Below, piece by piece: positions 1 to 37,869 of a stretch of DNA of 37,869 nucleotides. The DNA is taken from the NCBI GenBank assembly GCA_021299185.1, contig JAJTHZ010000083.1, positions 1 through 37,869 of the forward strand. The letters are read 5' to 3'. This DNA comes from Lysobacteraceae bacterium (GTDB lineage Bacteria > Pseudomonadota > Gammaproteobacteria > Xanthomonadales > Ahniellaceae). Numbering within the stretch: position 1 is the first letter of the stretch; every line of letters begins with the position of its first letter. Under the pieces are notes generated by a model, which was not told where the DNA came from, searched no databases, and worked only from the letters and a program-made list of their open reading frames with translations. A program made the translations under genes and the position numbers.

Positions 1-54
1 GATCGGCGCCAGCGACTGCTCGACGAACCGCGCTACGATCGCTTCCGTGCGCAT
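1..54 (-). CDS. 5' end of an unidentified gene, cut by the window edge
   Basis: Only the first 18 codons of a possible minus-strand gene are present; they read MRTEAIVARFVEQSLAPI and stay open to the window edge. A GGAG-like ribosome binding site lies a few bases upstream of the ATG (about positions 58-64 on the plus strand), which is the main support. The gene would be divergent from truC. Too little is visible to assign a family, and it could be a chance reading frame. Confidence 0.3.
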   Translation of the reverse strand, partial: MRTEAIVARFVEQSLAPI

Positions 55-129
55 GACGGCCTCCGCTTCGATTGGTCTCGACTCGGAGAAAAAACCCGTC
101 ATGCATGCGCTGTTTTCCCCAGAGGCTAC

Positions 130-936
130 GTGCAATCCGTTAATTCGCCGAGCGATTTCAGGGCGGAAACAGGGGAAACGACAGCCCTGGGCCCTGAGCC
201 CTCTCCGGCGAACCCCACCCACGTGCCAACCCCTCTCTCCATCCTGTATGCAGACGACGCCCTCGTCGTGGTCGACAAACCCGCCGGGCTGGCGGTGCAT
301 CGCAGCCACCTCGTCGGCCGCGAGGACGACTACCTGATCGACCGCATCCGCGAACAGACCGGCCGGCTGCTCTACCTCGCGCACCGGCTCGACCGCGCGA
401 CCAGCGGCGTGCTGGTGCTCGCGGCCGGCAAGGACGTGGCGGCGAGCCTCGGCGCGCAGTTCATGCAGCGTACGGTGGCCAAGACCTACCTCGGCGTCTG
501 CCGCGGCTGGCCGGCGGCGGACGGCGTGGTCGACCATCCGCTGGACGCGCCCGGCCATCCGGACCCCAAGCCCTCGATCACCCGCTGGCGCACGCTCGCC
601 ACCGGCACGCTGGCGGTGCCGATGGGGCGCTATCCGGAGCAGCGCTACGCCCTGCTCGCGCTGGAACCGGAAACCGGCCGCCACCAGCAGATCCGCCGCC
701 ACCTGCACCATCTCTCGCATCCGCTGCTCGGCGACACCACGCACGGACGCGGCGACCACAACCGGCTGTTCCGCATCCACCTCGGCGTGCACCGGCTGCT
801 GCTGCACGCCTGGCGGGTGTCGTTCGCGCACCCGGTGGACGGCCGCACGCTGGCGGTCGAAGCGCCGCCGGACGCCGACTGGCAGCGAGTGTTCGACCGC
901 TTCGGCTGGGCGCTGGCGGTTGCCGCCCCCCCGTAG
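130..936 (+). CDS. truC: tRNA pseudouridine(65) synthase TruC
   Basis: RluA-family pseudouridine synthase, 268 residues if the GTG at 130 is used. The family isomerises a tRNA uridine (U65 for TruC) to pseudouridine in the cytoplasm. The catalytic motif HRLDRATSG is present with the nucleophilic Asp at about residue 88. The C-terminal block HNRLFRIHLGVHRLLLHAW is characteristic of TruC rather than RluA, RluC or RluD. The GTG start has AGAGG at 121-125. The conserved fold begins only near residue 38, so the GTG at 223 is an alternative start and the first 30 residues may not be translated. The stop codon lies inside the first arm of a palindromic repeat (933-1016). Confidence 0.87.
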   Translation: MQSVNSPSDFRAETGETTALGPEPSPANPTHVPTPLSILYADDALVVVDKPAGLAVHRSHLVGREDDYLIDRIREQTGRLLYLAHRLDRATSGVLVLAAGKDVAASLGAQFMQRTVAKTYLGVCRGWPAADGVVDHPLDAPGHPDPKPSITRWRTLATGTLAVPMGRYPEQRYALLALEPETGRHQQIRRHLHHLSHPLLGDTTHGRGDHNRLFRIHLGVHRLLLHAWRVSFAHPVDGRTLAVEAPPDADWQRVFDRFGWALAVAAPP

Positions 937-1016
937 GAGCGCGCTTGCGCGCGACCGCGGCGAATGCTCTCGCGGCGAGGACCGGTTGCCGCGGTCGCGC
1001 GCAAGCGCGCTCCTAC
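933..1016. repeat. REP-like inverted repeat pair (GTAGGAGCGCGC type)
   Basis: Two inverted copies of the same roughly 25-30 bp palindrome face each other. One begins GTAGGAGCGCGCTTGCGC at 933 and the reverse complement ends at 1016, with about 30 bp between. The transcript would fold into a long hairpin between truC and arfB. Similar sequence recurs in the tandem array at the right end of the window. The arrangement matches the BIME/REP doublets of Pseudomonas and Xanthomonadales; function is inferred only (transcript end protection or attenuation). Confidence 0.85.
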
Positions 1017-1046
1017 GGTGCCGCGCTGCCCGGCTATGATTTGTCC

Positions 1047-1472
1047 ATGCTCGAAGTCACCCGCACCATCGCGATCCCCGACGCCGAACTGATCGAGCGC
1101 TTCGTGCGCTCCGGCGGCCCCGGCGGGCAGAACGTCAACAAGGTCTCGACCGCGGTCGAACTGCGTTTCGACGTCGCGCGCAGTCCCTCGCTGCCGGAGC
1201 CGGTGCGCGCGCGCCTGCTCGCGCGCGCCGATCGCCGCCTGACCGACGACGGCGTGCTGGTGATCTCCGCCCAGCGCTTCCGCACCCAGGACCGCAACCG
1301 CGAGGACGCGCGCGAACGCCTGGCCGAGATCATCCGCGCCGCCACCGTGGTGCCGAAGGCGCGCGTGGCGACCAAGCCCTCGCGCGCCAGCAAGGAGCGC
1401 CGCCTCGGCAGCAAGAAGATCAAGGCGTCCATCAAGCGCGGGCGCAGTTCGCGCGTGATCGACCATGACTGA
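1047..1472 (+). CDS. arfB: Peptidyl-tRNA hydrolase ArfB (ribosome rescue)
   Basis: 141-residue protein of the ArfB/YaeJ family. It hydrolyses peptidyl-tRNA on ribosomes stalled without a stop codon. The release-factor-like motif GGPGGQNVNK places GGQ at residues 26-28, the same position as in E. coli ArfB (140 residues). The C-terminal tail is very basic (Lys/Arg-rich, about residues 105-138), which in the family inserts into the empty mRNA channel. The ATG at 1047 is chosen because it gives the standard length; an in-frame upstream extension would run through the palindromic repeat. The stop codon region overlaps the start of the acyltransferase gene by 8 bp, suggesting translational coupling. 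Confidence 0.95.
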   Translation: MLEVTRTIAIPDAELIERFVRSGGPGGQNVNKVSTAVELRFDVARSPSLPEPVRARLLARADRRLTDDGVLVISAQRFRTQDRNREDARERLAEIIRAATVVPKARVATKPSRASKERRLGSKKIKASIKRGRSSRVIDHD

Positions 1473-2082
1473 GGTCGCGTCGACGGCCGACCCGGCGCCG
1501 CCGCTGGTGTCCCTGCCGCCCTCCGCGCCGCGCCGCCATTCGGCGGCCACGCGCCGCGCCGCAGCCTGGGTGCTGCGCGTGTGCGGCTGGCGCATCACCG
1601 GCGCCTTCCCCGATGTGCCGCGACTGGTGCTGATCGCCGCGCCGCATTCGTCCGGCTGGGACGCGGTGTGGGGCCTGCTGGTCAAGCTCGCGCTCGGGCT
1701 GCACATCGAGTTCATGGGCAAGCGCGAGATCTTCTGGTGGCCGCTGGGGCCGGTGCTGCGCTTCCTCGGCGGCTTCCCGGTCAACCGCCAGGCCGCCGGC
1801 GGCGTGGTCGAGCAGCTCACCGAACGCATGCGCGCAAGCGACAGCCTGTGGCTGGTGCTGGCCCCCGAAGGCACGCGCCGGCGCGTGGGCCAGTGGAAGA
1901 GCGGCTTCTGGCGCGTCGCCCGCGACGCCGGCGTGCCGATCTGCTGCGCCGCCTTCCACTACCCGCAAAAGCGCATCCACATCGGCCCCGTGTTCACCCC
2001 CAGCGCCGACTTCAACGCCGACCACGCCGCGATCCGCGCGTGGTATCGGCCGTACGTGGGCAAGCATCGGGATACGCTTTGA
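1465..2082 (+). CDS. PlsC-like phospholipid/glycerol acyltransferase family protein
   Basis: 205-residue protein with the acyltransferase signatures in order: HSSGWD (HX4D catalytic dyad, His61/Asp66), GGFPVNR near 103-108, and PEGTR (134-138) for substrate phosphate binding. The family transfers acyl chains to lysophospholipids or related lipids at the inner membrane. The protein is shorter than PlsC of E. coli and resembles the small 1-acylglycerol-3-phosphate acyltransferase-like group whose exact substrate is unsettled. The ATG overlaps the arfB stop codon by 8 bp, so the two are probably co-translated. Confidence 0.85.
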   Translation: MTEVASTADPAPPLVSLPPSAPRRHSAATRRAAAWVLRVCGWRITGAFPDVPRLVLIAAPHSSGWDAVWGLLVKLALGLHIEFMGKREIFWWPLGPVLRFLGGFPVNRQAAGGVVEQLTERMRASDSLWLVLAPEGTRRRVGQWKSGFWRVARDAGVPICCAAFHYPQKRIHIGPVFTPSADFNADHAAIRAWYRPYVGKHRDTL

Positions 2083-2084
2083 CG

Positions 2085-2103
2085 CGGACCGCCCCCCGGT
2101 CCG
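2085..2103. terminator. Short GC hairpin after the acyltransferase gene
   Basis: CGGACCG and CGGTCCG form a perfect 7-bp stem around a loop of five C residues, starting three bases after the upstream stop codon. There is no T run after it, so a role as an intrinsic terminator is uncertain. Confidence 0.3.
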
Positions 2104-2257
2104 TCGAGTGTTCGATTCGACAAGATGAGGCAGAGTGGACCGCGTCGGCCGAGTGGCGCGACCATGGTGTGGCTCGTTGCAACGTGCGATGACCGGTGTC
2201 TGCGGATAGCAGGCGCCTCACCGTTGTGCGGGTACTGGGCAGGGGACGGAGGACGAC

Positions 2258-2536
2258 ATGGATAGACGTGCGGTGGTCATCTGCGAGCATGTTGCAAACA
2301 AGACGCTTCCTGCGGCGGTCGCGGTGCGAGACGACCCGGTCGATGAAGCGGACAGTGGTTGGCAGGTGCTCTGCGATTCTGGCCAACCGGAATTCGATTA
2401 CCTGGCGAAGCTCTGGTCGCTGGAAAACCTGCTTGCACTAGAGCCATCGCTTCGCGAGTTCGTACACCTGCCGGCCGGTACGCGATTGGAGCGGGATCGC
2501 GATTCGGGTGCGTGGCGCGTTGCCGCGCAACGCTGA
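2258..2536 (+). CDS. DUF2185 / Imm33-like immunity family protein
   Basis: 92-residue cytoplasmic protein. The N-terminal segment VVICEHVANK, the charged DDPVDEADSGWQV block (about residues 25-37) and the following acidic-aromatic region are the pattern of the DUF2185 (Imm33) family, which is found as immunity proteins in polymorphic toxin loci and also as solitary genes. The ATG has GGAGG about 9 bases upstream. No toxin gene is adjacent; the next gene is a symporter. The local sequence (about 2100-2560) is less GC-extreme than its neighbours, which fits acquired DNA. What it neutralises, if anything, cannot be told. Confidence 0.7.
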   Translation: MDRRAVVICEHVANKTLPAAVAVRDDPVDEADSGWQVLCDSGQPEFDYLAKLWSLENLLALEPSLREFVHLPAGTRLERDRDSGAWRVAAQR

Positions 2537-2698
2537 TCACGGTTAGCACGACGCACGGCGCAATTCGCAGCGTTCGTTGCGGCCTACGCTGCCACCGCGG
2601 ATTCGCGCGGCGTTGTCCTCGCCCCTGTGCAGCGCGCCCCCACCCGGCATACCATCGCCGCTTCCGCCCGCGTCCCGGGCCTCGTGGCACGACCGCCG

Positions 2699-3961
2699 AT
2701 GACCGACCAAGCCCTCGCCGATGCCTCGCGGCAGACCCGCAACATCCTGATCGCCGTGGTGCTCGGCATCGCGGTGGGACTGGCGATCAACTTCAGCAAG
2801 GGCACGCTGCCCTGGCTCGACACGGTGTTGGTGCAGGGCGTGTTCAAGCTGGTCGGCGATTTGTTCCGCAACGGCCTGAGCCTGCTGGTGGTGCCGCTGG
2901 TGTTCTTCTCGTTGACCGCCGGCGTGGCCTCCCTGAAGGAGCCCTCGGAACTGGGCCGACTGGGCTGGAAGATCATCGCGCTGTATCTGCTCACCACCGC
3001 GGTGGCGATCGCGATGGCGCTGTTCTTCGCCGTGACCTTGCAGCCGGGCGTCGGCGTCGACCAGGCGACCACCGCGTTCAAGCCGCCAGCCGACCCGCCG
3101 AGCCTTTTGGCCACGCTTACCAGCATGGTGACCACCAACCCGGCGCGCTCCCTGGCTGAAGGCAACATGCTGCAGATCATCGTGTTCTCGGTACTGCTGG
3201 GGCTCGCGCTGGTGATGAGCGGCGAACCCGGCCGGCGCGCGACCGCGCAGGTACAGGACTGGAGCGAGGTGGTGATGCGGCTGGTCACCATCGTGATGTG
3301 GTTCGCGCCGATCGGCGTGTTCGCCCTTCTGGCGCGCGAGATCGCCACGCTCGGCTTCGACACCATTCTGAAACTGATCAAGTACTTCCTTCTTGTGCTG
3401 GCGATGCTGGCGATCCAGTTGTTCGCCGTGTTCCCGCTGATGCTGAGGCTCGGCGGGCTGTCGCCGCTGCCGTGGCTGCGCAAGATGCGCGAAGTTTGGC
3501 TGTATGCGTTCTCGACGTCCTCGAGCAACGCGACGCTGCCGATCAACCTGCGCGTCACCGAGCAGCGCCTGGGCGCCAGCGCCAGCGTCACCGCGTTCGC
3601 GCTGCCGCTGGGAGCGACGGTCAACATGAACGGCACGGCGATCATGCAGGGCATCGCGACCGTGTTCATCGCCCAGGTGTACGGGATCGAACTGACCCTT
3701 GTGCAACTGCTCACCGTGGTCGGCATGGCCACGCTGGCGGCCGTCGGCACGGCCGGCGTGCCGAGCGCGGGCATCGTGATGCTGGCCTCGGTGCTGACCC
3801 AGGTCGGCCTTCCCGTGGAGGGCATCGCGCTGATCCTTGCCGTCGACCGCCTGCTGGACATGGCGCGCACGGTGGTGAATGTGTCCGGCGATTCGGCGGT
3901 CACCTGCATCGTGGCCAAGGCGGAGGGTGAGCTGGATGAAGCGACGTATCGCTCGCCCTGA
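2699..3961 (+). CDS. Dicarboxylate/amino acid:cation symporter (DAACS, SLC1-type)
   Basis: 420-residue inner membrane protein with about eight transmembrane segments plus the two re-entrant hairpins of the glutamate transporter fold. The serine-rich hairpin STSSSNATLPIN (around residue 275) and the NMNGTA motif (around 308-313, binding Na+/substrate) are both present, as is the C-terminal DRLLDMARTVVNVSGD segment. This family (GltP, DctA, GltT) imports C4-dicarboxylates or acidic amino acids with Na+ or H+; the precise substrate is not evident. The ATG at 2699 is chosen over upstream codons because the sequence before it is not conserved-looking. Its 3' end overlaps the following lipoprotein gene by 26 bp. 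Confidence 0.93.
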   Translation: MTDQALADASRQTRNILIAVVLGIAVGLAINFSKGTLPWLDTVLVQGVFKLVGDLFRNGLSLLVVPLVFFSLTAGVASLKEPSELGRLGWKIIALYLLTTAVAIAMALFFAVTLQPGVGVDQATTAFKPPADPPSLLATLTSMVTTNPARSLAEGNMLQIIVFSVLLGLALVMSGEPGRRATAQVQDWSEVVMRLVTIVMWFAPIGVFALLAREIATLGFDTILKLIKYFLLVLAMLAIQLFAVFPLMLRLGGLSPLPWLRKMREVWLYAFSTSSSNATLPINLRVTEQRLGASASVTAFALPLGATVNMNGTAIMQGIATVFIAQVYGIELTLVQLLTVVGMATLAAVGTAGVPSAGIVMLASVLTQVGLPVEGIALILAVDRLLDMARTVVNVSGDSAVTCIVAKAEGELDEATYRSP

Positions 3962-4793
3962 CCGGCGCGGCGCGACGTTCGCCGCGGCGCTGGGGGCGCT
4001 GCTGCTCGCCGGTTGCGCGAGTGCGCCGCGCGAGGCCGCACCCGCCGCGGCGGCGATACCCGAGGTCTCGATCGAAATGCTGCGCCACGCGATCCCGGTC
4101 GACGCCGGCACCACCACCGTGGCCCTGCACAACCCGCATGGCGAACTGCGCGTGCGCATCGGCCAGCCCGGCGAGGTGGGCATCGTGGCCACCGTGCAGC
4201 GTTTCGGCACGCCGGGCCCGTTGCCGGCGTTCGAAACCTCACGCAAGGGCGCGCGGCTCAGGATCGACGTGCGCTATCCGTTCGCGCCGCCGCCGGTGGA
4301 CGCCGCCACCGGGCGCGCCGACCACACGCGCGGGCGCGCCGACCTCGTCGTGTTCGTGCCGCCCGACGTGGCGCTGGAGCTGTCCACGACCGATGGCCGC
4401 CTGCAGGTGCGGCGCGCGAAGCGCGACGTGGACGCCCGCAGCGACAGCGGCATCATCGACGTGTCGACGCGCGGCGCCCTGCGGCTTTCCACGCGCAGCG
4501 GGCGGGTGGTGGCGCGACAGGAAGGCGGCGCGGGGGCCGGCGAAAGCCGCATCGAAACCGTCGACGGACCGATCCTGCTCGCGGTTCCGGTGGCCGGCGA
4601 CGCGACGCTGCTGGTCGAGACCGGCGCTGCGATCAGCCATGACCCGGGCATCGCGGTCGAGATGGGGACCACCGCCGACGGTCTGCAGCGCGCAAGCGGC
4701 CGCTGGGGCAGCGGCCGCCATGCCCTGTCGGTCCGTAGCGCTCGCGGCACCGTGCACCTGGTGCCGGTGATCCCGACGCCGACGCGCGACTGA
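3936..4793 (+). CDS. DUF4097-like lipoprotein
   Basis: 285-residue predicted lipoprotein. The N terminus is basic, followed by a hydrophobic stretch and the lipobox LLAGC with the lipidated Cys at residue 27. The rest is rich in short beta strands with repeated patterns such as LSTTDGRLQVRRAKRDVDA and DSGIIDVSTRGALRLSTRSG, the ladder-like repeats of DUF4097 putative adhesins that form a beta-helix. Function is unknown in the family. The ATG lies inside the symporter gene, with GGAGG at 3922-3926, so translation is probably coupled to it. Confidence 0.75.
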   Translation: MKRRIARPDRRGATFAAALGALLLAGCASAPREAAPAAAAIPEVSIEMLRHAIPVDAGTTTVALHNPHGELRVRIGQPGEVGIVATVQRFGTPGPLPAFETSRKGARLRIDVRYPFAPPPVDAATGRADHTRGRADLVVFVPPDVALELSTTDGRLQVRRAKRDVDARSDSGIIDVSTRGALRLSTRSGRVVARQEGGAGAGESRIETVDGPILLAVPVAGDATLLVETGAAISHDPGIAVEMGTTADGLQRASGRWGSGRHALSVRSARGTVHLVPVIPTPTRD

Positions 4794-4892
4794 AGGCAGC
4801 GCACGCGACGACGGCTGGGGGCTGCATTATGCTTCGGCTTCCTGGCAACCGTGGGGGCACGGGCGGCCGTCACCGGGAACGGGAGGGTCGCG

Positions 4893-7800
4893 ATGGCTCG
4901 GGTATCGATGGCGCAGCTGCGGCGCTGCGCGGGGTTGCTGTTGGTGGCCACCTGTACCGTGCACGCGGTCGACGAGGGGCCGGTCGTGGCACAGGGCGCG
5001 GAATGGGTGAGCCCGGCCGTGGTGCCGGACACGATCACGCTCGACATGCGCACCCTGCCGCGCGTGCCGGCCTGGCGACCGGGCGATCCGATCATCGAGA
5101 TCCCGCGCCTCTTCCATGGCGACCCGAACGCGCCGACCCCGGTCCCGGCCTTCGCGCCCACCGGCGGCGATCCGCTGGTGGCGCGCCAGCAAGCCGAGGG
5201 CCCGGGTCGCAGCACGCTCGCGTTCAACACCCCGCTGGTCAACGTCGACGTGCTGGCCAGTGCGGCGTCGCCGAACGACCCGACGGGCGATGTCGGCACG
5301 CACCAGTTCGTGGCCGCGATCAACGGCCCCGGCGGCGGGCAGTTCGCCGCCTACAACAAGGCGACGGGCGCGGTCGTGGTGCCACCGACCCTGATGGAGA
5401 CCCTGGGCAGCGGCGGCGCATGCGCGTCGGGGCTGGGCGATCCGATCGTGCTGTTCGACGAACTCGCCAAGCGCTGGGTGCTCACCGAGTTCACCAGCGG
5501 CGCCAACGTGCTGTGCGTCTACATCAGCGACCGCGCCAACATCAGCGGCACGGTGACCTGGACACGCTACGCCTTCACCCTGCCGGACTTCCCGGACTAC
5601 CCGAAGTACGGCGTGTGGCCGGACGCCTATTACGTGGGCGCGAACGAGGGTGGCACCCCGGGTCGCCGGCCGTTCTACGCGATGGACCGCGCGCGCATGC
5701 TGGACGGCCAGCCGGCGACGCTGCAGCGCCTGACCATCCCCAACCTTGCGGGCTTCGGGTTCCAGATGTCCCAGCCGGCGGATCTCAGCGGCGACACGCC
5801 GCCGCCGGTGGGCACGCCGGGTTTGTTCGTGCGCCATCGCGATGACGAGGCACACAACGCGGGCAGCAACAACCCGACCCAGGACTTCCTCGAGCTGTAC
5901 CGCTTCGCGGTCGACTGGACCGCGCCGGCCAACTCCACGATCACCGGCCCGCAGACCTTCACCATCGCCGAGTTCAGTTCCAACCTCAACGGACTGAGCG
6001 CCTTCGAGGCCTTTCCGCAGCCCAACGGCGCCCGCCTTGACCCGCTGCGCGAGGCGGTGATGCACCGGCTCGCCTACCGGCGCATCGGCAACCGGGAGCT
6101 GCTGTTCGGCAATTTCGTCACCGACCTGTTCAACGGCGCGGGTTCCACCTTCCCTGACGACACCGGGGCCGTGCGCTGGTTCGAGCTTTGCCGCGAGCCG
6201 GCGCTTGCCGCAGACGCGATCTTCAACAGTTCCTTCGACGACAACTGCGGCTCCGGCGCCTTCGCCTTGCGCCAGGAGGGCACCTTCGCCCCCGCCGACG
6301 GCACGCCGGCCGAGCAGATCGACCGCTGGATGGCCGCCAGCAACATCGACGCCAACGGCAACGTGGCGCTGGCCTACAACGTGTTGCGCCAGTCACCGGC
6401 GCTGTCGGCCTCGCTGCGCTTCACCGGCCGCCTCGCCAACGACGCGCTCGGCGTGATGACCGCTGCCGAAACCAACATCGTCACCGGCGCCGGCAACGCC
6501 GGCAGCGTGCGCTGGGGCGACTACAACGACATGGGCATCGACCCGGTCGACGGCTGCACCTTCTGGTTCGTCGGCAACTACATGAACAACGCACGCGCCA
6601 ATCGCGCGGCCGCGTTCCGCCACGATGCCTGCAGCACCGTGCGCTTCGCGCTGGTCGAGTCGACCGCGCGCGCCACCGTGTGCGCCAACAGCGCCACGCC
6701 GTCGAACGCGACGCCGATCAGCATCGAAGTGCTCGCGGGCGCGGGTTTCACCGCACCGGTCGCCTTCACCCTGGGCGCGCCCGTGCCGACCGGCGTCAGC
6801 GGCAGCTTCTCGCCGCCGACGGTGTCGACCTTCCCCGCCACCACGATCGCCACCCTGACCGCCACCAACGCGGCGACGGTGGGGCAGACCCCGGTCGTGC
6901 TGCGCGGCACCTCGGGTGCGCTGGTGAAGGACGTGCCGGTGAACCTGGCCGTCGTCGCGGCCACCGCCGCCGCACCGACGCCGACCGTACCGGCCAACGG
7001 CGCGACCGGCGTGGACCGCACGCCGACCTTCACCTGGCAGGCGGTCGCGACCGCGTCCGGCTACGTGGTGGAAGCGTCCACCAACAGCGCCTTCGACACC
7101 ACCCTGTTCAGCCAGACTGTGACCGGCACCTCGCTGGTCTCGCCGGTGAACCTGCCGGCCGACACCCAGGTGTTCTGGCGCGTGCGGGCGACCAACGTCT
7201 GCGGCGTGGGCGTCAACAGCACGGCGTTCTCGTTCACCACCGGCCTGCCGGCGGCTCCCACGCTGTCAGCACCCGCCAATGCCGCCACCGGCGTCAGTGC
7301 GTTGCCGACCTTCGGCTGGTCCGCCGTGCCCGGCGCCACCGGCTACGTGGTCGAAGCATCCACTTCGAACACCTTCGCCACCACCCTGTTCAGCCAGCCC
7401 GTCACCGGCACCAGCCTCGCGTCGCCGGCGGCGCTGCCGGCCAGCACGCCGGTGTTCTGGCGCGTGCGCAGCACCAACGGCTTCGGAGCCGGCCCGAACA
7501 GCGCGACGTTCTCGTTCAACACCGGCCTCGAATTCTGCCGCGTGGTGAACCTGCCGATCCCCGACGACAACGCGACCGGCATCTCCGACCAGGTGGTTGT
7601 CGCTGGGGTCCCGGCGAACGTCACCAACCTCGACGTCCGCGTGGCGATCAACCACACCTATGTCGAGGACCTGACCGTGCGCCTGACCCGCGTGGCGCCT
7701 GCACTGACGACCGGATTGATGTCCAATCCGCGCAGCACGTCCAGCGACGCCTGCGGCGGCAACGATGTGCGGGCGCTGTTCGACGACAGCGCCACCACGC

Positions 7801-7976
7801 CCGCGCAGACCGGCTGCGCCGCAGGCACGCCGACCTTGAACGGCGCCTTCGTGCCGCAGCAGGCGCTGTCCGCCTACAACGGCCAATCAGCCAATGGCGC
7901 CTGGCGCCTGACGGTGGACGACAACTTCCCCGACGACACCGGCACGCTGGTGAGTTGGTGCATGTTGCCGAACTGA
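4893..7976 (+). CDS. Large secreted protein with FN3-like repeats and a C-terminal P-domain
   Basis: 1027 residues. A signal peptide (hydrophobic LLLVATCTVHA before residue 25) indicates export. Residues about 60-650 form a Trp/Asp-rich, probably beta-propeller-like region that I cannot assign to a named family. Residues about 693-787 and 788-879 are two near-identical fibronectin III-like modules, each with a TGYVVEAS or SGYVVEAS strand and a VFWRVR strand. Residues about 880-1027 are a proprotein convertase P-domain (FCRVVNLPIPDDNATG start, VDDNFPDDTGTLVSWC end), common on secreted Lysobacter proteases. No catalytic triad or zinc motif is visible. ATG 4893 is preceded by GGGAGGG. A strong terminator follows. 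Likely a type II secretion substrate or surface protein. Confidence 0.8.
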   Translation: MARVSMAQLRRCAGLLLVATCTVHAVDEGPVVAQGAEWVSPAVVPDTITLDMRTLPRVPAWRPGDPIIEIPRLFHGDPNAPTPVPAFAPTGGDPLVARQQAEGPGRSTLAFNTPLVNVDVLASAASPNDPTGDVGTHQFVAAINGPGGGQFAAYNKATGAVVVPPTLMETLGSGGACASGLGDPIVLFDELAKRWVLTEFTSGANVLCVYISDRANISGTVTWTRYAFTLPDFPDYPKYGVWPDAYYVGANEGGTPGRRPFYAMDRARMLDGQPATLQRLTIPNLAGFGFQMSQPADLSGDTPPPVGTPGLFVRHRDDEAHNAGSNNPTQDFLELYRFAVDWTAPANSTITGPQTFTIAEFSSNLNGLSAFEAFPQPNGARLDPLREAVMHRLAYRRIGNRELLFGNFVTDLFNGAGSTFPDDTGAVRWFELCREPALAADAIFNSSFDDNCGSGAFALRQEGTFAPADGTPAEQIDRWMAASNIDANGNVALAYNVLRQSPALSASLRFTGRLANDALGVMTAAETNIVTGAGNAGSVRWGDYNDMGIDPVDGCTFWFVGNYMNNARANRAAAFRHDACSTVRFALVESTARATVCANSATPSNATPISIEVLAGAGFTAPVAFTLGAPVPTGVSGSFSPPTVSTFPATTIATLTATNAATVGQTPVVLRGTSGALVKDVPVNLAVVAATAAAPTPTVPANGATGVDRTPTFTWQAVATASGYVVEASTNSAFDTTLFSQTVTGTSLVSPVNLPADTQVFWRVRATNVCGVGVNSTAFSFTTGLPAAPTLSAPANAATGVSALPTFGWSAVPGATGYVVEASTSNTFATTLFSQPVTGTSLASPAALPASTPVFWRVRSTNGFGAGPNSATFSFNTGLEFCRVVNLPIPDDNATGISDQVVVAGVPANVTNLDVRVAINHTYVEDLTVRLTRVAPALTTGLMSNPRSTSSDACGGNDVRALFDDSATTPAQTGCAAGTPTLNGAFVPQQALSAYNGQSANGAWRLTVDDNFPDDTGTLVSWCMLPN

Positions 7977-8001
7977 TCGCGACGCGCCGTGTGGAAACAA
8001 G

Positions 8002-8030
8002 GGCCGGACGGGAAACCGTCCGGCCTTTTT
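8002..8030 (+). terminator. Intrinsic terminator
   Basis: A perfect 10-bp GC stem (8002-8011 with 8016-8025) closed by a GAAA tetraloop is followed directly by five T residues. It lies 26 bases after the P-domain protein stop and between convergent genes, so it ends the plus-strand transcript. Confidence 0.92.
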
Positions 8031-8182
8031 CGTTGGCGATCGCCGGTACCGGGGGAGACGACCCGGGATGGCGCGCCAGGCGTTCGCCGGCGGAAGCGAT
8101 CCGGGCTTGGGTCACGCGTCCGGGAACGGGAGCTTCGACCGTGCCCGTCAGCCCACGACGGCCCCGGTGGTCTCGCGCCGCC

Positions 8183-9175
8183 TCAGCCGCCCACCGCGAT
8201 CCGCACGTCGACCCGCATGCCCACCGGCAGGTCGGCGCCCGGGTCGAGGCGCAGCAGGACCTCGAGCACGCGCGCGTCCACGCGCTCGGCGGGCCGTTCG
8301 GTGACCACGCTGCGGCGGCCCATGCGGCCGGCGACGTGCACCACCTCGGCGCCGAATTCGCGGCCCGGGAAGGCATCGCTGGCGACCGTCGCGCGCATGC
8401 CTTCGCGCACGCGGCCGACGTCGAGTTCATCGACATCGGCGCGCACGTAGCGGCGCGACAGGTCGCCGATCCGCGCCAACGGCAGCGGCGAGAGCGCGAC
8501 CACGGTCTCGCCCTCGCGCAGGTCGCGCTTGAGCACCACACCGTCGACCGGCGAGCGAATCAGGGTCTTTTCGTACAGCGCCTGCGCGCGGTCGAGTTCG
8601 GCTTGCGCGGCGGCGACGGCGGCCTCGGCGACGCGCAGGTCCTCCTCGCGCGCGCCGGCCTCGACCAGCGCGTGGCGCGCGTCCGCCACCGCCAGCCGGG
8701 CGCGCGCGGCGTCGGCCTGCGCCTGGGCCTGGTCGAGCGCCTCGCGGCCGAGGGTGCCGCGTTGTGCCAGCGCGCGGCGCCGCGCGAGGTCGTCGTCGGC
8801 CTGCTTCGCCAGCGCGCGCGCCTCGTCGCGCACGGCGCGAGCCTCGGCGCGCTCCTCCACGCGCGCCCCGCGGCGCAGGCGATCGCGCTCGGCCTCGCGC
8901 AAGGCGAGCTGCGCGCGCGCCAGCGCCACGGCGGCGAGGAATTCGGCGTTCTCGATTTCGGCCAGGACCTGGCCCTTGGCCACCGTATCGCCTTCGGCGA
9001 AGGCGACGCGCGCAAGGCGCCCGCCGACCTCGGGGATCAGCACGCGCTCCTCGCCGGCGGGCTCGACCAGGCCCGCGGCGTGGACCACGGTTGCTTCGTC
9101 ACCGGCGGGCTGCGCGGCAGGACCGGCGCCGCAGGCGGCGAGCAGGATGGCGAAGGCGATCGGCGACAGGCGCAT
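8183..9175 (-). CDS. HlyD/DevB-type periplasmic adaptor lipoprotein
   Basis: 330-residue membrane fusion protein. The start MRLSPIAFAILLAAC gives a very short signal with the lipobox LAAC (Cys15), so the adaptor is probably anchored by lipid rather than by a transmembrane helix. A lipoyl-like half (PEVGGRLARVAFAEGD) is followed by a long Ala/Arg/Glu-rich coiled coil (about 75-190), the second lipoyl half (RSPVDGVVLKRDLREGE) and a beta-barrel. Members link an inner-membrane ABC exporter to an outer-membrane channel. It lies downstream of the permease and ATPase genes on the same strand, after a 276-bp gap holding palindromic repeats. No TolC-like gene is present. Confidence 0.88.
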   Translation of the reverse strand: MRLSPIAFAILLAACGAGPAAQPAGDEATVVHAAGLVEPAGEERVLIPEVGGRLARVAFAEGDTVAKGQVLAEIENAEFLAAVALARAQLALREAERDRLRRGARVEERAEARAVRDEARALAKQADDDLARRRALAQRGTLGREALDQAQAQADAARARLAVADARHALVEAGAREEDLRVAEAAVAAAQAELDRAQALYEKTLIRSPVDGVVLKRDLREGETVVALSPLPLARIGDLSRRYVRADVDELDVGRVREGMRATVASDAFPGREFGAEVVHVAGRMGRRSVVTERPAERVDARVLEVLLRLDPGADLPVGMRVDVRIAVGG

Positions 9176-9266
9176 GCGGCGATCATCGCACTCCCGGGAT
9201 GATGGCGTCGTGCGCCCGGCCCCGGCTCGCGCCGACCTTCGGGCTCGCACCGGCCGCGGGGCCGAT

Positions 9267-9380
9267 GTGGGAGCGCCGCGTGCGGCGCGATGGCGCCTGG
9301 GGATGCGCGAAAAGCTCGCGGCGCTCGCGCCGCTCCCGCACGACCGCGGAGCCGGTGTGGGAGCGCCGCGTGCGGCGCGA
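9267..9380. repeat. GTGGGAGCGCCGCG palindromic repeats, two direct copies
   Basis: GTGGGAGCGCCGCGTGCGGC occurs at 9267 and again at 9357, exactly 90 bp apart. An inverted end (CGCTCCCGCAC) lies between them near 9330-9341, so the first copy can pair with it in a stem-loop. The repeats lie between the ATPase and adaptor genes of one presumed operon, where they could lower expression of the distal gene. Confidence 0.8.
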
Positions 9381-9451
9381 CCCGCCCGCCGGGCGACCCC
9401 GACGCCCGGGGATCCGCGTGCTCGCGAAAGGACCACCGGGCACCGCCTGCC

Positions 9452-10156
9452 TCAGTTCGCGCCCGCGCCACCCGGCCGATCATCGGTGATCGCGCCATCC
9501 TCGAGCGTCAGCACGCGGTCGGCGTAGGGCAGCATGCGTGGATCGTGGCTCACCACCACCACCGCGCAGCCGCGTTCGAGCGCCAGTTCGCGCAGCGCGG
9601 CGGCGACGCCGATGCCGGTGCGCCCATCCAGCGCCGCGGTCGGCTCGTCGGCGAGGATCACCTCAGGCGCGCCGGCGATCGCGCGCGCGATCGCCACCCG
9701 CTGCTTCTGCCCGCCGGACAACTGTGCAGGCCAATGGTCGACGCGATCGGACAGGCCGAGCCGGCCCAGCAGGTCGATGGCCTGCCCGCGCAGGTCCGCG
9801 GCCGGCACGCGCTTCAGGTCCAGCGCGATCGCCACGTTCTCCCACGCGCGCAGCGTCGGGAACAGGTTGTAGTGCTGGAACACGAAGCCGAAGTGGCGCA
9901 GGCGGCGCGCGGTCAGGGCCTCGGCATCGAGACCGGCCAGCGACTGGTCGAACAGCCGCACCTCGCCGGCGCTGGCGCGCAGCAGGCAGCCCATCACCTG
10001 CAGCAGGCTGGTCTTGCCTGAACCCGAGGGCCCCAGCAGCAGGGTGAACTCGCCGGCGCGCACGTCCAGGGTGATCCCGCGCAGCGCGGTGAACGCGGTC
10101 GCGCCCTCGCCATAGGTGAGGTCGACGCCGCGCAGGGCGAGCACCGGCGCGCTCAT
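9452..10156 (-). CDS. ABC transporter ATP-binding protein (MacB/LolD/DevA type)
   Basis: 234-residue nucleotide-binding subunit. Walker A GPSGSGKT (42-49), Q-loop FQHYNLFP (about 93-100), signature LSGGQ (146-150), Walker B VILADEP (166-172) and the H-loop VVSHD are all intact, so it should be an active ATPase. It pairs with the FtsX-type permease encoded just upstream; the two genes overlap by four bases (ATGA), which indicates translational coupling. Together with the downstream HlyD adaptor it forms a DevBCA/MacAB-like tripartite exporter. The substrate is not evident from sequence. Confidence 0.93.
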   Translation of the reverse strand: MSAPVLALRGVDLTYGEGATAFTALRGITLDVRAGEFTLLLGPSGSGKTSLLQVMGCLLRASAGEVRLFDQSLAGLDAEALTARRLRHFGFVFQHYNLFPTLRAWENVAIALDLKRVPAADLRGQAIDLLGRLGLSDRVDHWPAQLSGGQKQRVAIARAIAGAPEVILADEPTAALDGRTGIGVAAALRELALERGCAVVVVSHDPRMLPYADRVLTLEDGAITDDRPGGAGAN

Positions 10157-11325
10157 GCGAACACGCTGGTCGGGTCGATGCGCATCACGCGCCGGATCGA
10201 GAACACCGCGCCGGCCGCGCACATCAGCCCGGTCAGCAGCGCGAGCACGACGGCGAGCCAGGCCGGCATGTCGATCGCGATGTTGCCGGTTCGCGAGATC
10301 GCCACCGCGACCCCGGTCGCGGCGAAACCGGCCGCGAAGCCGAGCACGGCGCTGATCGCCGCCTGCTTGAGGATCACCGCGTACAGGTAGGCGTTCGGCG
10401 CGCCCATCGCGCGCAGCGTGGCGTATTCGGGCAGGCGGTCGATGGTGCTGGCGTAGAGCGTCTGGCCGACGATCACGATGCCGACCACGAGGCCGAGCAG
10501 TGCAGCCAGGGTCAGCGCCGCGCCGGCGCCGGTGGTGACCAGCCAGTACACGCGGGTGGCGCGGGAGAACTCGTCGGTGGTCCACACGCGCACGTCGGGC
10601 ATGCGCGCGGCCAGCGCGGCGCGCACCATCTCGCGGTCGGCGCCGGGCGCGAGTTTCACCAGCACATAGGTCGTGCGGTCGTCGTCGACGAAGGTGTAGT
10701 GGCGCGCCTCGTCGTGGGCGACGAACACGTAGGGGCTCTGGGTGAAGGTGCGGATGCCGTCGGTGAAGCCGACCACGCGCGCGCGGCGGTTGTTGATCTC
10801 CAGCGTCTCACCGATCGCGCGCACGCCGAGTTTGTCCATGTACAGCCGGTCGAGGATGATGCCGCCGTCGACCGCGAGGTCGGCCACCGAGCCCTCGACC
10901 AGGTTCCACGGCCCGCCGATCGGGTCGGCGAGGTCGATGCCGACCATGATCACGCTCTCGTTGCCCCCGTCGGGCTTCTTCCAGAACGCGAACTGCACCA
11001 TGTAGTCGTGGGCCGACGCCACGCCCGGCACCGCCTGCGCCTGGTAGCGCCAGCGCTGCGGCAGGGTGCCGGTGATGTCGACATTGCTGGTGCCGGCGGC
11101 GGTGATCCACAGGTCCGCGCCCGCGCGGTCGATCAGGCTGGACGCGGTGCGCGCGAAGCCGACCAGCAGGCCCATCTGCACGCCCATCAGCACCACGCTG
11201 AACACGATGCCGACCAGGGTGATGACGAAGCGCGCGCGGTCGTGCGCGAGGTTGCGCCAGGCCAGCAGGGAGGTGCCCGGCACGCGGTGGCGGGCCAGGC
11301 GGCCGATGGATGCGGGGGTGCTCAT
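10153..11325 (-). CDS. DevC-type ABC transporter permease (FtsX family)
   Basis: 390-residue inner membrane subunit with one N-terminal transmembrane helix (about 32-55), a large periplasmic MacB-like domain (about 60-260) and three C-terminal helices, the layout and length of DevC. The segment before the first helix, LAWRNLAHDRARFVITLVGI, and the cytoplasmic TIDRLPEYATLRAMGA motif contacting the ATPase are typical. It is the first gene of a minus-strand operon and is divergent from bcp across about 130 bp (11326-11456), which must hold both promoters. DevC relatives export glycolipids, peptides or lipophilic compounds using mechanical rather than channel-type transport. Confidence 0.9.
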   Translation of the reverse strand: MSTPASIGRLARHRVPGTSLLAWRNLAHDRARFVITLVGIVFSVVLMGVQMGLLVGFARTASSLIDRAGADLWITAAGTSNVDITGTLPQRWRYQAQAVPGVASAHDYMVQFAFWKKPDGGNESVIMVGIDLADPIGGPWNLVEGSVADLAVDGGIILDRLYMDKLGVRAIGETLEINNRRARVVGFTDGIRTFTQSPYVFVAHDEARHYTFVDDDRTTYVLVKLAPGADREMVRAALAARMPDVRVWTTDEFSRATRVYWLVTTGAGAALTLAALLGLVVGIVIVGQTLYASTIDRLPEYATLRAMGAPNAYLYAVILKQAAISAVLGFAAGFAATGVAVAISRTGNIAIDMPAWLAVVLALLTGLMCAAGAVFSIRRVMRIDPTSVFA

Positions 11326-11456
11326 GCGGCCAGTATGCCGCCCGCGACGCCCGCGGCGCGTGCAGGGACTTGCGCGCCGGCACGCGCCTGAGGATGCTCA
11401 CCGCGCCGCGACGCGCCCTGCGTTGCGATCATGCCTTCCGACCCTGGAGCCCACCC

Positions 11457-12128
11457 ATGCGCAAGCCCGGCGATGCCGTCCCCGCTTTTTCCCTGCCCGC
11501 CAGCGACGGGCGCACCGTGAGCGACGTCGGCCTGCGCGGCCAGCGCTACGTGCTGTACTTCTACCCCAAGGACGACACGCCGGGCTGCACCAAGGAGGCC
11601 TGTTCGTTCCGCGACAACCTGCCGGCCTTCGGCGGAATGGGCGTGCCGGTGTTCGGCGTCAGCGCCGACAGCGAGGCCGCGCACCGCAAGTTCGTGCTCA
11701 AGTACGGCCTCAACTTCCCGCTGCTGGCCGACCCGGATCGGAAACTGATCGAGCCGATCGGCGCCTGGGTGGAGAAGAGCATGTACGGGCGGTCCTACAT
11801 GGGCATCGCGCGCTGCACCTTCATCGTCGGCGCCGACGGGCGCATCGAGCAGGTGTGGGAGAAGGTCTCGCCCGAAGGCCATGCCGCCGAGGTGCTGGCC
11901 GCGCTGGGCGGCAAGGCGGCACCGGCAACGCCCGCCGCCGCGAAGAAGCCAGCGGCAAAGGCGAAGCCCGCGGCGAAGAAGGTCGCGCCGAAGAAGGTCG
12001 CGCCGAAGAAGGCCGTGGCGAAGAAGACCGTGGCGAAGAAGGCCGTGGCGAAGAAGGCCGTGGCGAAGAAGACCGTGGCGAAGAAGGCCGTGGCGAAGAA
12101 GGCCGCCGCGAAGGGCCGCCGCCGCTGA
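11457..12128 (+). CDS. bcp: Peroxiredoxin Bcp with a C-terminal histone-H1-like Lys/Ala tail
   Basis: 223 residues. Residues 1-150 are a complete thioredoxin-dependent peroxidase of the BCP/PrxQ group: peroxidatic Cys44 in DDTPGCTKEACSFRD and resolving Cys49 five residues later. It reduces hydrogen peroxide and organic peroxides in the cytoplasm. Typical Bcp ends near residue 155; here about 70 extra residues follow, built of Ala, Lys, Val, Pro and Thr in pentapeptide units such as VAPKK, AVAKK and TVAKK, ending in GRRR. This resembles histone H1 or AlgP tails that bind DNA non-specifically. The ATG at 11457 is preceded by TGGAG. Palindromic repeats follow the stop. Confidence 0.93.
   Translation: MRKPGDAVPAFSLPASDGRTVSDVGLRGQRYVLYFYPKDDTPGCTKEACSFRDNLPAFGGMGVPVFGVSADSEAAHRKFVLKYGLNFPLLADPDRKLIEPIGAWVEKSMYGRSYMGIARCTFIVGADGRIEQVWEKVSPEGHAAEVLAALGGKAAPATPAAAKKPAAKAKPAAKKVAPKKVAPKKAVAKKTVAKKAVAKKAVAKKTVAKKAVAKKAAAKGRRR
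11973..12113 (+). repeat. 15-bp in-frame coding repeats (xVAKK units)
   Basis: About nine imperfect 15-bp units of the form GTGGCGAAGAAGRCC encode the repeated pentapeptides of the Bcp tail. All changes between units keep the frame. Such arrays gain and lose units by slippage, so tail length probably varies among relatives. Confidence 0.85.
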
Positions 12129-12142
12129 AACGTGCGCCCGCT

Positions 12143-12300
12143 GTGGGAGCGAGCAGCGCTCGCGACCGCACCACCGGTGATCGCGACACCTCCGGGTGTC
12201 GCGGTCGCGGGCGCTGCTCGCTCCCACAGGGCCCGGGCGATCGACACCTCCGGGTGTCGCAGTCGCGAGCGCTGCTCGCTCCCACAGGGCCCGGGCGATC
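12143..12300. repeat. GTGGGAGCGAGCAGCG palindromic repeats, one forward and two reversed
   Basis: One forward copy (GTGGGAGCGAGCAGCGCTCG from 12143) faces two reversed copies ending CTCGCTCCCAC at 12227 and near 12285. The reversed copies lie in about 60-bp tandem units, each also carrying a small hairpin GACACCTCCGGGTGTC with a TCCG loop and the shared tail AGGGCCCGGGCGATCG. The cluster fills most of the gap between bcp and the DUF2782 gene and may end the bcp transcript. Confidence 0.85.
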
Positions 12301-12362
12301 GTGCCTGGGCCGGTCTGGCCAGCGCTTTGTTATCCTCCCGCATCGCCCTGGAGTAGCCCGCC

Positions 12363-12905
12363 ATGCGCCACGCCATCCTGCTGCTGTCGATGCTGGCCGC
12401 GCCATACGCATTGGCGCAGGAACGCACGCAACTGCCCGACGGCACGCCGGCGACGCAATCCATCGGCACGCCGCCGAAGCGGACCGAGGTCGAGACCACC
12501 GCGCCGGTCCCCACCGACCCGCCGCCCCCGCCGGGCCTCGACGAGTCGCGCGAGGGCGAAACCGTCGGCCTGGAGGACGCCGGCGAGACGCCGACCGAGA
12601 AGGTCATCCCCGCCGAGCGCGAACCCGAGCCCACGATCCGCACCGAGCCGATCAAGAGCGACGAACCGCTGCCGCCCAAGGTCACCACGCCCGACGAGGC
12701 CGCGCCCGCGGTCACCATCCGCCGCACCGAGGACATGACGGTCGAGGAGTATCGCCGCGACGGTCGCGTGTACATGGTCGTGTTCACGCCCACCACGGGC
12801 GTGCGCTACACCTACATGGACACCGACGGCGACGGCCGGCTCGAGGGCGACCCGCGACGCGGCACGGTGCAGCCGGTCTACTACACGATCTACGAGTGGG
12901 ACTGA
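12363..12905 (+). CDS. DUF2782 family secreted or periplasmic protein
   Basis: 180 residues with a clear signal peptide (MRHAILLLSMLAAPYALAQ). The middle (about 20-120) is acidic and Pro-rich with low complexity. The C-terminal 65 residues carry the conserved DUF2782 pattern: IRRTEDMTVEEYRRDGRVYM, then TTGVRYTYMDTDGDGRLEGD. Function is unknown in the family. It precedes dctQ by 24 bp on the same strand, but that association may be coincidental because DUF2782 genes are usually found in other contexts. Confidence 0.75.
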   Translation: MRHAILLLSMLAAPYALAQERTQLPDGTPATQSIGTPPKRTEVETTAPVPTDPPPPPGLDESREGETVGLEDAGETPTEKVIPAEREPEPTIRTEPIKSDEPLPPKVTTPDEAAPAVTIRRTEDMTVEEYRRDGRVYMVVFTPTTGVRYTYMDTDGDGRLEGDPRRGTVQPVYYTIYEWD

Positions 12906-12929
12906 GCCCCGCCCCGCACGGCCGCCGCC

Positions 12930-13466
12930 ATGCTTGAGCGGATCGCCAGCGGCATCGACGCCGCGATCGACGCGCTCGGCCGCGCCGTGTCGTGGCTGAC
13001 GCTGGCCGTCGTGCTGCTGACCTTCGGCGTGGTGGTGCTGCGCTACGTCTTCGGCCAGGGCTCGATCGCGCTGCAGGACCTGGTGCTGTGGCTGCACGGC
13101 GCGGTGTTCCTGGTCGGCGCGTCCTACGCGCTGCGCCACGACGCGCACGTGCGCGTCGACATCCTCTACCAGCGCTGGTCGCCGCGCGGGCGCGCGCTGG
13201 CCGACCTCGTCGGCACCCTGGTCTTCCTGTTGCCCTTCTGCGTGCTGCTGGTCTGGGTCAGCGCCGACTACGTGGGCCGCTCGTGGGCGATCCGCGAGGG
13301 CAGCAGGGACGCCGGCGGCCTGCCCGGCCTGTTCATCGTCAAGACCCTGATCCCCGCCTGCGGCGTGCTGCTCGGCGTGCAGGGCATCGCGGTCGCGCTG
13401 CGCAAGCTCGCCGTGCTGCGTGGTGCGGCAGGCACGCCGACCCACGGCCACCCGGAACGCGTGTGA
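12930..13466 (+). CDS. TRAP transporter small permease (DctQ type)
   Basis: 178-residue inner membrane protein with four transmembrane helices (about 17-38, 53-70, 95-120 and 145-165). The motif VVLRYVFGQGSIALQDLVLWLHG and the following HDAHVRVDILYQRWS are typical of the DctQ subunit of TRAP transporters in the mannitol/chloroaromatic group. It works with the large permease encoded 13 bp downstream and a periplasmic DctP solute receptor. No dctP gene is visible on either side, and the large permease gene is broken, so the system may no longer work. Confidence 0.88.
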   Translation: MLERIASGIDAAIDALGRAVSWLTLAVVLLTFGVVVLRYVFGQGSIALQDLVLWLHGAVFLVGASYALRHDAHVRVDILYQRWSPRGRALADLVGTLVFLLPFCVLLVWVSADYVGRSWAIREGSRDAGGLPGLFIVKTLIPACGVLLGVQGIAVALRKLAVLRGAAGTPTHGHPERV

Positions 13467-13479
13467 GCGACGACGCCCG

Positions 13480-14813
13480 ATGACGCTCAAGGAACTGATG
13501 CCGCTGTTCCTGTTCCTCGCCCTGTGCGGGGCGCTGGCGCTCGGCTATCCGGTGGCGCTCACCCTGGCGGGCGTGGCGCTGCTGTTCGCCGGCATCGGCG
13601 TGCTCACCGGCACCTTCGACGCGTCCTTCCTCGAAGCGCTGCCGAACCGCGTGTTCGGCACCATGGCCAACGAGACGCTGCTCGCGGTGCCGCTGTTCGT
13701 GTTCATGGGCGTGATGCTGGAACGCTCCGGCGTGGCGGAGGCTTTGCTCAAGTCGATGGCACGTCTGTTCGGCGGGCTGACCGGCGGGCTGGCGATCTCG
13801 GTGATGGTGGTGGGCGCGGTGCTCGCGGCATCGACCGGCATCGTCGGCGCGACCGTGGTCACGATGGGCCTGATCGCGCTGCCGACCATGCTGCGCTACG
13901 GCTACGACGCGCGGCTGGCCAGCGGCACCATCTGCGCCGCCGGCACCCTGGGGCAGATCATCCCGCCCTCGGTGGTGCTGGTACTGCTCGGCGACCAGTT
14001 GGGCAACGCCTACCAGCAGGCGCAGTTGAAGGCCGGCAACTACGCGCCCGAGACGGTGTCGGTCGGCGACCTGTTCGCCGGCGCGCTGATCCCCGGACTG
14101 CTGCTGGTGGCGCTCTACATCGCCTGGATCGCGTTCGCAGCCTGGCGCGATCCGGCGCGCGCGCCGGCCCTGCCGCTGTCGGAACGCGAGGGCGTCACCG
14201 CGTGGGAGATCCTCCGCGCCCTGCTGCCGCCGCTGGCGCTGGTGGTCGCGGTGCTGGGCTCGATCCTCGCCGGCATCGCCACGCCCACCGAGGCCGCGGC
14301 CGTCGGCGCGGTGGGCGCGACCGTGTTCGCGGCGGTCAACGGCCGCCTGCGGCTGCCGCTGCTGCGCGAGGTGATGCGTCAGACCACGCTGGTCACCAGC
14401 ATGGTGTTCCTGATCCTGATCGGTGCCGCGCTGTTCACCCTCGTCTTCCGCGGCTTCGGCGGCGACGACGACGTGCATGCGCTGCTGTCGAGCATCCCCG
14501 GCGGCCTGATCTGGACTTCATCGAGATCGTGTTCGTGGTGGTGCCGCTGGTCGCCCCCGCCCTGCTCGGCATGGGCGTGGACCCGGTCTGGCTGGGCGTG
14601 CTGTTCGCCATCAACCTGCAGACCTCGTTCCTGACGCCGCCCTTCGGCTTCGCGCTGTTCTACCTGCGCGGCGTCGCCCCACCCACGGTCACCACCGGCC
14701 AGATCTACCGCGGCGTGGTGCCCTTCATCGCCATCCAGCTGCTGATGCTGGGCGTGCTGGCGGCGTTCCCCGAGCTGGCGACGTGGTTGCCGGCGCAGGT
14801 CTACGGACCGTAG
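13480..14813 (+). pseudogene. TRAP transporter large permease (DctM type), frameshifted with internal deletion
   Basis: The sequence reads as DctM from ATG 13480 through LLSSIPGGLIW (to about 14514), then the frame is lost. The rest of the protein (LDFIEIVFVVVPLVAP onward, ending LPAQVYGP at 14813) continues in the frame one base earlier. Family members carry about 15-17 hydrophobic residues between these two blocks, a transmembrane segment ending in GFFLDF; those residues are missing here. The simplest reading is a roughly 50-bp out-of-frame deletion between short CTG-containing repeats (14507-14513). As it stands translation would give a truncated 384-residue product with a wrong tail. An assembly error cannot be excluded. 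Confidence 0.85.
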
Positions 14814-14834
14814 GCTCGCACTCACCGTCGCGAC

Positions 14835-15116
14835 TTGACGCCGAGCCGCTTCTCCCAGCTCGACGTCCGCCTGCGGTCCTTGCTGCTGGCGGCGAGCCCG
14901 TATCTGACCGCCTCCGAGCAAGGTGAGGTCATCGCGTTCATCGACGTGGATGAATACGGTCTCGCATTGGAAACTCTGGCCGGCATCGCCATCGAGGAAC
15001 GAAAACAACTGCCGGCCGAAGTGATCCTCGCGATGCGCGCGGCTGCGGCGCGAATGGCCATTCAGGACCGGATCGACTGGCGCAGATTGGAACCGGACGC
15101 CGCGTCCTCAGGCTAG
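14835..15116 (+). CDS. MafI-like immunity family protein
   Basis: About 93 residues, mostly helical, with the pattern of MafI-type immunity proteins: an N-terminal helix, LTASEQGEVIAFIDVDEYGLALETLAGIAIEE (residues about 25-56) and a second helix with MRAAAARM. MafI proteins protect Neisseria from MafB toxins; many relatives occur as orphans in Proteobacteria. The only start in frame at the right place is TTG at 14835, without a strong ribosome binding site, so the exact start is unsure. No toxin gene is adjacent. Codon use is less GC-rich than in the surrounding genes. Confidence 0.65.
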   Translation: MTPSRFSQLDVRLRSLLLAASPYLTASEQGEVIAFIDVDEYGLALETLAGIAIEERKQLPAEVILAMRAAAARMAIQDRIDWRRLEPDAASSG

Positions 15117-15181
15117 CCGCGCAGGGTGCCGCACGTTGCGCTGTTGGCACGCCATCGGGGTGTCACGCCAAACAACCACCG

Positions 15182-15391
15182 TCACCGCCACGACAGATCG
15201 AGCTTTCGCCCCGACGCCGCGCAGTCGCGCAGGTAGAGGTTGATCAGGCTCTGGTAGGGAATGCCGACCTCTTCCGAGATACCCTTGAAGTACGCGATGG
15301 CCGCCTCGTCGAGCCGGATGGTGACCGGCCTCTTAAGTTGAGCGGCATAGGGGTTCTTCTTCGCCTTCGAGAAATCGTAGGTCTTGCGCAT
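15182..15391 (-). CDS. brnA: BrnA antitoxin
   Basis: 69-residue protein with a basic N terminus (MRKTYDFSKAKKNPYAAQLK) followed by a ribbon-helix-helix DNA-binding domain: PVTIRLDEAAIAYFKGISEE and IPYQSLINLYLRDC. In type II BrnTA systems BrnA binds the toxin and the complex represses its own promoter. The gene begins 10 bp after brnT, the usual toxin-first order of this family. Confidence 0.9.
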   Translation of the reverse strand: MRKTYDFSKAKKNPYAAQLKRPVTIRLDEAAIAYFKGISEEVGIPYQSLINLYLRDCAASGRKLDLSWR

Positions 15392-15401
15392 GGCTTGCTC
15401 G

Positions 15402-15674
15402 TCAGTAGAACTTCGCCTCGGCGGAGGTCGCCTTGCGGGCGGAGATGATGCGGATGACATTGTCCTTGCCGCGGTAGCAGTGACAGACCACCAGCAGGCG
15501 CAGGGCGGCGCTGAGCCCGAGGATGATGAATCCATCCTCGTCGGCCGAATGGTCTGGATCGGCGATCAATCGCGCCCGCTCATCGGCGAACACCGAACGC
15601 GCTTCGTCGAAGCCGTGCTTCCTCGCGTTCGCGGCGGCCTTGGCCGAACTCCATTCGAAGCGCAGCCCGTCCAT
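15402..15674 (-). CDS. brnT: BrnT toxin (ribonuclease of a type II toxin-antitoxin pair)
   Basis: 90-residue RelE-fold-like toxin. The family opening is seen at once: LRFEWSSAKAAANARKHGF, then EARSVFAD, LIADPDHS, the central strands and the end VIRIISARKATSAEAKFY. BrnT cleaves RNA and arrests growth until neutralised by BrnA. The ATG at 15674 gives the standard N terminus; upstream codons in frame add unrelated residues. All conserved blocks are present, so the toxin is probably functional. Confidence 0.9.
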   Translation of the reverse strand: MDGLRFEWSSAKAAANARKHGFDEARSVFADERARLIADPDHSADEDGFIILGLSAALRLLVVCHCYRGKDNVIRIISARKATSAEAKFY

Positions 15675-15734
15675 GCACCGAGCGCACGTACGATGTATTG
15701 CTCTGTCAATTCGGCCGCCAACGTCATGCAGTGG

Positions 15735-15802
15735 GCAGCGAGCGCAGCGAATCGCGCTGCACCGATGGGCCCGGTGCGTCGCCGCGCTCATTGCACGCTG
15801 CG
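15735..15802. repeat. GCACCGATGGG palindromic element, copy 1
   Basis: The core GCACCGATGGGCCCGGTGC (15759-15777) is a short hairpin within about 65 bp resembling the element at 17990-18062. It sits just downstream of the S41 peptidase gene remnant, as the second copy sits downstream of the intact S41 gene. Confidence 0.7.
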
Positions 15803-15823
15803 ACGATCATGCCATGCGGAACG

Positions 15824-16008
15824 CGACTGGCCGTCGACCCGCATCGCCTTCGGGCCGTCCTGCACGATGCTCGGCCCGGGCTGCGGCACCTGCCCGCGGC
15901 GCCTTCAGCCCTCGAGCGGGCGCGCGCGAGCCGTTCGATCATGCGGTCGGGGATGGAGCCGCCGCCGTTGTCGCGGCCATCGATCGTCTGCGCGTGGTCG
16001 TGCGCCAC
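15824..16008 (-). pseudogene. Remnant of a tricorn-like S41 peptidase gene
   Basis: About 185 bp match the C-terminal catalytic part of the intact peptidase gene at 18111-21398, on the same strand. The remnant reads DNGGGSIPDRMIERLAR where the intact protein has YNGGGFIPDRMIELLAR, then after a one-base deletion (about 15905-15918) reads RGQVPQPGPSIVQDGPKAM where the intact protein has RGLEPQPTPNIVHRGRKAM. Nothing of the propeller, PDZ domain or the catalytic serine region is recognisable around it. It is a decayed paralogue fragment, not an active gene. Confidence 0.85.
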
Positions 16009-16124
16009 GTACCCTGCCGGGTGGAACGGCTGGTTGCCACCGAGGCAGCCTCCTTCACCTGCCGGCGTGAATCCACGCCCGATCCACGGCGCACGCCGTC
16101 GCGCGGATCGGCTACAACATCGGC

Positions 16125-17192
16125 ATGGACCTGCTCGACGCCTCCGACGCCACGCTCTACGACGCGTTGATCGCCCGCGATCCCGGCTACGACGGGCGCG
16201 CTTTCGTCGGCGTCACCACCACCGGCGTGTTCTGCCGCCTGACCTGCCCCGCCCGCAAGCCGCTGCGCGAGAACTGTCGCTTCTTCCGCACCGTGGCCGA
16301 GTGCGTGGCGGCGGGGTTCCGGCCCTGCCTGCGCTGCCATCCGCTGGCCACCGCCACCGCCGCCGACCCGGTGGTGGCGGCGGTGATGGCGGCCTGGGGC
16401 GCGGACCGCGCACGGCGCTGGACCGAGGCCGACGTGACCACACTGGGCTTCGATGCGTCCACCGTGCGACGCGCCTTCCGCCGCCAGTTCGGCATGACCT
16501 TCCTCGAGTTCGCGCGCGCATCGCGCGTGCGCGACGGCTTCGAGACCCTCGCGCGCGGGGGCCGCGTGATCGATGCGCAGGTGGAAGCGGCGTTCGCGTC
16601 GCCGTCTGGCTTCCGCGACGCCTTCGCCCGGCTCCTCGGGGTGGCCCCCGGGCGCTTCACCGGCCGCGAGCTGCTCAAGGCCGACTGCATCGACACGCCA
16701 ATCGGGCCGATGATCGCGGTGGCCGATCCGCGCGCGCTGCACCTGCTGGAATTCGTCGGGCGCAAGGCGCTGCCGACGGAACTGCGGCGGCTCCAGCACG
16801 GCGTGCGCGGCGAACTGGGCATCGGGCGGTGCGCGCCGACCGAGCAGGTTGCGGACGAACTGCGACGCTACTTCGCCGGCGAAGGCGCGCGCTTCGAGGT
16901 GCCAGTCGCCTACCACGGAAGCGTGTTCGCGCGGCGGGTGTGGGACGCCCTGCGCGACATTCCGGTCGGCCGCACGCGCAGCTATGCCGAGGTCGCCGCA
17001 GCGATCGGCGCACCATCCGCGATGCGCGCGGTCGCGCGCGCGAACGGCGAGAATTCACTGGCCCTGGTCATCCCCTGCCACCGCGTGATCGGCGCCGACG
17101 GTGCGCTCACCGGCTACGGCGGTGGCCTGTGGCGCAAACGCTGGCTGATCGATCTGGAACGGCGGATTGCCGCCATGGAGAAGACAACATGA
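16125..17192 (+). CDS. ada: Ada: bifunctional DNA methyl-acceptor and transcription regulator
   Basis: 355 residues, full length. The N-terminal Ada domain has the four zinc cysteines (Cys37, Cys41, Cys68, Cys71); Cys37 corresponds to the methyl-phosphotriester acceptor. An AraC-type helix-turn-helix follows (about 90-182), then an O6-methylguanine transferase domain with the acceptor Cys318 in PCHRV. The protein repairs alkylated DNA by self-methylation, and in E. coli the methylated form activates ada and alkA. The next gene starts within its stop codon (ATGA). Confidence 0.95.
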   Translation: MDLLDASDATLYDALIARDPGYDGRAFVGVTTTGVFCRLTCPARKPLRENCRFFRTVAECVAAGFRPCLRCHPLATATAADPVVAAVMAAWGADRARRWTEADVTTLGFDASTVRRAFRRQFGMTFLEFARASRVRDGFETLARGGRVIDAQVEAAFASPSGFRDAFARLLGVAPGRFTGRELLKADCIDTPIGPMIAVADPRALHLLEFVGRKALPTELRRLQHGVRGELGIGRCAPTEQVADELRRYFAGEGARFEVPVAYHGSVFARRVWDALRDIPVGRTRSYAEVAAAIGAPSAMRAVARANGENSLALVIPCHRVIGADGALTGYGGGLWRKRWLIDLERRIAAMEKTT

Positions 17193-17983
17193 CCCCGTCC
17201 GAACGCGCACGCAGCCTGCACGCCCTCCACGTCCGGGGCGAACCGCTGGTGCTCTACAACATCTGGGACGCGGGATCGGCGCGCGCGGTCGCCGCCGCCG
17301 GCGCGCGCGCGGTGGCCACCGGAAGCTGGTCGGTGGCGGCTGCCCAGGGCTACGACGACGGCGAGGCGATCCCGCTCGACATGCTGGCCTTCATCGCCTC
17401 GCGCATCGCGGCGTCGGTGGACCTGCCACTGACGGTCGATTTCGAGGGCGGCTATGCGGCCGCGCCCGACGATCTGGTCGCGACGACCACGGCGATCCTT
17501 CGCACGGGTGCTGTCGGGGTGAACTTCGAGGACCGCATCGTTCAGGGCGAGGGCCTGTATCCGCCGCAGGAACAATCGCGCCGCATCGCGGCCCTGCGTG
17601 CCGCCGCCGACGCCTTCGGGGTGCCGTTGTTCATCAACGCGCGGACCGACGTGTTCCTGGCGAGCGAGCCTGCCACGCACGCCTCGCTCGTCGAGTCGGC
17701 GATCGCCCGCTGCGACGCCTATGCGCAGGCCGGCGCCGACGGGTTCTTCGTACCCGGCCTGGTCGCGCCGGACCTGATCGCACGGGTCTGCGCCGGCTGC
17801 GCGCTGCCGATCAACGTCATGGCCACCGGAAGCACGCCGCCGACCTCGGCGCTCGCGCGCATCGGCGTGGCCCGCATCAGCCACGGTCCGCGTCCGTTCC
17901 GGCAGGCGATGGCGGCCTTGACCGCACGGTGCCGTTCGGAGACCGGGGACCAGGAGCGAGAGCGCGCCAAAGTGCCCGGCTGA
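17189..17983 (+). CDS. Isocitrate lyase / PEP mutase family enzyme
   Basis: 264 residues, TIM-barrel enzyme of the PEP mutase/isocitrate lyase superfamily. Seen are LVLYNIWDAGSARAVAAAG, the metal-binding VDFEGGY, the VNFEDRI strand and FINARTDVF. The family includes oxaloacetate decarboxylase-like, phosphonopyruvate hydrolase-like and methylisocitrate lyase enzymes; this small group of about 260 residues is usually annotated only as a family member, and I cannot choose the substrate. The ATG overlaps the ada stop by four bases, so the two are co-translated, though a link to alkylation repair is not known. Confidence 0.85.
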   Translation: MTPSERARSLHALHVRGEPLVLYNIWDAGSARAVAAAGARAVATGSWSVAAAQGYDDGEAIPLDMLAFIASRIAASVDLPLTVDFEGGYAAAPDDLVATTTAILRTGAVGVNFEDRIVQGEGLYPPQEQSRRIAALRAAADAFGVPLFINARTDVFLASEPATHASLVESAIARCDAYAQAGADGFFVPGLVAPDLIARVCAGCALPINVMATGSTPPTSALARIGVARISHGPRPFRQAMAALTARCRSETGDQERERAKVPG

Positions 17984-17989
17984 GCCGCG

Positions 17990-18062
17990 CAGGGTGCAAC
18001 GCGCAGCGCGAATTGCGCCGCACCGATGGGCTCGGTGCAATTCGCGGACTCAGTGCACCCTA
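17990..18062. repeat. GCACCGATGGG palindromic element, copy 2
   Basis: The core GCACCGATGGGCTCGGTGC (18020-18038) forms a 7-bp stem with loop TGGGC, extended by GCGAATT and AATTCGC around a bulge (18009-18045). It lies between convergent genes and could end transcription from both sides. The opening AGCCGCGCAGGGTGC is also found alone at about 15114-15128. Confidence 0.75.
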
Positions 18063-18110
18063 GGTCGCGTGCTGCGCTCGCTTCGGCACCGTGTGCGGCA
18101 CACCCGAGCC

Positions 18111-21100
18111 TCAGCGGAACTCGGTGGGCGCCGGCGGCGCCACCACCGGCTGCGGCGGGTTGGCGCGCAGTTCCTCCAGCAGGACCTCGACCGCCTTCTC
18201 CAGCGACGGGTCGCGGCCGGCGGCGATCAGTTCGGGGCGGTCGACCACCTCGATGTCGGGCGCCACGCCTTCGTTCTCGACCGACCATGACCCGTCCGTG
18301 GACATGAAGCGGAAGGTCGCGGCGAGGATCGAGCCACCGTCGACCAGCGAGGGATTGCCGGAGATGCCGATCAGCCCGCCCCAGGTGCGGGTGCCGATCA
18401 GCTTGCCGAGGCCGAGTTTGCGGAAGTAGTACGGCAGGGCGTCGCCGCCGGAACTGGACAGGCCGTTGACCAGCATCGCCTTCCGGCCGCGATGGACGAT
18501 GTTGGGCGTGGGCTGCGGCTCCAGGCCGCGGCGCTTCCAGTAGTTGAGCGGGGTGCGCGCGAGCAGTTCGATCATGCGGTCGGGGATGAAGCCGCCGCCG
18601 TTGTAGCGATCGTCGATGATCAGCGCGTCCTTGTGCGCCAGCGGGGCCAGCCACTTGTTCAACTCGCGGTTGCCGTCCTGCGCGGTGTTGGGCAGGTGGA
18701 TGTAGCCGATGCGGCCACCGGACAGGCGGTCGACGATGGCGCGCCGCTCCGCCACCCAGGCGAGGTAGCGCAGGTTCTGCTCGTTGGCGATGGTCTTCAC
18801 GCGCACGGTGCGCGCGCCATCGGCCGACGGACGCGCGTTGACCGTGAGCTCGACCACCTGGTCGGCCTTGTTCTCCAGCAGCGCCCACGGATTGCGCACC
18901 GATCGCGCGTCGACGCCGTCGACGGCGATGAGGAACTCGCCCTCCTTCACGTCCACGCCGGGCTCGTCCAGCGGCGAGCGGTTGGCGGCATCCCAGTTCT
19001 CGCCACGGAAGATGCGCGCGATGCGGAAGTAGCCGGACGGATCGGCGGCGAACTCGGCGCCGAGCAGGCCGCCGGGCCTGCGCTGCACCTCGGCGCTGGC
19101 GGACGGGCCGCGCTCGACGTAGACGTGGCCGGCATTGGCCTCGCCGGCGATCTCGTGCAGCACGTAGTTGAAGTCCTCGCGCGTGGTGACCGCCGCGGCC
19201 AGCGGCGCGTAGCGGTCGCGGATCGCGTTCCAGCGTTCGATGCCGCCGTGCATGCCGGGGTCGTAGAACCAGTCGCGCAGGATGCGCCAGGCGTCGACGT
19301 ACATCTGCGACCACTCGGTGCGCGGGTCGATCTTCAGTTGCAGGCCCGACAGGTCCAGTTTCGATTTCGACACGTCCTGGCCGGGCTTGGCGTCGACGAT
19401 GGCCCAGTCGTTGCCGCTGCGCACGAGGATCTTGTTGCCATCGGCGGACAGCGTGTACGCGGTGATGCCGGCGGCCACGTCCTCGGGCTTGTCGCCGTCG
19501 ATCGCCAGCGTGCGCAGGACCAGCGGGCCGCCCTGCGGGTTGGTCGCCGCGCCGAAGAACACCGCATTGCCGTTGGCCGACAGGCCCTGGTAGTTGCCGG
19601 GCGGGACGTTGAGCGCGACCACGCGGTCGTTGAAGCCGGCGAGGTCGAACTTCATCGCGGGCTTGGCGTCGGCCTTGCCCTGGGTGTCCTTGGCGCCCTT
19701 CGCCGGCGCGCCGGCGGCGGCCGCGGTCTCGTCCGACTTCGGGCGGTTCAGCGCCGGGCCGTCGGCGGAGAGCGTGGCGGCGTAGATGCGGGTGGCGTTG
19801 GCGTAGAGGTAGTTGAACTCGTAGGCGCTGAAGGTCAGGCCCGAGTAGTCGCGGTTGGACAGGAAATACAGGTACCGGCCCTGCGGGTCGAAGGCCGGCG
19901 AGAACTCGTTGGCCTGGTCGGAGGTGAGCTGGGACGTCTTGCCGGAACCCATCGACCAGGCCCAGATCGACTGCATGCGGGTCGAATTGGTCTTGGCGTA
20001 GGCGAGCCAGCGCGAATCGGGCGACCAGGTGTATTCGGTGATGTCCTCCACCCCGCCGCGGTCGACGTCGGTGACTTTGCCGGAGGCGACGTCGACCACG
20101 CGCAGGCGCAGGTCCCTGTCGGCGTAGGCCAGGTGCTTCGAGTCCGGCGCCCAGACCGGCGGGAACTTCCACACCGTGCCGTCGGTGGTGATGCGCCGTG
20201 CGCTGCCGCGGCCGTCCTGCGGCCGGACCCAGATCTCGTACTCGCCGCTCTCGTCCGACAGGTAGGCGACGGTCCTGCCGTCCGGCGACCACGACACGCT
20301 GTGCTCGCGCGCACTGGGCGTGCGGCTGATGTTGCGCGCGATGCCGTCCTTGGCCGGCACGGTGAACACCTCGCCGCGCGCGCCGAACACCGCGCGCGCG
20401 CCGTCCGGCGACAGGCCGAAGGACTCGATGTTGGGCGCGACGTCGACGAAGCGCGGCAGCGCACCGGCCGCGTCGTCGCCGATGCGCACCGGCACCTTCA
20501 CCGCGCCGGTGGCGCCCGCGTCGTGGCGCCACAGGAACCCGCCCTGCTCGAACACGATCGCATCCGGGCCGCCCGAGGGCCAGAGCACGTCGAAGTCGGT
20601 GAAGGTGGTGAGCGCACGCGGCGCGCTGGCCTCGCGCTCGGCAGCGGCCGGCATCGCGTACAAGTTCAGCGTGCCGGTGCGATCGGAGGCGAAGTACACG
20701 CTGTCGCCGATCCACGCCGGGTTCTGGTCCATGCCGGCGAAGGTGGTCAACTGGCGCGAGGCGTTGCGCGCGAGGTCGTACACCCAGACATCCGGTGCGC
20801 GCCCGCCGCGATAGCGCTTCCAGCCGCGCCAGTCGGCGTCGATCGGCGTGTAGACGAACGAGCGCCCATCGGGCGACAGCGACCCGCCGCCGGATTCAGG
20901 CACCGCCAGCGGGGTCTCGATCCCGCCCTCGAAGGGCACGAGATAGGGCCGGCCGCCGCGCTCGTCGTAGGGCAGGCGGTTCATGCGCACCACGATGGAC
21001 TTGCCGTCCGGCGTCCAGTCGAGCACGCGGTAGTCGGTGCCGCCGCGGAACGGCATCGGGCCCGCGTCGTTGTGGAAGGTGAGCTGGCGCGGCGTGCCGC

Positions 21101-21398
21101 CGGACGCCGGGGTCACGAACACCTGGCGGGTGCCGGTGAACTCGGCCGAGTAGGCGATCCAGGCGCCGTCGGGCGAGAACTTCGGGTACAGCTCCTCGCC
21201 CGGTGCGCTGGTCAGGCGCGTGGCCTGCCCGCCCTCGCGGCCGACGATGAACAGATCCCCGCCGCGCACGAAGGCGATGTGGGTGCGCGAGACGTCGGGG
21301 TAGCGCAGCACGCGCGCTTCGGTGGCGGCTTCGGCGGCGACGGCGAGGCTGGGCGCGAGGGCCGCCGCAAGCGCGGCGACGGTCAGGATGCGGGACAT
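18111..21398 (-). CDS. Tricorn-like S41 family peptidase with beta-propeller and PDZ domains
   Basis: 1095 residues with a signal peptide (MSRILTVAALAAALAPSLAVAAEA), so periplasmic rather than cytosolic as in archaeal Tricorn. The N-terminal 600 residues hold many TolB/WD-like propeller repeats (SPDGAWIAYSAEF, SPDGRTVAYLSDE, SPDSRWLAYAK). Then come a Lys/Ala-rich linker, the S41 helical core (EWSQMYVDAWRILRDWFYDP), a PDZ domain and the C-terminal protease fold. AGHVYVE (catalytic His region), SSSGGDALPYYF (nucleophile probably Ser983) and ENEGVAPDIEV (Glu) correspond to the Tricorn active site. It likely degrades oligopeptides. The ATG has GGGGGAG upstream. A decayed paralogue lies at 15824-16008. 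Confidence 0.92.
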   Translation of the reverse strand: MSRILTVAALAAALAPSLAVAAEAATEARVLRYPDVSRTHIAFVRGGDLFIVGREGGQATRLTSAPGEELYPKFSPDGAWIAYSAEFTGTRQVFVTPASGGTPRQLTFHNDAGPMPFRGGTDYRVLDWTPDGKSIVVRMNRLPYDERGGRPYLVPFEGGIETPLAVPESGGGSLSPDGRSFVYTPIDADWRGWKRYRGGRAPDVWVYDLARNASRQLTTFAGMDQNPAWIGDSVYFASDRTGTLNLYAMPAAAEREASAPRALTTFTDFDVLWPSGGPDAIVFEQGGFLWRHDAGATGAVKVPVRIGDDAAGALPRFVDVAPNIESFGLSPDGARAVFGARGEVFTVPAKDGIARNISRTPSAREHSVSWSPDGRTVAYLSDESGEYEIWVRPQDGRGSARRITTDGTVWKFPPVWAPDSKHLAYADRDLRLRVVDVASGKVTDVDRGGVEDITEYTWSPDSRWLAYAKTNSTRMQSIWAWSMGSGKTSQLTSDQANEFSPAFDPQGRYLYFLSNRDYSGLTFSAYEFNYLYANATRIYAATLSADGPALNRPKSDETAAAAGAPAKGAKDTQGKADAKPAMKFDLAGFNDRVVALNVPPGNYQGLSANGNAVFFGAATNPQGGPLVLRTLAIDGDKPEDVAAGITAYTLSADGNKILVRSGNDWAIVDAKPGQDVSKSKLDLSGLQLKIDPRTEWSQMYVDAWRILRDWFYDPGMHGGIERWNAIRDRYAPLAAAVTTREDFNYVLHEIAGEANAGHVYVERGPSASAEVQRRPGGLLGAEFAADPSGYFRIARIFRGENWDAANRSPLDEPGVDVKEGEFLIAVDGVDARSVRNPWALLENKADQVVELTVNARPSADGARTVRVKTIANEQNLRYLAWVAERRAIVDRLSGGRIGYIHLPNTAQDGNRELNKWLAPLAHKDALIIDDRYNGGGFIPDRMIELLARTPLNYWKRRGLEPQPTPNIVHRGRKAMLVNGLSSSGGDALPYYFRKLGLGKLIGTRTWGGLIGISGNPSLVDGGSILAATFRFMSTDGSWSVENEGVAPDIEVVDRPELIAAGRDPSLEKAVEVLLEELRANPPQPVVAPPAPTEFR

Positions 21399-21665
21399 GC
21401 GGGACTCCCCGGCGGGCGGAATCCCCGATTGTAGGGCCGCGTCGCGGCCCGGCCCCTGCCGGAAGTCCCGTCGCCACGCATCCGGCGTGCCAAGCGGGGC
21501 AGCGGCGCGCGTGCCGGGATTGATCCTGCGCAAGCCGGCGCGCGATGCGCCGCCGATACTGGGTGCAGACGGGGGGCGAAGGGCGAACGCCACGGTCCCC
21601 ACGCAGGCGCGAACCCGCCGCCGCCCCGCCGGATCCCGAACCTGAATCCGAACCTGGAGGACGCC

Positions 21666-22094
21666 ATGAACACGATGATCCGCTTCGATCCGTTCGAGGC
21701 CAGCCTGATCCCCGAGCTGTTCAAGGGCATGGGCTTCAACCGGGGGCTGCCGTTCCCGAACGAACTCAGCGTCGACTTCAAGGTCGACGTGTTCGAGAGC
21801 GACAAGGAGTACCGCGTGCTGGCCGAGCTGCCGGGCGTGGCGAAGGACGACATCCACATCGCGGTCGACCGTGACCTGCTCACGATCAGCGCCGAGATCC
21901 GCAGCGAGGTGGTGTCGAAGGCGGCCGAGCGGCTGATCCGCTCCGAACGCTTCGTCGGCAACCTGCGCCGCAGCTTCTCGCTCGGTGCCGATGTCGACCC
22001 GGAAGGCGTGGTCGCGCACTACGAGAACGGCGTGCTCGCGCTCACCCTGCCGAAGAAGGTCCCCGGCAGCGTGAAGCGGATCGTGGTCTCCTGA
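21666..22094 (+). CDS. Hsp20/alpha-crystallin small heat-shock protein
   Basis: 142 residues. The alpha-crystallin domain spans about 37-128 (VDFKVDVFESDKEYRVLAEL, LPGVAKDDIHIAVDRDLLTI, ENGVLALTLPKK), and the C-terminal IVV near residue 140 is the IxI-type anchor for oligomer formation. It holds unfolded proteins during stress. A strong GGAGG lies 9 bases before the ATG. I could not find a convincing sigma-32 promoter in the 267 bp upstream by eye. It is convergent with the diguanylate cyclase gene. Confidence 0.95.
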   Translation: MNTMIRFDPFEASLIPELFKGMGFNRGLPFPNELSVDFKVDVFESDKEYRVLAELPGVAKDDIHIAVDRDLLTISAEIRSEVVSKAAERLIRSERFVGNLRRSFSLGADVDPEGVVAHYENGVLALTLPKKVPGSVKRIVVS

Positions 22095-22148
22095 GCAGCG
22101 CCGATCCGGGGTCCGGCGGCCCGCCCGCCGGACGACCGGGGGGAACGA

Positions 22149-22172
22149 CGGGCCCCGCGCGAGCGGGGCCCG
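22149..22172. terminator. Convergent hairpin terminator
   Basis: CGGGCCCCGC (22149-22158) and GCGGGGCCCG (22163-22172) form a perfect 10-bp stem around GCGA, between the convergent hsp20 and diguanylate cyclase genes. T runs on either side are weak (TTT at 22177-22179), so it may stop transcription in both directions only partly. Confidence 0.7.
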
Positions 22173-22178
22173 GCGGTT

Positions 22179-23090
22179 TCAGGGGCGCGCGAACACGGTG
22201 CGGTCGCGGCCGCCGCGCTTGGCCTCGTACAGCGCCTGGTCGGCGCGCTGCAGCAGGCCGAGCCGGTCGTCGCGCGCGGCGTCGAACGCGGCGAGCCCGA
22301 TGCTCACCGTCACCGCCTCGTCGCTGTGCGGCGCGGCGCGCATCAGGTCGCGCACCGCGACGCGCAGCGCCTCGCAGCGCGCGTGCGCGGTGTCGGGATC
22401 GGTCTCGGGCAGCAGCCAGGCGAACTCCTCGCCGCCGAGGCGCGCCGCGACCGAGGTGTCACCGGCGGCGGCCTTGAGCAGCACCGCGAAGTGGCGCAGC
22501 ACGTCGTCGCCGCGCGCGTGCCCGTGGCGGTCGTTGATCGCCTTGAAGCGGTCGAGGTCGAGGATCGCCACCGCCAGCGGACGACCGGCCTGGCGCGCGC
22601 GCGCCGGTTCGGCGTCGGTGCGCTCGAGGAAGTGGCGGCGGTTCGGCAGGCCGGTCAGCGGGTCGTGGGTGGCGAGTTCGTACAGCGCGTCCTGGAAGCG
22701 CGCCTCGACCGAGGCGCGGCTGATGAACTTGAGCATGCTCTTGCCGACCACGATCAGGTCGCCGTCGGTCAGGCGCATCTCCTCGATCGGCCGCTCGTTG
22801 ACCAGGGTGCGGTTGGTCGACCCGAGGTCGCGGATGCGGTAGACGTCGCCGTCGCGCCACAACTCGCAGTGGCGGCGCGAGACGCTGCCGTGGTCGATCC
22901 GCAGGTGCGCCTCCGGCCCGCGCCCGACCACCATCGGCCGCGCCTCGATCGGGGCCCGCGTGCCGAGCCCCTCGCCGTGCACCACCACCACGTAGGCCGC
23001 GCGCAGTTCACCGTCACCGGCGCGCGTGAGCGAGGTCGGCTGGGTGGTGGACGCGGTGTCGTCGGGTCCTGGGGGATCGCCTGCGGCCAT
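22179..23090 (-). CDS. FHA domain diguanylate cyclase (GGDEF)
   Basis: 303 residues, soluble. An FHA domain (about 32-122) has the phosphothreonine-reading residues: VVGRGPEAHLRI, SVSRRHCEL and DLGSTNRTLVNE. A GGDEF domain follows (about 135-300) with DPLTGLPNRR, DLDRFKAINDRHGH and GGEEF at 219-223, so it should make c-di-GMP from two GTP. The allosteric RxxD inhibitory site normally nine residues before the motif is absent (GDTS there), so product inhibition is probably missing. The gene is divergent from a Ser/Thr kinase gene 196 bp away, a natural source of the phosphothreonine ligand. There is no membrane segment. Confidence 0.93.
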   Translation of the reverse strand: MAAGDPPGPDDTASTTQPTSLTRAGDGELRAAYVVVVHGEGLGTRAPIEARPMVVGRGPEAHLRIDHGSVSRRHCELWRDGDVYRIRDLGSTNRTLVNERPIEEMRLTDGDLIVVGKSMLKFISRASVEARFQDALYELATHDPLTGLPNRRHFLERTDAEPARARQAGRPLAVAILDLDRFKAINDRHGHARGDDVLRHFAVLLKAAAGDTSVAARLGGEEFAWLLPETDPDTAHARCEALRVAVRDLMRAAPHSDEAVTVSIGLAAFDAARDDRLGLLQRADQALYEAKRGGRDRTVFARP

Positions 23091-23286
23091 GCGTGGAGTC
23101 TAGTGGGGTGTTCCTTGAGTACGCATGCCTTGCGCGCCCCACGGCGCGACCGGAACAGGGCGCGCCAGGGAAGGCGTAGCTGGGCTGCGTCGAAGGGGCG
23201 CGACGCAGGGCCGGGCACGGTGCCCCCGGCCGCTGTTCCCCGCCGGCCGCGCACGCCCCACACTATGCCGACCACCGGACCGTGCC

Positions 23287-26043
<2,757 letters not shown>

Positions 26044-26063
26044 GCGGCGCGCAGCCGGCGGGA

Positions 26064-28115
26064 TCAGCGCTTCGGCACGAACCGCACCGCCTGCCCGCCG
26101 CCCGGCGCGAGCACCACGCGCAGGGTGTCGGTGGACGCCACCTCGCGGGTCTCGGTGGCGAAGGCGAAGCGGTTGGATTCGAAGTGCGCCCCGTCGCCGT
26201 CGCGATAGATCTCCGCCACGTAGCGCCGACCGGGCTCGAGGAACGACAGCGGCACGTCCAGCGCGCGGCCGTTCTCGTCGGTCACGCTGCCGAGGAACCA
26301 GGCATCGCCGCCGCGCTCGCGGCGCGCGATGGTGACGAAGTCGCCGACCTCGCCGTTGAGCACGCGGGTCTGCTCCCAGTCCACCGCGACGTCCTTGATG
26401 AAGCGCAGCGCGTCGGGCCGCGCCTCGTAGTGCTCCGGCAGGTCGGCCGCCATCTGGATCGGGCTGTAGATGACCACGTACAACGCGAGCTGGCGCGCGA
26501 GCGTGCTGGGGATCGGGTTCTTCTCGCCCATCAGGCTCACGAGGCCAGGCGTGAAGTCCATCGGCCCCGACAGCATGCGGGTGAACACCAGGGTCGGCTC
26601 GTGCTCCGGCGGGTTCTGCGGGCGGCCCCAGGCCATGTATTCCTGGCCGCGCGCGCCCTCGCGCGCCACCCAGTTCGGCCAGGTGCGGCGCAGGCCGGTG
26701 TCCTTGATCGGCTCGTGCGGGTTGACCGCGATGCGGCGTTTCGCCGCCTCGCGCACCACCCGCAGGTGGTGGTTCACCATCCACTGCCCGTCGTGCCACT
26801 CGCGGCGCACCACGCCGTCGCCGTCGTTGCGCTCGGCCTGGCCGGCATCGGCGACGTAGCCGGTCTTGATCTGGTCGATGCCGAGCCGCGCATAGAGGTC
26901 CAGTGCGGCCTCGAGTTGGCTTTCGTAGTGGCTGACCGCGCCGCCGGTCTCGTGGTGGCCGACCAGCCGCACGCCGCGCTCGCGTGCGTAGGCCACCACG
27001 GCCTCGAGATCAAGGCCGGGGGCGGCGCGGGTGAAGTCGAAATCGTTGCCGTCGCCGAACCACTGCCCGTCCCAGCCGGTGTTCCAGCCCTCGACCAGCA
27101 CGCCGCGGAAGCCGTGCTTGGCCGCGAAGTCGATGTGGCGTTTGGCGTTGGCGGTGGTCGCGCCGTGCTTGCGGCCGGTGGACCAGGTCTTGGTGCCGAG
27201 GTGCATCTCCCACCACACGCCGACGTACTTCGACGGCACGACCCACGAGACGTCGCCGAGCGCGTTCGGTTCGTTGAGGTTGAGTTCGAGGTCGGACTCG
27301 TACAGCGCGGCGGCGCTGTCGGCGATGCGGATCGTACGCCACGGGGTGTGGAACGGCGCGGTGCGACGGACCTTCCAGCCCTCGGACGCGGGCGCGAGCT
27401 GGGCGCGGAAGCGCTGGCCCTCGACGCGGCGCAGCCACATCGACGAATAGTCGACCAGCGCGGCCTCGTGGAAGGCGAGATGCAGGCCGCCGTCGAGGCG
27501 CATCGTCACCGGCGTGTGCACCTGGCCGACCTCGGTGATTGCGGTGCGGTTGTACAGGTATTCGTAGCGGTTCCATTCGCCGGCCGGGATCCACCACGCG
27601 GTGCCGGGCGTGGCGACGTCGAACTCGGTGAGCTCGTCGTCGATGATGACGTCCTTCAGGTTCGCCTGGTCGGGGAACTCGTAGCGGAAGCCGATGCCGT
27701 CGTCGAAGGCGCGGAACACGACGTCGAACGAGCGCTTCAGGCGCTGCGTCTCGGTGAAGGTCACGCGCAGTTCGCGGTGGCGGTCGCGCACCGTCCGGCG
27801 CTCGCCCCAGGGCAGTTCCCAGGTGCTGTCGGCCTCGCGGGTGGCGGTCGCCGTCAGTTCGAGGTTGCGGTCGAGCTTCTCGGTATTGCGCAGCAGGAAA
27901 CCCAGGCGCGAGGGCTTGATCACCGGCACCCCGAGCCGGCTGACCGCGTACGAGGCGCGGTTCTCGTCCAGCCCGACATCGATGCGCAGGATGCCGGAGG
28001 GCGAGGTGATGCTGGCGACGACCTCGACCCGCTTGGGCGGTTCGGCGGCGAACGAGCCGAATGGCGCGGACGCGGCGCACAGCGCGCCCGCGGCGAGCAG
28101 GATGCGGACGATCAT
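26064..28115 (-). CDS. Glycoside hydrolase family 97 (alpha-glucosidase type)
   Basis: 683 residues with a signal peptide (ending near SFAAE), so periplasmic or secreted. The N-terminal beta-sandwich (about 30-280) leads to a catalytic TIM barrel (VGVWWEMHLGTKTWSTG, KHGFRGVLVEGWNTGWDG). Glu residues corresponding to the inverting SusB-type site are present: HHETG (about 387-391), NPHEPIKDTGLRRTWPN (about 464-480) and REGARGQEY (about 482-491). Family members of this type hydrolyse alpha-glucosidic bonds of oligosaccharides with inversion. GGGAGGGG precedes the ATG at 28115. No starch-use genes flank it. Confidence 0.93.
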   Translation of the reverse strand: MIVRILLAAGALCAASAPFGSFAAEPPKRVEVVASITSPSGILRIDVGLDENRASYAVSRLGVPVIKPSRLGFLLRNTEKLDRNLELTATATREADSTWELPWGERRTVRDRHRELRVTFTETQRLKRSFDVVFRAFDDGIGFRYEFPDQANLKDVIIDDELTEFDVATPGTAWWIPAGEWNRYEYLYNRTAITEVGQVHTPVTMRLDGGLHLAFHEAALVDYSSMWLRRVEGQRFRAQLAPASEGWKVRRTAPFHTPWRTIRIADSAAALYESDLELNLNEPNALGDVSWVVPSKYVGVWWEMHLGTKTWSTGRKHGATTANAKRHIDFAAKHGFRGVLVEGWNTGWDGQWFGDGNDFDFTRAAPGLDLEAVVAYARERGVRLVGHHETGGAVSHYESQLEAALDLYARLGIDQIKTGYVADAGQAERNDGDGVVRREWHDGQWMVNHHLRVVREAAKRRIAVNPHEPIKDTGLRRTWPNWVAREGARGQEYMAWGRPQNPPEHEPTLVFTRMLSGPMDFTPGLVSLMGEKNPIPSTLARQLALYVVIYSPIQMAADLPEHYEARPDALRFIKDVAVDWEQTRVLNGEVGDFVTIARRERGGDAWFLGSVTDENGRALDVPLSFLEPGRRYVAEIYRDGDGAHFESNRFAFATETREVASTDTLRVVLAPGGGQAVRFVPKR

Positions 28116-28207
28116 GGGGCCCCTCCCGGCCACCGGGCCGACGTCCGGCCCGGGCCGATCCTAGCCAGCGGCGGCATCCGCCGCCCATGCATACGATTGC
28201 GCCGACT

Positions 28208-28855
28208 TCAGCCGAGCCCGGCGGCGGCGCGGAACAGCGGCTCGCGCAGGAGGTCGCCGGGTGCCGCGACCGGTCGCGCGCCGGCGGCCGCCAGTTCATC
28301 GGCGCCGAAGGTGCCGACCAAGCCGAACACCGGCATGCCGGCGGCGCGCGCACCGGTGACGCCGGTGATCGAGTCCTCGACCACCACGCAGCGCGCGGCC
28401 TCGATGCCCATGCGCGCGGCCGCGTGCAGGAACACGTCGGGCGCCGGCTTGCCGCGCGGCACTTCCTCGGCGCTGAACACCGCGCCTCCGAAGTGGTGGC
28501 CGAGGCCGACCACGCGCAGCGCGTGCGCGATGCGCGGGTGGCTCGAACCCGAGGCGATGCAGCGCGGTCCACGCAGGGTGTCGAGCACCGGCACGATGCC
28601 GTCGACCGGCACCAGTTCGGCGTCGTAGGCGGCGGTGATCGCGTCCTCGTAGTCGGCCGCGAAGCCGGGCGGCAGGGCCACGCCGAGGTCGCGCTCGATC
28701 AGGTCGAGGCAGTCGCGCGTCACCTTGCCGGTGAAGCGGCGCGCCGCCTCGGCGGCATCCATCGGCCGGCCGAGCGCACTGACCATGCGCGCCAGCACCG
28801 CGTTGGCCAGCCGCTCGGAGTCCACGATCACGCCGTCGAAGTCGAAGATCACCAT
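28208..28855 (-). CDS. HAD family phosphatase (beta-phosphoglucomutase/Gph-like)
   Basis: 215 residues. Motif I FDFDGVIVDSE (about 3-13, nucleophile Asp), motif II ASGSS, motif III Lys in PRGKPAPDVFLHAA and motif IV VVVEDSITGV are all present, with a helical cap between motifs I and II. These enzymes dephosphorylate small phosphate metabolites, or isomerise beta-glucose-1-phosphate; the substrate is not evident. Its place 92 bp upstream of the GH97 gene's far end is on the same strand, so a sugar-related role is possible but unsupported otherwise. Confidence 0.88.
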   Translation of the reverse strand: MVIFDFDGVIVDSERLANAVLARMVSALGRPMDAAEAARRFTGKVTRDCLDLIERDLGVALPPGFAADYEDAITAAYDAELVPVDGIVPVLDTLRGPRCIASGSSHPRIAHALRVVGLGHHFGGAVFSAEEVPRGKPAPDVFLHAAARMGIEAARCVVVEDSITGVTGARAAGMPVFGLVGTFGADELAAAGARPVAAPGDLLREPLFRAAAGLG

Positions 28856-28925
28856 GCGGCGATGATCGCCAATCGCGGTGCTCGACGGCAAGTCGGCGGG
28901 CCTTGCGGGCGGACGCCGTTTCCTT

Positions 28926-29117
28926 GTGGGAGCGGCGCGTGCGCCGCGATGCTTTTCGCCCTTGCGGCAGCCCCATCGCGCTGCACGCAGCGCTCCCACA
29001 GGTGTTTCGCGCCCGTGAAGCGCCACGCCCATGCCGCGCCTCTGTGGGAGCGGCGCGTGCGCCGCGATGCTTTTCACCCCTGAGGCATCCCAGTCGCGCT
29101 GCACGCAGCGCTCCTAC
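28926..29117. repeat. Two copies of a GTGGGAGCGGCGCG palindromic element
   Basis: The 312-bp gap between the HAD and gloB genes holds two about 74-bp elements (28926-28999 and 29044-29117). Each opens with GTGGGAGCGGCGCGTGCGCC followed by GCGATGCTTTTC and closes with GCACGCAGCGCTCC(C/T)AC. The two differ at only a few positions. Their outer arms are inverted, so each forms an imperfect hairpin. No gene was seen in the gap. Confidence 0.88.
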
Positions 29118-29167
29118 AGCGGCTCTTGCGGCAGCGAGGCGCTGCGCGGTTTGGATTGCGGCAGGGC

Positions 29168-29935
29168 TCAGCGGAATCCGTCCTTGCGTCGCCGCAGTTC
29201 GCCGAACACGGCCGCCGCCGACGCGCCGGCCAGGCCGAGGCGCGCCGCCAGCGCGGGATCACCTGCGCGCAGGAACGGATTGCAGGCTTTCTCCTCGCCC
29301 AGGGTCGAGGGCACTGTCGGTGCCCCCCGCGCGCGCAGCGCCTTGACCTCGGCGAAACGGGCGCGCAGCGGCGCGTGGTCAGGATCGACCGCCAGCGCGA
29401 AGCGCGCGTTGGCCAGCGTGTACTCGTGCGCGCAGTACACCCGCGTCGCATCGGGCAAGGCCATCAGTTTCGAGAGCGAGCGCCACATCGTGTCGGCATC
29501 GCCCTCGAACAGCCGGCCGCAGCCCAGGCTGAACAGGGTGTCGCCGCAGAACAGCGCGTGCTCGGCTTCGAACCACCAGCTGATGTGGCCGCGCGTGTGT
29601 CCCGGCGTTTCGATCACCCGCGCGCTGCTGGCACCCAGCGCGAGGGTGTCGCCTTCGACCACCCCGCGATCGATGCTTGGGAAGCGCGCGGCATCCTTCG
29701 CCGGACCCGCGATACGACAGCCGGTGGCCTGCTTGAGCGCAAGATTGCCGCCGACGTGGTCCGGGTGGTGATGGGTGTTGAGGATCCAGTCGAGCCGTCC
29801 GCCCAGCGGCGAGAGCGCCGCGAGCACCACCTCGGCGTCGCCTGGGTCGACCACGGCGACCGCGCCGCTGGACGGCTCGCGCAGCAGCCAAAGATAGTTG
29901 TCGTCGAAGGCGGGGAGTCGCTGGATGTCGAGCAT
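29168..29935 (-). CDS. gloB: Hydroxyacylglutathione hydrolase (glyoxalase II)
   Basis: 255 residues, the standard GloB length. The metallo-beta-lactamase fold is shown by the metal motif THHHPDHVGG (His55, His57, Asp59, His60), the ETPGHTRGHI segment and FCGDTLFSLGCGRLFEG. The enzyme hydrolyses S-lactoylglutathione to lactate and glutathione, completing methylglyoxal detoxification in the cytoplasm. The C-terminal domain ends in RRRKDGFR, typical of GloB. The ATG at 29935 gives the family start MLDIQRLPAFDDNY. Divergent from padR. Confidence 0.95.
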   Translation of the reverse strand: MLDIQRLPAFDDNYLWLLREPSSGAVAVVDPGDAEVVLAALSPLGGRLDWILNTHHHPDHVGGNLALKQATGCRIAGPAKDAARFPSIDRGVVEGDTLALGASSARVIETPGHTRGHISWWFEAEHALFCGDTLFSLGCGRLFEGDADTMWRSLSKLMALPDATRVYCAHEYTLANARFALAVDPDHAPLRARFAEVKALRARGAPTVPSTLGEEKACNPFLRAGDPALAARLGLAGASAAAVFGELRRRKDGFR

Positions 29936-30004
29936 CGGGAGGGCCTGCGCGGATTCGTCCGGCACTCTCGCACGCGCGGCGCGGGCCGGCCAGCGGCTCT
30001 TTCC

Positions 30005-30052
30005 TTGACAAGTTAGGAGAGACAATCCTACTCTCCTAACCTGACAAGGAGA
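30005..30052 (+). promoter_or_regulatory. padR promoter with overlapping PadR-type operator
   Basis: A perfect -35 hexamer TTGACA (30005-30010) is followed after 18 bp by a candidate -10 TACTCT (30029-30034). The perfect 9-bp inverted repeat GTTAGGAGA (30012-30020) and TCTCCTAAC (30032-30040), with an 11-bp spacer, covers the spacer and -10. TGACAAG is also repeated directly at 30006 and 30042. AGGAGA (30047-30052) is the ribosome binding site for ATG 30058. The layout fits autorepression by PadR. Confidence 0.85.
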
Positions 30053-30057
30053 AAGAG

Positions 30058-30402
30058 ATGGCGACCACCAGCCTGCTGCCCGGAACCCTCGATCTGCTGG
30101 TCCTCAAGGCGGTCGCGCTGGGGCGCGAACACGGCTACGGCATCCTGCTGCGGATCCAGCGCGCCTCGGACGGCGTGCTGTGCGTCGAGCAGGGCGCGCT
30201 GTATCCCGCGCTGGCGCGGCTGGAAGCGCAGGGCCTGGTCGACACCGAGTGGGGTGTGTCGGACAACAACCGGCGCGCCCGCTACTACACGCTCACCACC
30301 GCCGGCCGCGCGCGGCTGCGCGGCGCGACCGCCGAGTGGCGGCGCTTCGCCGCGGCGCTGGACCGCGTGCTCGAGACCCCGGACCTGGCGGCGCTGGCAT
30401 GA
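30058..30402 (+). CDS. PadR family transcriptional regulator
   Basis: 114 residues with the PadR winged-helix pattern: LLPGTLDLLVLKAV, EHGYGILLRIQ, VEQGALYPALARLEAQGLV and RRARYYTLTTAGRARL, followed by a short dimer helix. PadR proteins of this kind repress an adjacent transporter and are relieved by a ligand, often a toxic compound. The perfect inverted repeat in its own promoter is the likely operator. The gene overlaps the downstream permease gene by four bases (ATGA), so both are made from one transcript. Confidence 0.95.
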   Translation: MATTSLLPGTLDLLVLKAVALGREHGYGILLRIQRASDGVLCVEQGALYPALARLEAQGLVDTEWGVSDNNRRARYYTLTTAGRARLRGATAEWRRFAAALDRVLETPDLAALA

Positions 30403-33020
30403 ATCCGATGCACCTGCTGCGACGCTGGCGCGATCGCCGCCGCTACGAGGCCGAGCTCGCGGCCGAGCTGGACTTCCACCTCGAGTGCCGGGCGCAGGCG
30501 CTGCGCGAACAGGGCGTGCCGGCGGCGGAGGCATGGCGCCGGGCGCGGGTCGAACTCGGCGCGGTCGAGACCCACAAGGACGGCGTGCGCGCCGCGCACG
30601 GACTGGCGCTGCTCGACGCATTCGGTGGCGAGTTGCGCCGGACGCTGGCCGGCCTGCTGCGCGCGCCGCTGTTCCTGGCGGGCGCGACGGTGGTGCTGGC
30701 GCTGGCGACGGCACTCAACCTGGTGATGTTCGCCGTCCACCAGACCTATGCCGGCACGCCACCGGCGACCCTGCACGACGGGGCACTGTTCGACCTCGAG
30801 CTGCGCACGGCGCAGGGGCAGGGCACGCCACGGCTGACCCACGCGGAGGCGATGCACCTTCGTGAGGGGCTGGGTGACTTCGCACGGCACGTTGCGATCA
30901 CCGGACAGACCGCGCTCGGCAGCGCGGCCGACCCGCCGCAGACCTTGCACGGCATGGCGGTGGACTCGCACTACTTCCGCCTGCTCGCGCGGCGCCCGCT
31001 GCTCGGTCGGTCCTTCGAAGCCGGCGATGACGCCGATCCCGAGCCGCGCATCGTGCTCGGCCATGCCGCGTGGACGCGGCTGGCCGCCGCCGATCCGGGC
31101 ATCGTCGGACGGGAGTTGCTGCTCGGTGGCAGCACGTGGACCGTGATCGGCGTGATGCCGGACGGTTTCGGCGGGCTGGAGCCCTTCCAGCCGCAATTCT
31201 GGATCGGCGCGCGCGCGCATGAAGACCTGCGCCGCCACCGCAGCGACGGCGACGTGCGCTACGGCGTGACGATCCAGCTCGCCCCGGAGGTTTCGCGCGC
31301 GGCGGTCGAGCAGCGCGCCGCAGCGCTGCTGGCGGCCCTGCCGACGCGCACGTCCGACGACGACCGGATCGCCAGCGTCCGGCTGCTCGAACGCACCGGC
31401 CAGTTCGCGGCCGACGAATCCGAGGACGCCGCACGGGTTCTGGTGCCGCTGTACGGCCTGCTCCTGCTGGTGCTGCTGATCGCCTGCGCCAACCTCGCCA
31501 ACCTGATGCTGGCGCGGGCGCTGGCGCGGCGCCGGGAACTGGCGATCCGGGCCAGCATCGGTGCGTCGCGCCTGCGCCTGATCGGGCTGCTGATGCTGGA
31601 AGCGGCCCTGCTGGCCCTGCTCGGCGCTGGCGCCGGACTGTTGCTCGCGTTCGCCACTGCCGGCGCGCTGCACGACTATGCGGCCTCGGCCATGAGCGGC
31701 GTCGGCATGCAGGCGCTCGACGTGCGGGTTCCCGCCGACGCGGTGCTGGTGGCGCTCGGGCTCGCGGTGCTGGCGATGCTGGCCATCGGCCTCGTGCCGT
31801 CGCTCGCCGCGACCCGCGGCGACCTCGCGCAGTCGACGCGCACCGAGGGCGGGTCGTTCGCCGGTCGCATCCCGCCCTCGCGCCTGCGCGCGGCGCTGGT
31901 CGTGCTGCAGGTGGCGGCGAGCACGGTGCTGCTGGTGCTCGCGGCGATCGGCGTGCGGATCGCGCACCAGGCGGGCGTGCTCGACGTCGGCTATCCCACG
32001 CAGGCGATCATGGACCTTCAAAATCCGGCGCCGACGCGCGCGCTGATGGACGAGATCGCGCGCACACCCGGCGTGCAGGCCGTGGCTTCGATGGCACCGG
32101 TGCCGCTCTACGGCCATCCGTGGCCGGGCGAGGTCGTCGTGGATGGCCACAGCCACCGGCTGGCGACCCATCACGCCGATCACCGAGTGGCGGCGATGTT
32201 CGGCTTGCGCCTGCGTGCCGGACGCTGGTTCGACGAACGCGAGGCCCGGACCGAAGCGCGGGTGGCGGTGGTGGGCAGCGCGACGGCGGCGCGGCTGTGG
32301 CCCGGACAGTCCGCGCTCGGGCGCACGCTCGAGGTCGTCACGCCGGGCGCGGAAGGCAGCGCGCGGGTCGTCGCGCACGTCGTCATCGGCGTGGTCGACG
32401 AGGTCGCCACCGGACTGCTGGTGCAGGGCATCGACCGCAGTGCCCTGTGGCTGCCCGGCCACGCCGAGGGCGCGAACCGCCCGCTGCGCGAGCACGTGCT
32501 GCGCATCGATCCCGCGCTCGCCCCGGCGCTCGCCGGCGAGCTGTCGCGCACCTGCCTTCGGCACACGCCCGGTCAGCCCTGCACGCCGTGGCGTCTGGCC
32601 GAAGTCTCCGCATGGCAGCGGCTGCCGCTCGAGATCGCGCGCGGTTTCGCGCTCGGCATCGGCGTGGTGGCGCTGCTGATCAGCGCCGCCGGCCTGTGGG
32701 GCGGCGTGGCCTACACGGTGGCCGCGCGCACGCACGAGATCGGCGTGCGGCGTGCGCTCGGCGCGCTGGGCGTCGACGTGCTCCGGCTGGTGCTCGCCGG
32801 CACGCTGCGCCAGCTGGCGCTCGGCCTGGCGCTGGCGGCACCGGCCTGCATCGCGCTCGCGGCCGCGGCGTCGTCCCTGTCCGGCGATGGCCTCCTCGCG
32901 ACGCTGCCAGCCTTCGCCGCGGTCGCCCTGCTGCTGCTGGCCACCACCCTGGTCGCCACCGCGCTGCCGGCGCGCCGCGCCACGGCGATCGCGCCGACCG
33001 AGGCGCTGCGCGAGATCTGA
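30399..33020 (+). CDS. MacB/FtsX-type duplicated permease (ADOP family)
   Basis: 873 residues. A short cytoplasmic N-terminal domain (RRYEAELAAELDFHLECRAQ and following, residues 1-70) typical of ADOP (acidobacterial duplicated orphan permease) proteins precedes two copies of the periplasmic MacB domain plus FtsX transmembrane unit: helices near 85-105, three near 350-480, one near 510, and three at the C terminus with ARTHEIGVRRALGALG. Such permeases occur next to PadR regulators without an ATPase gene, as here; the ATP-binding partner, if any, is unlinked. Substrate unknown; peptide or drug export or envelope remodelling are guesses. Confidence 0.9.
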   Translation: MNPMHLLRRWRDRRRYEAELAAELDFHLECRAQALREQGVPAAEAWRRARVELGAVETHKDGVRAAHGLALLDAFGGELRRTLAGLLRAPLFLAGATVVLALATALNLVMFAVHQTYAGTPPATLHDGALFDLELRTAQGQGTPRLTHAEAMHLREGLGDFARHVAITGQTALGSAADPPQTLHGMAVDSHYFRLLARRPLLGRSFEAGDDADPEPRIVLGHAAWTRLAAADPGIVGRELLLGGSTWTVIGVMPDGFGGLEPFQPQFWIGARAHEDLRRHRSDGDVRYGVTIQLAPEVSRAAVEQRAAALLAALPTRTSDDDRIASVRLLERTGQFAADESEDAARVLVPLYGLLLLVLLIACANLANLMLARALARRRELAIRASIGASRLRLIGLLMLEAALLALLGAGAGLLLAFATAGALHDYAASAMSGVGMQALDVRVPADAVLVALGLAVLAMLAIGLVPSLAATRGDLAQSTRTEGGSFAGRIPPSRLRAALVVLQVAASTVLLVLAAIGVRIAHQAGVLDVGYPTQAIMDLQNPAPTRALMDEIARTPGVQAVASMAPVPLYGHPWPGEVVVDGHSHRLATHHADHRVAAMFGLRLRAGRWFDEREARTEARVAVVGSATAARLWPGQSALGRTLEVVTPGAEGSARVVAHVVIGVVDEVATGLLVQGIDRSALWLPGHAEGANRPLREHVLRIDPALAPALAGELSRTCLRHTPGQPCTPWRLAEVSAWQRLPLEIARGFALGIGVVALLISAAGLWGGVAYTVAARTHEIGVRRALGALGVDVLRLVLAGTLRQLALGLALAAPACIALAAAASSLSGDGLLATLPAFAAVALLLLATTLVATALPARRATAIAPTEALREI

Positions 33021-33195
33021 GGGAGATGCCCGATCCAGGCACGGGTCAGGTGCGCCGCGCGCGCGCGACGACCCGGGCGACGCCGTCGCATCCGGCTGCT
33101 GGCCCACGCGGCCGACCCGCCGACGTTGGCCGCGGCGACCGTCGCGGCGCTCGGCCACGCGGCGACCGTCCAGCCCGGCGCGCTGGCGAAACCAT

Positions 33196-34980
33196 TCATC
33201 GGTCGGCGCGCGAGGCGGACGGCGCCGCGAACTGCCGATCGACCAGCGCCCGATACCCGGCATGCTGCGCATACAAGACCGCATGCGTGCCGCTGCCGGT
33301 GATCCGGCCGTCTTCCAGCATGCAGATGCGATCGGCCCCGAGCACGGTCGACAGCCGGTGCGCGATCACCAGGTTGGTGCGTCCGCGCATCAGGCGTTCC
33401 AGCGCCTGCTGGATCGCGTGCTCGGTCTCGGTATCGAGGCTGGCGGTGGCCTCGTCCAGCAGCACGATGCGCGGGTCGCGCGCGAACACCCGCGCGATGT
33501 TGATCCGCTGGCGCTGGCCGCCGGAGAGGTTGCCGCCCTGTTCGGTCAGCCGGGTGTCGAAGCCCTCGGGCAGCGCCTCGATGAACGACAGCGCCCGCGC
33601 GGCCTCGGCCGCCTCGCGCACGCGCCGATCGTCGAGGTCGGCCGCACCGTAGCGGATGTTGTCGCGGATGGTGCCCGGCATGATCGGCGCGTGCTGGGCC
33701 ACGTAGCCGAACAGTCCCCGCCATGCCGGCAGGTCGAACGCGTCGATCGAGCGCTCGCCGTAGACGATCCGGCCCGCCTCCGGCGCGTGGAAGCGCAGGA
33801 TCAGCGACATCACGGTCGACTTTCCCGCACCGCTCGCGCCCACCAGCGCGGTGGTCGTGCCGGGCGCCAGCACCAGGTCGAGACCGTCCAGCGCCGGGCG
33901 CACGCGGCCGGGATAGGTGAAGCGCACCGCCTGCAGCGCCAGCGGCGCATCCTCGCCCGGCACCGCGGTGCCGCCGCCGGCGTCCTCGTCCGCTGCGTCG
34001 AGCAACTCGCTCAACCGCGCCGATGCGCCCTTGGCCGCCTGCAGTTCGGTGACGAAGCCGCCGATCTGGCCGAGCGGCCCCGCCACGCTGAAGATGTAGA
34101 GCACGAAGGCGGTGAAGGTGCCCATGCTGAGATCGCCGCTGCCGACCCGCATGCCGCCGTAGACCAGGATCACGACCAGCGCGAACACGACGGCCAGCCC
34201 GCTGACGGACTCCAGCAGGATCGCCAGCCGCGACATCCGCCACTGCTGGTGCGCGAGGTCGCCCACCTCGGCGGTGCAACGCGCCGCTTCGGCCCGTTCC
34301 GCGCCGTGCGACTTCACCAGGCGGATCTCGGAGAACACCTGGGTCAGCACGCCGCCGAGCCGCGCCTTGCGCGCCTGCAGATCGGCGGCGACGGATTCCA
34401 TGCGCACCACCGCCGGAGCCGCCAGCACGAAAGCCACCGCCACGCTGCCGATCAGCACCAGGGTCAGCGCGCCGTCCAGCCAGGCGAGGATCGCCACCGC
34501 GCCGACCAGGGTCACGATCCCCGTGCAGGCGCTGACCACCTGTTGCGTGCCGAGTTGCGACAGCGCCTCGCAGTCGCTGACCACGCGGCTGACCCGCGTG
34601 CCGGTGTCGCCTTCATCGAACTGCCGCACCGGCAGGCGCAGCAGTTTCGACAGCACGCGTTCGCGCAGGCGCGCCGCGATGCCGACCGCGTTGTGCGCGA
34701 GGATCAGTTCCGCCACCGCAGACAGGGCGGTGCCGGCCAGCAGCGCGACGACCAGCAGCAGCGCGGTCATGCGATACGGCTCGCCGGCCGACAGCGCATC
34801 GACCGTGCGCTGGGTCAGCAGGGGAAAGGCCAGCGAGGCCAGCGCACCGGCGATGCTCAGCACCGCCGCCGCGGTCAACGCGGGGGCGGACGGTCGCACA
34901 CTGCCGAGCAGCGCCAGCAATCGCGCATAGCTCTGGCGCGCTGGCGATCCGGTCGGGGCGGGGTCGGTGCTGGCATGCAT
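33196..34980 (-). CDS. ABC exporter, fused permease and ATPase (MsbA/LmrA type)
   Basis: 594 residues. Six transmembrane helices (about 35-315) with the coupling segment LLRLPVRQFDEGDTGTRVSR are followed by a complete ATPase domain: Walker A GASGAGKST (381-389), signature LSGGQRQR (485-492), Walker B IVLLDEATA (505-513) and the H-loop IAHRLS. Works as a homodimer or half of a heterodimer; the D-loop and signature look canonical, so homodimer activity is plausible. Substrate could be lipid, peptide or drug. It is convergent with the ADOP permease. ATG 34980 has AGGA about 10 bases upstream. Confidence 0.93.
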   Translation of the reverse strand: MHASTDPAPTGSPARQSYARLLALLGSVRPSAPALTAAAVLSIAGALASLAFPLLTQRTVDALSAGEPYRMTALLLVVALLAGTALSAVAELILAHNAVGIAARLRERVLSKLLRLPVRQFDEGDTGTRVSRVVSDCEALSQLGTQQVVSACTGIVTLVGAVAILAWLDGALTLVLIGSVAVAFVLAAPAVVRMESVAADLQARKARLGGVLTQVFSEIRLVKSHGAERAEAARCTAEVGDLAHQQWRMSRLAILLESVSGLAVVFALVVILVYGGMRVGSGDLSMGTFTAFVLYIFSVAGPLGQIGGFVTELQAAKGASARLSELLDAADEDAGGGTAVPGEDAPLALQAVRFTYPGRVRPALDGLDLVLAPGTTTALVGASGAGKSTVMSLILRFHAPEAGRIVYGERSIDAFDLPAWRGLFGYVAQHAPIMPGTIRDNIRYGAADLDDRRVREAAEAARALSFIEALPEGFDTRLTEQGGNLSGGQRQRINIARVFARDPRIVLLDEATASLDTETEHAIQQALERLMRGRTNLVIAHRLSTVLGADRICMLEDGRITGSGTHAVLYAQHAGYRALVDRQFAAPSASRADR

Positions 34981-35434
34981 GGTCGATGATCCTGCCGGTG
35001 GTCCTAGCGGGGCGCTTCGTCCTACGCCGGAACGGCCAGCCTGGTCGCATGCCCGTGGCGCCGGCGTGGACGCGCGACTGAGGTTGCGCCCGGCGTCGCC
35101 ACCCTGCCCACACCACATGGGCCGAGCGCACGGCCGGCACGCCGGCGATCGCGACGGCGGTGGTCGGCGCGAGGCTCACTGTCCGCGCCACGGCCTAGGT
35201 CGCGGCCAAGGCGACGCCGCCGCGGGCGAGGATCCACGAGCGACGTTCGTTCGCGTACCAGGACCTGCGTCGCACCTGATCGCCGGTTCCTAGAAGCTTG
35301 CGGCAAGCCATGCCGCCGTCCGCGGCGCGATGGAACCCGGACCGCACCGGCGCCGTCATGTGCCGATCGTGAGCATCGGTCGCGACGTGCGGCGACGCCG
35401 CCCGCGTACCGCGCCATCGGGCCGTTCGCCGTCC
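34981..35434. other. 454-bp gap with possible decayed coding sequence
   Basis: No intact gene is seen. On the minus strand about 35020-35290 a reading with high G/C at third positions runs through TWYANERR-like and WAGWRRR-like residues (for example SWYANERRSWILARGGVALA before a TAG, then AVARTVSLAPTTAVAIAGV after it). This could be a degraded small membrane protein gene, but composition alone can produce it. The promoter of the ABC exporter gene should lie at the left end. Confidence 0.35.
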
Positions 35435-36127
35435 TCATGCGCCCTGCCGCAGTCGCTCCGGAGGCACGACGTACAGGAGTACGCAGGTCACCACGTTGAT
35501 CGCGAGATGGGCCAGCATCAGCGGCACCAGGTCGTGGCCGTTGGCGGCGAACCAGGTGCCGAAGACGGCGCCGACGGTGGTGGCCGCGAGCACGCCCGCG
35601 GGCCCCTGCGCGCGATGCGCGATGCCGAACAGCAGCGCCGGCAGCAGCACGGCCACCGGGATCGCGACGACCGGCGGCGCCGTCTGCAGCGCGATGAAAG
35701 TCACCGCGGTCTGCAGGAAACCACGGAACAGCAGTTCCTCCAGTGGACTGGCGTAGGCGCTGCTTCACAGTTCCGCCAGCAGGCTGCGCCGGTTCCGGTA
35801 GCGGCCGGCATCGGCTTCGACCGGTGGCTCCGGCACGCCGAGCAGTCGGATGGCGAGCCCGTCGACCAGCAGGCCCTTGGCGACATAAGTCGCGAGCACG
35901 AGGCCGACGACCTCGGCCAGCAGGCGCAGCGGCGAGGTGAGCGGCTTGAAGCCCAGGTCGGACGGACTCGCGCCGGTGGCGACCGCGGCGCCGCAGCCCG
36001 CCGCGGCGCACACCGCCACCACCACGTCGCCACGCAGGTTGGGCTTCGGTAGGAACCACAGGAACAGGAACAGCGCGGCGATCGCGGCGACCACAGCGGC
36101 AGTGACGGTGACACTGTCGTACATCAT
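35435..36127 (-). pseudogene. CPBP family intramembrane metalloprotease, interrupted by one in-frame TGA
   Basis: A single reading frame of 230 codons runs from ATG 36127 to 35435 except for one TGA at 35765-35767 (codon 121). Before it lie several hydrophobic helices (VTVTAAVVAAIAALFLFLWFL and others); after it all CPBP (Abi) motifs are intact: PLEELLFRG (EExxxR), LFGIAHRA (FxxxH) and LAHLAINVV (HxxxN). The active-site half would not be made unless the stop is read through. A Trp codon (TGG) changed to TGA is the easiest explanation. A sequencing error is possible. Family members process membrane proteins or provide bacteriocin self-immunity. Confidence 0.85.
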
Positions 36128-36200
36128 CGGAGGTTCCTGCTCGTCGCGGCGTGCGGCGGCGATGCGCGCCGCGCCCGCGGCCCGGTGGACGGGCGGTGGC

Positions 36201-36515
36201 TCAATCCCACACTTCGCGGACGAGTTCGTCCGGTGCGGAGGCGGGATTCCAGTTCCTGCCGAAGACCAGCCAACCCTGGCGAAGGCCACCGCCCGGTTCG
36301 CGGATGCGCACCCGGAAGGTCGTCTGGTTCTCGCTGCGCAGCAGACCCCCGGGGCCCTCGAAGGACGCCGCGCCGCGATACGACAGCACCACCACGCCGC
36401 GTCGCTTCGCCCACGCGTCGATGCGCTTCTTCCAATAGACCTTGCCCCAGGCGAGCATGAGGTAGGCCGCCGCCGCGATGCCGCCGACGAAGCCCACCCA
36501 CTGCAGGATCTCCAT
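36201..36515 (-). CDS. Small single-span membrane protein of unknown function
   Basis: 104 residues. One transmembrane helix near the N terminus (LQWVGFVGGIAAAAYLMLAW) leads to a basic cytoplasmic stretch and a small beta-rich C-terminal region (TTFRVRIREPGGGLRQGWLVFG). I do not recognise the family. The ATG is preceded by GGAGG at a spacing of 8, so translation is likely. It lies upstream of the broken CPBP gene on the same strand with 73 bp between. Confidence 0.65.
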   Translation of the reverse strand: MEILQWVGFVGGIAAAAYLMLAWGKVYWKKRIDAWAKRRGVVVLSYRGAASFEGPGGLLRSENQTTFRVRIREPGGGLRQGWLVFGRNWNPASAPDELVREVWD

Positions 36516-36765
36516 CGCGTCCGCCTCCGGTCCGGGCGGCCACGAGCCGCATCGAGAGCCGCATGGAATCGCACGCCGGCGCCCGACACCCGTGCCGGAA
36601 GTCCGTGCGCGCGGCGAATGTCGTGAAGAACGCGCGAGCGGCGTGCTGCCGGTGAACGACCGCGCGACGTCCCGGCATGGCGACGGGGACCAGGGGCCCG
36701 CGTGGACAGTCCAGCGCGCGCGTCGCAAGATCGACGCGTCCTTCCCCATCCGGATGACCCACGCC

Positions 36766-37212
36766 ATGCGCCTGCCCACCCTCCTGCTCTGCCTCGCCGC
36801 GCTGCCCGTGGCCGCGCACGACGTGATCCCGGAACACGAGAAGGAGGCCGCGCAGCGCCTGCTGGCCGATGGGCCGAAGGAGACGCGCGGTGTGGAGTCG
36901 GCCGCCGAGATCGGCAGCGTGCCGCTGGATGGCGAGATCCCGGGCGCCGAGGGCACGGTGCTGCGCGCACGGCACTTCGTGCTGGCGCCCGGCGCGCAGA
37001 TCGCGGTGCACGAGCATCAGCAGCGCCCGGGCATGGCCTACGTGCTGGAGGGCGAGCTCACCGAGTACCGCAACGATGCCGATGCGCCGATCAAGCGCGG
37101 CGTCGGCGCCGCGGCGTTCGAACGCACCGGCGTCGTGCACTGGTGGAAGAACGAGACCGACCGGCCGGCGCGCGCGCTGGTGGTGGACATCGTCGACGCG
37201 GCAGCGCGCTGA
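36766..37212 (+). CDS. Secreted cupin domain protein
   Basis: 148 residues with a signal peptide (MRLPTLLLCLAALPVAAHD), so periplasmic. The single cupin domain has the metal-ligand pattern VHEHQQRPGMAYVLEGELTEY in its first half and GVVHWWKNETDRP in its second. Small cupins of this type bind a metal and have varied or unknown roles. The ATG at 36754 is an alternative start; 36766 is preferred for its GGA at a suitable distance. A small membrane protein gene follows after three bases. Confidence 0.78.
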   Translation: MRLPTLLLCLAALPVAAHDVIPEHEKEAAQRLLADGPKETRGVESAAEIGSVPLDGEIPGAEGTVLRARHFVLAPGAQIAVHEHQQRPGMAYVLEGELTEYRNDADAPIKRGVGAAAFERTGVVHWWKNETDRPARALVVDIVDAAAR

Positions 37213-37215
37213 GCG

Positions 37216-37479
37216 GTGCGAGACGTCCTCGGGATCGCCGCACTCGTCGGAGCGCTCGGCTTCGCCGCGGCAGGCTATTCGCTGATGGACTCCAGCGGCT
37301 ACGAGAAGCTGCTGGCGCTCTTCATGTGGCTGGGGTCGTTCGGCCTGTTGCTGGTGGGCCTGGGCGCGCTGCGCGACTCGCGCCATCCGGGCGTCGCGCG
37401 CGCGGCGAAGGGATTGTTCTGGATCCTCGTCGGCCTGATGGCGTTGCTGACCTTGGTCGAGCGATTCGGTGGCGCGTGA
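37216..37479 (+). CDS. Small hydrophobic membrane protein of unknown function
   Basis: 87 residues with a GTG start immediately after the cupin stop, so probably translated by coupling. Three hydrophobic helices are seen (about 4-22, 32-50 and 66-83). Not recognised as a named family. Confidence 0.6.
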   Translation: MRDVLGIAALVGALGFAAAGYSLMDSSGYEKLLALFMWLGSFGLLLVGLGALRDSRHPGVARAAKGLFWILVGLMALLTLVERFGGA

Positions 37480-37504
37480 GCACGGCGCCGCGGCAGGGTC
37501 GGCG

Positions 37505-37869
37505 CTCGGCCGCGGCATCGGAACCCGCCGCGAGCATGGGGGTTGCGGTCGCCCGCAAGCGGGCTCCTACGTCACGCGGCGCCTCGCGTAGGAGCGCGCT
37601 TGCGCGCGACCGCGGCAGCGGAACCCACCGCAAGAATGGGGGTTGCGGTCGCCCGCAAGCGGGCTCCTACATCACGTGGCACCTCGCGTAGGCGCGCGCT
37701 TGCGCGCGACCGCGGCATCGGAACCCGCTGCGAGCATGGGGGTTGCGGTCGCCCGCAAGCGGGCTCCTACATCACGCGGCACCTCGCGTAGGAGCGCGCT
37801 TGCGCGCGATCGCGGCAGCGGGACCGGCCGCGAGCATGGGGGTTGCGGTCGCCCGCAAGCGGGCTCCTA
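37505..37869. repeat. Tandem array with an exact 100-bp period, running past the window end
   Basis: The block beginning GGTTGCGGTCGCCCGCAAGC occurs at 37541, 37641, 37741 and 37841, exactly 100 bp apart. Each 100-bp unit carries two different palindromes: GTCGCCCGCAAGCGGGCTCC and GTAGGAGCGCGCTTGCGCGC, joined by short spacers (for example ATCACGCGGCACCTC). Units differ at only a few positions. At least 3.6 copies are present and the array is cut by the window edge. The second palindrome is the same family as the doublet at 933-1016. No gene is seen here. Confidence 0.95.

Follow-up and report, generated by a model that had tools for sequence, protein, structure and literature searches.

A 100-bp tandem array of paired GTAG-tagged REP sequences, probably a BIME-2-type cluster, at a contig end of a draft bacterial genome

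Organization of the array

The window (the whole stretch analysed, 37,869 bp) is an entire contig, C241 (C241:1-37869), of a draft assembly of 270 contigs and 4.84 Mb. Close to its right end, a cupin-domain protein gene (36760-37212, plus strand) is followed by an ORF of 87 aa without Pfam match (37216-37479, plus strand) and, directly downstream, by a tandem array that begins at 37502 and is truncated at the window end, which is also the contig end. Tandem Repeats Finder describes 37502-37869 as 3.7 copies of period 100 with 91% matches, 0% indels and a score of 631. A repeat search places the unit starts exactly 100 and 100 bp apart, head to tail. Together with a scan for the REP pattern, both bear out the exact 100-bp tandem array reported in a first-pass annotation of this DNA.

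Each unit carries two 24-nt REP sequences, type A (GTAGGAGCCCGCTTGCGGGCGACC) on the minus strand and type B (GTAGGAGCGCGCTTGCGCGCGACC) on the plus strand. The REP pattern has six matches in the window array (four with 0 and two with 1 mismatch), in which minus-strand A and plus-strand B alternate strictly; the dinucleotide-shuffled window gave a mean of 0.00 matches at up to 3 mismatches. Complete type A copies of units 1 to 3 occupy 37547-37570, 37647-37670 and 37747-37770, while that of unit 4 is one base short at the window end (37847-37869, 23 of 24 nt). Type B copies are found at 37588-37611 and, with one mismatch each, at 37688-37711 and 37788-37811. A type B copy, a 35-nt linker and an inverted type A copy form an 83-bp REPIN with the GTAG ends outside (REPIN 1, 37588-37670; REPIN 2, 37688-37770; REPIN 3, 37788-37869, truncated to 82 of its 83 bp by the contig end). 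The REPINs are separated by 17-bp spacers (37571-37587, 37671-37687 and 37771-37787). At the left array edge the first type B copy is missing or decayed; a weak gapped alignment (5-nt gap) points to a possible remnant at 37493-37511 on the plus strand.

Both types are palindromes within the 20-40 nt of REPs with GTAG at one end. They differ by one base swap across the stem that keeps the palindrome and are thus two variants of a single GTAG-tagged REP family. Of the two different palindromes, or families, annotated previously, the two sequence types stand but the two families do not. Folded as single-stranded DNA, the segments 3' of GTA(G) form small hairpins of -6.1 (A) and -7.6 kcal/mol (B), and the A-B REPIN 37588-37670 a long interrupted hairpin of -35.6 kcal/mol. 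Two inverse REPs joined by a linker with GTAG outside are the arrangement of a REPIN or BIME, and the tandem repetition of such pairs is that of a BIME-2 or REPIN cluster.

Continuation on a second contig

The array runs on beyond the window, as had been predicted. One end of contig C13, reverse-complemented, opens with 133 bases identical to the window end (a dovetail) and continues the array for 301 bp past this overlap. The joined array measures about 669 bp (about 6.7 units, with 7 A and 6 B elements), and 96 bp separate its end from the start of an M24-peptidase gene; it thus lies between this gene and the 87-aa ORF. No two of its six full units are the same; they show 14 variable columns of 100 and pairwise identities of 91-98%, for which the earlier description as near-identical copies was loose.

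Among the 95 genomic matches listed, C13 is the only other site with a long match to the array at ≥90%. Within the C13 stretch, the terminal 40-80 bases of the window can be placed at two positions, and their placement becomes unique only from 100 bases, a likely reason why the assembler stopped there. A scan of 22 contig ends, two of which (C14 and C45) lack a REP within the 800 bases examined, found exact dovetails of at least 25 bases only for C241-C13 (133) and C5-C166 (75). Synteny was searched at 80 M24 loci (the best 80 of 180 relatives, with flanks of up to 6 kb, shorter in some), and none had a tblastn match (E ≤1e-5) to the cupin protein or the 87-aa ORF, or a REP (≤3 substitutions). 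The argument for the adjacency of C241 and C13 is therefore the dovetail itself. The closest M24 relatives listed come from Aquimonas voraii (Lysobacteraceae) and a Silanimonas MAG (78% identity each), in a list that may omit records of the genome analysed here. Judged by this one protein, the source of the window is most likely an undescribed genus within Lysobacterales.

The array thus accounts for the end of contig C241 at this point and probably links the two contigs. Its copy number is that of the draft assembly, and further copies may be hidden in the C241-C13 join. Among the fetched ends, at least 15 contig ends in addition to those of C241 and C13 have such REPs no more than about 60 bases from the terminus (L226, L230, L235, L241, L242, L243, L245, L247, L254, L257, L260 and L266-L269). 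REPs near so many contig ends suggest that such arrays are one cause of the fragmentation of this assembly.

REPs, pairs and arrays across the genome

The REP pattern is dispersed in high copy number, as is typical of REPs: at up to 2 mismatches it has 415 matches in the 4.84 Mb (213 forward and 202 reverse), compared with 0 for a reversed-pattern control. Pairs with GTAG outside comprise 105 of A-B type (0 in the control), 8 of B-B type and 3 A-A matches, one of which (on C202, with a 49-nt linker) was excluded as probably due to chance. The A-B count includes two matches that may also be due to chance, C121:2967 (one weak REP only) and C236:20110 (39-nt linker). Pairs with GTAG inside were found at 93 sites, versus 1 in the control. 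Dozens of tandem arrays of paired REPs are present. In 43 stretches, a non-random sample picked from REP or pair matches, the linker within outside pairs is 34-37 nt long in 116 of 120 cases, and the spacers between pairs, counted up to 130 nt, range from 12 to 125 nt. In a stretch of C219 (L248 1063-1431), REPs on the same strand follow one another at intervals of about 86 bp; their inverted partners match at best the 10-base core and not the REP scan.

Spacers are alike within arrays and unlike between them. Their mean identity is 0.835 within a stretch (102 comparisons) and 0.463 between stretches (5151); for the pair linkers the values are 0.824 (131) and 0.604 (6310). In both cases 0 of 1000 label shuffles reached the within-stretch value, and cases with untyped REPs (6 of 120 linkers, 4 of 107 spacers) were dropped. 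Some stretches are probably split halves of one array (C5/C166, from their dovetail; C22/C125, C120/C121 and C53/C97, from similar spacers), so that the between-stretch identity is too high rather than too low. This pattern indicates that the arrays most likely grew locally: the 83-bp REPIN would most likely be the dispersed unit, each array having grown at its own site.

The flank outside an array edge resembles the spacer of its own array more than that of any other at 9 of 47 edges, where about 0.6 would be expected by our own reckoning; in this test the stretch C24rayt combines two separate clusters. As a source of the spacer, the edge flank is not first-ranked at the other 38 edges, the window array among them. 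There, the similarity of the right flank to its own spacer is equalled or beaten in 45 of 82 foreign comparisons, so that a flank origin of the 17-bp spacer is unproven at this array. Of seven stretches with at least 4 spacers, two (C6b and C24b) show a clear two-unit period, consistent with slippage or unequal exchange in two-unit steps; the period is weak or absent in the remaining five. Two unlike spacers alternate in L228 1070-1501 and L232 999-1480, where the true repeat is two units. These alternating arrays resemble a higher-order satellite repeat.

Within arrays (31 of the 43 stretches, namely those with enough linkers, spacers shorter than 60 nt and untyped REPs dropped), REPs have a mean identity of 96%, pair linkers of 86% and spacers of 82.5%. 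REPs are more conserved than pair linkers in 28 of the 31 and than spacers in 30 of the 31, in a comparison that is biased toward REPs because they were found by similarity (≤5 substitutions). When the window array is divided into units by its period, variation is seen in 3 of 48 columns within REPs and in 11 of 52 within linkers (p = 0.043). The divergence of the linkers argues against a fresh amplification, and the recent origin proposed in the first-pass annotation is not upheld. It suggests that the REPs may be kept constant by selection, conversion or re-supply.

A RAYT gene flanked by the same REPs

The array had been called REP-like, and a search of the genome for the associated transposase (RAYT) had been proposed. 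Four matches to Pfam Y1_Tnp are found in the genome. One of them, C24:37843-38343, is an intact RAYT gene of 167 aa with HWH at 73 and Tyr 133 (in RYIVANP), which we take, by analogy, to be the catalytic residues. The product scores 132.3 bits against NCBIfam NF047646 (REP-associated tyrosine transposase; cut-off 80) and 40.7 bits against Pfam Y1_Tnp, and matches E. coli TnpArep (4er8) with E = 1e-5. A and B REPs lie on both sides of the gene, the flanking arrangement of a RAYT and its REPs, which supports the proposed link to a RAYT. The sequence retrieved around each of the other three Y1 matches contains no A or B REP at up to 4 substitutions. On C219 (L067) a further Y1/RAYT-like gene carries an in-frame TGA in the matched stretch.

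The REP pattern (≤2 mismatches) occurs in 4 of the 61 genomes searched, this one included, and in 0 of 9 other members of the family, while a relative of the RAYT (E ≤0.001) is found in 41 of the 61. The REPs therefore seem to be lineage-specific.

Comparison with published REP systems

We take the authors of PMC2817692 to be Nunvar and others, those of PMC3116915 Bertels and Rainey, and those of PMC3733652 Di Nocera and others. All three papers, together with PMC8266576, describe paired REPs in tandem clusters in the relevant passages, and BIME or REPIN tandem clusters beside RAYTs are also in print. With these reports, and with dozens of such arrays in the genome itself, the contrast drawn previously with REPs that normally occur as singles or doublets does not hold. 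The array is a further case of the published BIME/REPIN tandem clusters, with which its array-specific spacers also agree. It adds a REP-rich genome with a predicted cognate RAYT to the known picture.

The E. coli BIME-2 (Y and Z2, flanking yafM on both sides), as presented in the cited part of PMC2817692, likewise consist of two alternating REP variants in tandem units, and their cognate RAYT is embedded in the same REPs. They differ from the present array in REP sequence. The same source reports RAYTs that have two dissimilar REPs at their flanks (Y and Z2 in E. coli) and the binding of DNA gyrase to BIME-2. In published work on the E. coli enzyme, in the part drawn on here, TnpAREP cleaves the single-stranded REP but not the inverted REP.

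The REPs of Xanthomonas campestris (GTAGGAGCGCGCTCGCGCGCGA), an organism of the same bacterial order as that of the window if the placement of the latter is right, are nearly the same as type B. Their centre is CTCG instead of CTTG, and a single REP type is listed for them in the cited table of PMC2817692, with values of 48/177/223 (48 being exact copies) compared with 415 matches at up to 2 mismatches here. According to the corresponding passage, they occur mostly in large alternating clusters. The Stenotrophomonas BIMEs described there also contain slightly altered REPs with a preserved palindrome, as in A and B. Their inter-REP segments show no homology between clusters and are of unequal lengths, the pattern observed here, which that paper reads as repeated independent origin. 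However, they involve other REP families, and some are hybrids of the REPs of two RAYTs.

In P. fluorescens SBW25, the passages considered from PMC3116915 describe 16 clusters in which REPINs and their flanks are arranged head to tail, REPIN clusters beside RAYT genes, as well as GI-GIII arrays with two REP groups in tandem and up to 12 REPs. Both are similar to the present arrays. The tandem REPINs of SBW25 are nearly identical and belong to groups GI, GII or GIII, whereas each REPIN here joins A with B, and the steps of the GI-GIII arrays are 112 and 72 bp as opposed to 59 and 41. The A and B REPs share their GTAG head with the GTAG-tagged super-family of PMC3733652, in which, in the part cited, dimers are reiterated in tandem together with flanking DNA. 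The portion of the main text of that paper covered here has no occurrence of Xanthomonas or Lysobacter, and in the portion of the RepRanger paper (PMC12306157) covered here nothing was found on tandem arrays.

Formation of the array

The array is best read as a BIME-2-type cluster in which a REPIN was inserted and then repeated locally in tandem, a reading to which we assign a probability of about 0.9. A REPIN of about 83 bp, made of inverted GTAG-tagged B and A, would have been inserted between the small ORF and the M24-peptidase gene, and the REPIN together with a 17-bp spacer would then have been repeated to about 6.7 units. The C24 RAYT, a putative single-strand Y1/HUH transposase, probably moved the REPIN, while the tandem copies would have been generated at the array by replication slippage or unequal exchange and not by repeated transposition. 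The 60 relatives returned include no genome of the same genus, and thus no empty or shorter site for comparison. By analogy only, the array might have a role in the host as a gyrase site or through effects on transcription or mRNA ends.

It is possible, though rather unlikely, that the RAYT itself made the tandem copies, by repeated single-strand insertion or copying beside the REPIN rather than by slippage or recombination. Its gene sits within a REP cluster, and PMC2817692, in the relevant passages, questions whether such clusters can arise by slippage or recombination alone, considers differences between strains unlikely to result solely from these processes, and hypothesizes a RAYT-catalysed mechanism, with a direct association with BIMEs given for one third of rayt genes. 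However, each pair was copied together with its spacer, so that the spacers of an array are alike, and two of seven arrays step by two units; slippage or unequal exchange yields both spacer copying and two-unit steps, although a RAYT mechanism that also copies the flank is conceivable. For the stages following insertion, growth by slippage or unequal exchange is preferred to copying by the RAYT.

An expansion or stutter of a shorter array during assembly is very improbable. Such an artefact might be suspected in a contig that ends inside the array, in an assembly of 270 contigs of which other ends bear such arrays, but the six full units are all distinct, with their 14 variable columns of 100, both contigs stop within the array, and their ends have the 133-base dovetail in common. 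A collapse, leaving too few copies, is a likelier error than an expansion. Even less probable is an array of another kind, such as a CRISPR, integron attC sites, a repeated structured RNA or a coding repeat, in spite of the regularly spaced palindromes and the open frames that cross the array. The spacers are copies of each other rather than the unique spacers of a CRISPR, and the REP elements occur 415 times in the genome; the open frames probably stem from the paucity of stop codons in the REP sequence. A search of 36500-37869 against Rfam gave 7 matches (E ≤1), all to microRNA families; the best scored 34.5 bits against a gathering score of 168, and scores so far below the gathering level are taken as chance hairpins.

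Unlike and like arms

Nearly all arrays consist of A-B pairs, and B-B pairs are mostly found singly. A-B pairs are far more frequent than expected under random pairing of arms (105 versus 57). They are also found next to one another: 74 of 100 (100 of the 105 being listed) lie within 260 bp of another dimer, compared with 1 of 8 B-B pairs (Fisher p = 0.0009, dimers within one array not being independent). A pair counted as alone was so judged from the listed dimers only. REP-level scans place many of the 26 A-B pairs scored as alone in clusters, which strengthens the contrast, while the B-B pair of C55 has a further B alongside, which weakens it. An isolated B-B REPIN of the REP family of the array lies at 933-1016 of the window; this one B-B pair was folded, and its near-perfect long hairpin reaches -49.9 kcal/mol as single-stranded DNA, against the -35.6 kcal/mol of the A-B pair.

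It is nevertheless doubtful that tandem amplification in this genome is open only to the imperfect A-B REPIN and that the self-complementary B-B REPIN is confined to single copies. The A/B base swap between the arms would break the long perfect hairpin, which might allow the array to survive replication or hairpin nucleases, but tandem clusters of like-armed REPINs are described for P. fluorescens in the cited part of PMC3116915. The A-B/B-B contrast was not found in a literature search of partial coverage. The genome offers a clean data set on the growth of tandem REPIN clusters, with dozens of arrays that mostly have their own spacer; it could also serve to test whether unlike arms are needed for growth.

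Other repeats in the window

A second REP-like repeat is present at 12142-12301 of the window and includes a 58-bp tandem pair at 12184-12301. The 14-mer TGCTCGCTCCCACA occurs there three times (12142-12286); a further 8 copies flank the Y1 transposase gene of contig C35. Slightly upstream, an ORF (11310-12128, plus strand), presumably peroxiredoxin-like by its motif, ends in a lysine/alanine tail with KKAVA-type repeats, encoded by about ten 15-bp units (repeat 11963-12113).
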